This document shows, one piece after another, positions 1 to 64,000 of a stretch of DNA of 64,000 nucleotides (positions are counted from its first letter, which is position 1; each line of letters starts with the position of its first letter). A program made the position numbers and the translations under genes. Origin of the DNA: Candidatus Eiseniibacteriota bacterium (GTDB taxonomy: Bacteria > Orphanbacterota > Orphanbacteria > Orphanbacterales > Orphanbacteraceae); the NCBI GenBank assembly GCA_024276995.1, contig JAJRWB010000031.1, forward strand, positions 1 through 64,000, given 5' to 3'. Below the pieces are notes generated by a model that worked only from the letters and a program-made list of their open reading frames with translations, ran no database searches and was not told the DNA's origin.

Positions 1-22
1 GCCTCCTCCGCCCGGGGCGATG

Positions 23-253
23 CTACTTCAGGAACTCCACCGCCGCGAGAAGATGGACCTGGTCGCGGCCGACGTTCAGAAAGGAAGTCCTGAAACGGAC
101 ATGCCCATCGAGGTCACAGACCACAGCGTCGGTCACGCCGATGAAACTCTTCGACGCGACGAGGTAGTCGGTGATCCGCGCGCCTGCCCCCACGCTGATC
201 TCCCCCTCGATCCTGTGGTTCGCCGTGAGAATCACGACCCTCGTGGTTTCCAA
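23..253 (-). CDS. small conserved protein, DUF6812-like
   Basis: A 76-aa protein of unknown function. It is a compact, beta-rich sequence without a signal peptide or membrane segment. The pattern V-V-I-L-T-A-x-H-R-I-E-G near the N-terminus, then an I-T-D-Y/F motif and a central V-T-D-A-x-V, resembles the short DUF6812 family as I remember it. The frame opens with TTG at 271, but I prefer the TTG at 253 because a GGGGAGG ribosome binding site lies six bases upstream. It ends 29 bases downstream of ettA and is probably cotranscribed with it. Function not assigned. Confidence 0.6.
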   Translation of the reverse strand: METTRVVILTANHRIEGEISVGAGARITDYLVASKSFIGVTDAVVCDLDGHVRFRTSFLNVGRDQVHLLAAVEFLK

Positions 254-281
254 TGCGCACCTCCCCGTCAATCGATGAACG

Positions 282-1967
282 CTACTTTCTCGTGAGGTTC
301 CTGTAGCGGATCCTGTGGGGACGCTCCGCCTCCTCGCCGAGACGGCGACGGCGGTCCTCTTCGTATTCGCTGTAGTTCCCCTCGAACCACTTCACGCGGC
401 TGTTCCCCTCGAAGGCGAGAATATGGGTGGCGATCCTGTCGAGGAACCAACGGTCGTGGCTCACCACCACGGCGCAACCGGCGAAGTTCTCGAGACCCTC
501 CTCGAGGGCGCGCATGGTGTTCACATCGAGATCGTTGGTCGGCTCGTCGAGAAGGATCACGTTCGCTCCTTCCTTCAGGATTCTCGCCAGATGAACACGG
601 TTCCGCTCTCCCCCCGAGATCATCCCCACCTTCTTTTGCTGATCGGCGCCCAAGAAATTGAAGCGCGCCACGTACGCCCTCGAATTCACCTGCCGCGTAC
701 CGAGATCGATCCTGTCGTGGCCGCCGGAGATCGCTTCCCAGATCGTTTCCTCCGGGTCGAGCGCGTCGCGGCTCTGCTCGACGTACGCCAACTTCACCGT
801 CTCCCCCACGCGGATCGTCCCTTCATCCGGCTTCTCCTCGCCGGTGATCATCCGGAAGAGGGTCGTCTTACCGGAACCGTTGGGACCGATTACGCCGACG
901 ATTCCTCCCGGCGGGAGGGAAAAGGTCATCTCCTCCACGAGAATCCGCTCGCCGTACATCTTCCGCACCCCCTCCGCCTCGATCACCACCTTTCCGAGAC
1001 GATCCCCGGCGGGAATATAGATCTGCAGTTCGCCCGACCTCTTTTCGCTTCCGCCGTTCAGCAGCTCTTCATAACCGCGAATCCTCGCCTTCGACTTCGC
1101 CCGCCTCCCTTTCGGACTCATGCGGATCCACTCGAGTTCGTGCCGTAGGGTCCGCCGCCGCTCGCTCTCTTTCTTCTCCTCCAAAGCGAGACGACGCTCC
1201 TTCTGCTCGAGCCAGGAGGAGTAGTTTCCCTTCCACGGAATCCCTTCCCCACGGTCCAGCTCGAGGATCCAACCGGCCACGTTGTCGAGGAAGTAGCGGT
1301 CATGAGTGACGGCGATCACCGTGCCGGCATAGCGGCGGAGGTGCTGCTCGAGCCAACCGACCGATTCGGCGTCGAGATGGTTGGTCGGCTCGTCGAGCAG
1401 GAGAATGTCGACGTTTCGCAAAAGAAGCCTGCAAAGCGCCACGCGCCGGCGCTCGCCCCCGGAGAGGATGTTCACCGGCGTGTCGCCCGCCGGGCACCGC
1501 AGCGCATCCATCGCCATTTCCAGGCGCGCGTCGAGATCCCACACGCCGAGGCTGTCCATCTTCTCCTGTACCTTCCCCTGGCGTTCGATGAGAGCCTCCA
1601 TCTCGCCGTCATCGAGAGGTTCACCGAATTTCGCGCTGATCTCGTCGAACTCCCGCGCCAGGGCGACCTGTTCCGCGACGCCCTCCTCGACCACTTCGCG
1701 CACCGTTTTCGAATCGTCGAGCACCGGTTCCTGCTCCAGGAAGCCCACCGTGTGCCCCGGGGCGATATGCGTCTCCCCCTCGAAATCCTCGTCCACGCCG
1801 GCGAGGATCCTCAGGAGGGTACTTTTCCCCGAACCGTTCAGCCCGAGCACGCCGATCTTGGCACCGTAGAAGTACGAAAGGTTGATATTTCGAAGAACCG
1901 GTTTTCGGTTGTGAAACTTGCTCACGCCGATCATGGAATAGATGATCTTGTCCGGCTCGGAGCTCAT
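282..1967 (-). CDS. ettA: energy-dependent translational throttle protein EttA (ABC-F ATPase)
   Basis: A 561-aa soluble ABC-F protein with two ATPase domains and no membrane segment. Domain 1 has Walker A GLNGSGKST at residues 42-50, signature LSGGERRRVALCR near 165 and Walker B LLLDEPTNHLD. Domain 2 has GPNGSGKTT, ISGGERNRVHLARIL and LLDEPTNDLD. The charged linker between them, with the EKKESERRRTL stretch, matches the P-site tRNA interaction motif region of EttA. In E. coli, EttA binds the ribosomal E site and gates the first elongation step according to ATP/ADP. Length matches the family (about 555). The start has GGAGG seven bases upstream and overlaps the stop of the upstream lipoprotein gene by four bases (ATGA), which implies translational coupling. 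Confidence 0.95.
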   Translation of the reverse strand: MSSEPDKIIYSMIGVSKFHNRKPVLRNINLSYFYGAKIGVLGLNGSGKSTLLRILAGVDEDFEGETHIAPGHTVGFLEQEPVLDDSKTVREVVEEGVAEQVALAREFDEISAKFGEPLDDGEMEALIERQGKVQEKMDSLGVWDLDARLEMAMDALRCPAGDTPVNILSGGERRRVALCRLLLRNVDILLLDEPTNHLDAESVGWLEQHLRRYAGTVIAVTHDRYFLDNVAGWILELDRGEGIPWKGNYSSWLEQKERRLALEEKKESERRRTLRHELEWIRMSPKGRRAKSKARIRGYEELLNGGSEKRSGELQIYIPAGDRLGKVVIEAEGVRKMYGERILVEEMTFSLPPGGIVGVIGPNGSGKTTLFRMITGEEKPDEGTIRVGETVKLAYVEQSRDALDPEETIWEAISGGHDRIDLGTRQVNSRAYVARFNFLGADQQKKVGMISGGERNRVHLARILKEGANVILLDEPTNDLDVNTMRALEEGLENFAGCAVVVSHDRWFLDRIATHILAFEGNSRVKWFEGNYSEYEEDRRRRLGEEAERPHRIRYRNLTRK

Positions 1968-3034
1968 TCGATCCCCTCCATCAGGAAGGATGCTTTCATC
2001 CAGTAGATGTCGCCCAAACCGTTTCCCGGGGAGAAATACTCTTCCTCGAGGCGATCGTAACTCCTCGGAGGGCCGCCGCCTCCATCCCCCACCACGCGAG
2101 TGCTGGTGAAAAAGAATACCTCGGCGTCGGGCGAGACGGAGGGACAGTAATCGAGGGCGGGAGAGTTCACCGCCGGCCCGAGGTTGCGCGCCTCCGTCCA
2201 GTTTCCGTCGGCACCGCGATAGCTCACATAGAGATCGCCCCCTCCCTCGCCATCGCCCCGGTCGAAGGAGGAAAATACGATGAACCGCTCATCGGGGTCG
2301 ACCCAGGCGTTGAACTCATCGGTTTCGCCGTTGATCGCCGCCCCGAGATTCTTCGCCGGTCCGTACCGGCCGTCGTCCGGACGCGCCACGTAGAGATCCT
2401 CCCCGCCGAACCCATCTTCCCGATCCGCCGTGAAGTAGAGCGATCCGTTCGCCGTCACGCAGGGGAAGAACTCGTCGCCGGCGCTGTTCACTCCTCCTGC
2501 CACCGGCCGGGGCTCTCCCCACGACCGCCCCTCTTTCCCGACCACCCAGATATCCCATCCCCCGGCGCCCCCCTCGCGACACGACGCGAAATAGAGAGTT
2601 TTTCCCTCCCCGTCGAGAAACGGCTCGAGGTCGAACCCCCCGCCTGAGAAGGAGACGACGGCGGGGGGATGCCACAAGCCGTTCACTTTTCTCACCGCCA
2701 CGATGTCGAAACGGTCGCTCGACGGGCTGCCGACGCTGAAATAGAAGGCGTCGCCCGACGGGGCGAGCGCCGCGTCCCGCTCGTTGAGCCCGGTCGATAC
2801 GAATCGGGGGGCGAAAATCGTCGGCGCACCGCCCGGGATCGCGGCGCCGGGAAAGATGCCGGTTCTTTCGATGCGGCTTCTTTCGCGCACCGTCCTCGAC
2901 GGGGCAGGGGCTTCGCCGGCGTCACCCGGACCGCTTCGACCGGCGACCGACTCTTCTCTCCTCTCCCAGCGACAGCCGCCGAACAGTAGGAACGCCGCCG
3001 CCGCGAGGATGAACACCTTTCCCGTCGATCTCAT
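1964..3034 (-). CDS. PD40/TolB-type beta-propeller lipoprotein
   Basis: A 356-aa predicted lipoprotein. Residues 1-21 form a signal peptide ending in a lipobox-like L-F-G-G-C. The body has four to five repeats of the WD40-like PD40 type (for example G-G-E-D-L-Y-V-A-R-P, followed by Y-F-T-A-D-R style strands), the signature of TolB-like and OmpA-associated propellers in Bacteroidetes-type envelopes. It probably faces the periplasm or the outer-membrane inner leaflet. The molecular role is unknown; such proteins often act as scaffolds or sensors. The gene overlaps ettA by four bases, so the two are likely translated from one message despite unrelated functions. Confidence 0.8.
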   Translation of the reverse strand: MRSTGKVFILAAAAFLLFGGCRWERREESVAGRSGPGDAGEAPAPSRTVRERSRIERTGIFPGAAIPGGAPTIFAPRFVSTGLNERDAALAPSGDAFYFSVGSPSSDRFDIVAVRKVNGLWHPPAVVSFSGGGFDLEPFLDGEGKTLYFASCREGGAGGWDIWVVGKEGRSWGEPRPVAGGVNSAGDEFFPCVTANGSLYFTADREDGFGGEDLYVARPDDGRYGPAKNLGAAINGETDEFNAWVDPDERFIVFSSFDRGDGEGGGDLYVSYRGADGNWTEARNLGPAVNSPALDYCPSVSPDAEVFFFTSTRVVGDGGGGPPRSYDRLEEEYFSPGNGLGDIYWMKASFLMEGIE

Positions 3035-3092
3035 CGGTCAATCGCCCCCTTCCATCGCTCCGGTCGGAACAGACCGACTGCAACGCGAAAAC

Positions 3093-3383
3093 TCATTCCT
3101 CCCCTTCGATCCACTTCTCGAGGACGGCGATGATCTTGCGCGCCTGGTCGGCGCTCGAAATGTTGAACTTCGAACGGGGCATGTACGAGCCGTCCCGCTT
3201 CTGGTAGCGACGGATCGTGTATTTCACCGGGCCGTACTCCCCCTTCGAGCGGTTCCAGTCACGGTACTTGAACATGAGCGTCGCCCACGCGCCCTTGGTG
3301 AGCACTTCCTTGTCGAGCTGCTGAACGGTGACGATTCCGTCCTCCTCCCACTCGACGGTCAATTCATCTACAGTGGATGACAT
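3093..3383 (-). CDS. conserved 96-aa protein, possibly PC4/p15-like
   Basis: A small cytosolic protein with a strong GGGAGG ribosome site five bases before the ATG. It has an acidic N-terminus, then a conserved-looking core: K-Y-R-D-W-N-R-S-K-G, a G-P-V-K-Y-T-I-R-R-Y-Q-K-R-D-G stretch, and a C-terminal helix containing A-R-K-I-I-A-V-L-E-K-W. The order of beta strands rich in basic and aromatic residues followed by one helix resembles the single-stranded nucleic-acid-binding fold of transcriptional coactivator PC4/p15. That resemblance is my reading, not a demonstrated match. It is separate from the ettA operon by 58 bases. Function unproven. Confidence 0.7.
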   Translation of the reverse strand: MSSTVDELTVEWEEDGIVTVQQLDKEVLTKGAWATLMFKYRDWNRSKGEYGPVKYTIRRYQKRDGSYMPRSKFNISSADQARKIIAVLEKWIEGEE

Positions 3384-3440
3384 GATTCCCTCCCTGCGCC
3401 GGCGCGCCGAAGATCGCGGTTTCGTGCGAATTCCGGATCG

Positions 3441-3469
3441 AATATAGCAGACTCTCCTCCGCCGATGAA
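3441..3469 (-). promoter_or_regulatory. candidate sigma70 promoter for the 96-aa protein gene
   Basis: On the minus strand, -10 TATATT (3441-3446) is separated by 17 bases from a weak -35 TTCATC (3464-3469). Transcription would start near 3434, about 50 bases before the ATG at 3383. The -10 is good and the -35 poor, so the call is moderate. Confidence 0.4.
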
Positions 3470-3485
3470 CGAATTGAAGAGGCGG

Positions 3486-3992
3486 TCACTCGGGACGGTT
3501 CTTCTTCGGGAATTCGAATTCCACGAGGCTGCCCGAGCCGGCGGCGAAGGGGAATCCGGCGTGCGAGACGATATCGATCACGGCCGCGCCGCACGTGGGG
3601 ACGTTGCCGAAGCGCGACGCCGTAAGGAACTCGACGAACTCGGTGACCCCCGGGTTGTGGCCGAACAGCATGATCTCCCGGGGTGGATCGTCCCGGCGGC
3701 GAAGGGCTGCGATGACATCGAGAAAACCGTTCGTCCCGGCGCCGTAGAGCGTCTCATCGACGACGATCTTCTCTTCGGGAAAACCGATCGCGGCCGCCAC
3801 GAATTCGCACGTCGATCGGACGCGCAGCGCGGGAGAGGTGACGATCGCGTCGGGCGCGACGCCCAAGGCTTGGAGACGTCTTCCCATCTCGGGGGCGTCT
3901 TTCTCCCCCCGGCGGTTCAGCGGCCGGTCGAAATCGGAAAGGGCCGCCGAGTTCCAGCTCGACTTCGCGTGACGCATCACGATGAGCCGCAT
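3486..3992 (-). CDS. sixA: phosphohistidine phosphatase SixA
   Basis: A 168-aa histidine phosphatase. The catalytic RHA motif sits in M-R-H-A-K-S-S-W at residues 6-13, followed by the SixA-typical D-F-D-R-P-L-N-R-R-G. The second catalytic histidine is in L-F-G-H-N-P-G-V-T. SixA removes phosphate from histidine on phosphotransfer proteins such as ArcB HPt or the PTSNtr component NPr. Length is typical (about 160). The ATG at 3992 overlaps the TGA of the threonine dehydratase gene by one base, so the pair is translationally coupled. An overlapping longer frame upstream is an artefact of GC-rich sequence. Confidence 0.88.
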   Translation of the reverse strand: MRLIVMRHAKSSWNSAALSDFDRPLNRRGEKDAPEMGRRLQALGVAPDAIVTSPALRVRSTCEFVAAAIGFPEEKIVVDETLYGAGTNGFLDVIAALRRRDDPPREIMLFGHNPGVTEFVEFLTASRFGNVPTCGAAVIDIVSHAGFPFAAGSGSLVEFEFPKKNRPE

Positions 3993-4966
3993 CACGTCGC
4001 CCCCCTCTCTCCGGAAAAGAGGGCGGCCAGCACCCGGTGATCGAGATTCCCGCCGCTGACGATCACCCCGATCCGACCGGCGGCGGGAAAGGCGCCGGAA
4101 AGGAGGGCGGCCACACCGAGCGCCCCCGACGGTTCGACGACGAGCTTCATCCGCTCGAAAAGAAAGCGAACCGCGCCGGCGATCGCCTCCTCGCTCACGG
4201 TGACCATGTCGCTCACATGTTCGCGCACCAGGGGGAACGTCTGTTTCCCCAGCGAGGGAGTTCTCGTTCCATCGGCGATCGTGGGTGGATTCTTTACGGT
4301 ATGAAGTCTTCCCGTGCGGAACGATCGCGTCGCGTCTGCGGCGAGTTCGGGCTCCACACCGATCACGCGACACTCCCTCCACCCGGCCCGGCAGGCGAGT
4401 GCCGTTCCCGAAAGGAGCCCACCCCCCCCGCACGGGGCGAGAACCGCATCGAGACGATGCACCTCGTCGAACAGTTCGAGCGCGGCCGTCCCCTGCCCCG
4501 CGATCACGTCGGGATCGTCGTACGGGTGGACGAGGCGGTACCCCTTCTCTTTCACCAGGGCGGCGGAGAGATCCTCCCGCGTCGCCACCTTCGGATCGTA
4601 CTCCACCACCTCTCCCCCGTATGCCTCGGTGGCGGCCCGCTTCGCCTTCGGCGCGTCGACGGGCATGACGATTACCGCGCGAATGCCGAGGAGCCGTCCG
4701 GCGAGGGCGAGCGCCTGGGCGTGGTTTCCCGACGAGTGGGTGACCACGCCCCGCCGGCGGTCGGCGTCGGCGAGATTGGAAAGCGCGTTGTACGCCCCCC
4801 GAAACTTGAACGCACCCGTGCGCTGGAAACTCTCGCACTTGAGAAAAACATCGGCGCCGGTCAGGGCGTCCAGCGTGCGGGACATGAAGACGGGCGTCAC
4901 GTTCGCCACGCCGCGAAGCGTGCGCTCCGCGGCGCGAATCCGAGCGAGCCACCATTCGATCTCCAC
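3992..4966 (-). CDS. threonine/serine dehydratase, PLP fold type II
   Basis: A 324-aa PLP enzyme that converts threonine to 2-oxobutanoate (or serine to pyruvate) plus ammonia. The PLP lysine lies in F-Q-R-T-G-A-F-K-F-R-G-A near residue 55, the substrate loop is S-S-G-N-H-A-Q-A, and the phosphate-binding loop is C-G-G-G-G-L-L-S-G. There is no C-terminal ACT-like regulatory domain, so it is the short TdcB/serine racemase-like form rather than biosynthetic IlvA. The predicted start is GTG with a GGGGA site. It is followed by sixA with a one-base overlap. Substrate preference between Thr, Ser and racemisation cannot be decided from sequence. Confidence 0.88.
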   Translation of the reverse strand: MEIEWWLARIRAAERTLRGVANVTPVFMSRTLDALTGADVFLKCESFQRTGAFKFRGAYNALSNLADADRRRGVVTHSSGNHAQALALAGRLLGIRAVIVMPVDAPKAKRAATEAYGGEVVEYDPKVATREDLSAALVKEKGYRLVHPYDDPDVIAGQGTAALELFDEVHRLDAVLAPCGGGGLLSGTALACRAGWRECRVIGVEPELAADATRSFRTGRLHTVKNPPTIADGTRTPSLGKQTFPLVREHVSDMVTVSEEAIAGAVRFLFERMKLVVEPSGALGVAALLSGAFPAAGRIGVIVSGGNLDHRVLAALFSGERGAT

Positions 4967-4980
4967 CGGTCGGTCCCCTT

Positions 4981-5952
4981 CTATACGGCCTTGCCGACGG
5001 CGGCGATCACGCGATCGTGGAACGCGCCGTTCGTCGCCACCACGCCGGTGTTGTTCTTCAGTGTGCTTCCCGCTCCGAAATCGAGGTCTTTTCCGTACAT
5101 GTCGGTGACCTTACCACCCGCCCCCTCGACCACCGCGAGGCCGGCGGCGTGATCCCAGATCTTCTCGACATATCCCTTGCGGCTCGAAAGTCGAAGGTAG
5201 ATCGAAGCGTCCCCCCTGGCGACCGCCGCGTACTTGCACTGGCTGTCGATCCGGAACGGTTCGCTCCGGATGCCGAGGAGCGTGGAGATCCGCCCGTGGG
5301 TGTCGTGGGCGGCATGGGCGCTTTCCACCGACTCGCAGAATCTCGCCTCGGCCGGTTCGGAGATCGAATCGACGGTGATCGCCGTCTGTTCGCCGCCGCC
5401 GAGAGGCGTGACGAAGGCCCCCTCGCCCCTCACGCCGGCGAAGAGCGCCCCTGTCCTTTCGTCGCTTCCTTTCACGGCCGAAAGATTCGGACATCCGAGA
5501 ACACCTAGCACCACCTTCCCGTCTTCGACGAGACCGAGGGCGACGGCGTATTGATCTCCCCGGAGAAAGCCTTTCGTGCCGTCGATCGGATCGACCGTCC
5601 AGAAACGCCCCCCACCACCCGATCCGCCGCCGAAATCGATCGACCGGAGCATCTCTTCCTCCGAAATGTCACCGGCGTGCGCCCGGACGAGCCCGAGCAC
5701 CTTCACACGGAGTTCGTCATTGTCGCGAAGCAGGCCGCTCTCCTCCTCCCCGACGATCGGCTCGCCGGGAAAGGCGGCGCGAATCTCCCGGCAAACCACC
5801 GACTGACTGCCCAGGTCGGCGATCGTCACGGGCGACCGGTCTTCCTTCGAGAGCGTGTCGCCGCTCACCAGGTCGTGCTGAACGCTCCTGCACAGTTCAC
5901 TCGCCTTTCGCACCGCTTCGAGCGCCGCGGCGATCTCCTTCTCGTAAGCCAT
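4981..5952 (-). CDS. cysQ: 3'(2'),5'-bisphosphate nucleotidase CysQ family
   Basis: A 323-aa lithium-sensitive phosphatase of the inositol monophosphatase superfamily. Metal ligands are visible in I-V-G-E-E-E-S-G, V-D-P-I-D-G-T-K-G-F-L-R-G and the C-terminal I-W-D-H-A-A-G-L-A. The extended D-G-T-K-G-F-L-R-G form favours the Hal2/CysQ group, which hydrolyses 3'-phosphoadenosine 5'-phosphate from sulfate assimilation, over plain inositol monophosphatase. The open frame extends upstream to 6123, but the family-typical start is the ATG at 5952. It ends 14 bases before the threonine dehydratase gene and may be cotranscribed with it. Confidence 0.85.
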   Translation of the reverse strand: MAYEKEIAAALEAVRKASELCRSVQHDLVSGDTLSKEDRSPVTIADLGSQSVVCREIRAAFPGEPIVGEEESGLLRDNDELRVKVLGLVRAHAGDISEEEMLRSIDFGGGSGGGGRFWTVDPIDGTKGFLRGDQYAVALGLVEDGKVVLGVLGCPNLSAVKGSDERTGALFAGVRGEGAFVTPLGGGEQTAITVDSISEPAEARFCESVESAHAAHDTHGRISTLLGIRSEPFRIDSQCKYAAVARGDASIYLRLSSRKGYVEKIWDHAAGLAVVEGAGGKVTDMYGKDLDFGAGSTLKNNTGVVATNGAFHDRVIAAVGKAV

Positions 5953-6082
5953 GTACTTTCCTTTTCTGTTGAATCTCCATTGGCGGGCATGCCCGCACGC
6001 ACACGACGTCGAACCGCGATGTCCCGCGTCGGAAGAGAAGACTATACCGTCTCGGGCCGCCCCGGCCAAGGGCGCCCCGGCG

Positions 6083-7222
6083 TCAGTACATTTCGTACTT
6101 CGCGAGCCGGCCGTCGAGACCACCGCTCGCGAGAGGACGTTTCCACGCCGGCCGCAATCCGATCGACTTGATCAACCGCCGGTCGCCGAAGTAGATGTAC
6201 GCCGTCGAACCTGTGCATTTGCGTTTGAGGAAGTCGCCGAACTCCTTCGCCAGACGTGCCGCCGATGTGCCGTCTCCCAGACGAACACCGTAGGGCGGAT
6301 TGCAGACGATCACCGAGTCGCGGATTCCGTCGAGTGAAGAGAACGGCGCCGCGCGAAGAGACACGCCGCTCCCCCCCGGGATGCGCGAGAGGTTCGAGCG
6401 TGCGAAGCGGATCGCTTCGGGCGAAAGATCGCTTCCCGACACCGTTCCCGCCGAGACCGGCCGGACATGCCGGTCCGTTTCCTCCTTCACGCGCCGCCAG
6501 AGCGATCGATCGAAATCGGGAAGATTCTCGAAGCCGAACGAGGCGCGGAGAAACGCGGAGGGGACGAAGCCCCCGGCGAGAAGAGCTTCCGCGAGAAGCG
6601 TTCCCGACCCGCACATCGGATCGTGAAGGGGCGCATCCCCCTTCCAGCCGGTCTGTCGGACGATCGCCGCCGCCACTGTTTCCTGCATCGGCGCGTCACC
6701 GGCACTCTTCCTGTATCCGCGCCTGTGAAGCGAACCGCCCGACGTGTCGATGCCGATGGTCGCCCGGTTCAACTCGATCCGAAGGTCGATGCGCACGTCG
6801 GGATGAACGGTATCCACCGACGGGCGGATGCCCGTCGACTCTCTGAAGAAATCGGCGACGGCATCCTTCAGCCGCAGCGCCGCGAATTTCGAGTGGCGGA
6901 TCGCGCTGTTCGACACGGTGGCGCGCACCGAGAAGGTGGACTTCGTCGAAAGGAGAGACGGCCAGTCGAGGGAGCGCGCTGTTTTATACAGGTACTTTGC
7001 GCTGTGGCAGTCGAAGGTGATCAGCGGCGCGATCACACGGGTAACGAGACGCGACCGATAGTTGACAGTGTAAAGCGTTCCGGGATCCGCCTCGAACCGG
7101 ATCGCCCTGTAAAGCGGGCGGACCGCTGAGGCGCCGAGTTCTTCCAACTCCGCCGCGCCCTCCTCCTCGAGTCCCCCCGCGATGCGGGCGAAGTAGACTC
7201 CGCTCTTCCGGTAGAGAAACAT
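6083..7222 (-). CDS. THUMP-domain SAM-dependent RNA methyltransferase (RlmL/YpsC type)
   Basis: A 379-aa rRNA/tRNA methyltransferase. The N-terminal half (to about residue 165) has the ferredoxin-like and THUMP layout of the RlmL/YpsC group. The C-terminal half is a Rossmann methyltransferase with the SAM loop D-P-M-C-G-S-G-T-L and the catalytic N-P-P-Y-G-V-R, typical of guanine-N2 (and adenine-N6) methylation. In E. coli the equivalent domain makes m2G2445 in 23S rRNA. The position methylated here cannot be assigned. No ribosome site is obvious before the ATG at 7222. A stretch CATAAT about 50 bases upstream may be part of the promoter. Confidence 0.85.
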   Translation of the reverse strand: MFLYRKSGVYFARIAGGLEEEGAAELEELGASAVRPLYRAIRFEADPGTLYTVNYRSRLVTRVIAPLITFDCHSAKYLYKTARSLDWPSLLSTKSTFSVRATVSNSAIRHSKFAALRLKDAVADFFRESTGIRPSVDTVHPDVRIDLRIELNRATIGIDTSGGSLHRRGYRKSAGDAPMQETVAAAIVRQTGWKGDAPLHDPMCGSGTLLAEALLAGGFVPSAFLRASFGFENLPDFDRSLWRRVKEETDRHVRPVSAGTVSGSDLSPEAIRFARSNLSRIPGGSGVSLRAAPFSSLDGIRDSVIVCNPPYGVRLGDGTSAARLAKEFGDFLKRKCTGSTAYIYFGDRRLIKSIGLRPAWKRPLASGGLDGRLAKYEMY

Positions 7223-7317
7223 ATTCCGTCCGCCGGCGCGGCGCCGGAAACATGCCCGGCGATGCGCGGGTGCAAGGATATTATGCGGCCGCCGCGCGGT
7301 CGATCAGCGCGGCGGCA

Positions 7318-8448
7318 TCACGGAAGCCGCTCCGTGTCGCGCAGGCGGAAGAGGCGGTAGGGCCCCCGAGGCGCATCGCCGCGATGAACCTGCGACGTAG
7401 TGACGTAGAGATTCCCTCTCGGGCCGCGGGAGAAGCTGTCCGGCCACGAGAGGCGCATATCCCGAAGGACGGTTTCCACGGTGCCGTCCGGCCGGCATCG
7501 CTCGACGGCGTTCTTCCCGATGGCGGCGAGATAGAGCCAGCCGTCGTCGCCGAACATCATGCCGTCCACCGGCCCGGTGGAGGCGATCCGCTCCACCTTC
7601 GCCCCGAGAGCCGCCGCGTCGAGAGTCGTGTTCAGCAGATCCCCCGTGGAAACGCGGTAGAGCGCCGTTCCGGTGAGAGCGTGGTAGTAGAGGAAACCGC
7701 CCTTCTCATCGAGGGCGATACCGTCGGCATGGACGTCCGGCGCCGTCCCGTCGGGCCGCTTCCATTTCTCCCCTTCCACCTTCACGACGGTCGCTTCCGA
7801 CTGGGTGGACGGGTGGTCATCGAGCACCCTGCGCACCGCGCCGCTCTTCAGGTCGAGCAGCACGATCCCACCGTCCCCCGCGTCGGTGATGTAGGCGACC
7901 CCCCTCTTCGCGTCCACGCGCACATCATCGAGGTAGGAATCGCTTCGAACCGCGTCGGCACCGATAGGGTAAACCTTCTTCACTCGGTTCCCGTCGAGAT
8001 CGATGCGCACCAATTTCGGCCCACCGGCGATCACCCCCCCGAAATGCGACTTGCCGGAATCGAGGATCCACAGATCGTTCCTGTCGTCGATATACACCGA
8101 TTGAACACAGACGAAACGACTCGCCGCGTTCCCGGCGTCGAACGGCTCGTTCCACCGTGTCGGGGGGAACGGTTCGACCTGGTCGGGCGAAATGATTTCC
8201 ACCACACTCGCGTCGTCCTCGCCCGACCGGCGCGGGTAACAGACGAAGATCCTCCCCTCCCCAGAGACCGCCACCCCGGTCCATTGCCGGGCCGACGAAG
8301 CGACCTCCACCAGTTCGAACCGGCCTTCCCCGTGGAGCGCATTCTTTCCGGCAAGCGACTCCTCGTGCCTCCTTCCGGCTGAGCATCCGGAGAGAAGGGC
8401 GAAGAGAACCACAAGCGCCGGTAGGAATCGAGGACGATATCGCATCAT
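7318..8448 (-). CDS. major royal jelly/yellow-family lipoprotein (L-dopachrome tautomerase-related)
   Basis: A 376-aa secreted protein. The first 20 or so residues form a lipoprotein signal (L-L-S-G-C). The rest is a beta-propeller of the MRJP/yellow family: W-T-G-V-A-V near the start, then Q-S-V-Y-I-D-D-R-N-D-L-W-I-L-D-S-G and H-A-D-G-I-A-L, the canonical conserved blocks. Bacterial members are annotated as L-dopachrome tautomerase-related, but catalytic activity is unproven. A longer frame continues upstream to 8973. I choose the ATG at 8448 because AGGAGG lies about seven bases before it and a signal peptide follows directly. Confidence 0.85.
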   Translation of the reverse strand: MMRYRPRFLPALVVLFALLSGCSAGRRHEESLAGKNALHGEGRFELVEVASSARQWTGVAVSGEGRIFVCYPRRSGEDDASVVEIISPDQVEPFPPTRWNEPFDAGNAASRFVCVQSVYIDDRNDLWILDSGKSHFGGVIAGGPKLVRIDLDGNRVKKVYPIGADAVRSDSYLDDVRVDAKRGVAYITDAGDGGIVLLDLKSGAVRRVLDDHPSTQSEATVVKVEGEKWKRPDGTAPDVHADGIALDEKGGFLYYHALTGTALYRVSTGDLLNTTLDAAALGAKVERIASTGPVDGMMFGDDGWLYLAAIGKNAVERCRPDGTVETVLRDMRLSWPDSFSRGPRGNLYVTTSQVHRGDAPRGPYRLFRLRDTERLP

Positions 8449-8549
8449 GGCCATTCCTCCTGCCGCGGTCAAAGTTCCATGCGATCCGCTTGGAGCATAG
8501 CGAACCGGCTGCGCGGTTGGAAGAATCGTTTTTCCCCGGACCGCCTCCC

Positions 8550-11500
8550 TTACCGTTGCTCTTCGGGAACGATCATGCCGCTCCGATCGGGATACTCCGG
8601 GCGCTGCGGATAGTGGAAGGGGTTGCTCTCCAGTTCCTTGAGCATTTCGTCGATCGCCGCGTCGAGCTGCGGATCTCTTCCACCGGTCATGAGCGACGGA
8701 TCGTCCACCACTTCGATGTCGGGGGCCACGCCATAACCCTCGATGCCCCACGTTCCGCCGGTTCTGTAGAAAGCGAATCTCGGCACGGTGACCATGCCGC
8801 CGTCGATCAGCCGCGGCGATCCGCTGATGCCGACGAGCCCGCCCCACGTGCGCGTGCCGATCAGCTTTCCTAGACCCGCCTTGCGGAAGAGGAAGGGGAA
8901 GTAGTCGCCCCCGGAACCCGCGAGACCATTGATGAGCATACATTTCGGCCCCTGGTGGGCGTCGGGCGGCCACGGTTCGTCGAGTTTCCTGTATCGCTCG
9001 GCCCAGTAGTTCACCGCCGGCCTATTGAGCAGTTCGATGAATCTCGTGGGGATCTGGCCGCCGCCGTTCCATCGTTCATCGATAATAAGAGCCTCACGGT
9101 TCAACTGGCCGTAAAACTGACGAACAAGTTCGTTTTGGCCGTCCACCCCGGTGTTCGGCACGTAGATGTACCCCACGCGCCCCTTCGACTTCTTCTCCAC
9201 GTACTCCCGGTTCTTCTCCACCCACGCCCGGAACCGCAATGGATATTCTCTTTCGAGGAGCTTCACCACCACCCGCCGGTCGTCGTCGTCGAGTCTCGCA
9301 TCCTCGCTTACGGTGAGGGTCACCGTACGACCGGCGAGCCCCTGGAACGCGGCCCACGGCGAACGCGCCGGGTCGACGGGCACACCGTTCACGGCGAGGA
9401 GGTAGTCCCCCTCCTTCACATCGACGCCCGGCTGGCCGAGAACCCCCCGTCCGTCGACGTCCCAGTCGGCCGCGGCGATGATCCGTGAGATCCGGTACGC
9501 GCCGTCATGAAGTTCGAAATCGCAGCCGAGCATGCCGACCGACATGGACGGTTCGTCCTCGTAGTCCCCCCCGAAGTAATACGCGTGGCCGACGTTCAAC
9601 TCGGCGATCATTTCGCGGATCACGAAACTCACGTCCCACCGGGAAGCGCAATCCTCGATCATCGCCCCGTACTGCTTGCCCACGCCGTCCCAATCGACAC
9701 CGTGCATGTTCGGGTCGTAGAATCGATCGCGATACATTCGCCAGACATCGCGGAAGATCTGGCGCCATTCGCGCCGGGGATGGACCCATACGGTCATTCC
9801 CGAGGTGGGAACCGCCTCGAAGTCCTGGTCCGCCGAGGCATCGATAATGCCGAGGCCGTGCCCCTTGCGCACGAGCAGTTTCTTCCCGTCGGCGGACAGG
9901 ACGAATGAAGTGGTCCCCTCGAGGACCGTCTTTTCACGCTTGTCCTCTTCCTTCTCCTCCATGTCGAAGATCTCGATCTTCCCCTTGCCGCCGCTTCCCG
10001 CCGGCGAAATGCGCCCGTAGAGAAGCTTCCCATCGGAATTCACCGCGAGATTGACGAAGCCCCCCCGGTCGACGGGAAGCTCGATGGCCCTCTTTTCGAA
10101 ACCGGCCACGTCGATCTTCACCGGCTCGACCGACTCATCGTCCTTCCCCTCGTCGTCGCCCTTCTTTGCATCCTCTTCCTTTTCCCCGTCTTCATCCTTC
10201 TTTTCGCCGTCGTCCTCCTCATCCCACGTCTCCTCGTCGCTCTGCGGGGCGAAGGGAGAGGCGGTACCGACCTGGAGGGGCACCACGTAGAGACGATCGG
10301 TGTCGGAATAGATCCACGTGGTACCCACATCTTCGTACTTCGGCTTGGTGAATTCTCTATAGCTCGCGAAGAAGAGGTATTTCCCCTCCCGGTCGAACGT
10401 CGGCCAGGTGTCGCCGAACATGCCGGCCGTCACCTGCGTCTTTTCATCGTTCTCCAAGCTGTAGAGCCAGATCGCCTCGGGCGTCAACCGCTCGCTCCGG
10501 TTCGTAAAGGCGAGCCACTTCGAGTCGGACGACCAGCTCACACGGTTCCGTTCGTCGCTGAACGACTTCGCCACTTCCCGCGACGTTCCGTTCTCTATAT
10601 TTTGGATATAAAGTCGCCCCGTCTCGTCCCAGTATGATATCCACTTCGAATCGGGGGACCACGTGGGCATGAAGCAGAACCCTTTCCCCCGGTGCGTCAG
10701 CTTCCGGACCTCTCCGCGCCCGTCGGACGGGGCGATGTAAAGCTCGTACTCGCCCGTCGCGTCGGAGAACCAGGCGATCCATTTTCCGTCGGCGCTCCAC
10801 ACCGGCGTGCGCTCCGCGACGCTGTCGGTGCGTGTCAGGTTCACAGGTGAACCGTTCTTCGCCGGAAGCGTCCAGATATCGCCGCGCGCACCGACCACCG
10901 CCCGCTTGCCGCTCGGGGAAACGGCACTTCCGAAGATCAACTCCGACGCGTCCTTCGCCTGTTCCCGGACGAGCCGCATGTCGCCGGGGATGGTGACGGT
11001 CACGGTCCGTTCCTTTTCCGTGTCGAGATCGAGAAGGGCGAGGTGCGCGCCGACCTGGTAGACGATCTCCCCTTTCCCCGCCGGACCCGGTCCCATGGCG
11101 GGCCACTTCACATCGAAACGATCGTGATGCGTCACCTGGCGCCGATTGCCGCTCACCGTGTCGAACACCCAGATGTTCAGCCGGTGATTCACACCGGCAT
11201 CGGAGAGGTAGAATACATCGCTTCCCCGCCACATCGGGAAACTGTCGGTCCCCTCCCAGTCGGTGATCCTCCGGGCGGTCTTATTCTTCAGATCGAAGAG
11301 CCATATATCGGTGGCCATGCCGCCGGCGTATCGTTTCCATGACCGATGGTCCCGCGTGTACGGCACGTACGCGAGGGTCCGGCCGTCGTCGCTGATCGAG
11401 CCGATCCCGCCGTACGGCACCGGCATCTTCTCCGGAAGACCGCCGCGGGGCGAAACGGAGTAGAGCTCTCTCGTCCGAGCATGTTCACCCATACCGAATA

Positions 11501-11900
11501 CGTTGAATAGGAGGCGGCCGTCATTCGTCCAATCGCAGAGATTCTCTCTCGCCGGGTGGTAGGTCACGCGAAAAGGGACTCCCCCGGCGGCGGGGAGAGT
11601 GTAGATGTCCGTGTTCCCGTCGTAGTTCCCCATGAACGCGATCATTGCGCCGTCGGGGCTGAACCGGGGAAACGACTCGGCGCCGGGGGGCGACGCGAGG
11701 GGCCTCGCCTCCCCGCCGTCACGGGAAACGAGCCAGAGATCGTTGGCGTAACGGAAGACGATCTCGGTGGCGCTCACATCGGGAGTTCGCAGCATGGCGC
11801 CGTGCGGGACGGCGGATTCGCCCCGGCCCGCGAAGAGTGCGAGCACGAGGAAGAGGGCGGCCACCGGCGGCCTGCCGGCGCAGATCGAATCGCGATTCAT
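8550..11900 (-). CDS. tricorn-like secreted serine protease (PD40 propellers, PDZ, S41)
   Basis: A 1116-aa exported protein with a signal peptide in residues 1-30. Residues about 35-340 and 340-730 form two PD40-type propellers (repeats such as F-S-P-D-G, W-S-P-D-S-K-W-I-S-Y). A PDZ domain follows near 800-900, then a C-terminal S41 protease core. Tricorn catalytic residues can be matched: His in N-V-G-H-A-Y-Y, Ser996 in A-G-S-G-G-D-Y and Glu1054 in W-G-I-E-G-Y-G-V. Tricorn proteases degrade oligopeptides. A signal peptide suggests periplasmic action here. An unusual run rich in Asp, Glu and Lys (about residues 545-590) lies inside the second propeller. A GGAAGGA ribosome site precedes the ATG. 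Confidence 0.9.
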   Translation of the reverse strand: MNRDSICAGRPPVAALFLVLALFAGRGESAVPHGAMLRTPDVSATEIVFRYANDLWLVSRDGGEARPLASPPGAESFPRFSPDGAMIAFMGNYDGNTDIYTLPAAGGVPFRVTYHPARENLCDWTNDGRLLFNVFGMGEHARTRELYSVSPRGGLPEKMPVPYGGIGSISDDGRTLAYVPYTRDHRSWKRYAGGMATDIWLFDLKNKTARRITDWEGTDSFPMWRGSDVFYLSDAGVNHRLNIWVFDTVSGNRRQVTHHDRFDVKWPAMGPGPAGKGEIVYQVGAHLALLDLDTEKERTVTVTIPGDMRLVREQAKDASELIFGSAVSPSGKRAVVGARGDIWTLPAKNGSPVNLTRTDSVAERTPVWSADGKWIAWFSDATGEYELYIAPSDGRGEVRKLTHRGKGFCFMPTWSPDSKWISYWDETGRLYIQNIENGTSREVAKSFSDERNRVSWSSDSKWLAFTNRSERLTPEAIWLYSLENDEKTQVTAGMFGDTWPTFDREGKYLFFASYREFTKPKYEDVGTTWIYSDTDRLYVVPLQVGTASPFAPQSDEETWDEEDDGEKKDEDGEKEEDAKKGDDEGKDDESVEPVKIDVAGFEKRAIELPVDRGGFVNLAVNSDGKLLYGRISPAGSGGKGKIEIFDMEEKEEDKREKTVLEGTTSFVLSADGKKLLVRKGHGLGIIDASADQDFEAVPTSGMTVWVHPRREWRQIFRDVWRMYRDRFYDPNMHGVDWDGVGKQYGAMIEDCASRWDVSFVIREMIAELNVGHAYYFGGDYEDEPSMSVGMLGCDFELHDGAYRISRIIAAADWDVDGRGVLGQPGVDVKEGDYLLAVNGVPVDPARSPWAAFQGLAGRTVTLTVSEDARLDDDDRRVVVKLLEREYPLRFRAWVEKNREYVEKKSKGRVGYIYVPNTGVDGQNELVRQFYGQLNREALIIDERWNGGGQIPTRFIELLNRPAVNYWAERYRKLDEPWPPDAHQGPKCMLINGLAGSGGDYFPFLFRKAGLGKLIGTRTWGGLVGISGSPRLIDGGMVTVPRFAFYRTGGTWGIEGYGVAPDIEVVDDPSLMTGGRDPQLDAAIDEMLKELESNPFHYPQRPEYPDRSGMIVPEEQR

Positions 11901-12061
11901 CTGTCATTTCCTTCCCGCCGGCGAACCGGCACGCCGGGAAACCTCTCCGCCGATCCGGGATGGTTCGGAACGGATGCCTTCCGGCCCGGCAAATCGTGAA
12001 ACGGACACAATTACATCTATCATGACGTAAGAGACGCCGGGAGGCTTCTAAAAACCTTCTC

Positions 12062-12982
12062 CTACAGGATATCCTTTCCCAAGAGGGACTGCATCAGCTC
12101 GACCGCGAGAAGCGCCGAGTGGTTGCGCGTATCGATCACCGGGTTCACTTCCACCAGGTCGACGGCGACCAGGTCCGCCCTGTCGCTCATGATCTCCGTC
12201 GCCAAGTGGGCCTCGCGATACGACAGTCCGCCCAGAACGGGAGTGCCCGTGCCGGGGGCGTGGCCCGGATCGATCACGTCGAGATCAAAGGAGAGATAGA
12301 CGCCGTCCGTTCCGTCCGATGCGATGCGCAGCGCCTCCTCCACCACTTCGCACATCCCCCGTTCGTCCACGTCGCGCATGGTGAATACCGCCACGTCGGC
12401 GGCACGGATGCTCTCCTTCTCGTCCGAGTCGAGATCGCGCGCTCCGATGAGAACCGCGCTTCGAGGATTCACTTTCGGTGCGAAGCCGCCGAGATTCACG
12501 AGATCGGCGTCGCCCAGTCCCACGGAGACGGCGAGAGACATGCCATGGATGTTCCCGGACGACGTGGTGGCGGGAGTGTTGAAATCGCCGTGGGCGTCGA
12601 ACCAGATCAGGCCGATCTTCCGGCCCGCTTTCCTGCGATGGAGCGCCGCGCCGGCGATGCCGCCGATGGCGAGACTGTGATCCCCCCCGATGATCAGGGG
12701 AAGCTTTCCGCCGTCGAGGGATTCGCCCACCGCCTCCATGAGAATCCGACACGTGTCGAGGATCGGTCTCTTGTAGCGAAGGTTTCCCGCGCCCTCTTCG
12801 CCGGTCTCGGGAATCGCCACCGGGAGATCCCCCCCATCGGTCACATCGAGACCGAGGTCGGCGAGCCTCGACGCGAGAAGCGCGATGCGGATCGCCGACG
12901 GCCCCATGTCGACCCCCCTTCTCGACGCGCCGAGATCGAGAGGGACACCGATCACCTCGACTTCGCTTCCCCGCAGGGTCAT
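12062..12982 (-). CDS. rocF: arginase (ureohydrolase family)
   Basis: A 306-aa Mn-dependent ureohydrolase. Metal-binding motifs are all present: G-G-D-H-S-L, W-F-D-A-H-G-D-F-N and S-F-D-L-D-V-I-D-P. The T-P-V-L-G-G-L-S-Y-R-E segment and the N-terminal V-P-L-D-L-G-A-S-R-R-G-V-D-M-G-P favour arginase (arginine to ornithine plus urea) over agmatinase. The frame reaches 13033, but the ATG at 12982 has GGAGG nine bases upstream while the upstream ATG has none. It is a single gene, 161 bases upstream of the tricorn-like gene. Confidence 0.88.
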   Translation of the reverse strand: MTLRGSEVEVIGVPLDLGASRRGVDMGPSAIRIALLASRLADLGLDVTDGGDLPVAIPETGEEGAGNLRYKRPILDTCRILMEAVGESLDGGKLPLIIGGDHSLAIGGIAGAALHRRKAGRKIGLIWFDAHGDFNTPATTSSGNIHGMSLAVSVGLGDADLVNLGGFAPKVNPRSAVLIGARDLDSDEKESIRAADVAVFTMRDVDERGMCEVVEEALRIASDGTDGVYLSFDLDVIDPGHAPGTGTPVLGGLSYREAHLATEIMSDRADLVAVDLVEVNPVIDTRNHSALLAVELMQSLLGKDIL

Positions 12983-13152
12983 CGGACCGATCCTCCACGC
13001 GGCGGCCGCGCCACCCGACTTGCCTATCCGCACCGAAAGAGCATAGTATAGAAGAACAGGCCGGGAAAGGCGAACTCCCCCACCAACGCGACACGATGCT
13101 CTTGGCGCCGCCCGGGGACAGACCCGGCGCTACTCGAAACCCTGGGAGCAGC

Positions 13153-13980
13153 ATGCACCCTTCGAATCGTTCCCGAAAGCGATCGGCGGACAGGGCGAAC
13201 AGCGCCGGCTCGCCACCGGAAACGCCGCACATCGCCTTTCTCCGGGCGCCGGTGAGATCGAAGCGGATCGCCCCGATAGGAGATCGGATCCGCGCGGCGA
13301 CGTACAACGTTCACCGGTGGACGGGGATCAACGGAAGATCGAAACCCGATCCCCGGCGGGCGGAAGCGGTGATCGGTGAACTCGGGGCGGACGTGATCGC
13401 CCTTCAGGAAGTGATCCGTCCCTCCGGCGCGGGGGACGATCCTCTCGTCGCCATCGCAGACCGGCTCGGCTTCCACGTCACCTTCGCCGCCACGCGGACC
13501 CACAGGCGAGGGGAACTCGGCAACGCGATCCTTTCGCGCTGGCCGATCGAGGGGGTGTGGGTGATCGATCTAACCTCGTCCCGCCTCGAGAAGCGTCTCG
13601 CCGTGGCGGCGCAGGTCCGGTGCGGCGAGAAGGTGCTCGAGGTCGTGGCCACCCATCTCTCCCTCGCCGACCTGTCGAGGCGGCGCCAGGTGAGGGCGAT
13701 TCTCGACCACCCGAGAATCCAGGAAGGCCCGGCGCTTCTCCTGGGGGATATGAACGCGTGGCGCCGGTGCCGGGCGACGCGGGCGCTGAACGACGAACTG
13801 CGCTCTCACAACAACCGTTCGTGGCCGCCGTCGTTTCCCGCCGTGAAGCCGGTATTCGCCCTCGACCGCGTTTACGGCCGGGGGGTCGAGTTCACCGGAA
13901 TCGCCGCGCACAACACCTCCGCCGCGCGGCGCGCGTCCGACCACCTTCCCGTGATCGCCGGGGTGAAAATCTCCCGCTGA
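13153..13980 (+). CDS. endonuclease/exonuclease/phosphatase family protein
   Basis: A roughly 275-aa metal-dependent hydrolase of the EEP superfamily. Conserved residues: A-T-Y-N-V-H (Asn), A-L-Q-E-V (Glu metal ligand), L-L-L-G-D-M-N-A (Asp/Asn) and the C-terminal S-D-H-L-P-V. The fold covers DNases, sphingomyelinases and lipid or nucleotide phosphatases, so the substrate is unknown. There is no signal peptide. The N-terminus up to about residue 45 is basic and of low conservation. The frame is open from an ATG at 13096. I choose the ATG at 13153 on the weak GGGAG before it. A later start is possible. It is one of few plus-strand genes in this part and is convergent with rlpA. Confidence 0.75.
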   Translation: MHPSNRSRKRSADRANSAGSPPETPHIAFLRAPVRSKRIAPIGDRIRAATYNVHRWTGINGRSKPDPRRAEAVIGELGADVIALQEVIRPSGAGDDPLVAIADRLGFHVTFAATRTHRRGELGNAILSRWPIEGVWVIDLTSSRLEKRLAVAAQVRCGEKVLEVVATHLSLADLSRRRQVRAILDHPRIQEGPALLLGDMNAWRRCRATRALNDELRSHNNRSWPPSFPAVKPVFALDRVYGRGVEFTGIAAHNTSAARRASDHLPVIAGVKISR

Positions 13981-14051
13981 GACGGTCACTCCGGGCGGTC
14001 TCCCACCCGCCTTCCCCTTTCGCCGTGGATCGTTTCCGCGTGATCCCCGGC

Positions 14052-14513
14052 TCAGTCCGGCGTGACGATCCGCAGGCGAACCGGCGCGGTGCCGTCGATA
14101 AGAAAACCGAGTTCCTTCGCCGCGCGGCGCGAAACGTCGATGATCCTCCCCTTGATAAACGGACCCCTGTCGTTGATGCGAAGCCGCACCTTCCTCCCGT
14201 TCCCCAGGTTCGTCACCTCCACGATCGTGCCGAAAGGGAGCGTGCGGTGCGCCGCGGTGAGAGCGTTCATGTCGTAGATCTCCCCGTTGGCCGTGCGACG
14301 CCCGTGAAACCGGCCACCGTACCACGACGCGATGCCGGTAAGCCCGTCGTCTCCCGCACCGGCCGGCGGGAGGGACGAACCGCGGGGCGTGCAACCGGCC
14401 AGAAGGAGGAGAAGGAGAAATGGGATGACGGGAGCGGGAAGATGGGCGGCGAGATCATGCCGCCGGCCGGCGCCCGGGGTCGCGCGAAAGAGGAGCGACA
14501 CCGCCCCGATCAA
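14052..14513 (-). CDS. rlpA: RlpA-like lipoprotein (septal ring lytic transglycosylase type)
   Basis: A roughly 153-aa lipoprotein with lipobox L-L-A-G-C after a leucine-rich signal. The double-psi beta-barrel of RlpA is clear: [30 protein letters not shown] and R-I-N-D-R-G-P-F with the catalytic-type Asp. RlpA cleaves naked glycan strands during cell separation. No SPOR domain is attached, so this is the short form. The start is uncertain: TTG at 14513 (GGAGA nine bases upstream, overlapping the previous stop) or GTG at 14501. No ATG suits. It is coupled to the upstream haem-binding gene. Confidence 0.82.
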
Positions 14514-14983
14514 TGATGGTGCTCTCCGTGGTCTTCGTCCTCCCCACCACCCTCGCCGGCGGCCGGCCCGGTCCAGCGGAGGAGGAGATCGACATCCCCT
14601 TCGTCGAGACGGGCCTCGGGATGGAGAAGGAGATACTGTTTGAGAGGCATCTCCCCGCTTTCGATCTTCTCCCGGATTCCGAAGAAGGCGTGACCTCTTT
14701 CGCCGGAAGGAAGATCGTCCCACGAGGAGAAATTGAGTTTTTCCCGGGCTTCGTTCACGTCGTGCGCTACGAGCCACGACATCGGCGCCACCGCGCTGTA
14801 CCACGGCCAGACCGTTTCATTCGAATGACAATCGAAGCAGGAGCGTTCGAGGAGGGCGCGCACGTCGGCCGGCGCGGTGAGTGCCGTTGTCCCCGGCAGG
14901 TTCTCCCGCTTCACGGGGATGAACTGGATCACGACGAGAAGAGCGGCGACGACCATCAGGGCGCGGCGGACCGGTTTGTTCAT
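14510..14983 (-). CDS. haem-binding domain protein with CxxCH
   Basis: A 157-aa membrane-anchored protein. Residues 8-22 form an N-terminal hydrophobic anchor or signal. The Haem_bd-type domain has [10 protein letters not shown] (a c-type haem attachment motif) followed by W-P-W-Y-S and a later S-G-E-M-P-L-K-Q-Y. The C-terminus ends in an acidic and His-rich tail (E-D-H-G-E-H-H-H), possibly metal-binding. It is expected on the periplasmic side. It overlaps the rlpA start. No cytochrome maturation gene is visible in the window. Confidence 0.8.
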
Positions 14984-15026
14984 TCGATCTCCTCCCCCGG
15001 CCTCTTCGGCCGGGTGCTTCCTCCGG

Positions 15027-16136
15027 CTACGACCGGAAAAGGAACTTCCCGTTCCTGTGGATCGCCTTGCCGTCGCCGAAGACGGTGAATCCCTTCCGCG
15101 TATCGCATACCATATCCCAGTGTACCGCCGACCGGTTCTTCCCGCCCGTCTCGGGGAGCGACGCGCCGATCGCCAGGTGCATCGTGCCGCCGATCTTCTC
15201 GTCGAAGAGGGTGTTCTTCGTAAACTTCGTGATTCCGTAGTTCGTGCCGAAAGCGAGTTCCCCTAGCCGGCGAGCGCCCGGATCGACGTCGAGCATCCGG
15301 CGAAGGAGATCGGCTCCCTTCGCGGCGCTCATCTCCACCACACGCCCCTTGCGGAACGTGAGGCACACATCCTCCACCTCCCGTCCCTCGTACGTTGCGG
15401 GAAAGGTGTAGCGAATTCTCCCTTCCGCCGAGTTCTCCACGGGGCCGGTGAAAACCTCCCCGTCGGGAAAGTTCACCCTGCCGTCGCAGTTGATCCATTT
15501 TCGCCCCGCCGTGCTCAACGTGAGGTCGGTATCCTTCCCGACGATCCGGATCTCCTTGATCCGATTAAGGAAACGCACGATTCGCGCCTGGACGGCGGAG
15601 AGTTTCTTCCACTCCGCCACGGGATCCTTCGCGTAGAGCTTGCCGGCGCGGTAGACGAAATCCTCGTAATCGGCGAGCGACATGTCGGCATCCTGCGCCC
15701 CCGACGGCGTCGGAAAGAGCGTCCCCACCCAATGGTGGGAACCGTTCGCCATCCGTCCGAGCATCGTCCGAAGGAGGCGGCTCCTCGCCTTCCGCTGAAC
15801 GCCGCTCCTTTTCGGGTCGATGCCGGCGAGTTCCCTGCTGTTCCAGCCGCCCAGGATGGTCACCGACTTGTCCGCCTTCTTGTAGAACGCATCCTCGGAA
15901 GGTGAGATGAAGCCGATCTGCCTATCCGATCCGCGCGAAAGGAGGAGACTCGACGCCCCGGGGATCGAAACGTCGAGCGTCGGATTCCCCCCCGCGTCGA
16001 GAATCTCCGCCATGAGCGCCCGCATCAGTTCATCGGCGAGGGCGGCGCCCCGCACAACGACCCAGTCATCCCTCTTGACACGAAGGCTGTACCGGGTCAG
16101 CACCTTCGCCAGCTTCGTGATCCGATCATCCGCCAT
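15027..16136 (-). CDS. M29-family aminopeptidase
   Basis: A 369-aa metallo-aminopeptidase of the thermophilic family (AmpS/PepS/aminopeptidase T). Characteristic segments: V-V-V-R-G near residue 28, F-P-D-G-E-V-F-T-G-P-V-E containing the metal-binding glutamate, and the C-terminal G-G-T-M-H-L-A-I-G and S-A-V-H-W-D-M-V with metal-binding histidines and Asp. These cytosolic enzymes remove N-terminal residues from peptides. The frame extends upstream to 16448, but the ATG at 16136 has GGAGG seven bases before it and matches the family N-terminus. It lies downstream of dnaE2. Confidence 0.86.
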   Translation of the reverse strand: MADDRITKLAKVLTRYSLRVKRDDWVVVRGAALADELMRALMAEILDAGGNPTLDVSIPGASSLLLSRGSDRQIGFISPSEDAFYKKADKSVTILGGWNSRELAGIDPKRSGVQRKARSRLLRTMLGRMANGSHHWVGTLFPTPSGAQDADMSLADYEDFVYRAGKLYAKDPVAEWKKLSAVQARIVRFLNRIKEIRIVGKDTDLTLSTAGRKWINCDGRVNFPDGEVFTGPVENSAEGRIRYTFPATYEGREVEDVCLTFRKGRVVEMSAAKGADLLRRMLDVDPGARRLGELAFGTNYGITKFTKNTLFDEKIGGTMHLAIGASLPETGGKNRSAVHWDMVCDTRKGFTVFGDGKAIHRNGKFLFRS

Positions 16137-16231
16137 TCGAATCCTCCGGACTTTTCCTCCTCCCGCCATAAGCCGCCCGCACACCTTCGATGCGCCCTTC
16201 CCTCGACCGGCCAGCGACGGGGAAACCGGTT

Positions 16232-19200
16232 TCATTCTAGCCGCTCCCACCCGGCGAAGGAAGACGGAAAAAGGGGATCGCCGGATTGCTCCGCGAGAAG
16301 CGGCTCCTCCCCGCCGAGATCGTCGATCGTTTCGACGTTCAGCGTTCGCGCACCGTAGTGTTCCTCGATCCGCCCCGAAACCCGGAAAGGTCCCCCGCCA
16401 CGCACCGATTCGGCGAAGCGCCGGTAGACCGGCGGGAAAAGAGTGCATTCGAAAAGACCGTACTCATCCTCCAGGGTAAGGAAGAGCATCGTCTCCCCCC
16501 GCTTCGTCCTCACCCTCCTGGCGGCATCGCGCACGCCGACCAGTTCGATCGGCGCCCCCGGCTCCAGATCGTTCTCGAAGAGCCGCGAGTCGGCGGCGCC
16601 GGCGCACGCTCCGCCGTGGCGGAGGAGGGTGATCGGATGGGCCGAGACGGCGAGATGAAGGATCTCCATTTCATAGCGGAGCCGCTCGCTGAGACCGATC
16701 TCCCCGAGGGAAGGAGCCGCGCCCGCCACCGCGCCGGCGATCGGGGGCGCCTCTTCGGGAAACATATTCTCTTCGCTCCGCCACGGCGCTCGCCGCGTCC
16801 CCCGTCCGGCCGCGCACGAGGCGTACAGCTCCCAGAGCAGTTCCGTCCGCTTCACGCCGGTCCAGTCACCCCCCCCCCACCAGGACGAGCCGCTCGGCGT
16901 CACGCCTCGGCGGGCGGACACGACGAAGAAAGTGGGCGAACGAACGAAACGGCCTTCCTTCGTAGATGCGCCGGCGCACCGGCACGGAGAGATCGCGCAC
17001 CTGCGCCAGGCCGGTGCGAATCGCGCCCGTCGGGCGGCCCGGACCGGACCGACCGATCGCGGAGGCCGGGGCATCGTCGAATTCCAGCGTGAATCGATCG
17101 GCGCTTCGCTGCACGCACGGCGGACGGATCTCGATCCCCCGCCGGCGCGCCTCCTCGAGATGTACCCGCGTGGCGTACATCCCCTGGTGATTGTTGAGAA
17201 GCGCCACGGCGTGTTCCGCCGGGTAGTTCGCTTTGAGGTACGCCGTCCGGTAGGCGAGCACGCCGTACCCCGCGGCGTGGGCCTTGCAGAACGCGTAGTT
17301 CGCGAAGCGGGCGATCATGCGCCACACCTCCTTCGCGAGGGGAAGCTCGACGCCCCTTTGCACGGCAAGGGCGAGAAACGTGTTCGTCAGCGCCCGCATC
17401 GATCGGTCGTCGCCCGCCTCGGCGATTCGCCGCCGGAGGAGATCGCTCTCCTCGAGGGAAAGCCCGGTGATCCGGCTCGCCACCGCCATCACATCCTCCT
17501 GGTAGAGCGGTACGCCAAGTGTCTCGGCGAGAAGATCCTCGAGGTCGGGGTGGGGATAGCTGACCGGCTCGAGACCGCGGATCCGCCGCACGAAACGCTC
17601 CTTCATGCCCGACGACGCCGGCCCGGGCCGGATGAGGGAGTGCGCCGCGATAGTGCCTTCCATGTCGGACGTACCGATCATGCGGAGGAGGGTTCTCATG
17701 CCGGGCGACTCGATCTGGAAACAGCCGAGGGTACGCCCCTCCCGCAGGAGCCGCGCGGTCGGCCCGTCGTCGTCCGGAATCGTTTCCATATCGATCTCCT
17801 CCCCCCTCGCCTTCCGGATGAGGGAGGTCGTTTCACGGATCGTCGAAATCGCCCGGTTCCCGAGAAGGTCGATCTTGATCAGGCCGATCCGCTCGATCGA
17901 TTCCATCTCGTACTGGGTGATCACGATCCCCTTCGCCGCCCGTTCGAGACCGGTCAGCCGGTCGAGGGGACGGTCGCCGATCACGATGCCTCCGCAATGG
18001 ATCCCGAGGTGGCGCGGCGCGCCGCGGAGACGCTCGGCGAGGCGAAGCACGGCGGTGTACGCTTTCCGGTCGCGCGGGTATTCGCGCAACGCCCTCGAGC
18101 GGGCGAAGTACTCGTCCAGCGTCCCGTCGATCTCCCGGGGGATTCTCCGGCTCACCCGATCGACCACGCCGGCGGGTAGGCCGAAGGCGCGGGCGGTGTC
18201 GCGAAACGCCGAGCGGCAATGATAGTGGTTGTGCGTCGAGATCATTGCCACGCGATCGCGGCCGTAGCGCTCATACGCGTAGTCGATCACCTCGTCCCTT
18301 CCACGCCAGCACAGATCGACGTCGAGATCGGGCCGGTCGTCGCGCAGTGAATTGAGAAACCGTTCGAAGTAGAGCCGGTGAGCGATCGGGTCGACACTCG
18401 TGATGCCGAGAAGATACGCGAGGAGCGAACCGGCGCCCGATCCGCGGCCCACCACCGGGATCCCCCGGGAACGGGCGAAGCGGACGAGGTCCCCCACGAC
18501 GACGAAGTACTCCGAAAAGCCGCTCCCGTGAACCGTCTCCAGCTCCCGCTGCAGCCGCGCGGTGATCTCGGGGGTGATCCCCTTCCCGTACCGGCGACGA
18601 AGTCCCTCTTGGGCGAGGCGGTGCAGGTATGAGTACGCCGTCTCCCCCGGGGGCAGAGGGCACTTCGGAAAGATCGGCTCCGTGCGGACGGGATCGAAGT
18701 CGCACGCCTCGGCGATCGCCCGACCGTCGGCGATCAATTCGGGCGATCCCCGGAGGAGACGCGCTACCTCGCCGGGGGAACGGAGGCGGTCCCCGAACGC
18801 CTCCCCCTTCGCCCGGACCTCGCGACCGACAAGCGTGTTCGTACGGATCGCCGCCAGGAGCGCCTCGAACGACCGCTCCTCCGGCCCGGCCGTGCAGATC
18901 GCCCCTCCCACCACCATACCGATGCCGAGCCGGCGGGCCGTCTCCTTCCGATGAGCGAACGACCGCGGGCCGATCGACGGGGGAATCTCGATCCATAGAG
19001 CGCCCGGCTCGACCCCTTCGCGGAGCGCCTCGGCGAGGCGCGTCGACTCGACGAGCACGAACAACCCGCGTGCGTCGGTCCTCACGCTCCCGGCGAGATC
19101 GAACGTCGCTTCGAGGTGGCGCGCCGACACGACCCGACAGACGTTGCCGTACCCGACCGCGTCGCGGGCGAGCAGAACGGCCCGGTCGGGAGAGACGGAT

Positions 19201-19502
19201 CGTGCGGCTTCCCCACCCACCACACCACCACCGGCGATTTCCCTTCCTTCCCCGGGAAGATCGCTCACCTCGGCGCCGGTGATCGACACGATTCCCGCCG
19301 CCCGCGCCGCTTCCCGGAAGAAGATCGCCCCGTACAGGTTGTCCCGATCGACCAGCGCCGCCCGGTTGAAGCCAAGTACCCTCAGCCGCTCGACGAGCCG
19401 TTCGATCGAAGCCGTCCCGCGAAGGAGCGAAAAGCGGCTTTGCATGTGAAGCGGGACGTACGCCCCCTCGTGCCCATTCGACGCCCCCGGTATCTCCCTC
19501 AT
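16232..19502 (-). CDS. dnaE2: error-prone DNA polymerase DnaE2, frameshifted at a G10 tract
   Basis: A C-family polymerase alpha of about 1089 aa if one base is removed. Translation from 19502 gives 878 residues and stops at 16866 just after a run of ten G (plus-strand C run 16869-16878). The remaining 210 residues, including the C-terminal OB-fold region, continue in another frame to 16232. With nine G the reading joins as V-G-G-G-D-W-T-G-V-K-R-T-E-L-L-W, normal for this family. Catalytic aspartates are in P-D-L-D-V-D-L and I-K-I-D-L-L-G. The PHP motif is altered (L-H-M-Q-S where H-x-H is usual). DnaE2 performs SOS mutagenesis and lesion bypass. A promoter with a shared operator lies upstream. 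Confidence 0.85.
16869..16878. repeat. homopolymer of ten C (G10 in dnaE2)
   Basis: An uninterrupted C10 tract on the plus strand, read as G10 inside dnaE2. It is the exact position at which the polymerase reading frame breaks. Such tracts are prone to sequencing error, replication slippage and RNA polymerase slippage. Confidence 0.95.
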
Positions 19503-19611
19503 TCACCTCCTCATCTTCGTTCCGTCGATCCTCCCGTCTTCACGTCCGCCGCTCTTCACAAGGATGCCGGCCCTCGAAACGATGCAAGGGTCGATCCGCA
19601 GTACCCCCTGG

Positions 19612-19640
19612 AATATACCCGACATATGTATAGTGGTCAA
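19612..19640 (-). promoter_or_regulatory. dnaE2 promoter with embedded operator
   Basis: On the minus strand, -35 TTGACC (19635-19640), a 17-base spacer and -10 TATATT (19612-19617). The spacer begins directly after the -35 with ACTATACATATGT (19622-19634). The same element occurs at the same place in two other promoters at 22627-22655 and 22807-22835. Transcription would start near 19605, about 100 bases before dnaE2. A repressor such as LexA would block polymerase here; that is inference. Confidence 0.75.
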
Positions 19641-19693
19641 GACAAAAAAGGAGAATAAGGAGAACGGCGGGAAGAAGAACGAGGATCGTACGG

Positions 19694-20386
19694 CTAAGCC
19701 GGGCTCCCCACGAGCTTTCCCGGGCGTTCACCGGACGATTCCGCCAGCAGCCAACCGCCCGAGTAGACCCACCGGTTGATCAGACGGGCCAGGATCGCGC
19801 CGTAAGCGACGTGTGCCACGATCACGGTGATCGGCATGGCGGGCATGTCGAGACCCAGAAAGCCGATCCCGAGTGCCTCGACGGCGGGGCTGAGGAGGAA
19901 ACCGACCCCGATCAGGAGAGCATAGAGCTGGACGGGAAGGAAAGATCGGCGGCCGAACAGCACCGTGAAGATGATGCCGAAGGCGGCGCCGTTCCAGAAG
20001 TGATACCCCCACCCGAGAATGTCCGACCACGCGGACGGGCCGAGCATGAAGCGATCGGTCAGCAGCACCCCGAGGAGTCGGGGCATGTCGCCCGGCATGC
20101 CGCCGAAATGGAAACTCACGGCGCGAACGACTTCGAGTCCCGCCGTGGCGACGAATCCGGCCCCTGCGCCGGCCACCGCCCGATTGACGAGCCTTCCGTA
20201 GCCGAGCTTCGAGGCGACGATCAGCGCCGCGCCCAGAAGCGCTATCGACGGAAGGAGAACCGCCCTGCCGAGAAGCGAGAGCTTTGCGAGCCCTGCCTGG
20301 GCGGCGGGAAACAGATTCGGAGCGAGTCCGGCCATTGCCATAATAAAGAGACTCAGAACCGCTTCGCCTTTCAATATCTGCTTCAT
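19694..20386 (-). CDS. conserved multi-pass membrane protein, unknown function
   Basis: A 230-aa integral membrane protein with about six hydrophobic segments (the clearest near residues 8-30, 40-60, 70-88, 125-145, 155-175 and 185-205). It has no recognisable catalytic motif. Conserved-looking pieces include W-S-D-I-L-G-W-G-Y-H-F-W-N-G-A-A-F-G, which suggests a defined membrane family. A GGAGG ribosome site lies five bases before the ATG. It follows the DUF302 gene by 66 bases and both sit between dinB and dnaE2, so a shared transcript is possible. I cannot assign a function. Confidence 0.75.
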   Translation of the reverse strand: MKQILKGEAVLSLFIMAMAGLAPNLFPAAQAGLAKLSLLGRAVLLPSIALLGAALIVASKLGYGRLVNRAVAGAGAGFVATAGLEVVRAVSFHFGGMPGDMPRLLGVLLTDRFMLGPSAWSDILGWGYHFWNGAAFGIIFTVLFGRRSFLPVQLYALLIGVGFLLSPAVEALGIGFLGLDMPAMPITVIVAHVAYGAILARLINRWVYSGGWLLAESSGERPGKLVGSPA

Positions 20387-20452
20387 GATGACCTCCCCGG
20401 AAATGGATGAGCGGGACGATCCGTCATCGGACCGCCCCGCCTCCTTGAGAAA

Positions 20453-20935
20453 CTACCGCGACAGCATTCCGACCATCGACGCGAGCGATTCGTCGAGCAT
20501 GCCCGCCCTCTTCGTCAATTCCGGATTCCCGAAATCCCCGAGAAGCCGCGTGGGCGGGATGTAGCTGACCACCGTGTTGCCGCCGTCGTTGCGAAACACG
20601 TTGATCCGCACCGGCACGACGAGCCCCGCGCCGAGATCGCTGCTGAACAGCTTCTTCCCCATGGCGGGGCTGCCGACGAAGATCGTCTCCGACTCGACCT
20701 TGAGGCCGGTCATTTTCAATACCTTCCCCTGGTGCAGTTCGCCCATGACCATCATTCCGTTGCCGGCCACCATCTTGCTCAGACCCTTGACGACGTCCTG
20801 CACCGATCCTTTCACCTCCGTCTGGACCACCAGCGAGTGAGACCCCGTCGCGGAGGAGATCGCCGGCGACCCGGCGACCAAGGCGACGAGAGTAAGTGCG
20901 AGCAGCGCACTACGGATACCTGTGTTCTTTTTCAT
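20453..20935 (-). CDS. secreted DUF302-domain protein
   Basis: A 160-aa protein with a signal peptide (residues 1-30, ending near S-S-A-T-G). The remaining domain fits DUF302: an N-terminal strand followed by a helix in V-Q-D-V-V-K-G-L-S-K-M-V, a central G-S-P-A-M-G-K-K-L-F segment, then V-P-V-R-I-N-V-F and a C-terminal helix. DUF302 proteins are small alpha/beta proteins of unknown biochemical role, often periplasmic. An AAAGGAA site precedes the ATG. It lies upstream of the membrane protein gene and downstream of dinB. Confidence 0.78.
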   Translation of the reverse strand: MKKNTGIRSALLALTLVALVAGSPAISSATGSHSLVVQTEVKGSVQDVVKGLSKMVAGNGMMVMGELHQGKVLKMTGLKVESETIFVGSPAMGKKLFSSDLGAGLVVPVRINVFRNDGGNTVVSYIPPTRLLGDFGNPELTKRAGMLDESLASMVGMLSR

Positions 20936-21042
20936 TCGTATGTTCCTTTCGTTCCGTTCGGAATGGATTCACCTCGTACAACCCGTTAGTGCATGAAAGG
21001 GAACATCGATTACAAGGAAGCCGAAGGATCGAACGGCGAAGC

Positions 21043-21083
21043 GGCGGATCGATCCGCCCCCGCCGTCACCAACGGGGCGGATC
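21043..21083 (-). other. overlapping alternative hairpins between dinB and the DUF302 gene
   Basis: Two mutually exclusive stems share one arm. GGCGGATC (21043-21050) is complementary to GATCCGCC (21051-21058). GATCCGCCCC (21051-21060) is also perfectly complementary to GGGGCGGATC (21074-21083) with a 13-base loop. It lies 18 bases downstream of the dinB stop and about 110 bases upstream of the DUF302 start. No U-tract follows, so an intrinsic terminator is not certain. Confidence 0.6.
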
Positions 21084-21100
21084 CACCGGCAAGGACACCT

Positions 21101-22312
21101 TCATTTCGTCAGCGACGGCGTCCTCAGCACGAAACCGTTCTCGTTCCGTTCGAGCTTCTCCACGAGGTCGAGGCTCTTCCCCACCACCACCGACGAGTAG
21201 CCGAAACGCTCGCGCACACGGTCGAGGGCGTGGGCGATCCCCTCGGCGCGGCGCGCCCCCTCCTCGTCGTACAGGTCGATCTGCCTCGCCTTCGGGAGGG
21301 CGATGCCGGTGAGCGCCACGCCGACGAGGTGGAGCGCCTCCCGTCGCGTATCGATCTCGTCGAGCGACCGGAGCGCCCTTCGAAGCACGGGCGGATGGAG
21401 ATCGGTCGGGAAGGGGAGCGACCGGCGAAGCGACTCCCCCCCACCCCCGGCGTAGCGGATTCGCACGGTGACCGTCCTCGCCTCGAGACCGAGCTTCCGC
21501 ACGGTCCACACCGCCCGTTCGCTCAGGTAGAAGAGCATCCCCTCGATCTCCCGTCGATCGGTGGTCTCCGCGTGGAAGCTCGTCTCCCGCGACACCGATC
21601 TCGGAATCTCCCGCTCCTCCACCACTACCGTGTCCTCCCCCCGGCAGCGCCGGTAGAGGATCTCGCCATGCGCGCCGAAGAGCTTCGCCAGCGCCTCCAC
21701 CGGCAGGGCGCGCAAACCGGCGATCGTCCGGATCTGGAGCCGATCGAGAAGCGTGCCGTACCGGTACCCCACACCGGGAAGATCGCGGATCGGAAGGGCG
21801 CCGATGAACGCCGCCTCCGCGCCGCGGCGTACCAGGCCGAGCCCGTTCGGCTTCGCCGATTTTCCCACCATCTTGGCGATCATCCGGCTCGCACCGATCC
21901 CCACGGTCACCGTCAGGCCGGTGGAGGCGCGTACCGCCGCGCGCAACCGCCGCCCCACCTCGACCGGCGTACCGTGCAGGCGCTCCGTCCCCGTGAGTTC
22001 GACGTACGCCTCGTCGAGAAAGGTCTCCACGTTCGGCGAGATCTCCCGGCACAGGTCGAAGATCTTCGCAGCCACCGCCCGGTAGGTCGGGTACGAACCG
22101 TCTAGGACCACCAACTCGGGGCAGATCCGCCTCGCCCGCGAAAGGGGCATCGCGTTGTGGAGTCCCCTTCGTCGCGCCTCGTAACAGCAGCTCGCGATCA
22201 CGCCGTTTCCCACCGCCACCGGCCGGTCGCGGATCGCCGGGTTCCGCGCCTTTTCCACCGATGCGAAAAACGCGTCAAAATCGACGTGCAGGATCCACCG
22301 CTCCGGTTTCAT
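21101..22312 (-). CDS. dinB: DNA polymerase IV (Y family, DinB)
   Basis: A 403-aa translesion polymerase. Catalytic carboxylates are intact: Asp11 in H-V-D-F-D-A-F-F-A-S-V-E and Asp100-Glu101 in T-F-L-D-E-A-Y-V-E. The fingers motif S-C-C-Y-E-A-R-R-R-G and the helix-hairpin-helix segment I-R-D-L-P-G-V-G are present, followed by the little-finger domain. Because the carboxylates are intact this is an active Pol IV, not a catalytically dead ImuB. It follows the 84-aa gene by six bases and is expressed with it from damage-type promoters at 22627-22655 and possibly 22807-22835. No strong ribosome site precedes its ATG, which suggests coupling. Confidence 0.92.
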   Translation of the reverse strand: MKPERWILHVDFDAFFASVEKARNPAIRDRPVAVGNGVIASCCYEARRRGLHNAMPLSRARRICPELVVLDGSYPTYRAVAAKIFDLCREISPNVETFLDEAYVELTGTERLHGTPVEVGRRLRAAVRASTGLTVTVGIGASRMIAKMVGKSAKPNGLGLVRRGAEAAFIGALPIRDLPGVGYRYGTLLDRLQIRTIAGLRALPVEALAKLFGAHGEILYRRCRGEDTVVVEEREIPRSVSRETSFHAETTDRREIEGMLFYLSERAVWTVRKLGLEARTVTVRIRYAGGGGESLRRSLPFPTDLHPPVLRRALRSLDEIDTRREALHLVGVALTGIALPKARQIDLYDEEGARRAEGIAHALDRVRERFGYSSVVVGKSLDLVEKLERNENGFVLRTPSLTK

Positions 22313-22318
22313 GAAATT

Positions 22319-22573
22319 TCAGCTCTCGAGCATGACGAAATCGAGGTGCCAGCTCAGATCGGCGCTGTCGAGATGCATCTGGTAGACATCGCCCGACTCG
22401 ACGGACACCGAGAAGTAATGCAGCTTTCTCCCCCCTTCCCGATCCTCCCAGCGGAGGTTCACCTTCTCCACCTTGTGCTTCCGGCCGTTCCTCCGGAAGA
22501 GGAGGGGGGTCACCTTCGCCCCCTCGAAATCGGCCCTCACCTTGATCCGTTCCCCGATCGATTCGACGCGCAT
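22319..22573 (-). CDS. 84-aa protein cotranscribed with dinB
   Basis: A small cytosolic protein of unknown function, six bases upstream of dinB. It is rich in beta-type residues, with two blocks: T-P-L-L-F-R-R-N-G-R-K-H-K-V-E-K-V and a C-terminal S-G-D-V-Y-Q-M-H-L-D followed by W-H-L-D-F-V. This arrangement (R-x-G-R-x-H-x-V then W, and a final strand with H/Y-F) recalls small proteins such as DUF6504 that accompany translesion polymerase genes in other phyla. I cannot prove homology. A GGGAG site lies about eight bases before the ATG. Its place as first gene of a damage-regulated unit suggests a polymerase accessory or nucleic-acid-binding role. Confidence 0.75.
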   Translation of the reverse strand: MRVESIGERIKVRADFEGAKVTPLLFRRNGRKHKVEKVNLRWEDREGGRKLHYFSVSVESGDVYQMHLDSADLSWHLDFVMLES

Positions 22574-22626
22574 GGCATACCGCTCCCGGCGGCCCGCCCC
22601 CGGGGACGCCCACTTCCAACGATCGA

Positions 22627-22655
22627 AAGATACTCTACATTTGTTTAGTAGTCAA
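22627..22655 (-). promoter_or_regulatory. dinB operon promoter with embedded operator (proximal)
   Basis: On the minus strand, -35 TTGACT (22650-22655), 17-base spacer, -10 TATCTT (22627-22632). The spacer starts with ACTAAACAAATGT (22637-22649), the same element and phase as in the dnaE2 promoter. Start point expected near 22620, about 45 bases before the 84-aa gene. Confidence 0.75.
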
Positions 22656-22806
22656 GGCGGAAAAAAGAGAGAAGACAGATATTTCCCCGCGATTGTCACA
22701 CCCGAAAACCCCTGCCGAATCCGTGCAACCAAGCACCGATCCAAGAAAAGGCGCGCCACTGGGACGCACCGGGGGCGCTCCAAAAGGAGCGGGGCCCCTC
22801 GGAACG

Positions 22807-22835
22807 ATTGTCCCTTACTATAGTTTAGTTGTCAG
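22807..22835 (-). promoter_or_regulatory. second promoter-like site with the same operator (distal)
   Basis: On the minus strand, -35 CTGACA (22830-22835), 17-base spacer and -10 GACAAT (22807-22812). The spacer begins with ACTAAACTATAGT (22817-22829). The operator aligns base for base in position with the other two sites, though the -10 is weaker. It points toward the dinB operon, so it may be a tandem promoter, or it may drive an unseen small RNA between 22660 and 22800. Confidence 0.55.
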
Positions 22836-23144
22836 ACACTCTCGGCTGTCGCTAAGGTATGATAGAAACATCATATATTTAGCCGACCCTTTTGTACGAG
22901 CCGACCAGCATTATCGCATGCGGTGTACGGACCTTTGATCCCGGAACGAAGAATCTCGAAAAGGGCCGGGGAGACTCACTATTGGACGGCGGTCGAGGCT
23001 TATTGGCTCACATATTCCGGTACTAATGAAGGATGAGACAAAGGCCCGAGAAGATCTGTTACGCTGGGGAGGGGCGCGGGTCTTCGCCGGACAGGGATGG
23101 GCGGCGAACCGTTGATCGGGGACCCGGTCTGCAAGGAGGTCGAA

Positions 23145-23609
23145 ATGAAGAAGTTGTTGTTATTGTTCGTGCTGGCGACCGCGGCCCCTGCACAGATCGT
23201 GTGGGATAAGCCTAAGCACATGGCGACGTTCTGGCCTATCGGAGATGGTTCAAAAGTCGAGACGCACGAATATGAAATGTGGAAGGGGCTGCTGCCGTCT
23301 AACTTCGTCAAGTTCGACAAGGTAACGCTCTCTTCGATGCAGCAGATCCCAGATGCCGCGTCAGTTGCGCTTTCCGCTCAGCCCTTCGAGGAGGAAGGTA
23401 GGCGATTTCTGAGGCTGCAGATTCCCAAAGGGTATCGGTCTGCGGACCTTGTTCTTGTTCTCGATTTCTGGGGCTCGAAGCCTCCTGTTGAGGTGGGGCG
23501 AAAGAGTTTGGTTATTACAAAAGACAACAAAATGGTCTCACTCTCAGAATATGAGAAGGTTCATGGGAAGGCGGGAGTTCCGACCCCCTCGATATGGAAG
23601 GGAAGATGA
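23145..23609 (+). CDS. secreted orphan protein, 154 aa
   Basis: I do not recognise this protein. It starts with a clear signal peptide (M-K-K-L-L-L-L-F-V-L-A-T-A-A) and an AGGAGG site six bases before the ATG. The mature part of about 137 residues mixes polar and aromatic residues, with W-P-I-G-D-G-S-K-V-E-T-H-E-Y-E-M-W and a central L-R-L-Q-I-P-K-G-Y-R-S-A-D-L-V strand-like region. There is no cysteine pair or enzyme motif. It is visibly less GC-rich than flanking genes and sits next to a transposase remnant, so it may have been acquired by transfer. Confidence 0.7.
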   Translation: MKKLLLLFVLATAAPAQIVWDKPKHMATFWPIGDGSKVETHEYEMWKGLLPSNFVKFDKVTLSSMQQIPDAASVALSAQPFEEEGRRFLRLQIPKGYRSADLVLVLDFWGSKPPVEVGRKSLVITKDNKMVSLSEYEKVHGKAGVPTPSIWKGR

Positions 23610-23620
23610 GATGGCTTTGG

Positions 23621-23677
23621 CTCGGCCTGCCTATTTTCGAACTCCACGGGGCTGACGTAGCCGAGCGACGAATCCTG
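23621..23677 (-). mobile_element. remnant of an IS3-family transposase C-terminus
   Basis: Minus-strand translation gives D-S-S-L-G-Y-V-S-P-V-E-F-E-N-R, the characteristic C-terminal signature of IS3-family OrfB (usually R-R-H-S-S-L-G-Y-x-S-P-x-E-F-E). Upstream, the frame no longer reads as transposase, and no DDE core, OrfA or terminal repeats are visible. Only the last few dozen bases of the element survive. Confidence 0.75.
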
Positions 23678-23747
23678 ACCAACCACCGTTATCATTACTG
23701 GTGTGTAGGCGCGCTGAGGGCTGCCCCCTTTACGCCCCCCGCGCGTT

Positions 23748-25478
23748 TCACTCTCCATCGCCGTGGCGGTACCGGTTCGTGATCGGCAGCCGCCGGTCGC
23801 GGCCGAACGCCTTCGGGGTGATCTTGATGATCGGCGGCGCCTGGCGCCTCTTGTACTCGGCGCGGTTCACCAACCGGACAACGCGGCGCACCGTGTCGCG
23901 TTCGCCGAGCTTCGCCGCGATCGCCTCCACGTCGAGGTCGTTCTCGACATGCTCCTCGAGAATCCGGTCGAGCAGGTCGTAGTCGGGGAGCGAATCGCTA
24001 TCTTTCTGATCGGCGCGCAGCTCCGCGCTCGGCGGCCGCGCAAGGATCGTTTCGGGGATCACCGGGCCTCCCGGGCGGTCGTTCCGCCATCGCGCCAGGC
24101 GATAGACGAGTGTCTTCGGCACGTCGCCGATCACCGAGAGCCCCCCCGCCATGTCGCCGTAGAGCGTGCTGTAGCCCACGGCGGTTTCGCTCTTGTTCGC
24201 CGTGTTCAGCACGATCGAGCCGAACTTGTTCGAAAGCGCCATCAGCAGGTTGCCCCGCGTTCTCGCCTGGAGATTCTCCTCGGCGATCCCCGGCTCGGTC
24301 CCGGCGAAGAGCGAAGAGAGCGTCGCGTCGAAGGCGTCGACGATCGTTCCGATCGGAAGTTCGATGAACTCCATGCCGAGCCGGCGGGCGAGTTCCTCGG
24401 CATCGGCCCTCGTCTCACGCGAGCTGAACCAGCTCGGCATGGTCACCGCCGTGACGTTCTCGCTTCCGAGCGCGTCGCAGGCGATCGCCGCCACGAGGGC
24501 CGAATCGATGCCGCCGCTCACGCCGAGCACCGCCTTGCGAAAGCCGTTCTTGGCGAGATAATCGCCCGTGCCGAGAACGATCGCCCTGTAGATCTCCTCC
24601 TCCTCCACGCCGGAACGATCGCCGCCGGTGTGATCCTTATCGACGTCGCGAAGCGGCGCCATCCTCCCGCCGGGCGGCTCGATCCGCGCGATCACCATAC
24701 CCTCCGCACCGCCCGCGCCGCTCGTTCCTCCCGATCGCCCTCCCCGTCTCTTCTCCACATCGACGAAGAGAAGATCCTCTTCGAAGCGCTCCGCGCGCCG
24801 GACGATTTCACCTTCAGGGGAGACGGTCACGCTCCCCCCGTCGAATACGACCTCGTCCTGCCCCCCCACGAGGTTGACGCACAGGACGGGCGCGTCGCAC
24901 CGCTTCGCCAGCGCCGCGAACACGTCGCGCCGGTGGGCGTACTTCCCGCGGGCATACGGGGAGGCGGAGATGTTGAGAATGCCATCGACACCAGCGGCGG
25001 CGGCGAGCCTCGCCGGAGCGCCGTCCACTTCCCACGAATCCTCGCAGATGTGAAGGGCGACCCTTACATCTCCCGCGGCGATCACGAGAGCGCCCTCTCC
25101 GGGCGAGAAGTACCGTTTCTCGTCGAACACGCCGTAGTTCGGAAGGAGCGCCTTGTGATAGACGCCGCGGATTTCCCCGCCCTGGAAAACGGCGGCGGCG
25201 TTGCGAAGCGTTCCGCCGACGCGTCTCGGATAACCGATCACCACGGCGGTCTCCCCCGACGAGCAGGCGAGGTCGCCGAGAAGCGCCTCGCAATCGGATA
25301 CGAAACGACGCCGAAAGAGAAGATCCTCGGGAGGGTAGCCCGAGAGAGTCAGCTCGGGAAAGGCGACGATCGCCGCTCCCCCGTCCGCCGCCCGGCGGAC
25401 CATCTTCTCCACGAGCTTCGCGTTGGCGCGAAGATCGCCGACGGTGGTGTTGATCTGCGCAAGCGCGACGCGGACCAT
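23748..25478 (-). CDS. nadE: glutamine-dependent NAD+ synthetase
   Basis: A 576-aa two-domain enzyme. The N-terminal nitrilase-like glutaminase (residues 1-260) shows the Glu-Lys-Cys triad: F-P-E-L-T-L-S-G-Y-P-P-E-D-L-L, L-L-P-N-Y-G-V-F-D-E-K-R-Y-F and H-I-C-E-D-S-W-E. The C-terminal synthetase has the PP-loop L-G-V-S-G-G-I-D-S-A-L and T-R-G-N-L-L-M-A-L-S-N. It converts deamido-NAD to NAD using glutamine nitrogen. The frame runs upstream to 25553, but ATG 25478 has GGAGGA seven bases before it and matches the family start. It is divergent from the sulfatase-like gene. Confidence 0.93.
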   Translation of the reverse strand: MVRVALAQINTTVGDLRANAKLVEKMVRRAADGGAAIVAFPELTLSGYPPEDLLFRRRFVSDCEALLGDLACSSGETAVVIGYPRRVGGTLRNAAAVFQGGEIRGVYHKALLPNYGVFDEKRYFSPGEGALVIAAGDVRVALHICEDSWEVDGAPARLAAAAGVDGILNISASPYARGKYAHRRDVFAALAKRCDAPVLCVNLVGGQDEVVFDGGSVTVSPEGEIVRRAERFEEDLLFVDVEKRRGGRSGGTSGAGGAEGMVIARIEPPGGRMAPLRDVDKDHTGGDRSGVEEEEIYRAIVLGTGDYLAKNGFRKAVLGVSGGIDSALVAAIACDALGSENVTAVTMPSWFSSRETRADAEELARRLGMEFIELPIGTIVDAFDATLSSLFAGTEPGIAEENLQARTRGNLLMALSNKFGSIVLNTANKSETAVGYSTLYGDMAGGLSVIGDVPKTLVYRLARWRNDRPGGPVIPETILARPPSAELRADQKDSDSLPDYDLLDRILEEHVENDLDVEAIAAKLGERDTVRRVVRLVNRAEYKRRQAPPIIKITPKAFGRDRRLPITNRYRHGDGE

Positions 25479-25554
25479 GGCCCTTTCCTCCGGAATCGGC
25501 GGGCACCGGAGCGGATCGGAAGGCGCCCCCCACACGGATAGTGAACGGTTCACC

Positions 25555-25583
25555 TTGATTCGTCAATGGAAGGCGGATATATT
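25555..25583 (+). promoter_or_regulatory. promoter of a probably leaderless mRNA
   Basis: -35 TTGATT (25555-25560), 17-base spacer and -10 TATATT (25578-25583). The ATG of the sulfatase-like gene follows only seven bases after the -10, which is where transcription should begin. No ribosome binding site fits in between, so the mRNA would start at or next to the ATG. Confidence 0.7.
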
Positions 25584-25590
25584 CCGGTCC

Positions 25591-27027
25591 ATGCGCACGC
25601 TCCGGCGGACAGCGACGATTCTCCCGCTCCTCCTCTCGTTGCACCTCGTATTTTCCGCCGGTTGCGGCTCGAGACCGCAGAAGCGGAACATCGTCCTCGT
25701 CACCTTCGACACGGTGCGCATCGATAAGATCGGCTGCTACGGCGCGCCGTCGAGCGCCACACCGAACATCGACGCCCTCTCCCGCGAGGGAATCACGTTC
25801 CGGAACGCCCACTGCCAGGCGCCGATCACCCGCCCTTCCCATGCGTCGATGCTCACGTCGCTCTATCCGCGAAGCCACGGCGTGATGACGAACCGCGATC
25901 CCTTCGCGCCGGACATCCCCTTCCTCCCCGAACTCCTCCGACGAGCCGGATATGCCACCGGGGCGTTCACCGGCGTGCGCCTCTTCGCGAAGGGAGGCGA
26001 TTTCGACCGCGGCTTCGACTTCTTCTCCTCACCCGTCTAGGGAGAACGAACCCGCGACGCCCGCACGACGATCGAAGAGGCCGCCGCGTGGGCGGAGAAG
26101 ACCGCCCGCGCGAACAGGCCGTTCTTCCTCTGGGTCCACCTGTTCGACGCCCATTTCCCCTACCACCGGCCGAACGACACAGGAGAAACCGCCGTTTTTT
26201 CGCCCTACGACGGGCCGATCCGGAGCGGCTCGTGGCCGGAAATCGCCGAGGCGGCGGGCGACTCCGTGCTTTCCCCGGCCGACCGCCGGAGAATCGACGA
26301 GCTTTATACCGCAAGCATATCGTATGCCGACCGCGAACTTGCCCGTCTGCGCGGGCGGCTCGAAGAGGCGGGCCTGTGGGACGGCGCCGAGATCTTCCTC
26401 CTCACCGACCACGGCGAAGGATTCGAGAAGGGCGTCTTCCTCGAACATGTGAACTCTCTTTATGAACCGGTGACGAGAATCGCCTTCATCTGGAAGAGGG
26501 CGAACGGCGAATCGGCGGGTACGGCGATCGACGGTCCGGTCGAAAGCATCGACCTCGCCCCCACGATTCTCGAAACGGCGGGCATCCCACCGCCACGGTC
26601 GTTCGAGGGGGAATCTCTCGTGGGGGCGGCGAACGGAGGCGCCGGCGCCGCGCAAACGGCGATCACCGAGGAGCCGCCGCTCGCGGCACAGCAGCTCGTC
26701 CACCTATCGGAGCGGAACGGGATGATCTTCTCCTCCCCCGCCGGGGAACCACACGGCGCGAGGGCGCTTCGCGCCTCGGGAGAGCGGCTTTCGATCACCG
26801 ACGGGAGATGGAAGTACATCTTCGATTCACGGGGCGCGGCGGAATTGTACGATCTATCGGCCGATCCGGAAGAGGCACGAAACCTTTCCGACGCCCCACC
26901 GCCGGGTGCGGCGGCGCTCGAAGGTCTCCTTGGGCGGTGGAGGAAAGAACATCCCATCCCCTCCACCGGCGCCGAACCGGTGGACGAGGAAACGAGAAAG
27001 CTCCTCGAGAGCCTCGGCTACCTCTGA
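25591..27027 (+). pseudogene. sulfatase-superfamily lipoprotein gene with in-frame amber stop
   Basis: One continuous frame of 479 codons broken by a single TAG at 26038-26040 (codon 150). On both sides it reads as one alkaline phosphatase-superfamily protein. A lipoprotein signal ends S-A-G-C. Metal-site motifs V-T-F-D-T-V-R-I-D-K-I-G-C-Y-G and L-L-T-D-H-G-E-G-F are present, and the C-terminus ends E-S-L-G-Y-L like its relatives. The nucleophile position reads T-R-P-S-H instead of the C/S-x-P-S-R of formylglycine sulfatases, so sulfatase activity is doubtful. The amber may be a real nonsense mutation or a base error. A shortened 149-aa product would lack the second half of the metal site. 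Confidence 0.8.
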
Positions 27028-27088
27028 GGGACGACGCCCCGGAGGCCCCCGGTCCTGGTTACACGCCCCGGTTATCAGGTGAATTTCT

Positions 27089-27118
27089 TTGCATTTCCAC
27101 TTGCCCCCCAATGATAAT
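27089..27118 (+). promoter_or_regulatory. candidate promoter of the MarR-type gene
   Basis: -35 TTGCAT (27089-27094), 18-base spacer and -10 GATAAT (27113-27118) inside an A/T-rich stretch. A start near 27125 leaves a leader of about 110 bases before the GTG at 27234. The -35 is poor and the -10 good. Confidence 0.4.
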
Positions 27119-27233
27119 TCTGTTTATTGTTAATCGTGTTACTTTGAACGGCCGATCCGAGGCGGGCCCCGGCGACTGACATGGTGTATTCCCCGCCAAG
27201 GACAGGACCATCTCATACAATCGGAGGATCATC

Positions 27234-27815
27234 GTGGAATCGGATCGAAGACTCAAGATCGTTGGTGATTTCCTCGGAAGCGCGAACGTTTTCCATCTTG
27301 CCGTGAATGAACTGATGGAGAGAGAAGCCCGTGACTCCCTCGGCACGGAGGTGACCCTCTCCCAGCTGAAGCTGCTGAAACTGGTCTACCTCACGAAGGC
27401 GGAGAAGATCAGCGACGTGGCGGGCTTTCTAGGCGTGAGCCATCCCGCGGCGAGCAAGGCGGTCGACCGGCTCGTCCGGCGCAACCTGATCGACCGGCGT
27501 GAGGATAAGCAGGACCGGCGCGCGGCACGTCTTTCGCTGACGAAGACCGGACAAAAGCTGCTCAACCGGTTCATCTCGCTCGAAGAGAAGACCACGAGAG
27601 GGCTGTTCACCCGTTTCCGCCTGGACGATCTGAAGACGGCGGCATCCCTTCTCGATCATCTTTCGGCGGACGTAATCAATCACAGCGAGACGATGGAGAA
27701 TATGTGCTTCCGCTGCGGCATCTACTTCCGCGACAAGTGTGTGCTGCGCGAAATGGTCGGCACGTCGTGCTTCTTCGCCAGGAGCAAACGGAAGAAGAAG
27801 AGCGGCGCGAAGTAG
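27234..27815 (+). CDS. MarR-family regulator with C-terminal cysteine cluster
   Basis: A 193-aa winged-helix regulator. The DNA-binding part has K-I-S-D-V-A-G-F-L-G-V-S-H-P-A-A-S-K at about residues 58-75 and the wing D-R-R-E-D-K-Q-D-R-R-A-A-R at 87-99, typical of MarR. The C-terminus carries four cysteines, C158-x2-C161-x7-C169-x9-C179, absent from standard MarR proteins. They look like a zinc or Fe-S site and could couple binding to redox state or metal. The tail is very basic (K-R-K-K-K-S). The start is GTG with GGAGG seven bases upstream. No obvious target gene is adjacent, so it may regulate the LysR gene downstream or itself. Confidence 0.85.
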   Translation: MESDRRLKIVGDFLGSANVFHLAVNELMEREARDSLGTEVTLSQLKLLKLVYLTKAEKISDVAGFLGVSHPAASKAVDRLVRRNLIDRREDKQDRRAARLSLTKTGQKLLNRFISLEEKTTRGLFTRFRLDDLKTAASLLDHLSADVINHSETMENMCFRCGIYFRDKCVLREMVGTSCFFARSKRKKKSGAK

Positions 27816-27842
27816 GAATCGGAAGAGGGGCGGCGGGGACGA

Positions 27843-28727
27843 TCAGTTGCCGTTCTCGCTGGTGAGAATGTCGATGAACTTCTCCGCCGCCAGGGAGAGG
27901 TGTCTTCCCTTTTTCACGATGAGAGCGAGGGGGCGTTCCCACTGATCCCCCTCGATCGGAAGGGCGACGAGGCTCCCCGCCTTCACCTCGTGTTCCACCG
28001 TCGGTTTCGGAACGATCGAAACGCCGGGCCCTATCTCCACGGCCCGCTTGATCGTCTCCACGTTGTCGAACTCCTGGACCAGATTCACCTGCACGCCCGC
28101 CGCGCGAAGAAGCTTATCCATCATTTTTCTGGTCGGCATGCCCGGGGAGAACGAGATGAAGGAGCATCCCCGGAGATCGTCGACGGAGATCTCCCCGGCG
28201 CCGGCGAGACGATGTTTCTGGCGAACGATAAGCACCAGTTCATCGTGACGGAACGGGATAGTGGTGATCTGGCTCTTGCGGACGGGGCACGCCACCACGC
28301 CGATATCGATCAGCTGGTTGACCACTCCCTCGTAGATCGCCTTGCTCGACCGGTACTCCAGGTTGAGCGAAGCGTCCGGGTAGGCGCGCAGGTACTTCCC
28401 GACGAAACGGGGCAGTTCGTGGAGTCCTACCGTCGGCACGGCGGCGACGCGCAGATTCCCCGCCACGCTGTCCTTCAGCCTCGCCAGCTCATCCTCCACC
28501 TGGCTGAAACGACCGTGCATGTCGATGCACGCCTTGAAGAAGATGCTTCCCGCCTCGGTCGGTTCGAGGTTTCCCCTCCCCCGGACCACGAGCTGGTGGC
28601 CGAGCCCCTCTTCGAGCTGACGAATCCTCTGGGAGACGGCGGATTGAGTCATACCGTTCAGTCTTGCCGTGCGGGAAAAACTTCTCGTCTCAAGCAGATC
28701 GATAAAGGTTTTCATCAGGTCGAGCAT
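27843..28727 (-). CDS. LysR-family transcriptional regulator
   Basis: A 294-aa LTTR. The N-terminal winged helix-turn-helix spans residues 3-62 (F-S-R-T-A-R-L-N-G-M-T-Q-S-A-V-S-Q-R-I). The rest is the substrate-binding domain with the P-G-V-S-I-V-P-K-P stretch usual for LTTRs. A GAGGAGG site precedes the ATG by five bases. It is divergent from a SLC13-type transporter gene 242 bases away, the classic arrangement for an LTTR controlling its neighbour. If the transporter carries sulfate or a dicarboxylate, the regulator would sense a related metabolite; this is inference. Confidence 0.88.
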   Translation of the reverse strand: MLDLMKTFIDLLETRSFSRTARLNGMTQSAVSQRIRQLEEGLGHQLVVRGRGNLEPTEAGSIFFKACIDMHGRFSQVEDELARLKDSVAGNLRVAAVPTVGLHELPRFVGKYLRAYPDASLNLEYRSSKAIYEGVVNQLIDIGVVACPVRKSQITTIPFRHDELVLIVRQKHRLAGAGEISVDDLRGCSFISFSPGMPTRKMMDKLLRAAGVQVNLVQEFDNVETIKRAVEIGPGVSIVPKPTVEHEVKAGSLVALPIEGDQWERPLALIVKKGRHLSLAAEKFIDILTSENGN

Positions 28728-28969
28728 CGACGCCTCCTCGAATCACCCGGCCCGTCCCCTTGCGGGGGAGTATTCGACTCAGATGTGGGGGCCGGGGGAG
28801 TCCCGCCGGCCTTGGCGCCGGGTCCATCTTTCATTGTAGGACTCCCCGGCGAGGGCGTTCAAGGAGAAACGAGAGGGAGGGCCGCCGAAGCCCACGTTGC
28901 GACCGCCCGGAGACACCGCCCGCTTTTAGCCGGGATTTTTCTCCTCATCGAGGCTAAGATGGCGACGTT

Positions 28970-30736
28970 ATGATCATCGTCCTTACACTCCTCGTCGTCT
29001 CTCTCGTTCTCCTCATGACGGAGACGCTCACCATCGACCTCGTCGGGATCGGTATCATCGTCGTTCTCGCCGCCACGGGGATTCTCTCCCCCACGGAAGC
29101 GCTTGCCGGCTTCTCGAGCAGGGCGGTCCTCACGGTGGGAGCCTTGTTCATCGTGGGCGAGGGGATTCTCCGCACGGGAGCGGTCGCCTTCCTCGCCCGC
29201 AGGCTGATCGACGCGTCCGGCGGAAGACCGGTGCTGATCCTCACCTACACGATAATCGTCGTCGGCGTGGTTTCGGCTTTTCTCAACAACACCCCCGTGG
29301 TGATCGTCTTCATCCCCCTCCTCCTCGGCGTGGCGGCGGAGAGGAAACTCTTTCCATCCACCATCTTGATCCCCCTCTCGTACGCCTCGATCCTCGGAGG
29401 ATCGTGCACCCTCATCGGAACGTCGACGAATATCCTGGTCAGCACGGCGGCCGAAGCCCACGGCATCGCGCCGATCGGCATGTTCGAGCTGACCCGTGTG
29501 GGATTCGTTCTTTTCGTGGTGGGGGGAATCTACATGATCACCGCGGGACAGCGCCTTCTCCCCCGGCGACACACGCTGACCACCGGCGCGCCCGCCGGAA
29601 GACTGAGGGAGTTCGTCACCGAGGTGGAGGTTCTCAGGGGATGCAAGCTTATCGGCAAACTCCTGTCGAAGGCATTCGGCGACACCGGGCCGAAACCGCT
29701 TTCCGTGGTGAGGGGCGAGGAGATGCACTGGCCTCCCTTCGGCGACATGAGAGTACTCATGGGAGATGTGCTGATCCTCCAGGGGAGCGTCAATGACATC
29801 GCCACACTCGAACAGAGCGAGAAGATGCGCATCCTCCCCGACGTGCTCGACGAGACATTACGGTTCGAGCCGAAGAGCATGTCTTTCGTGGAGTTGGTCG
29901 TCCCCCCCGGTTCGAGCGTCGTCGGCAAGGTGGTCCGCGACGTGGGGCTCCGCCGGAAGGCCGACCTGGTGCCGATGGCGCTCATGCGCCACGGAAGACA
30001 CATCCGGGGGAAAATCGCCGACGTGAAACTCAGACCGGGAGACGTGCTTCTCGCCTACGGAAGCGAGGAAGGGGTCCACGAGGTTTCACAGGCGAATGAT
30101 TTTCTCCTCATGGAAGGGATCCACGAGACGTATGTCCACAAGAGACGTGCGCCGATCGCCGCGCTCATCCTCGGTCTCGTCATGGTCGCCCTCTCCACCG
30201 GGATACTCCCCATGGAGATCGCCGCGCTGGGAGGCGCCTTCCTAATGGTGGCCACCGGGTGCCTCGCCCCGCGCCAGGTCTACACGTCGGTGAACTGGCC
30301 CGTCCTCGTTCTCGTGGCGGGAACCCTCGCCCTCGGAAGGTCTCTCGAGTCGACGGGAGGCGCGCAGCTCCTCGCCGTCCCCCTCGTTCACGTCGGCCTT
30401 CTTTTCGGTCCGTGGGTCGCCCTCGCCGCTCTTTACCTCACCACTTCGGTGGTCACCGCGGTGCTGTCGAACAATGCCACCGCCGTGCTCCTTGTGCCGA
30501 TCGCTGTCAGTCTTTCCGCCTCTCTCGGCGTTGACGCCAGGCCTTTCCTCATGGCCGTCGCCTTTTCCGCGTCGGCGGCGTTCGCCACGCCGATCGGCTA
30601 CCAGACGAACCTTCTCGTCTACGGCCCGGGAAACTATCGCTTCTCGGACTTTCTGAAGATCGGCGTGCCCCTCACGCTGCTCCTTTGGATCGTCGCCACA
30701 CTCCTCATCCCGCTGGCGTGGCCCTTCGCGCGATAG
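28970..30736 (+). CDS. SLC13/DASS-type anion permease with two TrkA-C domains
   Basis: A 588-aa inner-membrane transporter. Hydrophobic segments at residues 1-180 and 390-588 flank a cytosolic insert containing two RCK_C/TrkA-C domains (about 200-290 and 295-385; for example E-V-E-V-L-R-G-C-K-L-I-G-K and G-S-S-V-V-G-K-V-V-R-D). The motif F-L-N-N-T-P-V-V-I-V-F and its later counterpart V-L-S-N-N-A-T-A-V-L-L match the paired S-N-T hairpin motifs of the DASS family. This architecture is common in bacterial permeases for sulfate or other anions. The substrate is not determined. No clear ribosome site precedes the ATG. Confidence 0.88.
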   Translation: MIIVLTLLVVSLVLLMTETLTIDLVGIGIIVVLAATGILSPTEALAGFSSRAVLTVGALFIVGEGILRTGAVAFLARRLIDASGGRPVLILTYTIIVVGVVSAFLNNTPVVIVFIPLLLGVAAERKLFPSTILIPLSYASILGGSCTLIGTSTNILVSTAAEAHGIAPIGMFELTRVGFVLFVVGGIYMITAGQRLLPRRHTLTTGAPAGRLREFVTEVEVLRGCKLIGKLLSKAFGDTGPKPLSVVRGEEMHWPPFGDMRVLMGDVLILQGSVNDIATLEQSEKMRILPDVLDETLRFEPKSMSFVELVVPPGSSVVGKVVRDVGLRRKADLVPMALMRHGRHIRGKIADVKLRPGDVLLAYGSEEGVHEVSQANDFLLMEGIHETYVHKRRAPIAALILGLVMVALSTGILPMEIAALGGAFLMVATGCLAPRQVYTSVNWPVLVLVAGTLALGRSLESTGGAQLLAVPLVHVGLLFGPWVALAALYLTTSVVTAVLSNNATAVLLVPIAVSLSASLGVDARPFLMAVAFSASAAFATPIGYQTNLLVYGPGNYRFSDFLKIGVPLTLLLWIVATLLIPLAWPFAR

Positions 30737-30766
30737 GAAAGTGCAAGGGCGACAACGAAGACCGGA

Positions 30767-30783
30767 CGCTCCGGGAAGGAGCG
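30767..30783. terminator. short hairpin between convergent genes
   Basis: CGCTCC (30767-30772) pairs with GGAGCG (30778-30783) around a five-base loop, between the stops of the SLC13 gene and the sensor gene. A bidirectional terminator is plausible, but no U-tract follows. Confidence 0.35.
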
Positions 30784-30784
30784 A

Positions 30785-32449
30785 TCACTTCCGCTTCGAC
30801 AGGGCCAGATCGATCGCCGCTTTCAGCTTTCCGAGGTCGAACGGTTTGTAGAGGACGGCGATGACATTCCCCTCCTTGCGACCGCGCACCGCCGAGTGGG
30901 TGGGATCGTATCCGTACGCGGTGATCAGGACGACCGGAAGATCGGGGTTGATCCTCTTCAGCGCCGAGGAGACTTCGTAACCGTTCATCTCCGGCATGCG
31001 GATATCGCTGATCACCAAGTCGTACTTCCGCTTCTTCACCTCTTCGATCACCTTGGCGCCGTTCTCCACGTCGTCCACGAGGAAACCATCCCCTTCAAGC
31101 ATTTCGCGGAGGAACTTGCGGATGTAAACGCGGTCATCCGCCACGAGGATGCGGATATTCCCCGACTTCTTGATCTCCTCGAGACTCTGGTCGACGTCGA
31201 GCATCGACACTCCGCCGATATAGTCGGTCTTCACATACTCCCGGCCGTCGGCAACGGCCTGCAGCTTATCGGTGATCTGTCCCACCCGGAGCGCCTCCTC
31301 CTGGATGATCCGGAGGCGGTACATCTCCTTCGCCACTTCCTTACCGAGACCGGCGGCGCGGAACGCCTTCTTCATCTTGTCGCCCTTCAGGAGCTGTGCG
31401 GAAAGTTCCACCGCCGAGAGAATCGACGAGAGGAAGTTGTTCACCTCGTGAGACATCATGGTGGCGATCTCGCCCACGGCGGCGATCCGCTCCGCCTTGA
31501 GCAGCTTCTTCTCCAGCTTTCTGAGCGGCCTGAGATCCTTGCAGACGCCGGCGGTTCCGATTTCATTTCCATCCGAATCGATGAGAATCGAGGCGGAGAG
31601 CGTGGCGGGGATCTCCTCCCCGCTCTTCGAGCGGAGCATGATCTCCTGCGCTTCGATCCGGCCCGGTTCCTTCCCCGGCCCGTGGGAGCGAAGGCCGAAC
31701 ATCACCTGCTTGGCCACCTCCTCGGATGCGTAGAGCGGGATGATCGACCTGCCCACGACTTCGCTCCGTTCATACCCGCTCAGCTTGACGGCACCGCTGT
31801 TGAAAAGCACGATGCGCCCTTCCTTGTCGAGGGTGATGATCGCGTCGGGGATGCTTTCGATAATCGTTTCGAGGTAGGTGCGGACCCGTTCCAGTTCGCG
31901 GGTGAGCATCTGCTTCTCGACGGTTACCGCAGCCTCGCGGGCGAAAAGCTCGAGGATCCGCAGCGAACGGGCGGTGGGACGGCGACCGTCGAACGGATCG
32001 TCCACCGCCAGCGTGCCGATGATCTTCCGGCGGCTCCCGAAAAGGGGAAGGAAGAGCATATCGTCGGGATGCCAATCGACGAAATCCTTCCCGCTCAGGC
32101 GGCTCGGGAGGGCGTCCTTGAGCACCTTCCGCGCCTTCGGATCTTCGTGGGGAATGAAGTACGATTCGCCGATCCTGTAACGGTCATCGAGAAGACGCCG
32201 CCGCTCCTCGGGGGTGAGAGGAGGTTGATCGCGGATCCGATCGAGGTCTTCCTCGTCGATACCGGCCGCGCCCACGCGCACCACGTTCCACGCATCGTCG
32301 AGAAGGGAGATGAGTGCGCGGCGAAATGTCTGCGCCTCGACGACGCCGGCGGCGATCGCGTCGAGCTGCTCCTGCAGTCCGTCCATCTCCTGGAGCTGAG
32401 CGGCCACCTTGAGGAAGACTTCGTACTGTCGCTCGCTGGAATCCGCCAT
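30785..32449 (-). CDS. GAF-PAS-HisKA-like-receiver signalling protein lacking an ATPase domain
   Basis: A 554-aa cytosolic signalling protein. A GAF domain covers about residues 20-185, PAS 190-310, then a dimerisation helix with an H-box M-M-S-H-E-V-N-N-F (His334). A histidine kinase ATPase domain would be expected at 390-500, but its N, G1 and G2 boxes are absent. Instead a receiver domain fills 432-554 with Asp438-Asp439, phosphoacceptor Asp482 (I-S-D-I-R-M-P-E-M-N-G) and Lys535 (Y-K-P-F). It cannot autophosphorylate as built and may be a phosphorelay intermediate. It is the last gene after ftsY; a GGAGG site precedes its ATG. Confidence 0.85.
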   Translation of the reverse strand: MADSSERQYEVFLKVAAQLQEMDGLQEQLDAIAAGVVEAQTFRRALISLLDDAWNVVRVGAAGIDEEDLDRIRDQPPLTPEERRRLLDDRYRIGESYFIPHEDPKARKVLKDALPSRLSGKDFVDWHPDDMLFLPLFGSRRKIIGTLAVDDPFDGRRPTARSLRILELFAREAAVTVEKQMLTRELERVRTYLETIIESIPDAIITLDKEGRIVLFNSGAVKLSGYERSEVVGRSIIPLYASEEVAKQVMFGLRSHGPGKEPGRIEAQEIMLRSKSGEEIPATLSASILIDSDGNEIGTAGVCKDLRPLRKLEKKLLKAERIAAVGEIATMMSHEVNNFLSSILSAVELSAQLLKGDKMKKAFRAAGLGKEVAKEMYRLRIIQEEALRVGQITDKLQAVADGREYVKTDYIGGVSMLDVDQSLEEIKKSGNIRILVADDRVYIRKFLREMLEGDGFLVDDVENGAKVIEEVKKRKYDLVISDIRMPEMNGYEVSSALKRINPDLPVVLITAYGYDPTHSAVRGRKEGNVIAVLYKPFDLGKLKAAIDLALSKRK

Positions 32450-32509
32450 GGAACGATCCTCCGCACGGCCCGTTCCGGGCGCGGCGCCGGGAACGATCCC
32501 GGGTCGAAC

Positions 32510-33394
32510 CTATCCGAGAAGCGCCTTCACGAAATCACCGGCGGAAAACTCCATCAGGTCATCCGCGGACTCGCCCACACCGATGTAGCGGACCGGGAGG
32601 TCGACTTCCTCCCGGACGGCGAGAACCATACCACCTTTCGCCGTACCGTCCAACTTCGTCAGCACGAGGCCGTCGAGATGCACCGCCTGGTGAAAGAGCT
32701 TCGCTTGGGAAAGGGCGTTCTGACCGACCGCGGCATCGAGCACGAGGAGCGTTTCGTGGGGGTACTCTTCGCCGTGCTTCGCGAGAACCCGGCGGATCTT
32801 GCCGAGTTCCTCCATCAGGTTCGACTTCGTCTGGAGTCTGCCCGCCGTGTCGACGATGAGTACGTCCTTCGAACGGGCGATCGCCGCATTCAGAGCGTCG
32901 TACGCCACCGACGCCGCGTCTCCCCCGCGATCCTGCCGCACCAGGTCGGCGCCGGTCCTCTCCGACCAGACCTGGAGCTGCTCGATCGCCGCCGCCCGGT
33001 ACGTGTCCGCCGCCGCGAGAAGAACCGACTTCCCCTCGGCGCGGTACCGGTGGGCGAGCTTCCCGGCGGTGGTCGTCTTCCCCGAACCGTTCGTTCCGAC
33101 GAGGACGATCACGTGGGGCGTTCCGGTCCGCTGCTCCACCGCATCTCCATCCCCCTCGAGGATCCGGATCATCTCCGCGCCGATCAGCTCCCAGCGGTCT
33201 CCCTGTTTCCCCTCCACCGAACGGATCAGCCGGTTCGCCGCGCGGATCCCCACGTCGCCGCCGAGGAGAAGTTCCTCGAGCGACTCCCTCAGTTCGTCGC
33301 CCTCTACGCGGTCGACCACTTTCTTCAGTGAGGTGACGAGGCCGTCGCGGGTCTTGCGCAGACCGCTTCGGAGGTTCGAGAAGAATCCTCCCAT
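32510..33394 (-). CDS. ftsY: signal recognition particle receptor FtsY
   Basis: A 294-aa SRP-type GTPase. The NG domain has the P-loop V-G-T-N-G-S-G-K-T-T-T, D-T-Y-R-A-A-A-I-E-Q-L, V-D-T-A-G-R-L and T-K-L-D-G-T-A-K-G-G. The N-terminal acidic A domain of E. coli FtsY is missing and only a short amphipathic start (M-G-G-F-F-S-N-L-R) remains, as in many non-enterobacterial FtsY proteins. It docks ribosome-SRP complexes at the inner membrane. Its ATG shares one base with the stop of smc, so the two are translationally coupled; smc-ftsY adjacency is widespread. Confidence 0.95.
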   Translation of the reverse strand: MGGFFSNLRSGLRKTRDGLVTSLKKVVDRVEGDELRESLEELLLGGDVGIRAANRLIRSVEGKQGDRWELIGAEMIRILEGDGDAVEQRTGTPHVIVLVGTNGSGKTTTAGKLAHRYRAEGKSVLLAAADTYRAAAIEQLQVWSERTGADLVRQDRGGDAASVAYDALNAAIARSKDVLIVDTAGRLQTKSNLMEELGKIRRVLAKHGEEYPHETLLVLDAAVGQNALSQAKLFHQAVHLDGLVLTKLDGTAKGGMVLAVREEVDLPVRYIGVGESADDLMEFSAGDFVKALLG

Positions 33395-36300
33395 CAGGCG
33401 GCGCCGCCTTCGATCGCCCGGATCTTCTCGTCCTCATCCTCGCTCGACCCGCCGGCGCCGAGACGGACCGATACGATCCGGGAGACGCCCGATTCCTGCA
33501 TGGTGACTCCGTAGAGGTAGTTCGCCGCCTCCATGGTCTGCCGGTTGTGGGTGATCACGATGAACTGCGTCTTCTCGCCGAACTGTTCGAGGATCCTGAG
33601 GAACCGCCCGACGTTGGCGTCGTCGAGGGGGGCATCGAGTTCGTCGAGAATGCAGAAGGGACTCGGCTTTTCGAGGTAGAGGGCGAAGAGGATGGAGATC
33701 GCCGTGAGCGCCCGCTCTCCGCCCGAAAGGAGAGCGATCCGCTGCGGCCTCTTCTGGCCCGGCCTCGCCACGATCTCGAGATCGCTCTCGAGGGGGTTCT
33801 CCCGGTCCACCATGATCAGGTCCGCCTCCCCTTCCTCGAAAAGAGTGGCGAACACACGGCGGAAATTCGCGCTCACCTTCTCGAATGTGTCGAGGAAGAG
33901 GGCGCGCGCTTTTCGATCGACGGTGCGGATCGTTTCCTGCAGCGAGTCCCGGGCGTGAAGGAGGTCGCCCTCTTGTCCCTTCAGGAACTCGTACCGCTCG
34001 TTCTCCTCATCGAATTCGTCGAGCGCCACGAGGTTGACCGGGCCGAGGCGCCGCACCGCCTCCTTCAGATCATGGATCTCCCCCTTCATCTCCTCCTCGG
34101 TCATCCCTTCCACCTCTTCCGCCTCCCGGATTTCCGCCTCGGTGACATTGAACTCTTCGTCATATCGTTCGAGAAGATTCTCGCGGCCGAGCTTGATCTC
34201 CTGAAGTCTCATCTCGAGATCGTGGATCGTGCCGGCCAGCTCATCGGCGCGCTTCCGATCGCCCCGGGCGGCTTCCTCCCGCTCGCGGATCGCCTCGTTG
34301 ATACGGTTCACCTCCACGAGGATCTCGTCCCGTGCCGCCGTTTCCGCCTCTTTCCGCTCGCTCAGCTCCGCCTCCTTCGCCTTCAGCTCCTCCACGCGGT
34401 AAGCGACTTCCATCAGCGTCTCGGCGCAAAGGATCGACTCCTCCCTCTTCCGCGAGACCTCGTCGGCCAGTTCCTCTTCCCGCCTGACGAGAGCTTCGAT
34501 TTCGGCGTCGAGCGACCGGATCCGCTCCTCGGCGCCGGCGAGCGCCACGCGGCAATCGGTGAGCTTCCTCCTGTGTTCCTCGCGGTTCAGCTCGAGTTCG
34601 ACCATCTCCGCCTCGATCTCGCGCAATGAGCGGTTCGCCTTGGAACCGTCGGCCCCGATCGATTCGAAATCCCTCGTGATCCTCTCGAGATGATCGTCGA
34701 CCCTCTTCCTCTCCGCATCCGTCTCGGCAAGCTCCGCGACGAGTTGCTCCGCCACCTCCCGGCCCTTCTCCAGCGCGGTCTGAACCCGTTCCTTCTCGCG
34801 GGACGCCTCTTCGGCGCGGGCGACGGCCCTGTCGAGTTCGCCGACGAGCTGCTCCCGTTCCACGCGGCACCGGTCGAATTCGCCGTCGAGTTCGCCCTTC
34901 TTCTTCTCCTGGCGCTCCAACTCCTCTCCCGACCGGCGCAGTTCCCCTTCGAGTTCCTCGATGCGGGAACGACGCTCGAAGATCCCGACCTCCTCGGCGG
35001 CGCTCCCACCGCCGAAAAGGACGCCGGGATGGCGGGCCCCTTCGCCGGCGGGGGTGACGAAACGGAACTCCCTGTAGCGTGGATCACGGGAGAGTTCGAT
35101 CGCCCTTTCCAGCGTCTCGACGAAAACGAGCCGTCCGAGAAGGTAGCGGACGACATCGCCCGTCCCGTTCCCGGAGGTGACGAAACGGGATGCCTGGCCG
35201 ATCACGCCGGGGGCGTCAAGCAACCCCGCGGGAATCTCCACCTCGAGCGAGGAGAAGCGGTCTTTCGGGAGGAGCGTGGCCCATCCCTTCTCGTTCTCAC
35301 GGAGGAAACGGAGAAGGTCGAGAGCGCTTTCTTCGCGGTCGATGACGACACACTGGAGTGCTTCCCCGATGGCGTTCTCAATGGCGGGAAGATACTCGGA
35401 CGGATTAACGTCCAGCAGTTCTCCCACGACGCCGAGCACCGACGGATGGCGTTCCTCCTCTGTGAGAAGGGAGCGGACCCCCTTGCGATACCCCTCGTAG
35501 TCGTCGCGCAGCTTGGTCAGCAGCGCCAGCGTCGATCCGAGGCTCTCCCTCTTTCCCCGCAAAAGCACGACCGACTCAGCCACCTCGGCCCTTTCCCCCA
35601 TGAGCCTTTCGAGATCCCTTTCCATGCCGTCCCGAAGGGCGCGAAGGTTCTCCAGTTCCTCGATGCGCGCCTCGTGGTTTTTCCGCGCACCACCGAGCCG
35701 TGCCTCGAGAGCAGCGTTCTCGACTTCGTTCGCCTCGATGCTCCGCCGCAGCTTCTCCGCCCGGACCTGGAAACTCTGCAATTTCGTCTCGAGGTTTCCC
35801 AGCTCGTTGCGGATCTCCGATTCCCCGCGGAAGAGGTCGAGGGTGACCTGCTTGCGCTGCAGCAGTTCGCTCTTCGCCTTCTCCACCCTCTCCTGGACGA
35901 GACCGTTCTCCCGGCGCTTCGCCTCCATGTCGGCGCCGATGGCGGCGAGGTGCTTCGCGGCCTCCTCCTTCTCCGTACCCTTCCTGCGCCGCTCCTCCAC
36001 CGCTTGGGCGATTCTCGCGTTCGCGCCGTCGATCTCCTCTTCCAGGCGTTTCCTCCGCTCGACGTTCGAACTCTTCCGCTCCTCGAGGACGAGCATCTCG
36101 CTGCCGATCTCCTCTAGAGCGCCGAGCGTTCCATCGAGGGTTTTCTGCGCACCGCCCAGGGCGCTCTCCCGCTCACGGAGCGTCACCGTGTCGCGCTGCA
36201 CGTCGGCATCGAGACGGGCAAGGCGGGAGACGAACCGCTCCCTCTCCTCGAGCGCCTCGGCGTAGACGCGCTTCTTCTCCTCCTCCTCGCGGCCGAGTCT

Positions 36301-37005
36301 CTCCAGTTCGAGCCGCCCGCTCCCGAGAGCGAGGGTGCGGATTCGCTCGCTCAGGTCGTTGTAGCGGTTCGCCTTGCCGATCTGCCTCTTGAGCGAACGG
36401 ACCCTCTTCTCCACTTCCGCCACGATGTCACGGATCCTGTACAGGTCGTTCTGCGTGGCGTCGAGTTTCCGCAGGGCGAGCTTCTCCTGGCTCTTGTATT
36501 TCATGATGCCCGCCGCTTCTTCGAGCATCACCCTGAGATTAACCGACGTGTTACCGAGAAGCTGGTCGGTCATGCTCCGTTCCATGACGGTGTACGTGGA
36601 GCTTCCAAGTCCGGTATCCATCAGCAGGCCGCGAATATCCTTGAGACGACAAGGGGTTTTATTGATCAGGTATTCGCTCACGCCGGAGCGGTAGACCCTG
36701 CGGGTTACCCGGATCTCGGAGTAGTCGATGGCGAAGGCGTGCGTTTCATTGGAAAGGAGAAGGGAAACTTCCGCCATTACGAGGGGTTTTCGCGACCGCG
36801 TTCCATTGAAAATCACGTCGTCCATCGTCTCGCCCCGGAGGAGACGCGGGTTCGTTTCGCCGAGCACCCAGCGTATGGCGTCAGAGATATTCGATTTTCC
36901 GCACCCATTCGGCCCGATCACACACGTGATGCCGTCTCCGAATTCGACATTCAATTTATTCATAAACGACTTGAAGCCGAAAATCTCGATCCTCTTCAGG
37001 AACAT
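33394..37005 (-). CDS. smc: chromosome segregation protein SMC
   Basis: A 1203-aa SMC ATPase. The head has Walker A I-G-P-N-G-C-G-K-S-N near residue 32. Long coiled coils run about 170-500 and 680-1020 around a hinge near 520-660 (V-L-G-V-V-G-E-L-L-D-V). The C-terminal signature L-L-S-G-G-E-R-A-L-T-A and Walker B C-I-L-D-E-L-D-A-P-L-D-D complete the ATPase. SMC compacts and organises sister chromosomes with ScpA and ScpB, which are not in this window. It lies between the ParA-like/SPOR gene (33 bases upstream) and ftsY. Confidence 0.95.
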   Translation of the reverse strand: MFLKRIEIFGFKSFMNKLNVEFGDGITCVIGPNGCGKSNISDAIRWVLGETNPRLLRGETMDDVIFNGTRSRKPLVMAEVSLLLSNETHAFAIDYSEIRVTRRVYRSGVSEYLINKTPCRLKDIRGLLMDTGLGSSTYTVMERSMTDQLLGNTSVNLRVMLEEAAGIMKYKSQEKLALRKLDATQNDLYRIRDIVAEVEKRVRSLKRQIGKANRYNDLSERIRTLALGSGRLELERLGREEEEKKRVYAEALEERERFVSRLARLDADVQRDTVTLRERESALGGAQKTLDGTLGALEEIGSEMLVLEERKSSNVERRKRLEEEIDGANARIAQAVEERRRKGTEKEEAAKHLAAIGADMEAKRRENGLVQERVEKAKSELLQRKQVTLDLFRGESEIRNELGNLETKLQSFQVRAEKLRRSIEANEVENAALEARLGGARKNHEARIEELENLRALRDGMERDLERLMGERAEVAESVVLLRGKRESLGSTLALLTKLRDDYEGYRKGVRSLLTEEERHPSVLGVVGELLDVNPSEYLPAIENAIGEALQCVVIDREESALDLLRFLRENEKGWATLLPKDRFSSLEVEIPAGLLDAPGVIGQASRFVTSGNGTGDVVRYLLGRLVFVETLERAIELSRDPRYREFRFVTPAGEGARHPGVLFGGGSAAEEVGIFERRSRIEELEGELRRSGEELERQEKKKGELDGEFDRCRVEREQLVGELDRAVARAEEASREKERVQTALEKGREVAEQLVAELAETDAERKRVDDHLERITRDFESIGADGSKANRSLREIEAEMVELELNREEHRRKLTDCRVALAGAEERIRSLDAEIEALVRREEELADEVSRKREESILCAETLMEVAYRVEELKAKEAELSERKEAETAARDEILVEVNRINEAIREREEAARGDRKRADELAGTIHDLEMRLQEIKLGRENLLERYDEEFNVTEAEIREAEEVEGMTEEEMKGEIHDLKEAVRRLGPVNLVALDEFDEENERYEFLKGQEGDLLHARDSLQETIRTVDRKARALFLDTFEKVSANFRRVFATLFEEGEADLIMVDRENPLESDLEIVARPGQKRPQRIALLSGGERALTAISILFALYLEKPSPFCILDELDAPLDDANVGRFLRILEQFGEKTQFIVITHNRQTMEAANYLYGVTMQESGVSRIVSVRLGAGGSSEDEDEKIRAIEGGAA

Positions 37006-37038
37006 GTCCCCTCCCCGGCGCCGGGTTCCGGTTCGCCG

Positions 37039-38589
37039 CTACTTCTCGATCTTGACCACCATTGCATAATCGAGCCCGAATGTTTCCTTCACCTTCTCGG
37101 CGTACGCCTTCGCTTCCGTTCGGCTGGTGAGCCTTCCGAGAATGATCCTGTGCCACGTCCCCTTCCCGGGAAGGTCGACCACCTTGATCGTTACGGGGAA
37201 GCCGGCGTCGACATACTTCCCCGCCGCCTGGTCCGCCTCCATACCCGTGGGAAACGACTCGACGTGAACACCATAGATTCTCTGCGCCGCCGAAGAAGCG
37301 GGCGCGCCCCGACGAGGAGCGTCCTTCGCGTGCGCCTCCGGCGGGGGCGATTCTTCCGCCGCCACGGGGGAGTCCGCCGTCCGCGCACCCCCGCCGGCGC
37401 TTTTTCCGCCGTCGACGGCCTGTTCCTCCGGCGGGGCGACGATCGGCGCGGGCGGCGTCTCTTCCGCCCGCCCGTCGGCCGGGGACGTGCTCTGCCGCGG
37501 TTCGTCCGCTGCGGCGTGATTCGTCGCGGGAGGCTCCGCCGGCGTCTCTTCCGCCGTGCCTGCGCCGCTCTCCCGAAGAACGATCTCCGTCGGCGCGCCG
37601 GGCTGTTCGAACCGCCGCTGCACCCAGAGAAAGGAGATCACCAGGCCGAGAACGACGGTCGCCGCGCCGAAAAGGAGGACGAAACGTCCGACGGGGATCG
37701 GTTTCGCGCTCTCCGCGATGGTCCTTTCCGCCGGTCGATCGGCCTCCGCCGCCGGCGCCGTCGATCCGCCGGCGGTGCGATCCGCCGCTACCGGGCGAAC
37801 ATCCCGCGCCGTGCCGCCGGAGACCGCCTCGTCGGCGGGGGCGACCACCGGATCCTCCACCTCCATCGCTTTCCGCACGATCTCTTCGGCGGTTTCCTCC
37901 ACGGGAGGGGAAAGATCGCTCCCCTCTCCTCCCATGGTGATCTCCGCGATCCTCCCGGCGGGAAGATCGACATAGATCGGCACGGAAGGGTCGCTTCGTC
38001 TCCGGATGATCACCGTTCTGTCGGCGCTGCGCATTATCGGCGAAAGCTCGCCGTCGGCGCCGAAGAGGGGGGAGACGACGAGCACCACCTCCGCCTGCTC
38101 CCGCAGGGTGTTGAGCACCGATTCGAAATCGGCCGCGTGAAGCACCGCCGCCGCATCGGGCGGAGGGGAACCGACACCGATAAAGCGGATCTGCTCGTCG
38201 GCGGACTTGCGGATCGTCGCCTCCACCGATGCCCCCCAGAGCACCATATCGACGAAACCCTCGTCCGGCTGGTAGGAGAACGGTTTGGCGAGGGCCGCCT
38301 CTTCGAGGCACGCGTCGACAAGAAGAGTGCTCACCGCCCGGGAGGCGAGGGCCCGCGCGAGAGCGATCGCCGCGGCGCCCGACTCTCTCCCGTTCGACGC
38401 CGAAGCGATGAAGAGAAGCCTCGGCAGGCCGCCGAGCTTCTTTAGGCGGTCGACGGCCCCCGAAAAGAACCGCTCCTCGTCGTGAGGAAGAGGGATGTCG
38501 AGCCGAACCGGATCTCCTTCCGGGGGAAGGGTAAGGGAAACACCGCCCAGATCGGTCACCGGCGCCCCTCCCGAAGCGGTTTCGCTCAT
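37039..38589 (-). CDS. ParA/BY-kinase-like domain fused to a SPOR domain through a membrane helix
   Basis: A 516-aa single-pass membrane protein. Residues 40-230 resemble a MinD/ParA or tyrosine-kinase-like NTPase (L-L-F-I-A-S-A-S-N-G-R-E-S-G, then S-T-L-L-V-D-A-C-L). The P-loop lysine and the following Thr/Ser are replaced by R-E-S-G-A-A, so nucleotide hydrolysis is unlikely. One transmembrane helix lies at 301-323. An Ala/Pro/Glu-rich linker follows, then a C-terminal SPOR domain (440-516; Y-G-V-H-V-E-S-F-P-T), which binds denuded septal peptidoglycan. It may link cytosolic chromosome organisation to the division site, in line with smc next door. It overlaps selA by four bases. Confidence 0.78.
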   Translation of the reverse strand: MSETASGGAPVTDLGGVSLTLPPEGDPVRLDIPLPHDEERFFSGAVDRLKKLGGLPRLLFIASASNGRESGAAAIALARALASRAVSTLLVDACLEEAALAKPFSYQPDEGFVDMVLWGASVEATIRKSADEQIRFIGVGSPPPDAAAVLHAADFESVLNTLREQAEVVLVVSPLFGADGELSPIMRSADRTVIIRRRSDPSVPIYVDLPAGRIAEITMGGEGSDLSPPVEETAEEIVRKAMEVEDPVVAPADEAVSGGTARDVRPVAADRTAGGSTAPAAEADRPAERTIAESAKPIPVGRFVLLFGAATVVLGLVISFLWVQRRFEQPGAPTEIVLRESGAGTAEETPAEPPATNHAAADEPRQSTSPADGRAEETPPAPIVAPPEEQAVDGGKSAGGGARTADSPVAAEESPPPEAHAKDAPRRGAPASSAAQRIYGVHVESFPTGMEADQAAGKYVDAGFPVTIKVVDLPGKGTWHRIILGRLTSRTEAKAYAEKVKETFGLDYAMVVKIEK

Positions 38590-40006
38590 CGATCTCCTCC
38601 TCGCACCGCCCGCAGAACGGCGCGGGCGACGACGGGAATATCGGCGGGAAAGAGCGTCCTCGGATCGATCAGCACACGGTCGTTCTGGAGCCGTACTACC
38701 ACCGGCGGATCGTGCGAGCGCAGGTGGCGCGCGATCTGAGCGGGACGGACCGCGGCGGACGAAAGGGCGAGGAGAACCGTCGCCACGGCGGGCCGGCCGA
38801 TCGCGCCGCCGCCCGCCTCGGACTCGCCCGGAGCGAATTCCACCTCCACCGCCCCATCGCCCCCCTCGAGGATTGCTTTCCGCAATGTCTCAGCATCTTC
38901 CTTTATATCGGGCAAGGGCCGGGAAAGCAAACGCAAAACGGGCACCTCCCGCAAGGCACGCGATTCATCGAGATAGGTGAGAAGAGTCGCCTCGAGGATG
39001 GCGAGAGTCACCTTTCCCGGGCGAACGGCGCGCAGAACGGGAGACGAGCGAACCTTTTCACCGCCTCCTTCCGCCCGACCACGATCCCCGCCTGGACCGA
39101 CCCGAGGAGCTTATCGCCGCTCATCATCACCAGGTCGGCGCCGGCGGCGACCTCCTGCTGGACCGACCGGTCTCCCCTTCCACCGCCCTCCAGAAGGGAA
39201 CCGCTCCCCACGTCGTGGAGAAGGGGGAGATGCGCTTCGGCGGCGATCGCCGCCAGCTCCGGGGCGCTCACCTGCGTGGTGAATCCCTCCTGGCGGAAAT
39301 TGGAGAGGTGAACCTTGAGGAGGGCGGCGGTGTCGGACGTGATCGCCCGGCGGTAGTCCTCCGGATGGGTTCGGTTCGTGGTGCCCACCTCGACGAGGCG
39401 GCTTCCGCTCGCCTCCATGATCTCCGGCAACCGGAAGCTCCCGCCGATCTCGATCAGCTCCCCCCGGGAGACGATCACCTCCCGGCCGCGGGCGAACGCG
39501 TGGAGCGCCGTCATCAGCGCGGCGGCGCAGTTGTTCGTCACCACCGCCGCCTCCGCCCCGGTGAGACGGACGAGAAGCCGCTCCACGTGATCGTGGCGCG
39601 AGCCCCGCTCCCCCTTCTCGAGATCGTACTCCAAGTTGGAATAGGCGGTGGCGATGTCGCGCGCACGGTCGAAAGCCTCCGGGGCGATCGGCGACCGGCC
39701 GAGGTTCGTGTGAATCACCACGCCGGTGGCGTTGATCACTCTCCTGAGGGAAGGCCGGACGGTCGCCCCGATCCGCGCCTCCACCGCCGTTTCGTACGAT
39801 TCGACCCGCCCCGCGTCGCCGCCGGGAACGATCTCCCCTTCCTCACCCGAGAGGATCGCCCGTCGTGCGGCGTCGAGGGCGCCGCGGATCGCATCGATCA
39901 CCACGCCTCTCGGATAGGCGGCGAAGAATCTCTTCATCGACGAATGTTCGAGAAACCGGTCGACCGACGGCAGTTTTTTCAGGAGTGAAGTTCGATCGTG
40001 CCCCAT
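38586..40006 (-). CDS. selA: L-seryl-tRNA(Sec) selenium transferase SelA, frameshifted
   Basis: A PLP enzyme that converts Ser-tRNA(Sec) to Sec-tRNA(Sec). The reading starts M-G-H-D-R-T at 40006 (GGAGGA before it) and holds S-L-R-R-V-I-N-A-T-G-V-V-I-H-T-N-L-G-R-S and the PLP lysine in M-S-G-D-K-L-L-G. It stops at 39008, while the missing C-terminal domain (V-T-L-A-I-L-E-A-T-L) is in another frame from 39011 to 38586. Adding one base near 39033-39037 restores a 473-aa SelA. The second frame opens with GTG overlapping the first stop (GTGA), so a coupled split protein cannot be excluded. selB, selD and tRNA-Sec are not in the window. Confidence 0.85.
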
Positions 40007-40140
40007 GGTCTCCTCCCCGCCGGACGGCGCCGCCGCGCCGGCGGCATCACGCCCGGTCGAACGTAGCAAAGCACCCGGGGAGGGTCAAGCGAACGGGGGC
40101 GCCGGGAAAGGGGGATGCGCCCCGTCCGGTCGGCGCGGGA

Positions 40141-40695
40141 TCACTCCCTGGGAGGGGTGATCTCCTTTTGCGCCTGGTAGCGTCCCTTCTTATCGCGGTA
40201 CGAAGTCTCGCACGGTTCGTTCCCTTCGAGGAAGAGGAGCTGCGCGATCCCTTCGCCGGCGTAGATCCGAGCCGGACGGCTCGTCGTGTTGGCGATCGAA
40301 AGAGTGGCGTACCCTTCCCACTCCGGCTCGAAGGGGGTCACATTCACGAGGATTCCGCAGCGGGCATATGTCGACTTGCCGAAACAGATGGTGAGAACAT
40401 TCCGGGGAATGCGAAAATATTCCACCGTCCGCCCGAGCACCATCGATCCGGGCGGAATGACGCAGCTGTCGCCGGTGATCTCTTCGAACCACTCTTCCCT
40501 GTGGCGCTTCGGATCGATCACCTCGCCCGCCGGAGGGCGCCAGACCCGGAACTCGCGGGCAAGACGAAAATCGTACCCGTACGCGGAAAGGCCGTACGAG
40601 ATCACCCCTTTCCCGCGGCTCCCCTCGGAGAACGGTTCGATCATCCCCTTCTCGAGGGCCATCCTGCGGATCCACCTGTCGGAAAGAATACTCAA
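40141..40695 (-). CDS. dcd: dCTP deaminase
   Basis: A 184-aa nucleotide deaminase, dCTP to dUTP (or directly to dUMP in bifunctional forms). Family blocks: L-S-D-R-W-I near the start, [12 protein letters not shown], the catalytic glutamate in [10 protein letters not shown] and [11 protein letters not shown]. The likely start is TTG at 40695, which gives the common length of about 184 and the usual S-I-L-S-D start; the frame itself extends to 40845. A GGAGAGG site precedes it. It follows the PP-loop gene by 28 bases in the same direction. Confidence 0.9.
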
Positions 40696-40723
40696 AACAC
40701 CTCTCCTTCTCCCGGGCGTGGTG

Positions 40724-41767
40724 TCAGGCGGTGATCGCCATGGCGAGCGCACTCTCCCTCGACATGGGAGATACGTCGATGAAACTCTCCTCCGATCCTT
40801 TCCGCACGGCCACGCGGATCGTCTCGAGGCCGCGCCCCTTTCCATAGGACGCGGTGAGCGCGGCGGCGATTTGAACCTCCTCGTCGGTCACCTTCCCGAG
40901 AAGGAGCGCCACGGGGCCGGACACACCCTCCGCCTCGAGGCGGATGCCGAGACGCCGGTGGAAGTGGAGGAATCGGCACTCCCCTTCGTCCCGCGCCACG
41001 ATCACCTTCGCCCCGGGAGAGATCCGGAAATGGCGCCCCGTCTTGAGGAGAAAAATCTCCTCCCTTTCGAGCCTCTCGGCGTTCCCCCCCTCCCTGTGCT
41101 CGAACAGGTCGCCCAGGCGGGCGGCGAACACCTTATCCACCAGGGAACAGCATCCTCCCGCAGGGCTCGGGTAATCGGTCACGCCCAGTTCGCGGGCGAT
41201 TCGCATCTGAACCTTTCTTCCCCGGCCCGCGATGTCGAGCAGCTTCTCACGGTCGACCCAGCCTTCCCTTTCCGGAAGCGTCGGCTCGAGCAGTTTTGCC
41301 GAGAGGGGCCTTAGAAGAAGACCGTCGAGCGCCGCGTCCTTCTCCACGAGCCTCAGAGCGCTCCTGTGCTGCGACATCGGCCGCTGACCGAGCACCTCGC
41401 CTGTGAAGACGAACCGCGCGGAGCGCGATTCGAGCATCCCCTTCGCCAGGGAGAGCATCTTCGCCCGGCAATCGAGACAGGGGTTCATATTCGCGCCGTA
41501 GCCGTGCTTCGGCTTCGTCAGCACATCCCAGTACTGGTCGTAGATATCCACCATCTCCACCGGCACACCGAGCTTCTCGCCCGCCTTGAGCGCGTCGTGC
41601 CGGTAGATCTCGCCGGGAGTTTTTCGGATCTTCTGCGCGTTGTCGGAAAGGCAAAAACCGGTGTTGAAGTTCACCGCGAGCACGTCGATGCCCTGGTCCT
41701 TCATCAGCTTCACCGCAAGCGTCGAATCGAGTCCGCCCGAAAGAAGCCCGATCGCCTTCACACCCAT
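40724..41767 (-). CDS. PP-loop ATPase resembling tRNA thiolation enzymes
   Basis: A 347-aa protein. The N-terminal adenylation domain has the PP-loop [11 protein letters not shown] and a cysteine-bearing motif [12 protein letters not shown], as in MnmA/TtcA/ThiI-type sulfurtransferases. A further C-C appears in P-A-G-G-C-C-S. The C-terminal third (from about residue 230) is a small domain of the type found after PP-loops in this group and may bind RNA. It lacks the typical MnmA sequence blocks, so its nucleoside target is unknown. It lies between a dehydrogenase gene (16 bases) and dcd. Confidence 0.78.
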
Positions 41768-41783
41768 GTGGAAACGAGCCTCC

Positions 41784-42965
41784 TCAAAGCGCGGCGATCA
41801 CCGCGTCCGCCATCTGCCGCGTCGTGGCGGCGCCCTCTTCGATCGCCTTCGCCGATCCCTTGAGACGCATCATGTCGTACGCCCTCACCTCGCCCGCGGC
41901 GACCACCTTCGCCACGGCGTCGCGGATCCGCGACGCCCGCTCTCCGTCACCGATATGGTCGAGCATCATGCAGCAGCTCAGGATCATGGCGATCGGGTTG
42001 ACGATCGACGGATCGAGGTCGGCGTACTTCGGCGCGCTCCCGTGGGTCGGCTCGAAGATGGCGCACTTCTCGCCGAGGTTCGCGCTGCACGCGAAGCCGA
42101 GCCCGCCGACGAGACCGGCGAAACCGTCCGACACGATATCGCCGAACATGTTCCCCGCCACGATGACGCCGTATGATTCCGGGTTCTTCGTGAGCCACAT
42201 CATTTGGGCATCGATATTCGTGTCCCAAAGATCGATACCGGGATAGTCGGCGGCGATCTCTTGTCCCGTTTTCAGCATCATGCCGGACGTTTCGCGGATG
42301 ACGTTCGGCTTCTCGCAGATCGTCACACTGCGATAGCCGAACTCTTTCGCGTATTCGAACGCGGCACGGACGATCCGCCGGCACGCTTCGCGGCTGAAGA
42401 TCCGCGTCGACACGGCGAGATCCTCCCGCGGCACCGAGGCGAAGCTCTTCATTCTGGGGTGGGTCATGAGCGCGTCGTACACCGTCTCGTCCGGGCCTGT
42501 CCACTCGACGCCGCAGTAGAGGCCCTCGGTGTTCTGGCGGAAAATCACCGTGTCGACCGGCGGCTCCTCCACACCACCGTCCTTCGTTCTTCTCACGAAA
42601 TTGAGCGGATTCCCCTTGAACGAACGGCACGGGCGGATACAGATGTCGAGATCGAAATGCTGTCGCAGCCGCACGATCGGGCTGTAATAGACATATCCTT
42701 TATCTTTCAATGACGGGGAGAGTTCCGCCGCCGCCTTCTCCTTCGGCTTCGATGTGATGGCGCCGAACAGCGCGATCCGATGCTCCTCGAGAAGATCGAT
42801 CGTCCTATCGGGAAGAGGGTTCCCCTCGTTGCGCCAGAACTCCCAGCCGATGTCGCCCTCGACGTACTCCGCCTCGAACCGGGCCGCCTCGAGCACACGA
42901 ATCGCCTCGGGCAGCACGATCTTCCCGATACCGTCGCCCGGAAGGTTCACGATGGTCCGTTTCAC
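41784..42965 (-). CDS. isocitrate/isopropylmalate-type NAD(P) dehydrogenase
   Basis: A 393-aa beta-decarboxylating dehydrogenase. Motifs: L-P-G-D-G-I-G at the start, the arginine ladder V-R-L-R-Q-H-F-D-L-D-I-C-I-R-P, the N-T-E-G-L-Y-C-G-V-E-W segment, D-I-V-S-D-G-F-A-G-L-V-G-G-L-G and P-T-H-G-S-A-P-K-Y-A. Length and motifs fit NAD(P)-dependent isocitrate or homoisocitrate/isopropylmalate dehydrogenase; the exact substrate cannot be fixed from the sequence. The start is GTG at 42965 with AGGAGG six bases upstream; a longer frame to 43073 lacks one. The next gene (PP-loop) follows after 16 bases. Confidence 0.88.
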   Translation of the reverse strand: MKRTIVNLPGDGIGKIVLPEAIRVLEAARFEAEYVEGDIGWEFWRNEGNPLPDRTIDLLEEHRIALFGAITSKPKEKAAAELSPSLKDKGYVYYSPIVRLRQHFDLDICIRPCRSFKGNPLNFVRRTKDGGVEEPPVDTVIFRQNTEGLYCGVEWTGPDETVYDALMTHPRMKSFASVPREDLAVSTRIFSREACRRIVRAAFEYAKEFGYRSVTICEKPNVIRETSGMMLKTGQEIAADYPGIDLWDTNIDAQMMWLTKNPESYGVIVAGNMFGDIVSDGFAGLVGGLGFACSANLGEKCAIFEPTHGSAPKYADLDPSIVNPIAMILSCCMMLDHIGDGERASRIRDAVAKVVAAGEVRAYDMMRLKGSAKAIEEGAATTRQMADAVIAAL

Positions 42966-43139
42966 CAGAATCCTCCTGTTTCTCCCCCTGAAGCGCGCCC
43001 TGCCGGCCACGCGGGAATACCTAAAGATAGTCGGATGATCGCTCCGCGCCACAGTGTACCCCGCCACCGGCACGGGGGAAAGCGATCAGTTCGATCGCGG
43101 CGGCGGGGAGTGCGCGACCGGGCGAAGGGGCGTAGCTCC

Positions 43140-44912
43140 CTACCGGTCGCCGCCGAAGTCGGGCCGGTAGTCGATATGAAAGTCGATTCCCTCGCGCATC
43201 GCCTCGCGGGCCGCATCGGCGACCTTTCCGAACCGAGGGTCGTCGGGGGCGAGGCGGGCGCACCGGTCGAAAATCTTCACCGCCTCGTCGATTTTCCCCT
43301 GGTTCGAAAGAGCCACTCCAAGATTCGAGTAGTTCTCCACCCTGTCGGGGAACGCTTCGACCAGATCCCTGAAGATCGCCTCCGCCCCGGCACAGTCGTC
43401 CGCCACGAGGAGCGCCATACCGAGAAGCTCGCGCACCCCCCTTTGTTCCGGGTAGCGGGCGAGCACCTCCTTCAGGATGCCGATCCCCTCATCGATCCTG
43501 CCCGAGTGGAGAAGCGCCCTCGCCTCGACGGCGCGGCGCACCGACACCTGGCGCTCGTCGAATTTCTTCACCTCGTCCTTCGCGTCGGGCAGATCGGCGA
43601 AGGGATCGCCCCGAGCCGGGGTGCTCGATCGATTGATATAACCGAGCGCTTCGAGCCGCTTCCGCTGTTCCTCGCCGATATCGCCGGTGACGGTCTCCAC
43701 TGGCGAAATGTTCTTTTCCCGCCTGAGATGCTCTTCCAGGATCGCTTCGAGTTCCCCACCGCGGTCGCGCCGCGTATCGTAGAGATTCTTCGTCTCCCCG
43801 GGGTCGTCGGCGAGATGATACAGCTCCTTTCGCGGCGCCTCGATGAACTTCCACTCCTCGGTGCGGATCGACCGCGTGGGACTCCAGCCGTAGGCGAAGT
43901 AGCCGAGAAACGCCTCGGTGTAAACCGGCGTCGCTTCGACGACGCCTCCCCTGAGAAGGGGCGAAACGTCGGTGCCGTCGATTCCTTTCGGCGGTTCGAG
44001 CCGCACCAGCGATAGGAGCGTCGGGAAGAGATCGATCGACCGGACAAGGGCGTGCTCCACACTTCCCTGGGGAACCAATCCGGGAGCAGAGAGAATCATC
44101 GGAACATGGACCGTCGGTTCATAAACGAAAAAACCGTGCTCCGCCTCTCCATGCTGCCCGAGCGATTCGCCGTGATCGGCCACCAGGGCGATCAGCGTGT
44201 TTTCATCGAGCCCCTTCGAACGGAGCCCGGCGAGAAGCCTGCCGATTTCGTAATCGGTATATGCCACCTCCCCGGCGTAGGCGCGGTTCGGGTATCTCGT
44301 ATCGTACGGCGGAGGAGGGTCGTACTTCGAATGGGGATCGAAGTAGTGGACCATCAGGAAGAATGGATCGTCCCCTCCGTCACGGATCCATTTCCACGCG
44401 GCGCCGGTCACGTCGCTTGCGCGCCGCTGCGCGCGGTCGCCGAGGGAGACCCCCTGGCGGCGGAACTCCTCGTTATAGATTTCCAGGTGCTCGGGAAAGG
44501 CATCGTCGTAAAAGGAGAATCCCTGCGTGAGGTTTCGCTCCTTTTCGAGCACCGCGGAACCGACCACCGCGCCGGTGCGATAACCCGCCGCGCGGAACAC
44601 TTCCGCCAGGGTGGTGAAGCCGTCGTCGAGGTTCGTCTGGTTGTTCCTCACCTGGTGGCGATACGGGTAGAGCGACGTGAGAATCGAGGTGATCGACGGG
44701 AGGGTGAAAGGCGCCTGGGTGAAAGCGGCGTCGAACCGGGTTCCGACCGCCGCAAGGGAATCGATGGAGGGGGTCGCGCCGAGAGTCGAACCGTAGCAAC
44801 CGAGATAGTCGGCGCGCAGCGTGTCGACCACGATGAGAAGCACGTTGACCTGGCGATGGCCGCCGGTGCACGCGAAAAAAAGGGGCAACAGGATGACGGC
44901 CGTCCGCTTCAT
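43140..44912 (-). CDS. sulfatase-superfamily lipoprotein with C-terminal tetratricopeptide repeats
   Basis: A 590-aa secreted protein. A short lipoprotein signal (F-F-A-C) precedes an alkaline phosphatase-fold domain with metal ligands V-V-D-T-L-R-A-D-Y-L-G-C-Y-G and L-V-A-D-H-G-E-S-L-G-Q-H-G. The nucleophile loop reads F-T-L-P-S-I in place of C/S-x-P-S-R, so formylglycine sulfatase activity is unlikely and a Thr nucleophile is possible. From about residue 460 the chain has two to three TPR-like repeats (E-A-R-A-L-L-H-S-G-R-I-D-E-G; N-L-G-V-A-L-S-N-Q-G-K-I-D-E-A). It lacks a ribosome binding site; a TAGCAT six bases before the ATG might be a -10. Confidence 0.85.
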   Translation of the reverse strand: MKRTAVILLPLFFACTGGHRQVNVLLIVVDTLRADYLGCYGSTLGATPSIDSLAAVGTRFDAAFTQAPFTLPSITSILTSLYPYRHQVRNNQTNLDDGFTTLAEVFRAAGYRTGAVVGSAVLEKERNLTQGFSFYDDAFPEHLEIYNEEFRRQGVSLGDRAQRRASDVTGAAWKWIRDGGDDPFFLMVHYFDPHSKYDPPPPYDTRYPNRAYAGEVAYTDYEIGRLLAGLRSKGLDENTLIALVADHGESLGQHGEAEHGFFVYEPTVHVPMILSAPGLVPQGSVEHALVRSIDLFPTLLSLVRLEPPKGIDGTDVSPLLRGGVVEATPVYTEAFLGYFAYGWSPTRSIRTEEWKFIEAPRKELYHLADDPGETKNLYDTRRDRGGELEAILEEHLRREKNISPVETVTGDIGEEQRKRLEALGYINRSSTPARGDPFADLPDAKDEVKKFDERQVSVRRAVEARALLHSGRIDEGIGILKEVLARYPEQRGVRELLGMALLVADDCAGAEAIFRDLVEAFPDRVENYSNLGVALSNQGKIDEAVKIFDRCARLAPDDPRFGKVADAAREAMREGIDFHIDYRPDFGGDR

Positions 44913-45005
44913 GGGACCATGCTACCGTCGATCGGGCGGAATGGCCCGTAAAAACTCGAAGCGGAGCCGGCGTCCTTTCTCGACCCTCCCCGGCCCGGGA
45001 CGATG

Positions 45006-45011
45006 TACAAT
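45006..45011 (+). promoter_or_regulatory. possible -10 element just before the amidase start
   Basis: TACAAT lies six bases before the ATG at 45018, the distance expected between a -10 element and a transcription start. No ribosome binding site is present. No good -35 is visible 16-18 bases upstream, so leaderless expression is only suggested. Confidence 0.35.
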
Positions 45012-45017
45012 CGCCCC

Positions 45018-47210
45018 ATGAGACGACGAATCCTCGAATGGCGGGGTCCCGTCGCGGCGGCGGTGCTGGGCGCAGCGGGGACGTTCCTGTCGTGCACTTC
45101 CCCTCCCCCGCCCGAGAGGGCGATCGATACGCTCTATGAGCGGTTGAGCGAGCGGCGGGCCGACTTTCCTGCCGACGCGGTGCGGGGAAAAGTAATCGTC
45201 ATCGACCCGGGCCACGGCGGGCGGTTCGACGGCACCACCGGCCGGGACGGCCTCAAGGAGAAGGACGTCAATCTCGGGGTCGCCCTCTATCTTTGGGGAC
45301 TTCTCCGCGAGGCTGGGGCGCGGCCCCTCCTGACGAGATCATCCGACATCGATCTTCTCCCCGGCGACGGGGGGGGGAGTCTCGCCGACGACCTGGCGAG
45401 ACGGGTCGCCATGGCCGACACCGCCTCCGCCGACCTGTTCTTGTCGATCCATCACAATGCACGCTCCGACACCGACAGGACGGTGAACCGGATCGAGGTA
45501 TACTACCCGATGGGGAGGACGGGCGCCTCCCTCGACGCCGGTCGCGCCGTGGCACAGCACCTCTCGAAGAATCTCGGCATCCCCGATGCGTCGGTCCTTC
45601 CGGGCAACTTCTACGTTCTCCGCGAGAACAGCCGTGTCGCCGTGCTCGGGGAGTCGTCGTATCTCTCCCACCCACCGGTGGAGGCGAAGCTCGCCCTCGG
45701 GGAGAAGAGACGTCTCGAGGCGGAAGCATACTTCCTCGGGATCGTCGCCTGGTTCGCCCGGGGGGTGCCGGCGTGCGCCATCGACAGGCCCGAGGAAACC
45801 GTGACGTCCTCCGGCGGACTGGTGCTGCGGGGAAAGGTGTCCGACGCGGCGGGCGGGGAAGGGATCGATCCCGCCACGGTGGAAGCGACACTCGACGGCG
45901 CGCCGCTCGACATCGTCTACGACGTGGCCGGCGGCCTCGTGGAAACGCCCCTGCCGGCGGATCTCGCGCCGGGAAAGCATGTCCTTTCCCTGGCGGCGCG
46001 GAATCTCGCCGGCAACGCCGCTCCCGAACAGGTCCGTGTTTTCGACGTTTCCTTCCCGCCTGTGCGCGCTGCCGCCGACGTGCTTCGGCTCCCGGTGGAT
46101 GAACCGACGATCCTCCTGGCGCTCACTCTCTTCGATGAACGGAACCTCCCGGTGAAAGAGGGGATGACGATCCGTGCCGATCCGGGAGGGGAAGAACGCG
46201 TCGGGCCGGGCGGAATGGTGCGATTCACGCTGCGCGGCGAGTCCCTGCCGCAGGTTCGACTCGGCACGGCGGAAGACACTTCCCGAGCACTCCATATCAC
46301 TCCCGGCGCTCCCGAGATGCCGGCGGGCGTTCTCCTCGCCGAGGAAGGGGGCCGTCCCGTTCCGGGGGCTCTCGTTTTCAAGGGGAGGGAACCGGTCGGA
46401 AAGACGGGACCGGGCGGATGGCTCGCCCTCGAGGCGCGCCCCGCGCGGACCGACCGCTTCACCGTACGCGCGGGTGGACGTCTTGCGACACGCATCGATT
46501 TCGACGGGGCGGTGGCGACGGCTCGGTTCGACCTTCCGAACGAATCCCCCCTCGCCGGTACGGTGATCCTCATCGACCCCGAGGGAGCGGACGAACCGCG
46601 CCTCTTCCCCCCTTCCGGCCAGTGTCTCGCCCTCGGCCGCTACCTCGAAGGGATGGTCCGCTGGGCAGGGGGGAAACCGCATCTCACCCGGGATAGCCCC
46701 GACTTCGTACCGGCGGCGGAGAGGATCTCCCTCGCGGCAAGGGACGGCGCGGACTACTGGATCACCGTGCGGACGGAGGAGGCGATGTCGGTACGCCATT
46801 TTCCCGGAAGCCGGCTGGGAGCCCCCGCGGCCCGTTCTGTGGCGGCGGCGCTCTCCGAAGCCCTCGGGGTGGACGTTCCGGTCCTCACGGGAGCGGAGCG
46901 GGTGCTCCGGGACACCCCCTGCCCGGCGCTGGTGGTCGCCCTCCCGCCGGTGGAGGACGGCCGCGCCGGCCGGGGTCGCCTCAGGCGCGCGGCACAGGCG
47001 ATCCTGGAGGGATTGGCGCTTCGCCTCGGCGCCCAAGAGCGGTCCGAACCGATCTCCATCGGTTCGCTCTCCCCGGGATCGCTCGTCCGGATCGACAGGT
47101 CGGTCACGTTCCAGACGCTGAGCGGCGACACGCTCATCATCCGTTTCGCCCCGAAGGGAGATCACAGGATCGAGGTGGAAAGAGACGGCGTCTGGTCGAA
47201 GTCCGACTGA
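45018..47210 (+). CDS. N-acetylmuramoyl-L-alanine amidase with a second, degenerate amidase copy
   Basis: A roughly 730-aa envelope protein. The N-terminal signal ends L-S-C (weak lipobox). The first amidase_3 domain (about residues 55-250) has zinc ligands and catalytic Glu: D-P-G-H-G-G, E-K-D-V-N-L, S-I-H-H-N-A and L-G-E-S-S-Y-L-S-H. A beta-sandwich segment follows. Near residue 510 a second copy begins (G-T-V-I-L-I-D-P-E-G-A-D), with the zinc His replaced, V-R-T-E-E where S-I-H-H-N is expected, and no E-x-x-F/Y. A small SH3-like end follows. The enzyme cleaves peptides from peptidoglycan. An ATG at 45003 is an alternative start. Confidence 0.88.
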   Translation: MRRRILEWRGPVAAAVLGAAGTFLSCTSPPPPERAIDTLYERLSERRADFPADAVRGKVIVIDPGHGGRFDGTTGRDGLKEKDVNLGVALYLWGLLREAGARPLLTRSSDIDLLPGDGGGSLADDLARRVAMADTASADLFLSIHHNARSDTDRTVNRIEVYYPMGRTGASLDAGRAVAQHLSKNLGIPDASVLPGNFYVLRENSRVAVLGESSYLSHPPVEAKLALGEKRRLEAEAYFLGIVAWFARGVPACAIDRPEETVTSSGGLVLRGKVSDAAGGEGIDPATVEATLDGAPLDIVYDVAGGLVETPLPADLAPGKHVLSLAARNLAGNAAPEQVRVFDVSFPPVRAAADVLRLPVDEPTILLALTLFDERNLPVKEGMTIRADPGGEERVGPGGMVRFTLRGESLPQVRLGTAEDTSRALHITPGAPEMPAGVLLAEEGGRPVPGALVFKGREPVGKTGPGGWLALEARPARTDRFTVRAGGRLATRIDFDGAVATARFDLPNESPLAGTVILIDPEGADEPRLFPPSGQCLALGRYLEGMVRWAGGKPHLTRDSPDFVPAAERISLAARDGADYWITVRTEEAMSVRHFPGSRLGAPAARSVAAALSEALGVDVPVLTGAERVLRDTPCPALVVALPPVEDGRAGRGRLRRAAQAILEGLALRLGAQERSEPISIGSLSPGSLVRIDRSVTFQTLSGDTLIIRFAPKGDHRIEVERDGVWSKSD

Positions 47211-47228
47211 TCTTCCCGGCCCGCCCGG

Positions 47229-47744
47229 TCAGCCTCCCGGATTTCCGAAATTCTCCGGGGGAAGATCCCTCAAGAACTTGCGAAGCGCCTCGGAATCGAT
47301 CTCCTCGCTTTCGGCCTCCGCACCTCTTTCCATCTGGAAGAGGGAAGGTTCCACCATGATCGGCGCCTTCGTCCGGAGGGCGACGGCGATCGAATCGGAA
47401 GGGCGGGCATCGACGGAGAGCACATCCTGCTCATCCCTGCGGATCAGCAGTTTCGCGAAAAAGGTGGCGTCGCGAAGCTCGGTGATCAGCACCTTCACCA
47501 CCTGCGCGCCGAGACCGTCGACGACCGTCTTCAGTAGATCGTGGGTCAGCGGCCTCTGGAACTTCCTTCCCGCCAGCTCGAGGGCGATCGAACTCGCTTC
47601 GGCGGGACCGATCCAGATCGGGAGGACGCGGTTTCCCCCGACCTCCTGGAGGATCACCACCGGGGAGTTGTTCCGCTCGTCGCGCGCGAGACCGCTCACT
47701 CTTACCTGTACCGGATCGGAAGACAAGGAGGCCCACCCTTTCAT
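47229..47744 (-). CDS. bifunctional nuclease family protein (DUF151)
   Basis: A 171-aa BFN-type protein. Family core: V-V-I-L-Q-E-V-G-G-N-R-V-L-P-I-W-I-G-P, then A-S-S-I-A-L-E-L-A-G and a D-A-R-P-S-D-S-I-A-V-A-L-R block. Some plant members have DNase/RNase activity, but bacterial function is uncertain. The C-terminal tail is acidic. No clear ribosome site precedes the ATG. It is the last gene of the translation operon, 84 bases after the parvulin-type gene. Confidence 0.85.
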   Translation of the reverse strand: MKGWASLSSDPVQVRVSGLARDERNNSPVVILQEVGGNRVLPIWIGPAEASSIALELAGRKFQRPLTHDLLKTVVDGLGAQVVKVLITELRDATFFAKLLIRRDEQDVLSVDARPSDSIAVALRTKAPIMVEPSLFQMERGAEAESEEIDSEALRKFLRDLPPENFGNPGG

Positions 47745-47827
47745 CGCCGGGCCGAATCACCCGGCACGGTGAAAAGGTAGGCATTCAACCTTTGGGCGTC
47801 AAGGCGGCGGCGCCCCCCGCAGACCGA

Positions 47828-49012
47828 TCAGTCGTCTTCGAAGGAAGGAGGCTCCTTCCCCATGTTCTCCAGCATCCAGCGGGCGGACTTCTTCATCTCT
47901 TCGGAGCAGCCGTTCGGCCGCTTCACCACTTCCTCGAGGGCGCGCCGGGCGAGATCGAACTTGTTCAGCTCCTCGGAATAGACGAAGCCCACCATGAACT
48001 GCGCCTCGCACGCATGTTCGTCCTCCGGATAGCGGTCGACGATCTCCTGGTAGTAGCCGACGCGCTTCTGCGGGTCGGTGGTCTTCTGCGCGAGTTCGAA
48101 GAGGGCCTGCGCCTCCTCGGCCGCGTCGATCTCCTCCTTCGTCGCCGGTCCCCTCGATTCGGCGAGACTCTCCTCGTCGATCCGGACACCGTACTTTTCG
48201 CGCAGCACCGCGACCTTCTCTTTGCGGACCTTGTCGTTGAACTGAGCTTGGAAGGTTCTTCGGATCGTCTCGGACGCCTTCTCGAAGGGGATCACCGTCT
48301 CGGGGGTCCTCTCGGTCACGGTGAAGACATGGAATCCCTTCGGGGTCCGGATCACCGGCGAGATCGTCCCAATCGTGAGGGAGTCGATAGTGGCGGACAT
48401 TTCGAGCGACGGACCGACGAAGGGGATGAGGGAGGTGCCCGCCGCCACCGGTCCGATCTTTCCCATCCGCTGGCGGACCGCCTCGTCGGTGCAGTAGTCA
48501 TCCACCACCTTCACCCAGTCGGCCCCCGCGAGAAGGAGTTTCCTCACCTGCTCCGCGTCCTCCCTGTTGTCGACCACCACCTGGCGGACCTCCGACTGGA
48601 GCGGTCTTGTATAGAGATCCTCGAGGTGCTCATCGTAGTAGGACCGCAGATCATTCTCGTTCATCCGGGTGTACGGCTCGATCTCCCGTTCGTAGTACGC
48701 CTTGATCATCACGCGGCGAACCTCGTCCGCGATTCGGCGGGCCACCGCCGGGTTCTCGTCGAGCTTCTGTTCCTTGGCCGCGATGTAGATCGCCTCCTCG
48801 TCGATCATGCCGTCGAGCAGCTTTCGCCTCCCCTCCTTCGACTCGAACTGCGAGCGCACATTGGGGGGCATCGTGGCCAGGCGACGATCCAGATCTTCCG
48901 ACGTGATCCGATGATCCCCCACGCGGGCGAGCTCCGTCTCCCGGTTCTTTTTTCCGCCGCAGCCGGCCAGCAGGGCGAGGGCGAACAGAACGATTCCGGC
49001 AAAACGCCACAT
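47828..49012 (-). CDS. SurA/PpiC-type peptidyl-prolyl isomerase lipoprotein
   Basis: A 394-aa periplasmic chaperone. The lipoprotein signal ends L-L-A-G-C-G-G. An N-terminal SurA-N-like helical region is followed by a parvulin domain (about residues 140-260) with the typical V-R-Q-V-V-V-D-N-R-E-D-A-E, then T-P-K-G-F-H-V-F-T-V-T-E-R. The C-terminal 110 residues form a helical, TPR-like tail. It probably folds outer-membrane proteins. AGGAGG lies 11 bases before the ATG at 49012. It is 32 bases downstream of rplI. Confidence 0.85.
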   Translation of the reverse strand: MWRFAGIVLFALALLAGCGGKKNRETELARVGDHRITSEDLDRRLATMPPNVRSQFESKEGRRKLLDGMIDEEAIYIAAKEQKLDENPAVARRIADEVRRVMIKAYYEREIEPYTRMNENDLRSYYDEHLEDLYTRPLQSEVRQVVVDNREDAEQVRKLLLAGADWVKVVDDYCTDEAVRQRMGKIGPVAAGTSLIPFVGPSLEMSATIDSLTIGTISPVIRTPKGFHVFTVTERTPETVIPFEKASETIRRTFQAQFNDKVRKEKVAVLREKYGVRIDEESLAESRGPATKEEIDAAEEAQALFELAQKTTDPQKRVGYYQEIVDRYPEDEHACEAQFMVGFVYSEELNKFDLARRALEEVVKRPNGCSEEMKKSARWMLENMGKEPPSFEDD

Positions 49013-49044
49013 GGTCAGGCAAACCTCCTTCGGGGAAAGACGGC

Positions 49045-49488
49045 TCAGCTCTTCACAACCCAGACTTTGATGGCGCACTCCACGTCACGGTGGAGCTTGA
49101 TCGGCACCGTGTAGACACCGAGGGCCTTGATCGGCTCTTCGAGCAGGATCAACCTCTTGTCGATTTCATACCCCTGTCCCTTGAGCAGTTCCTCGATATC
49201 GTGGGACGTGACCGACCCGAAGAGGCGATCCTCTTCGCCCACCTGCACCTCGGCGGTGACGGAAACCTTCTTCAGCTTCTCGGAAAGCCGCTCCGCGTGG
49301 CGTTTCACCTTGTTCTCGCGAACGTCGTGGAGCTTCTCCTCTTCCTGGAGCATCCTCAGGTTCCCGGTGGTGGCGGCCACCGCCAGCTTCCTCGGGATCA
49401 GGTAGTTCCTCGCGTATCCCCGGGCGACCGAAACCCGGTCACCGCGCCCGCCCAGGCTTTCGATATCCTGTCGCAAAATCACTTCCAC
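49045..49488 (-). CDS. rplI: 50S ribosomal protein L9
   Basis: A 147-aa protein with the full L9 layout: N-terminal domain M-E-V-I-L-R-Q-D-I-E-S-L-G-G-R-G-D with the family block V-A-R-G-Y-A-R-N-Y-L-I-P-R-K-L-A, a long central helix and the C-terminal domain L-F-G-S-V-T-S-H-D-I. It binds 23S rRNA near L1. It sits four bases after the DUF2232 gene, as in the conserved rpsF-ssb-rpsR-rplI order. Confidence 0.96.
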   Translation of the reverse strand: MEVILRQDIESLGGRGDRVSVARGYARNYLIPRKLAVAATTGNLRMLQEEEKLHDVRENKVKRHAERLSEKLKKVSVTAEVQVGEEDRLFGSVTSHDIEELLKGQGYEIDKRLILLEEPIKALGVYTVPIKLHRDVECAIKVWVVKS

Positions 49489-49491
49489 CGG

Positions 49492-50439
49492 TCATTCCTC
49501 TCTTTCCGCGTCCTTACCCGCTCTTCGAAAATCGAACCACGTGTCGAACAGGCCTGCCCCGGTGGTGGCGATCACGAAGAACGGAAACACCAGCACCACC
49601 GCGGCGACAAAAAACAGTGTCCGCGCGACGGTTGAAACCCCTTTCGACCGAAACTGCCATGACAGGACCGCGAGACCCTGTACGAAATAGACCGAGCAGA
49701 GGCCAAAGAGCAGGTTCGCCGCCCACCCCCCGGCTCTTTCACCTCCCACCAGAACACCGGCGAGACCCGCCGCGAAGAGCCACACCAGTGCGAAGGGCGT
49801 CTTCCACTCCCGGAAAGGAGCAAGCTCCCGGAACGCCAGACCGTACCGCCCGAGGACGCCGCACGCCAAGCGGTAGACGATGGTCGTCAGACCAAGAAAA
49901 TACAGGACGAGCGCCGCCGGCATGACGGTAATCGCCGTCTCCACCATCCAGCGGGTCATCTCGCCGGCCAGTTTGAGCGACTCCGGGTCGCTCCCGATCT
50001 CCCGGTTGAGCGCCAAGCTCCCCTGCACCACGCGATCCACTTCCGCCTCCCGCTCCTCCGGCGCCGGTGGAGCGGCGATCAGGAAGAAAGCGATGAGAAG
50101 GAAGGGGATCGATGCCTCGGCGATCGACACAGAAGGCTTCAGGCTGAGCGTCATCCCCCGGGCGAGGAGGAGTCCGCTCACTCCCACAGGGAGCGCCGTC
50201 CTCAGGCCGAGACCGATATCGCGCGAAACCGCCACGAGGAGGAGGAATCCCGCGAGAGCCGCGAAAAGCGCCCTCGACGGCTCCACCCTGTAGAGCAGCA
50301 CGAGCGCCACGGGCGCCCCGAGCCTTCCCACCAGTTCGAGCAGCGAGGCGTTTCCCGTGCCCGCCACCAGGATCGAACTGGCGCCGAAAAGAGCCCACAC
50401 GGAAGGAAGCGGCCGATCGACGTGACCGTCCCCGCCCAC
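49492..50439 (-). CDS. YybS-like membrane protein (DUF2232)
   Basis: A 315-aa integral membrane protein with about eight hydrophobic segments. It resembles DUF2232/YybS mainly through its position between rpsR and rplI, where Firmicutes and several other phyla carry this family, and through its hydrophobic pattern. The start is GTG at 50439, 11 bases after the rpsR stop. Function unknown; the family may be a transporter-type membrane subunit. Confidence 0.78.
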   Translation of the reverse strand: MGGDGHVDRPLPSVWALFGASSILVAGTGNASLLELVGRLGAPVALVLLYRVEPSRALFAALAGFLLLVAVSRDIGLGLRTALPVGVSGLLLARGMTLSLKPSVSIAEASIPFLLIAFFLIAAPPAPEEREAEVDRVVQGSLALNREIGSDPESLKLAGEMTRWMVETAITVMPAALVLYFLGLTTIVYRLACGVLGRYGLAFRELAPFREWKTPFALVWLFAAGLAGVLVGGERAGGWAANLLFGLCSVYFVQGLAVLSWQFRSKGVSTVARTLFFVAAVVLVFPFFVIATTGAGLFDTWFDFRRAGKDAEREE

Positions 50440-50449
50440 GGCGAGGACC

Positions 50450-50680
50450 TTACTCCCCGACGTACGGAATCAGCGCCATCTGGCGGGCCCGCTTGATCGC
50501 CCGCGTAATCGCCCGCATATCCTTCGCCGACAGCTTGCAGATCCGTCTCGGGACGATCTTCCCGCGATCGGTGATGAACCGGCGGATCAGCCGATCGTCC
50601 TTGTAGTCGATCTCCCGGCCCTTTTCGAGGTTCAGCTGGCGCACGCGCCGCCGATCCCGGCGATCATCGAATCTTCTCAT
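50450..50680 (-). CDS. rpsR: 30S ribosomal protein S18
   Basis: A 76-aa basic protein with the S18 signature: [23 protein letters not shown] and a basic C-terminal helix. It pairs with S6 on the 30S platform. The N-terminus is rich in Arg and lacks the zinc cysteines of some S18 forms. It follows ssb by about 90 bases, with a strong hairpin between. Confidence 0.95.
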
Positions 50681-50732
50681 CTGTTCCCTTCTCCCGCGAA
50701 TGAGTCATGGACACCGGCGCCACGGGCCGGCG

Positions 50733-50758
50733 GCCCTGCGCCCCGGAGGGCGCAGGGC
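50733..50758 (-). other. strong hairpin between ssb and rpsR
   Basis: GCCCTGCGCCC (50733-50743) and GGGCGCAGGGC (50748-50758) form an 11-base perfect stem around a four-base loop, 14 bases after the ssb stop. No U-tract follows, so it may be an mRNA-stability element, an attenuator or an S18/S6 site rather than a terminator. Confidence 0.6.
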
Positions 50759-50771
50759 AACCCGGATCGGA

Positions 50772-51218
50772 TCAAAACGGAATATCGTCGTCTTCATCGC
50801 CCGACGCAGGAGTGCTTCCCGCGCCCACCGGTTCCGATTTCGATTGCGGCTGCGGCGAAAAATCGCCGTCGCTGCGCTTGTCGAGCGCCTGGACGCTCAT
50901 GGCGTTCACCTCGATGGTGCTCCGCTTCTGGCCGTCCTGGGTTTCCCACGACCGGCTCTGGAGCCTTCCCTCGACGAGAACGGCACTCCCCTTCTTGAGA
51001 ACTTCGCCAAGACGCTCTGCGAGCTTCTGCCACGCCACGACGTTCACATAGCAGACGTCATCGCGCCACTCGCCCGACTGATCCCGGAATCTCCGGTTCA
51101 CGGCGATGCCGAAATTAAGCACCGCCGCCCCGGAGGGCGTATATCTCGACTCCGGGTCACGGGTCAGTCTCCCCATCAGGAGGACCTTGTTCAAAGTTCC
51201 CAACCTCACTTCCGCCAT
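50772..51218 (-). CDS. ssb: single-stranded DNA-binding protein
   Basis: A 148-aa SSB. The OB-fold starts L-N-K-V-L-L-M-G-R-L-T-R-D-P-E and includes F-G-I-A-V-N-R-R-F and V-V-A-W-Q-K-L-A-E. The flexible tail ends D-E-D-D-D-I-P-F, the classical protein-recruiting tip. The frame is open far upstream (51485), but the ATG at 51218 has AGGAGG six bases upstream and matches the family start. Confidence 0.95.
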   Translation of the reverse strand: MAEVRLGTLNKVLLMGRLTRDPESRYTPSGAAVLNFGIAVNRRFRDQSGEWRDDVCYVNVVAWQKLAERLGEVLKKGSAVLVEGRLQSRSWETQDGQKRSTIEVNAMSVQALDKRSDGDFSPQPQSKSEPVGAGSTPASGDEDDDIPF

Positions 51219-51246
51219 CACATCCCTCCTTTTCCAGCCCGGTCCG

Positions 51247-51798
51247 CTACTCGGACTTTTCCGCTTCTTCTTCCGCTTCCCCGGCGGGCTCGACCGGTGA
51301 AGCCTCCTTCTCCGCGGGCTGCACTTCAGCCTGCGATTGCGAATCGGAGACCGTTTCCGGCTCCGTTTCCGTCTTCGTCTCGACGGCGCTCTCTTCCTTC
51401 GGCGCCTCCGACGCGGCCGTTGCGACGGACGCTGCCGGGGAGGCGGAAGGGGCGGCCTCCTCCGTGCGCGGCCTGAGCGGCTCACCGGGGGTCATCATCG
51501 GCCCGGTCGGGAGTTTCTCCCGCCGGAGCACCATGTGGCGAAGCACCGGCTCGCTCAGTTTCAGGATCCGCTGGAGCGGCGCGATCTGCGCCGGGTCGGT
51601 CTCGTAATAGAGAACGGCGTAGTACCCGTCGCTTCGTCCCGCGATCTCGTAGGCGAGCCTTCTGCGGCCCACTTTCTCCACCAGGTGCATCGAACCGCCG
51701 TTCGACTCGACAAAACCGACGATCCTGTCGATTTCATCCTCGATCGTCTGAGGCTCATTCTGGGTGTCCAGAATCAGCATGGTTTCATAAATGGCCAA
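51247..51798 (-). CDS. rpsF: 30S ribosomal protein S6 with long Glu/Ala-rich tail
   Basis: An S6 protein of 183 aa. Residues 1-95 are the normal S6 fold ([26 protein letters not shown]). About 88 extra residues follow, mostly Ala, Glu, Ser, Thr and Pro, highly acidic. E. coli S6 has a Glu tail added by RimK; here an acidic tail is encoded. It lies 15 bases after hppA and 28 before ssb. Confidence 0.93.
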
Positions 51799-51813
51799 CC
51801 GAACAGTCCTCCT

Positions 51814-53838
51814 CTACATGAAGATGGGGGCGAGCACGAGCGACACCACCGACATCAGTTTGATCAGAATGTTGAGCGACGGGCCGGACGTATCCTTGAA
51901 CGGATCGCCCACGGTGTCGCCCACCACGGCCGCCTTGTGAGCGTCCGAACCTTTGCCGCCGAATGCCCCGGTTTCCATATATTTCTTCGCGTTGTCCCAC
52001 GCCCCTCCCGAATTCGCCATGAAGATCGCCAGGAGCACGCCGGAAACGGTCACACCGGCGAGGAGCCCGCCGAGAGCTTCCACATCGATCAGTCCGACCA
52101 CGACGGGAGTGATCACCGCCATCAGCCCGGGGAGGATCATCTCACGAATCGCCCCTCCCGTCGAGATGTCAACGCAGCGGGCGTAGTCGGGCTCGGCGGT
52201 CCCTTCCATGATCCCGGGGATCTCGCGGAACTGCCGGCGCACCTCCTCGATCATCTTGAACGCCGCCTTCCCGACGGCGCGCATCGACATGGACGAGAAG
52301 AGGTAGGGCATCATCCCGCCGACGAGCACACCGGCCATCACCTTCGGCTCGAGGATATTGAGTCCCTTCTCCTGCAGCCCCACCTTCGTAGTGAAGGCGC
52401 TGAACAGGGCGAGCGCGGTGAGCGCCGCCGACCCGATGGCGAAGCCCTTCCCGATCGCCGCGGTGGTGTTCCCCACGGCGTCGAGCTTGTCGGTGCGCTC
52501 GCGCACTTCCTTCCCGAGATGCGCCATCTCCGCTATGCCGCCGGCGTTGTCGGCGATCGGCCCGTAGGCGTCGACGGCGAGCTGGATCCCGATCGTCGAG
52601 AGCATGCCGAGCGCCGCCATGGCGATGCCGTAGAGTCCCGCCTGGGCGTGGGCGAGAAGGATCGCCCCGGCGATCACCAGCACGGGAAGCGCCGTCGATT
52701 GCATCCCGACGGCGAGGCCGCCGATGATATTCGTCGCGGCGCCCGTCTTCGAATCCTCGGCGATTCCCCGCGCCGGGGGGCGCGCCTCGGAAGTGTAGTA
52801 CTCGGTGATCAGCCCGATGGCGATACCGGCGACAAGACCACCCACCGTGGCGATGAACACGCCGAGGGCGTCCGCCGGTTTCAGCATGGCGTTGATCACG
52901 AACCAGGAGATCACGAGCATCCCCGCGCCGGCGCCGAAGGTTCCGATATTCAACGCAGCCTGCGGGTTTCCCCCTTCGCGGGTGCGGACGAAAAACGTAC
53001 CGATAATGGAAACGATGATCCCCACCGCCGCGAGAACGAGGGGGAGGAGGATCGGGCCGAAGTTCTCGTAGCTCCCGAAGGTGAGGCCGAGCACCATGCC
53101 GCCGACGATCGAGCCGACATACGACTCGAACAGGTCGGCGCCCATGCCGGCGACATCGCCCACGTTGTCGCCGACATTGTCGGCGATCACCGCCGGGTTC
53201 CTCGGATCATCTTCGGGGATTCCCGCTTCCACCTTGCCCACCAGGTCGGCGCCTACGTCGGCGGCCTTCGTGTAGATCCCTCCGCCCACACGCGCGAAAA
53301 GGGCGATCGAGCTGGCGCCGAGGCTGAAACCGGAGAGAACGGAAAGAACGCGATTCATCGGCCAGTGAAAACCGGAACCGGAATAGATAAGGAAAAGAAC
53401 GCTCAGCCCGAGGACGCCGAGGCCGGCGACGCACATCCCCATGACGCTGCCGCCGCCGAAGGCGACGCTCAGCCCCTTTGTCAGGCTCGTCCGTGCCGCC
53501 TGCGCGGTGCGCACGTTCGCCGCCGTGGCGACCCGCATCCCGAAGAACCCCGCAAGCGCCGAGCAGAGCGCCCCGCACAGGAACGACAATGCCACAAGCG
53601 GGTGCGTGTCCTCGCCTCTCGAAAAGAAGGCGAGCAGAATCGCGGCGATGATCACGAAAGGAATCAGCACCTTGTATTCGCGCGCGAGAAACGCCATCGC
53701 CCCCGTGCGCGTGTGCTTCGCGATGGTCTGCATCTCCTCGGTGCCCGCATCCTGGCGGTTCACCCACAAAGAGCGCATCCACGCATACACGAGGGCAACC
53801 ACCCCCGCTGCGGGAATGAGGATCAACGAGTTCGCCAT
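51814..53838 (-). CDS. hppA: membrane-bound ion-pumping pyrophosphatase
   Basis: A 674-aa polytopic enzyme that couples pyrophosphate hydrolysis to H+ (or Na+) export. Pyrophosphate-binding motifs are complete: [28 protein letters not shown] and the C-terminal [14 protein letters not shown]. In [10 protein letters not shown] the residue after the threonines is Ala rather than the Lys of K+-independent enzymes, which points to the K+-dependent class. Whether it pumps H+ or Na+ cannot be decided here. Its place in a translation operon would let it recover energy from pyrophosphate released by nearby biosynthesis. Confidence 0.95.
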
Positions 53839-53869
53839 GTTGTCCCGTACCTTTCCTTGACGAGCGTCT

Positions 53870-54421
53870 CTATCGGTTGCATTGCTCCATCGCCCTGTCG
53901 ATCCCGTCCGATACCCACAGCCGGACCGAATCGACCGCGCGGGCGATCATCTCATCCACGGCCCGCCGTTCGTGATTACCGAACGGGGTAAGCACGAAGT
54001 CGGCCAGCTCACCGGGGTCCTCCGGGGAACCGATTCCGAGCCGAAGCCTTTGAAACTCCTCGCTGCCCAGGCTTTCGATGATCGATCGAAGCCCTTTCTG
54101 TCCGCCGTCCCCACCCCGTTTTCGCAGGCGCAGCTTTCCGAGGGGAAGGTGGACGTCATCGGATACCACCAGAATCGATCCCGGATCGAGTCGGAAATCA
54201 TCGAGCAGGTCCGCCACGGCGCGACCGCTTCTATTCATATAAGTCAGCGGCTTCGCGAGAAGAAATCGCTTCCCCGAGATCCTCCCGCCGCGATACATGT
54301 ACGATCCGCGCGGCTCGAACGGCGCATCGCCGGCAAGCGCGTCGAGCACGAGGAAGCCGGCATTGTGCCTCGTATTCCCGTACTCTCTCCCGGGATTGCC
54401 AAGCCCCACTACGGCGAGCAT
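53870..54421 (-). CDS. pth: peptidyl-tRNA hydrolase
   Basis: A 183-aa Pth enzyme that frees tRNA from aborted peptidyl-tRNA. Signature: [11 protein letters not shown] and T-R-H-N-A-G-F with the catalytic His, P-L-T-Y-M-N-R-S-G and [15 protein letters not shown] with the catalytic Asp, then G-G-Q-K-G-L-R-S-I. It is 62 bases after rplY in the ctc-pth order found widely in bacteria. Confidence 0.95.
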
Positions 54422-54482
54422 GACCCGGTCCGCCGCGCGACGGCCATGCCGGCAACCGGCGACGAAACGAAGCGAAAAATGA

Positions 54483-55169
54483 CTACGACTCCTCCGTCTT
54501 CTTCTCTTCGTCTCCGCCTTCCGAGGAAGCCGCGCCCTCTTCGGCGCCTTCCGCCTCGGCGCCCTCTTCGGCGCCCTCGGCCTCCTCTTCCTTCGCCACT
54601 TCCTCGATACGCGGCATGGCGATCGAAACGACCGCGGCGTCGCCGGCGGTGAGGAACTCCTCGTTACCGACCTTCTCGATTTCGTCGACCCGGATCGTGT
54701 CGCCGACCATCATGGAGGTCACATCGATGGTGTACTTCTCCGGAATCTCCCCGGGAAGGGAGAGAATCTGGATCTCTCTTTGGTGTACCGCCATGATCCC
54801 GCCGTACGTCCGGACCCCCTCCGATTCGCCCTCGATCACCACCGGAACGGCGACGTTGTACTTTCTCGTCATATCCACCTTGAGCAGATCGCAATGGATG
54901 ATATCCCTCGTGGTCGGGTGACGCTGCACTTCACGGATCACCGACTTGACCGGCTCCTTTCCCCCTTCGATGTTCAGGTCGATCAGGAGGGTGGTTCCCC
55001 GGCCCTCCTTCAGCACCGGCAGGAGAGAGGCGGTTTCGATGTTGAGCATCTCCGCCTCGCCGCCCGATCCGTAAAGCACGGCAGGCACCACGCCGCAGCG
55101 TCTTTGCGCCTTCACTTCACTCTTTTTCGCCCCGCTTCTGCGGGTGACGTTCATTGTCGCTGTCTGCAT
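54483..55169 (-). CDS. rplY: 50S ribosomal protein L25, general stress (Ctc) form
   Basis: A 228-aa L25. The N-terminal domain (about 1-95) is the 5S rRNA-binding part (R-R-C-G-V-V-P-A-V-L-Y-G; I-H-C-D-L-L-K-V-D). The TL5/Ctc-type second domain spans about 100-185 (L-S-L-P-G-E-I-P-E-K-Y-T-I-D-V). A very acidic tail rich in Glu and Ala ends the protein. It is the second gene after prs. Confidence 0.92.
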   Translation of the reverse strand: MQTATMNVTRRSGAKKSEVKAQRRCGVVPAVLYGSGGEAEMLNIETASLLPVLKEGRGTTLLIDLNIEGGKEPVKSVIREVQRHPTTRDIIHCDLLKVDMTRKYNVAVPVVIEGESEGVRTYGGIMAVHQREIQILSLPGEIPEKYTIDVTSMMVGDTIRVDEIEKVGNEEFLTAGDAAVVSIAMPRIEEVAKEEEAEGAEEGAEAEGAEEGAASSEGGDEEKKTEES

Positions 55170-55217
55170 CTTCTTCTTCTCCTGGGGCTGTCCACCCCGA
55201 AGGCATTCGGACCGCCC

Positions 55218-56150
55218 CTACTCCACAAAGAGGGAACTGACCGATTCTTCCCGATGAATCCGCTGTATCGCCTCGCCCAGCAGTCCGGCCACGCTGAGCA
55301 CCTCGATCTTGTCACTCCCGCCCTTGAGCGGGATCGTGTCGGTGACGGTAACCTCACGGATCGGTGAATCGTTGATCCGCGAGAGCGCCTCCCCCGACAG
55401 AACCGGATGGGTGCACGCCGCGTAGATATCGAGGGCGCCCTCCGCCTTCAATCTCGCGGCCGCCGCGACGAGCGTGCCCGCCGTGTCGATCAGGTCGTCC
55501 ACGATCAGCACGTTCTTGTCCTTCACGTCGCCGATGACGTGGTACACCTCGGCCACGTTCGGCTCCGGCCTCCTCTTGTCGATAATCGCGAGGTCCGCGC
55601 CGAGCCTTTTCGCGTACGCCCGTGACATCTTCACGCTTCCGATATCGGGCGCCACCACCACGAGGTCGCTCAGCCCCTTCCCCTCGTAATGGCGAACGAG
55701 CACGGGAGCCGAGTAGAGATGATCCAGGGGGATATCGAAGAACCCCTGGATCTGGCTCGAGTGCAGGTCCATGGTCAGCACACGGTCGGCGCCCGCCACG
55801 GTGATCAGGTTCGCCACCACCTTGGCGGAAATCGCCACCCGCGGGCGGTCTTTCCTGTCCTGCCGCGCATAGCCGAAGTACGGAATCACCGCCGTTACAC
55901 GGCGCGCGGAAGCCCGCTTCAACGCGTCGATCATCAGCAGGAGCGTCAGCAGGTTCTCGGCGGGCGAAAACGTAGGCTGCACGACAAAGGCGTCCACACC
56001 CCTGGCGTTCTCGCCGATCATCACGTTCACCTCGCCGTCGGCGAAGGAACGGATATGCATCGCCGATAGACGGCTCCCCATGGCGCCGGCGATCCGCCGG
56101 GAAAGCTCCCGGTTCGCAGGTCCGGCAAAGACTTTGCAGCTACCGTTCAT
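55218..56150 (-). CDS. prs: ribose-phosphate pyrophosphokinase (PRPP synthetase)
   Basis: A 310-aa class I PRPP synthetase: ribose 5-phosphate + ATP to PRPP. Motifs: F-A-D-G-E-V-N-V near the start, V-I-P-Y-F-G-Y-A-R-Q-D-R-K (ATP loop), M-D-L-H-S-S-Q-I-Q-G-F-F and the PRPP loop I-V-D-D-L-I-D-T-A-G-T-L. The frame continues to 56264, but the ATG at 56150 has GGAGG four bases upstream and gives the usual length. First gene of the long translation operon; a near-consensus promoter lies 46 bases upstream. Confidence 0.95.
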   Translation of the reverse strand: MNGSCKVFAGPANRELSRRIAGAMGSRLSAMHIRSFADGEVNVMIGENARGVDAFVVQPTFSPAENLLTLLLMIDALKRASARRVTAVIPYFGYARQDRKDRPRVAISAKVVANLITVAGADRVLTMDLHSSQIQGFFDIPLDHLYSAPVLVRHYEGKGLSDLVVVAPDIGSVKMSRAYAKRLGADLAIIDKRRPEPNVAEVYHVIGDVKDKNVLIVDDLIDTAGTLVAAAARLKAEGALDIYAACTHPVLSGEALSRINDSPIREVTVTDTIPLKGGSDKIEVLSVAGLLGEAIQRIHREESVSSLFVE

Positions 56151-56195
56151 CCTGCCTCCGCGGGCTTCCCGGGCCCCGAAAACCACAGACGGATC

Positions 56196-56224
56196 ATTAT
56201 AGGCCCGCGCACGCGGCGAGTCAA
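56196..56224 (-). promoter_or_regulatory. near-consensus sigma70 promoter of the prs operon
   Basis: Minus strand: -35 TTGACT (56219-56224), exactly 17 bases, -10 TATAAT (56196-56201). Start point near 56189, giving a leader of about 39 bases to the prs ATG. It is the strongest promoter match in the window and probably drives prs through the downstream ribosomal genes. Confidence 0.85.
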
Positions 56225-56309
56225 GAAAAAGTCGACCACTCGGAGAGAGGGGGAAAAGGGGCAACTCGGCGGGGCACAGTCGGTTCCGCCTCCGCCCCGG
56301 TTCGCTGTC

Positions 56310-56384
56310 TGGCTGGGGCGGGAGGATTCGAACCTCCGAATGCGGGCTCCAAAGGCCCGTGCCTTACCGCTTGGCGACGCCCCA
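56310..56384 (-). tRNA. tRNA-Gln (anticodon TTG)
   Basis: A complete 75-base tRNA on the minus strand. The acceptor TGGGGCG pairs with CGCCCCA. The anticodon stem CGGGC/GCCCG encloses the loop CTTTGGA, so the anticodon is TTG (reads CAA and CAG). The T arm contains GGTTCGAATCC. The sequence ends G then an encoded CCA (56310-56312). It sits between spoVG and prs, a placement seen in several phyla. Confidence 0.95.
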
Positions 56385-56410
56385 ATATCCACACGGAGCG
56401 CCCGGCGGGA

Positions 56411-56695
56411 TTACAGAGCGTTCGAGACGACGCCGGAAGGACGGGAGAGTTCCGCCTCGTACTCTCCGATCACCGCGCTCTCGATCCTCTCCCGCATGGT
56501 GCTGTTGATCGGGTGGGCGATGTCCTGGAAGGTGCCGTCCGGTCGTCGCCGGCTCGGCATCGCCACGAACAGGCCCTTGTTCCCCTGGATCACCTTGAGC
56601 CCCCGAACGACGAAACAGTTGTCGAACGTCACACTGGCGAAAGCCTTCAGCTTGTCGTCCGTTCGGATAGTGACACGGACTTCGGAGATCTCCAT
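56411..56695 (-). CDS. spoVG: SpoVG family protein
   Basis: A 94-aa nucleic-acid-binding protein. Family blocks: M-E-I-S-E-V-R-V-T-I, F-V-V-R-G-L-K-V-I-Q-G, L-F-V-A-M-P-S-R-R-R-P-D-G and D-I-A-H-P-I-N. SpoVG is a site-specific DNA/RNA-binding regulator, despite its name common in non-sporulating bacteria. I choose the ATG at 56695 for the family start; a GTG at 56704 is too close to the AGGAGG. It lies 28 bases downstream of ispE, the same pairing seen in Firmicutes. Confidence 0.93.
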   Translation of the reverse strand: MEISEVRVTIRTDDKLKAFASVTFDNCFVVRGLKVIQGNKGLFVAMPSRRRPDGTFQDIAHPINSTMRERIESAVIGEYEAELSRPSGVVSNAL

Positions 56696-56723
56696 TGGGA
56701 CCACACCCTCCTGGTTTCGACCG

Positions 56724-57608
56724 CTACGCTCCCGAGCAGGTCCGTATCCGGAAACCGCAGCTCACAGGGTGGACGACGGCGGCGAACCGGCCGTCGTCAA
56801 ATCTCGAAAGAAGCGTTCCATCGTTCTCCTCCCGGTCGAGGAAGGCGAAAACCGACGGGCCGCTGCCGCTCATGATCGCGTTGGAATGCGCGGCGGAAGA
56901 GACGCGATCGATCATTGCCTTGACGATGGGATAGGTGGGCAATACCGCGTCCTCCAGCCGGTTGAATAAGGAGATCCCCCGGGCCGCCGTTCCCACGCCG
57001 GGAACGGATCCGATCCCCATATTAGAAAAGGAAGATCCCCTTGTCAATCGTAATCGATCTAACTCTTTGTAGACCAATGAACTACTTATTTCGACCGGCG
57101 GCGTTACCAGAAGAAGCCTCTCCGACGCGGCGAGGGAGACGATAGGTTCCACTTCTTCCCCCCTCCCCCGGCAGATCGCGGCGCCGCCATGAAAGAAGAA
57201 CGGCACGTCCGAGCCGAGACGACCGCCGAGTTTCTTGAGGTCTTCCGCAGACGCGCCGAGCGACCAGAGCGCCGACAACCCGGCGAGCACCGCAGCCGCA
57301 TCGCTGCTTCCTCCGCCGAGGCCGGCGACGGCGGGAATCTTCTTGGCGATTTGGATGGCGCACGCCGCGGGGACGGCGGCTTCGCGGGCGAGGAGCTTCG
57401 CGGCGGCCCAGACGATATTCCCTTCTCCCTGCGGCACCGACGGATCGTCGGCGACCACCGAGAGCGCCTCCGCCTCCTCGAGGGTGATCGTGTCGGCGAC
57501 GGAGACCGCCTGCATCACCGTTTCGATCTCGTGGTAGCCGTCCGGCCGGGGAGGACCGACCTCGAGGGAGAGGTTCACCTTGGCGAAAGCTTCCACGCGG
57601 ATCAACAC
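56724..57608 (-). CDS. ispE: 4-diphosphocytidyl-2-C-methyl-D-erythritol kinase
   Basis: A 294-aa GHMP kinase of the MEP isoprenoid pathway: CDP-methylerythritol to its 2-phosphate. Motifs: A-F-A-K-V-N-L-S-L with the catalytic Lys, the ATP loop P-A-V-A-G-L-G-G-G-S-S-D-A-A-A, and the C-terminal M-S-G-S-G-P-S-V-F. It is 10 bases downstream of the UbiA-type gene, which consumes polyprenyl phosphate made from MEP-pathway units. Confidence 0.94.
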   Translation of the reverse strand: MLIRVEAFAKVNLSLEVGPPRPDGYHEIETVMQAVSVADTITLEEAEALSVVADDPSVPQGEGNIVWAAAKLLAREAAVPAACAIQIAKKIPAVAGLGGGSSDAAAVLAGLSALWSLGASAEDLKKLGGRLGSDVPFFFHGGAAICRGRGEEVEPIVSLAASERLLLVTPPVEISSSLVYKELDRLRLTRGSSFSNMGIGSVPGVGTAARGISLFNRLEDAVLPTYPIVKAMIDRVSSAAHSNAIMSGSGPSVFAFLDREENDGTLLSRFDDGRFAAVVHPVSCGFRIRTCSGA

Positions 57609-57618
57609 TCACCCCCGG

Positions 57619-58506
57619 TCAGGGAATGTAGAGAATCACGAGGACCGCCGCGGTCCACAGGGCGATGTTCACCAAGGTCGGCCTGTCGGAGAGGAGCGCC
57701 TCGGCCGGGTTCCCCCCCATCCCCTTCTGCAGAACGAGGTACATGTAGCGGAAGAGGCCGTACGTGACGAAGGGGATCGTATAGATCAGCCCGTCGGTTC
57801 CGAACTTCGCCACCGTGTCGGGCCAGATCGTGTAGAGCGAGAACGAGAGCATCGTCGCGCCGGTGGTGACGGCGATGATGTGATCGATCAGCTCGACGGT
57901 GTACTTGCCGAGCGCCGCCCTGTGGGAGGCGGCTCCTTCGTCGAGGAGCACCAATTCGTTCCTCCTCTTGCAGACCGCGAGAAAGAGAGAGCCGAAGAAG
58001 GTGCATACCAGAAGCCACGGGGAGAGAAGCACCTCGGGGTCGACCGCCCGGAGCGCCTGGACGCCCGCGATCGCCCGGATCAGGAAGCCGATGGAGATCG
58101 AAAGAACGTCGAGGATCACCATGTGTTTCAGCCGGTACGAATACGCCACGTTGAGGACGAAGTAGATCGCCAAGCACAGCCCGAAACCGGGCCAGATGAG
58201 GAACCCGGCGAGCATCGAACCGGCGGCGAGAATCGCGACCGCGCTCCAGGCGACGGCGGGGGAGAGCGCACTCGATGCGATCGGCCTGTTCCTTTTCACC
58301 GGATGGGCGCGGTCTTTCTCGCGGTCGACGAGATCGTTCAGGATATAGATGCTCGACGCGACGAACGAGAAGAGGAGAAAACCCTCGGCCGCGCGAAAAA
58401 GGAAGGGAAGCTCGAACGCATGATGAGAAAAGACGAGCCCGGCGAAGAGAAGAACATTCTTCGACCATTCCTTCGGCCGGCACGAGCAGATCAGGGCGCT
58501 CAGCAT
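57619..58506 (-). CDS. UbiA-family prenyl-phosphate phosphoribosyltransferase-like protein
   Basis: A 295-aa integral membrane prenyltransferase with about eight segments. The catalytic Asp motif is N-D-L-V-D-R-E-K-D-R-A-H-P, followed by R-N-R-P-I-A-S. The closest described group, decaprenylphosphate phosphoribosyltransferase, joins PRPP to polyprenyl phosphate to make decaprenylphosphoryl arabinose or ribose for cell-wall glycans; bacteria outside actinobacteria have many such genes. The second Asp motif (I-L-D-V-L-S) is less typical. It overlaps uridine kinase by one base. Confidence 0.8.
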   Translation of the reverse strand: MLSALICSCRPKEWSKNVLLFAGLVFSHHAFELPFLFRAAEGFLLFSFVASSIYILNDLVDREKDRAHPVKRNRPIASSALSPAVAWSAVAILAAGSMLAGFLIWPGFGLCLAIYFVLNVAYSYRLKHMVILDVLSISIGFLIRAIAGVQALRAVDPEVLLSPWLLVCTFFGSLFLAVCKRRNELVLLDEGAASHRAALGKYTVELIDHIIAVTTGATMLSFSLYTIWPDTVAKFGTDGLIYTIPFVTYGLFRYMYLVLQKGMGGNPAEALLSDRPTLVNIALWTAAVLVILYIP

Positions 58507-59135
58507 TACTCCCCCCCCTCGGAAAGGATGTCCCGGATGCGCGAGAGAATCATGTCGATCGCCACCTGGTTGTGCCCTCCCCGGGGGACGACGAGATCGG
58601 CGTAGCGCTTCGACGGCTCGACGAACTGCTGGTGCATCGGCTTGACCGTCCTGAGATACTGCTCGATGGCGGAAGGGATCGTTCTCCCCCTGTCGCGCAC
58701 ATCCCGCCGGAGCCTTCGGATCAGCCGCTCGTCCTCGTCGCAGTCGACGAAAATGCGGATGCTCATCCGGCTGCGCAGCTCCGGGTTCTCGAGCACCAGG
58801 ATTCCCTCGAGGAGGATGACCGGCGACGGCACCACGGTGACCGTCTTTTCGGTGCGCGTGTGATCGACGAAGCTGTAGACCGGGCGTTCCACCGCCTTGT
58901 TATCGAGCAGCTCGGCGATGTGGCGAAGAAGGAGTTCGTTGTCGAAGGCGCCCGGGTGGTCGTAGTTGATCTGTGCCCTCTCTTCGAAGGTGAGATCGCT
59001 CCGGTCGAGGTAATAGGCGTCATGGCTGAGAATCGCCACGCCTCGCCCCCGCAGCTCGCGGGCGAGCCTCACCGAGAGGGTCGTTTTCCCCGAGCCGCTC
59101 CCCCCCGCGAGGCCGATCACCACCGGTTGCGCCAT
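58506..59135 (-). CDS. udk: uridine kinase
   Basis: A 209-aa P-loop kinase, uridine/cytidine + NTP to UMP/CMP. P-loop G-G-S-G-S-G-K-T-T near residue 12, substrate segment D-A-Y-Y-L-D-R-S-D-L and D-H-P-G-A-F-D, and the lid R-R-L-R-R-D-V-R-D-R-G-R-T. The frame extends to 59192, but the ATG at 59135 matches the family N-terminus. Its stop and the next start share one base. Confidence 0.93.
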   Translation of the reverse strand: MAQPVVIGLAGGSGSGKTTLSVRLARELRGRGVAILSHDAYYLDRSDLTFEERAQINYDHPGAFDNELLLRHIAELLDNKAVERPVYSFVDHTRTEKTVTVVPSPVILLEGILVLENPELRSRMSIRIFVDCDEDERLIRRLRRDVRDRGRTIPSAIEQYLRTVKPMHQQFVEPSKRYADLVVPRGGHNQVAIDMILSRIRDILSEGGE

Positions 59136-59160
59136 TTCCCCTGTCCTGGTCCGCGACCGC

Positions 59161-59520
59161 TCACGACCGGGAGACGAGAAACACGCCGCCACAGATCACG
59201 AGGGTTCCGAGGATCCGGTAGAAATCCACGTCTTCCTTGAAGAGAAACCGGGAGGCCACCACCACCACCACGTAGCTGAAGCTCACCATCGGGTAGGCCC
59301 AGCTCACCTCCACCCGCGAAAGAACGATCATCCACACGAGCGCCGAGAGTCCATACAGGATGAATCCGGTCACCACGTACGGATTCGCGAAGGCGCCGAC
59401 CATTTTCTCGATCACGTGGGACTGGGTGATCTTGCCCACCGTATTCATCCCGTATTTCAAAGTGAGCTGTCCGATCGACCCGAGGGTTACACAGAAGAGA
59501 ATCATCAACAGGTTCTTCAC
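59161..59520 (-). CDS. four-helix SMR/EamA-like membrane protein
   Basis: A 119-aa protein of four transmembrane helices, the size of small multidrug resistance proteins and ArnE/ArnF-type flippases. It has a Q-L-T-L-K-Y-G-M-N segment after helix 1 and a V-S-W-A-Y-P-M in helix 3, but the membrane-embedded Glu of SMR exporters is not obvious, so a polyprenyl-sugar flippase role is more likely. The start is GTG at 59520 with AAAGGA upstream. It lies between udk and the polysaccharide genes. Confidence 0.75.
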   Translation of the reverse strand: MKNLLMILFCVTLGSIGQLTLKYGMNTVGKITQSHVIEKMVGAFANPYVVTGFILYGLSALVWMIVLSRVEVSWAYPMVSFSYVVVVVASRFLFKEDVDFYRILGTLVICGGVFLVSRS

Positions 59521-59623
59521 CGAGCCAGTCCTTTCCGAGCTCGGCCGCCGGCCACCAGACGCCGGCCCCTCGCTGCATGAACGCTCATGTTAGCCAATCC
59601 ATCGGGGGAAGCGCAAGACGAAA

Positions 59624-61039
59624 TCAGGCGGCGGGCTGGGATGAACTCGACTCGAGGGCGTGGCTCATCACATGACGGAATGTGAGAAGGAGGATCTTCA
59701 GGTCGAGGAGAAGAGACCAGTTTTCCACGTAGAACAGATCGTAGCGCGTCCGCTCCTCCACCGAGGTGTCCCCGCGAAGGCCATGGACCTGGGCCCATCC
59801 GGTCATGCCCGATTTCACTCGATGGCGGTCGAAATAGCGGGGGATTTCCCGCTCGAACCGGCGGACGAAGTACGGTCGTTCCGGTCGGGGACCGACGAGT
59901 GCCATCCGGCCGGTGAGCACATTCCACAGCTGCGGCAGCTCGTCGAGGCTCGTGCGCCTGAGGAACGCCCCGATCCGCGTACAGCGACTATCGTCGCGCC
60001 CGGCGAAGACGGGGCCGGTTTTCGACTCGGCGCCGGTCACCATGGTGCGGAACTTGTAGATCCGGAACACTCGTCCGTCCCGGCCGATCCGGGTCTGGGC
60101 ATAGAAGATCGGACCGGGCGAATCGAGCCGGATCGCCGCGGCGAGAAGCGGGAGGAGCGGGAGGAGCGCGACGAGGAGAACGAGAGAGAAGGCGATGTCG
60201 AACGAGCGCTTCACGAAGCGGTTCCACGATTCGAGGGGGAAGCCCTTCACACCGAGGAGAGGGATGCCGTCCATTTCGCTGAGACGCACCCTCTCGCCGA
60301 AGCGCCCGTAGAGATCGGGAACGATTTCCACCTCGAGGGGAAGCGATTCGCACGATCGGATCACCTCCACCGTCTTCTCACGCATCTCGTGTGGAAGGGC
60401 GATGAACACCTTGTCGATCTGCTCGTCGCGGGCAATGCGCGCCACGTCACCGGTGTCCCCCAGGAGCGGCGCGCCTTCCGGCGGTTCGATTCCGTCGGCG
60501 GCGGCGAAGCCGACGAGATGGTAGCCGAATTCGGGCCGACCTTCGATGCGGGCCATCACCTCGCGGGCAAGCCGTCCCCCTCCGACAAGGAGGACACGCT
60601 GCACATCGTAGCCGCGACGGCGGATCCATGTCCGGAACGCACGCACCGCCTGGCGCGAGAAAAGGAGCGTCACGAAGGCGAGGGGGATCGCCAGGAAAAG
60701 GAAGATCCTCGAATACGACACGCCCCTGTAAAGGAAGCCGGCCGACATGGTGAAGAGCGAGCCGAGGAGAGTCCCCTTCAAGAGGAGGAGCGCCTCGTCG
60801 GTCCGGTTCAAACCCTTCCGTGGATCATAAAGGCCGAGAAAGCCGAAGAGAACGGACCAGCCCGACGCGACGATCACGATGCCGGGAAGGTACTTTTCAA
60901 AGGGGGGGATCCCCTCGGGCGACGCGAACCAACCCGAGCCGAAACGGATCCAGAAGGCGGCGGACACGGCGAAAACCACCGACAGCCAGTCGGAGAGGAG
61001 TGAGAGCACCGCCATAGTGAGTGGCGCCTTCTTGTGCAT
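59624..61039 (-). CDS. polyprenyl-phosphate sugar-1-phosphate transferase (WbaP/WcaJ type)
   Basis: A 471-aa initiating enzyme of surface polysaccharide. Four to five N-terminal membrane helices, a nucleotide-binding-like CoA_binding_3 domain in the middle ([10 protein letters not shown]), then the C-terminal bacterial sugar transferase domain: [24 protein letters not shown] and L-V-G-P-R-P-E-R-P. It transfers hexose-1-phosphate from UDP-sugar to undecaprenyl phosphate. Start at ATG 61039 with GGAGG six bases upstream; the frame opens at 61063. Confidence 0.9.
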
Positions 61040-61091
61040 GCGAACCCTCCAGGAGCAGCCCACGCCCCCTGTGGGCAGAGTGCGACTTATA

Positions 61092-61120
61092 AGGATAATT
61101 TACGGGGCTGCGCCCGGCAA
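61092..61120 (-). promoter_or_regulatory. candidate promoter of the sugar transferase gene
   Basis: Minus strand: -35 TTGCCG (61115-61120), 17 bases, -10 TATCCT (61092-61097) inside an A/T-rich patch. Start near 61085, about 46 bases before the ATG. Confidence 0.4.
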
Positions 61121-61212
61121 GCGGAAACGGGGGAGAGGCCGGCACGGGGAAGGCTTCGTCGTTCCGGTACGAGAGGCGGCAGCACTCCCGCGTGGACCCC
61201 CGTTGCGGTCGG

Positions 61213-62424
61213 TCACGGGGCCCGCCGTTCGAGCAAGGCTTCCTCTTCGAAGAGAAGTTTCAAAATCCTTTCACGAAAAACCGACCGGTCGAAGCGCTTC
61301 GCGTTCTCCCTCAGATATGCCGGATCGAAGTCGATTCGTGCAGCCCGTTCCACGGCGTTGCAGATAGCATCCGGGTCGGAACGATCGAAGAAGAGGCCGG
61401 TTCCTTCGCCCTGGTGTTCGCCGGCATCGACTACCGTCTCGAGCGCCCCGCCGGCGCGAAGGGCGATCACGGGACATCCCGCCGCCTGCGCCTCGAGGGG
61501 AACGATGCCGAAATCCTCCTCGCCGGGAAAGATGAGCGCCCTGGCTTCCTCGTAGAGGCGGGCCACGCCGGAATCGTCCACCCATCCCCGAAACTCGATG
61601 TTCGGCCCGGCGATCGATTCGAGATGGGACCGCTCCACGCCGCGGCCCACGATGACGAGCCGTTCGCCGAGGCGGTTGAACGCGAGGACGGCGCTTTCGA
61701 CGCGCTTGTACGGAACGAGGGCGGTGACCATGAGGTAGTAGTCGCGCCGCACCCGGTCGCAGCGAAACCGGGAGAGATCGACGGGAGGATAGATCACCTC
61801 GGAGTGCCTCCCGTAGATCTCCTCGATCCGGCCGGCGACGTTCCGCGAGTTCGCGATGTAGCGATCCACCCTTCCCGCGGTGCGCCGGTCCCACCGGCGA
61901 AGGAGCGCCGCCACCGGGGGCATGAACATCTTCACCGCCCGACCGCTGCGACGATGATTGAAGTATTCATCATAAAATTTCCATACGTAACGCATGGGGG
62001 TATGGCAGTAGCACACATGCCGCGCTTTCGATCGGGGAATCGCCCCCTTGGCGACGCAGTGGCTCGTGGATAGAACGAAATCGAAGGTCGATAGATCGAA
62101 CCGTTCGACCGCCGCCGGAAAAAGGGGGAGATAGCGCTGGTGAAGGCGGTGCGCGCCGGGAAGGCGATCGATGAAGGATGTGCGGATCTCCATCGCCTCG
62201 ATGCGCCGTGAGAGCCGCCCGGGAATATGAACGAGGGTGTGCACCACGGCGCGGGGAAGAAGCTCGCAGAGAAGGTCGAGCACCCACTCCCCCCCCCGCA
62301 TCCCCGTGAGCCAATCATGAACGATCGCCACGTTCGCCCCGGCGAAGGGGAGAGAACCTTCCGCCGTCCGATCACGCGCGCCGGGCGCGCCCTCAGCGGC
62401 ACTCCCCTCACTCACCGAGCACAT
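61213..62424 (-). CDS. GT4-family glycosyltransferase
   Basis: A 403-aa cytosolic glycosyltransferase of GT-B fold. N-terminal Rossmann half with V-A-I-V-H-D-W-L-T-G-M-R-G-G-E-W-V, C-terminal half with Y-L-M-V-T-A-L-V-P-Y-K-R-V and the nucleotide-sugar site F-P-G-E-E-D-F-G-I-V-P-L-E-A-Q-A (E-x7-E motif). It adds a sugar during surface polysaccharide assembly; the sugar is unknown. Its start overlaps the end of the upstream glycosyltransferase by 17 bases, indicating tight coupling. Confidence 0.9.
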   Translation of the reverse strand: MCSVSEGSAAEGAPGARDRTAEGSLPFAGANVAIVHDWLTGMRGGEWVLDLLCELLPRAVVHTLVHIPGRLSRRIEAMEIRTSFIDRLPGAHRLHQRYLPLFPAAVERFDLSTFDFVLSTSHCVAKGAIPRSKARHVCYCHTPMRYVWKFYDEYFNHRRSGRAVKMFMPPVAALLRRWDRRTAGRVDRYIANSRNVAGRIEEIYGRHSEVIYPPVDLSRFRCDRVRRDYYLMVTALVPYKRVESAVLAFNRLGERLVIVGRGVERSHLESIAGPNIEFRGWVDDSGVARLYEEARALIFPGEEDFGIVPLEAQAAGCPVIALRAGGALETVVDAGEHQGEGTGLFFDRSDPDAICNAVERAARIDFDPAYLRENAKRFDRSVFRERILKLLFEEEALLERRAP

Positions 62425-64000
62425 CCCTGTACGTCCTTAGGGTCAACCGCGCCGTTTCACTCCACCGGAAACTCGCAGCGCGGGCGAGTCCCTCCCGTAC
62501 ATGGCGGGCACGCAGATCGCTGTCTTCCAGGAGAGAGAGGATTCCCAGGGCGAACGGCTCCTCTCCACCCGGTTCGACCCGCACTCCCGCCTCGCCGATC
62601 ACTTCGTTGAGCGACGGCGTGTCGGAAACCACGACCGGTACGCCGCACGCCATCGACTCGAGAGGGGGAAGACCGAATCCCTCATATAATGAGGGGAAAG
62701 CGAACAGCGTCGCACCGCTGTAGAGCGCCGGAAGGTCTCCATCGGCGACGTATCCGGGAAAGTGAACCAACCCTTCGAGGCCGAGCCGTTCCACCGCCGC
62801 CGGAAGCTCGGGCCGGCTCCCGGGCTGCGCCCCGGCGAGCACGAGACTTCCGCCGAACCCCCGGCGTCGCACGGAGTGAAACGCCTTGACGAGGCGGAGA
62901 AGATTCTTGTGGGGGAGGAAATTACCCACACAAAGAATGTATTCGCCCGATACGCCGAATCGCCTCTCCACCGCTTCACGCGCCTCGCCGCCATCGATCG
63001 GACGAAAGCGGCTCTCCACCGCGTCGTAGATCACCACGATCTTTTCCGGCGAAACGCCCAGTTCCCTCACAATATCGTCCTTCGAGGCGCGCGACACCGT
63101 AATCACCCGCTCGGCGCTCCTCGTGGCGGCGAACATCATCGTTCTCGCATACGCCTGTGCGGCGCGCGAAGGCGGGTAGAAAAGATGGATCAGGTCGTGA
63201 ATCGTCACCACCGCGGGACAGGGACGGAACACGGGAAGCACATAGTGGGGAGAGTGGAAGAGATCGATGCCGCACCGCTTCATCTGCCGGGGAAGAGAGA
63301 TCAGTTCCCGCACCGAGTACTTCGGGGACCGGTTTACAACGGGCGTAAAGTTGTCTCCCGGCACCGGGAGGTCGGCGGTATGCTGGAAGGTGACGTACTC
63401 GCGATCGGGATCGATAAGGGCGAGTTCCCTCACCAGGTTCCGGATATACCTGCCGATGCCGTAGTCGTGGATCTTCCGGATATCGATGCCGATCTTCTCC
63501 CGAACCGTGCCGCGAACCGGTCTTCGCGGTCTGTTCGCGCTGTCTCTCACGAGATCGGAAAGATGTTCGATCCGCGCTTCCCACGTGTTCTTTCTCGCCA
63601 CGCCGATCGCGTCGTTCCGGGGGGTCGCGGGCGAGTTCACGGCGTCTTCGATGGCCGCGACGAAAGAATCGTAGTCGGGTGCCATACGGCAGAACTCCTT
63701 GAACTCGAGCACCGACGGGAGGTTCACCACCACGATCGGCTTGCCGGTGGCCATATACTCGTGGAATTTCATCGGAAATACATTTACGGTCGTATCATTC
63801 AGGGCGAACGGAATCATACAGACGTCGAACCCCTTCAAGTACCCGGGAAGATCCCTGTATTTTCGACCTCCCAGGAAATGAACATTCTCGAGGCGGGAGA
63901 GTTCCTCCACCTCCTCCCCCTTCTCCCCCGGCCACACGGGACCGATGAGGGCGAGGCTCCAGTCCGGCCGTGCCCGCGCGACGTGCATGAGAAGGCGAAA
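62408..64000 (-). CDS. glycosyltransferase with two GT-B-type units, 5' end outside the window
   Basis: Partial: the frame remains open to the window edge. The first 170 visible residues are the C-terminal half of one GT4-like unit (L-I-G-P-V-W, F-P-M-K-F-H-E-Y-M-A-T-G-K-P-I-V-V). After a basic linker a complete second GT4 begins (I-G-I-D-I-R-K-I-H-D-Y-G-I-G-R-Y) and ends with F-P-S-L-Y-E-G-F-G-L-P-P-L-E-S-M-A. A fusion of two transferases could add two sugars in sequence. It overlaps the next gene by 17 bases. Confidence 0.85.
   Translation of the reverse strand, partial: FRLLMHVARARPDWSLALIGPVWPGEKGEEVEELSRLENVHFLGGRKYRDLPGYLKGFDVCMIPFALNDTTVNVFPMKFHEYMATGKPIVVVNLPSVLEFKEFCRMAPDYDSFVAAIEDAVNSPATPRNDAIGVARKNTWEARIEHLSDLVRDSANRPRRPVRGTVREKIGIDIRKIHDYGIGRYIRNLVRELALIDPDREYVTFQHTADLPVPGDNFTPVVNRSPKYSVRELISLPRQMKRCGIDLFHSPHYVLPVFRPCPAVVTIHDLIHLFYPPSRAAQAYARTMMFAATRSAERVITVSRASKDDIVRELGVSPEKIVVIYDAVESRFRPIDGGEAREAVERRFGVSGEYILCVGNFLPHKNLLRLVKAFHSVRRRGFGGSLVLAGAQPGSRPELPAAVERLGLEGLVHFPGYVADGDLPALYSGATLFAFPSLYEGFGLPPLESMACGVPVVVSDTPSLNEVIGEAGVRVEPGGEEPFALGILSLLEDSDLRARHVREGLARAASFRWSETARLTLRTYRDVLGE

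Follow-up and report, generated by a model that had tools for sequence, protein, structure and literature searches.

Genes and promoters of the mutagenesis locus

The window, by which we mean the whole 64-kb stretch of DNA that was analysed, carries on its minus strand a gene for an error-prone polymerase and a dinB operon, together with three sigma70-like promoters. The features, in which the promoters are consensus-matching calls and the promoter and operator sequences are read from the DNA, are as follows.

16866..19502, minus strand: dnaE2, error-prone C-family polymerase (Pfam, NCBIfam error-prone DNA polymerase, alignment)
19612..19640, minus strand: dnaE2 promoter, TTGACC-ACTATACATATGTCGGG-TATATT, N17 spacer
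19618-19633, minus strand: putative operator CTATACATATGTCGGG within the dnaE2 promoter
21101..22312, minus strand: dinB, Y-family polymerase IV (PF00817, IMS; PF11799, IMS_C; NCBIfam DNA polymerase IV models)
22319..22573, minus strand: DUF6504-like protein of 84 aa, first gene of the dinB operon (Pfam DUF6504, E=0.0042, a match that falls below the curated cut-off)
22627..22655, minus strand: dinB-operon promoter P1, TTGACT-ACTAAACAAATGTAGAG-TATCTT, N17 spacer
22633-22648, minus strand: putative operator CTAAACAAATGTAGAG within P1
22807..22835, minus strand: possible distal promoter P2 (tentative), CTGACA-ACTAAACTATAGTAAGG-GACAAT, N17 spacer
22813-22828, minus strand: operator-like sequence CTAAACTATAGTAAGG of P2 (tentative)

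The initial annotation had described three minus-strand promoters with 17-bp spacers and a common element, two of them standing before dnaE2 and the dinB operon; the sequence reads exactly so, and the genes were confirmed by Pfam and NCBIfam domain matches. The dnaE2 product has PHP, DNA_pol3_alpha, finger and HHH domains (PF07733, PF17657, HHH_6) and, by alignment, the catalytic motifs PDLDVD and KIDLLG. Its gene has a frameshift at ten consecutive G on the minus strand (window 16869-16878), with the C-terminal OB part lying in another frame (16232-17074), which may reflect slippage, phase variation or an assembly error; in the relatives G003, G004 and G005, dnaE2 is a single open frame. The 84-aa DUF6504-like gene is conserved as the first gene of the dinB operon in the same three relatives, and a search for a phage homologue of its product found none. 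The protein may be a stand-alone mutasome subunit of the ImuB-C type alongside dinB and dnaE2, a combination which the passages of a survey that treat it report from Actinobacteria only (PMC12926913). In the window, dinB and dnaE2 are separated by two other genes and dnaE2 carries its own site, while in G005 a single DUF6504-dinB-dnaE2 operon is headed by the site; the same gene order is reached in G003 across an 84-bp contig overlap.

A consensus scan of positions 19300-23100 returned exactly these three sigma70-like promoters, against 0.6 in shuffled sequences. The pattern ACTAWAC-N4-GT was observed three times in the 64-kb window, always at these promoters, against 0.05 expected under a first-order Markov model, an expectation that is partly circular because the pattern was derived from those three sites. 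A terminator-like hairpin lies between P2 and dinB P1 (window 22750-22770) and could end P2 transcripts.

A palindrome at the lexA operon and at damage genes of relatives

The common element, CTnnAC-AWWT-GTnnAG, is an imperfect palindrome of 16 bp that includes the 13-mer of the initial annotation. The dinB copy (CTAAAC-AAAT-GTAGAG) and the lexA-linked copy of the same genome (CTCCAC-ATTT-GTGTAG) have the framework CTnnAC-N4-GTnnAG in common, which is matched at 8/8 positions in the dinB-P1, own lexA-operon, C76 and CTTGAC-type sites and at 6-7 of the eight in the remaining sites. Column counts over 19 sites, taken on both strands, show that A5, C6 and A7 are invariant, that position 8 is A or T, that C1 and T2 hardly vary and that position 3 is mostly A, giving an overall consensus of about CTACAC-AWWT-GTGTAG. 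Many sites combine one strong half (CTAMAC) with a weaker one, and the second half is degenerate in several. By consensus matching, the sites lie in the -35/-10 spacer or overlap the -35. Whereas window dnaE2 and dinB have the strong half near the -35, the lexA operon has it near the -10, a switch of orientation that fits a dimer able to bind either way round.

A LexA_DNA_bind search found a single lexA in the genome, which comprises 3.76 Mb in 81 contigs. The encoded protein is canonical (TIGR00498, 215 bits; LexA_DNA_bind and Peptidase_S24 domains; full-length alignment to LexA structures), its Ala-Gly cleavage site and its Ser and Lys regions align with those of solved LexA chains, as in a self-cleaving LexA, and it is apparently functional. 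Contig C3 opens with the end of a dnaE-like gene, after which lexA follows, and contig C70 breaks off inside that dnaE-like gene. The end of C70 and the start of C3 have 141 bp in common, an exact overlap such as neighbouring contigs would show, which makes the promoter, the dnaE-like gene and lexA contiguous. The promoter of this operon, TTGACA-GACTCCACATTTGTGTAG-TACTTT, carries the site, and so does the lexA-operon promoter of every genome in which the operon was found (6/6, five genera, own genome included); in the relatives, where measured, lexA begins 24-39 bp downstream of the dnaE-like gene. Hence, the occurrence before lexA that had been anticipated is seen in six genomes. A second conserved stretch (TACTTTCTGTTCAGG-like), which resembles another GTTCAG half-site, lies just downstream of the lexA-operon operator (L004:1513-1530, and the same place in L007, L008, L119, L009 and L121) and may be a further LexA contact with a different spacing.

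The comparison set comprised seven genomes of one family, whose named members appear in the databases as Candidatus Eisenbacteria OFTM309, 'Gemmatimonadetes' SS_bin_27 and bacterium LQ108M_Bin_12. Since order- and phylum-level searches return the same seven, the comparative evidence is confined to this family, in which the named relatives are MAGs, some of them fragmented. Of the six perfect CTAHACWWWWGT sites that a pattern search found in the own genome, three are those of the window promoters, one lies in the lexA-operon promoter, one belongs to a DinB_2 gene and the last is probably due to chance. Across the seven genomes, CTRNACAWWTGT gave 30 matches, against 7 for a reversed control pattern. 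Counting overlapping two-strand matches once, these are 27 distinct sites, 23 of which belong to promoters in seven gene groups that recur (lexA operon 6, dinB operon 4, separate dnaE2 2, FrsA-like 3, DinB_2 3, class II ribonucleotide reductase 4, GIY-YIG nuclease 1); the four strict matches at unrelated places are about what the reversed control predicts. Two matches were rejected as targets, one on C28 that lies inside a 5'-nucleotidase reading frame and one on C32 that sits before an unassigned ORF and is probably due to chance.

The site recurs across the relatives at orthologous damage genes, namely the dinB operon, dnaE2, nrdJ, DinB_2 and the FrsA-like genes. The dnaE2 promoter of G004 has the same layout as that of the window (TTGACT-ACTACACAAATGTGGGG-TATTCT), as does that of G002 with a weaker copy, and further weaker copies lie at orthologous places in the dinB operons of G001 and G002, at dinB2 of G003 and at nrdJ of G003 and G006. 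The DUF6504-dinB operon has the site in all six genomes with an orthologue, and in G001-G005 the operator is at the same place in the promoter, the G001 copy being weak. The class II ribonucleotide reductase gene nrdJ has the site in six of the seven genomes, the sole exception being the own nrdJ (L203), which is without the operator; at nrdJ and DinB_2, the -35 itself is a half-site, CTTGACATTTGTTTAG. A FrsA-like hydrolase gene with an operator is followed on the same strand by a second dinB, both in the own genome (L231, C76) and in G006 (L233), and this pair is likely a further SOS operon.

Enrichment before recA, which had also been expected, was not seen: upstream of recA, matrix scores were at background in the six genomes in which its start was placed, and the G005 recA locus, where the start was not placed, had no strong match. 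We therefore rejected recA as a regulon member in the genomes examined, although a box-free recA does not refute a LexA regulon.

An independent matrix, trained solely on the lexA-operon sites from six genomes, was applied to the window (128,000 positions) and gave its highest rank to dinB-P1 and the next to dnaE2, with 0.002 (symmetrised) and 0.06 such scores expected per 64 kb, respectively. With the same matrix, the third site (22807-22835) had a background score (p about 1e-3), and a matrix trained on all 17 outside sites gave it a p of about 3e-5, with 4 expected in 64 kb, so that 4-144 such scores would be expected per 64 kb over this range of p. It is also without the A...T beside the AC/GT core that is conserved in the others, and the orthologous dinB operons of G003 and G004, whose upstream regions were examined, show no counterpart of it. 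Hence, the view of the three promoters as equal members is supported for dnaE2 and dinB-P1 and not for the third, which may have arisen by chance or be a second, weak operator. We see an even chance that only dnaE2 and dinB-P1 are real operators and that 22807-22835 is a chance promoter-like sequence, which would qualify the reading of the element given below; yet its ACTAWAC-N4-GT lies less than 200 bp from P1 and in the same register behind a -35-like hexamer, an arrangement unlikely to arise by chance (0.05 per 64 kb, with the circularity noted above).

LexA as the candidate regulator

Taken together, these results suggest that the shared element is very probably the LexA (SOS) operator of a phylum-level lineage whose members are deposited as Candidatus Eisenbacteria and under other names. 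The sequence itself shows where the sites are and which genes they precede, that they are palindromic and conserved and that they lie in promoters, and from this we infer LexA as the binder, repression and induction by damage. The proposal of a lineage-specific SOS operator thus gains support from the occurrence before the lexA operon and damage genes. A LexA dimer at the site would block RNA polymerase, and DNA damage would lead to RecA-promoted self-cleavage of LexA, for which the canonical cleavage site and the Ser/Lys pair are present; this cleavage would free the dnaE-like-lexA operon itself from repression, along with dnaE2 and the DUF6504-dinB operon. Our reading gives a little-studied phylum a LexA operator and a first prediction of its SOS regulon, no paper in the literature that was searched joining Eisenbacteria with LexA, and it predicts that error-prone polymerases and class II ribonucleotide reductase, but not recA, are under SOS control.

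It is improbable that the palindrome is instead bound by another damage regulator (PafBC-like, DdrO-like or an S24/phage-type repressor) with LexA as only a target. Such a reading draws on the fact that the assignment to LexA is made from sequence, and on SOS-independent damage regulation elsewhere, as in the passages on Deinococcus in PMC8072749 and in the LexA-independent induction of M. xanthus (PMC9705874). However, the site accompanies the lexA operon in six genomes, its AC-N4-GT spacing is that of known LexA boxes, its half-site and position are common to the LexA-bound M. xanthus lexA operator, and another regulator would need to have been conserved in parallel with lexA. That there is no operator and the three sites are alike through promoter composition or local duplication we regard as hardly credible, since, although the trio was picked after the fact and its third site is at background, the same site occurs at orthologous promoters of diverged genomes, inverted in the lexA operon and over the -35 in nrdJ and DinB_2, with 30 matches against 7 for the reversed control.

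The LexA reading also draws attention to the DnaE-like genes upstream of lexA, at the following places.

L005:1-1161: DnaE-like gene, followed by lexA at L005:1162-1773
L173:2338-4020: DnaE-like gene
L007:3457-5973: DnaE-like gene
L008:3463-5976: DnaE-like gene
L009:3327-5963: DnaE-like gene

The protein is about 840-910 aa long with PHP, partial finger and HHH_6 domains, and no DNA_pol3_alpha domain was recognisable in the two members scanned. In an alignment, the PDxDxD and KxDxLG positions, with all three catalytic aspartates, are lost in 6/6 genomes, whereas real DnaE2 and DnaE1 keep them. In five genomes the gene is an open frame, with 27-28% identity between genera, which suggests its upkeep by selection; the own-genome copy has one in-frame TAA. 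An AlphaFold model was of low confidence (mean pLDDT 63, pTM 0.37), the palm region being worst. The passages found on this subject in a survey of bacterial polymerases mention inactive Y-family proteins and no inactive C-family one (PMC12926913). These features point to a pseudo-DnaE tied to lexA. We tentatively propose, with rather less than even confidence, that the operon which it forms with lexA heads the SOS regulon of the phylum, and that it would be a dedicated SOS component, a C-family counterpart of ImuB, scaffolding the mutasome or modulating LexA or RecA.

Comparison with known mutagenesis modules and LexA boxes

The locus resembles the imuA-imuB-dnaE2 cassettes and DnaE2 modules, as passages of PMC12926913 describe them, in having a LexA-type site before dnaE2 and a Y-family polymerase, and the stand-alone ImuB-C-like small protein of such modules may be present here. 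It differs in that this stretch is without imuA and imuB; a DUF6504-like gene accompanies dnaE2 and a dinB that is apparently intact, with dinB and dnaE2 in one operon in G003 and G005 and split in the window. Unlike in known dnaE2 modules, lexA here sits behind a DnaE paralogue predicted to be catalytically dead.

Among LexA boxes, of which a 2021 paper counted 17 motifs (PMC8565304), the closest is that of M. xanthus, given in passages of PMC9705874 as CTRHAMRYBYGTTCAGS (citing Campoy et al. 2003). The LexA-bound site of M. xanthus lexA, TTGACTCTACACGTCTGTTCAGG, lies directly after a TTGAC -35 (PMC9705874), and the M. xanthus lexA sequence TTGACTCTACACGTCTGTTCAG has the same left half, AC-N4-GT framework and place after the -35 as the window element, so the statement that the element is unlike the myxobacterial box does not stand. 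The two agree in the CTnnAC-N4-GTnnAG framework, into which our CTACAC/CTAAAC brings a fit to CTRHAM, and in a recA without a box, M. xanthus recA1 being reported to have none (PMC9705874). They differ in the centre (AWWT here, RYBY there), in the right half (GTGTAG or degenerate GTnnnG, against GTTCAGS) and in the regulon, predicted here to comprise dnaE2, dinB, nrdJ and DinB_2. By direct comparison, about 12/17 positions agree with the published consensus, and no site here matches it because the right half and the centre differ.

Less is shared with the Gram-positive and E. coli boxes. The box of Bacillus subtilis and Mycobacterium, GAAC-N4-GTTC (PMC3323433), is likewise a palindrome with an AC-N4-GT core at the same spacing, but our half-sites are mostly CTACAC/CTAAAC rather than GAAC and add the CT/AG ends, and by column counts AC-N4-GT alone is in common with GAAC/GTTC. 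The E. coli box, CTGT-N8-ACAG (PMC3323433), is also a 16-bp palindrome with CT...AG ends lying over the lexA and dinB promoters, whereas ours is mostly without GT/AC at positions 3-4, has an AC-AWWT-GT interior instead and does not target recA. The element is not a box common to the closest LexA proteins, since the lexA upstream regions of planctomycetes, Chloroflexi, Gemmatimonadetes and Alkalibacillus lack the motif as a rule. The sequence of the element lies between the Gram-positive and Myxococcus boxes, and it thus helps to trace how the LexA motif has changed.
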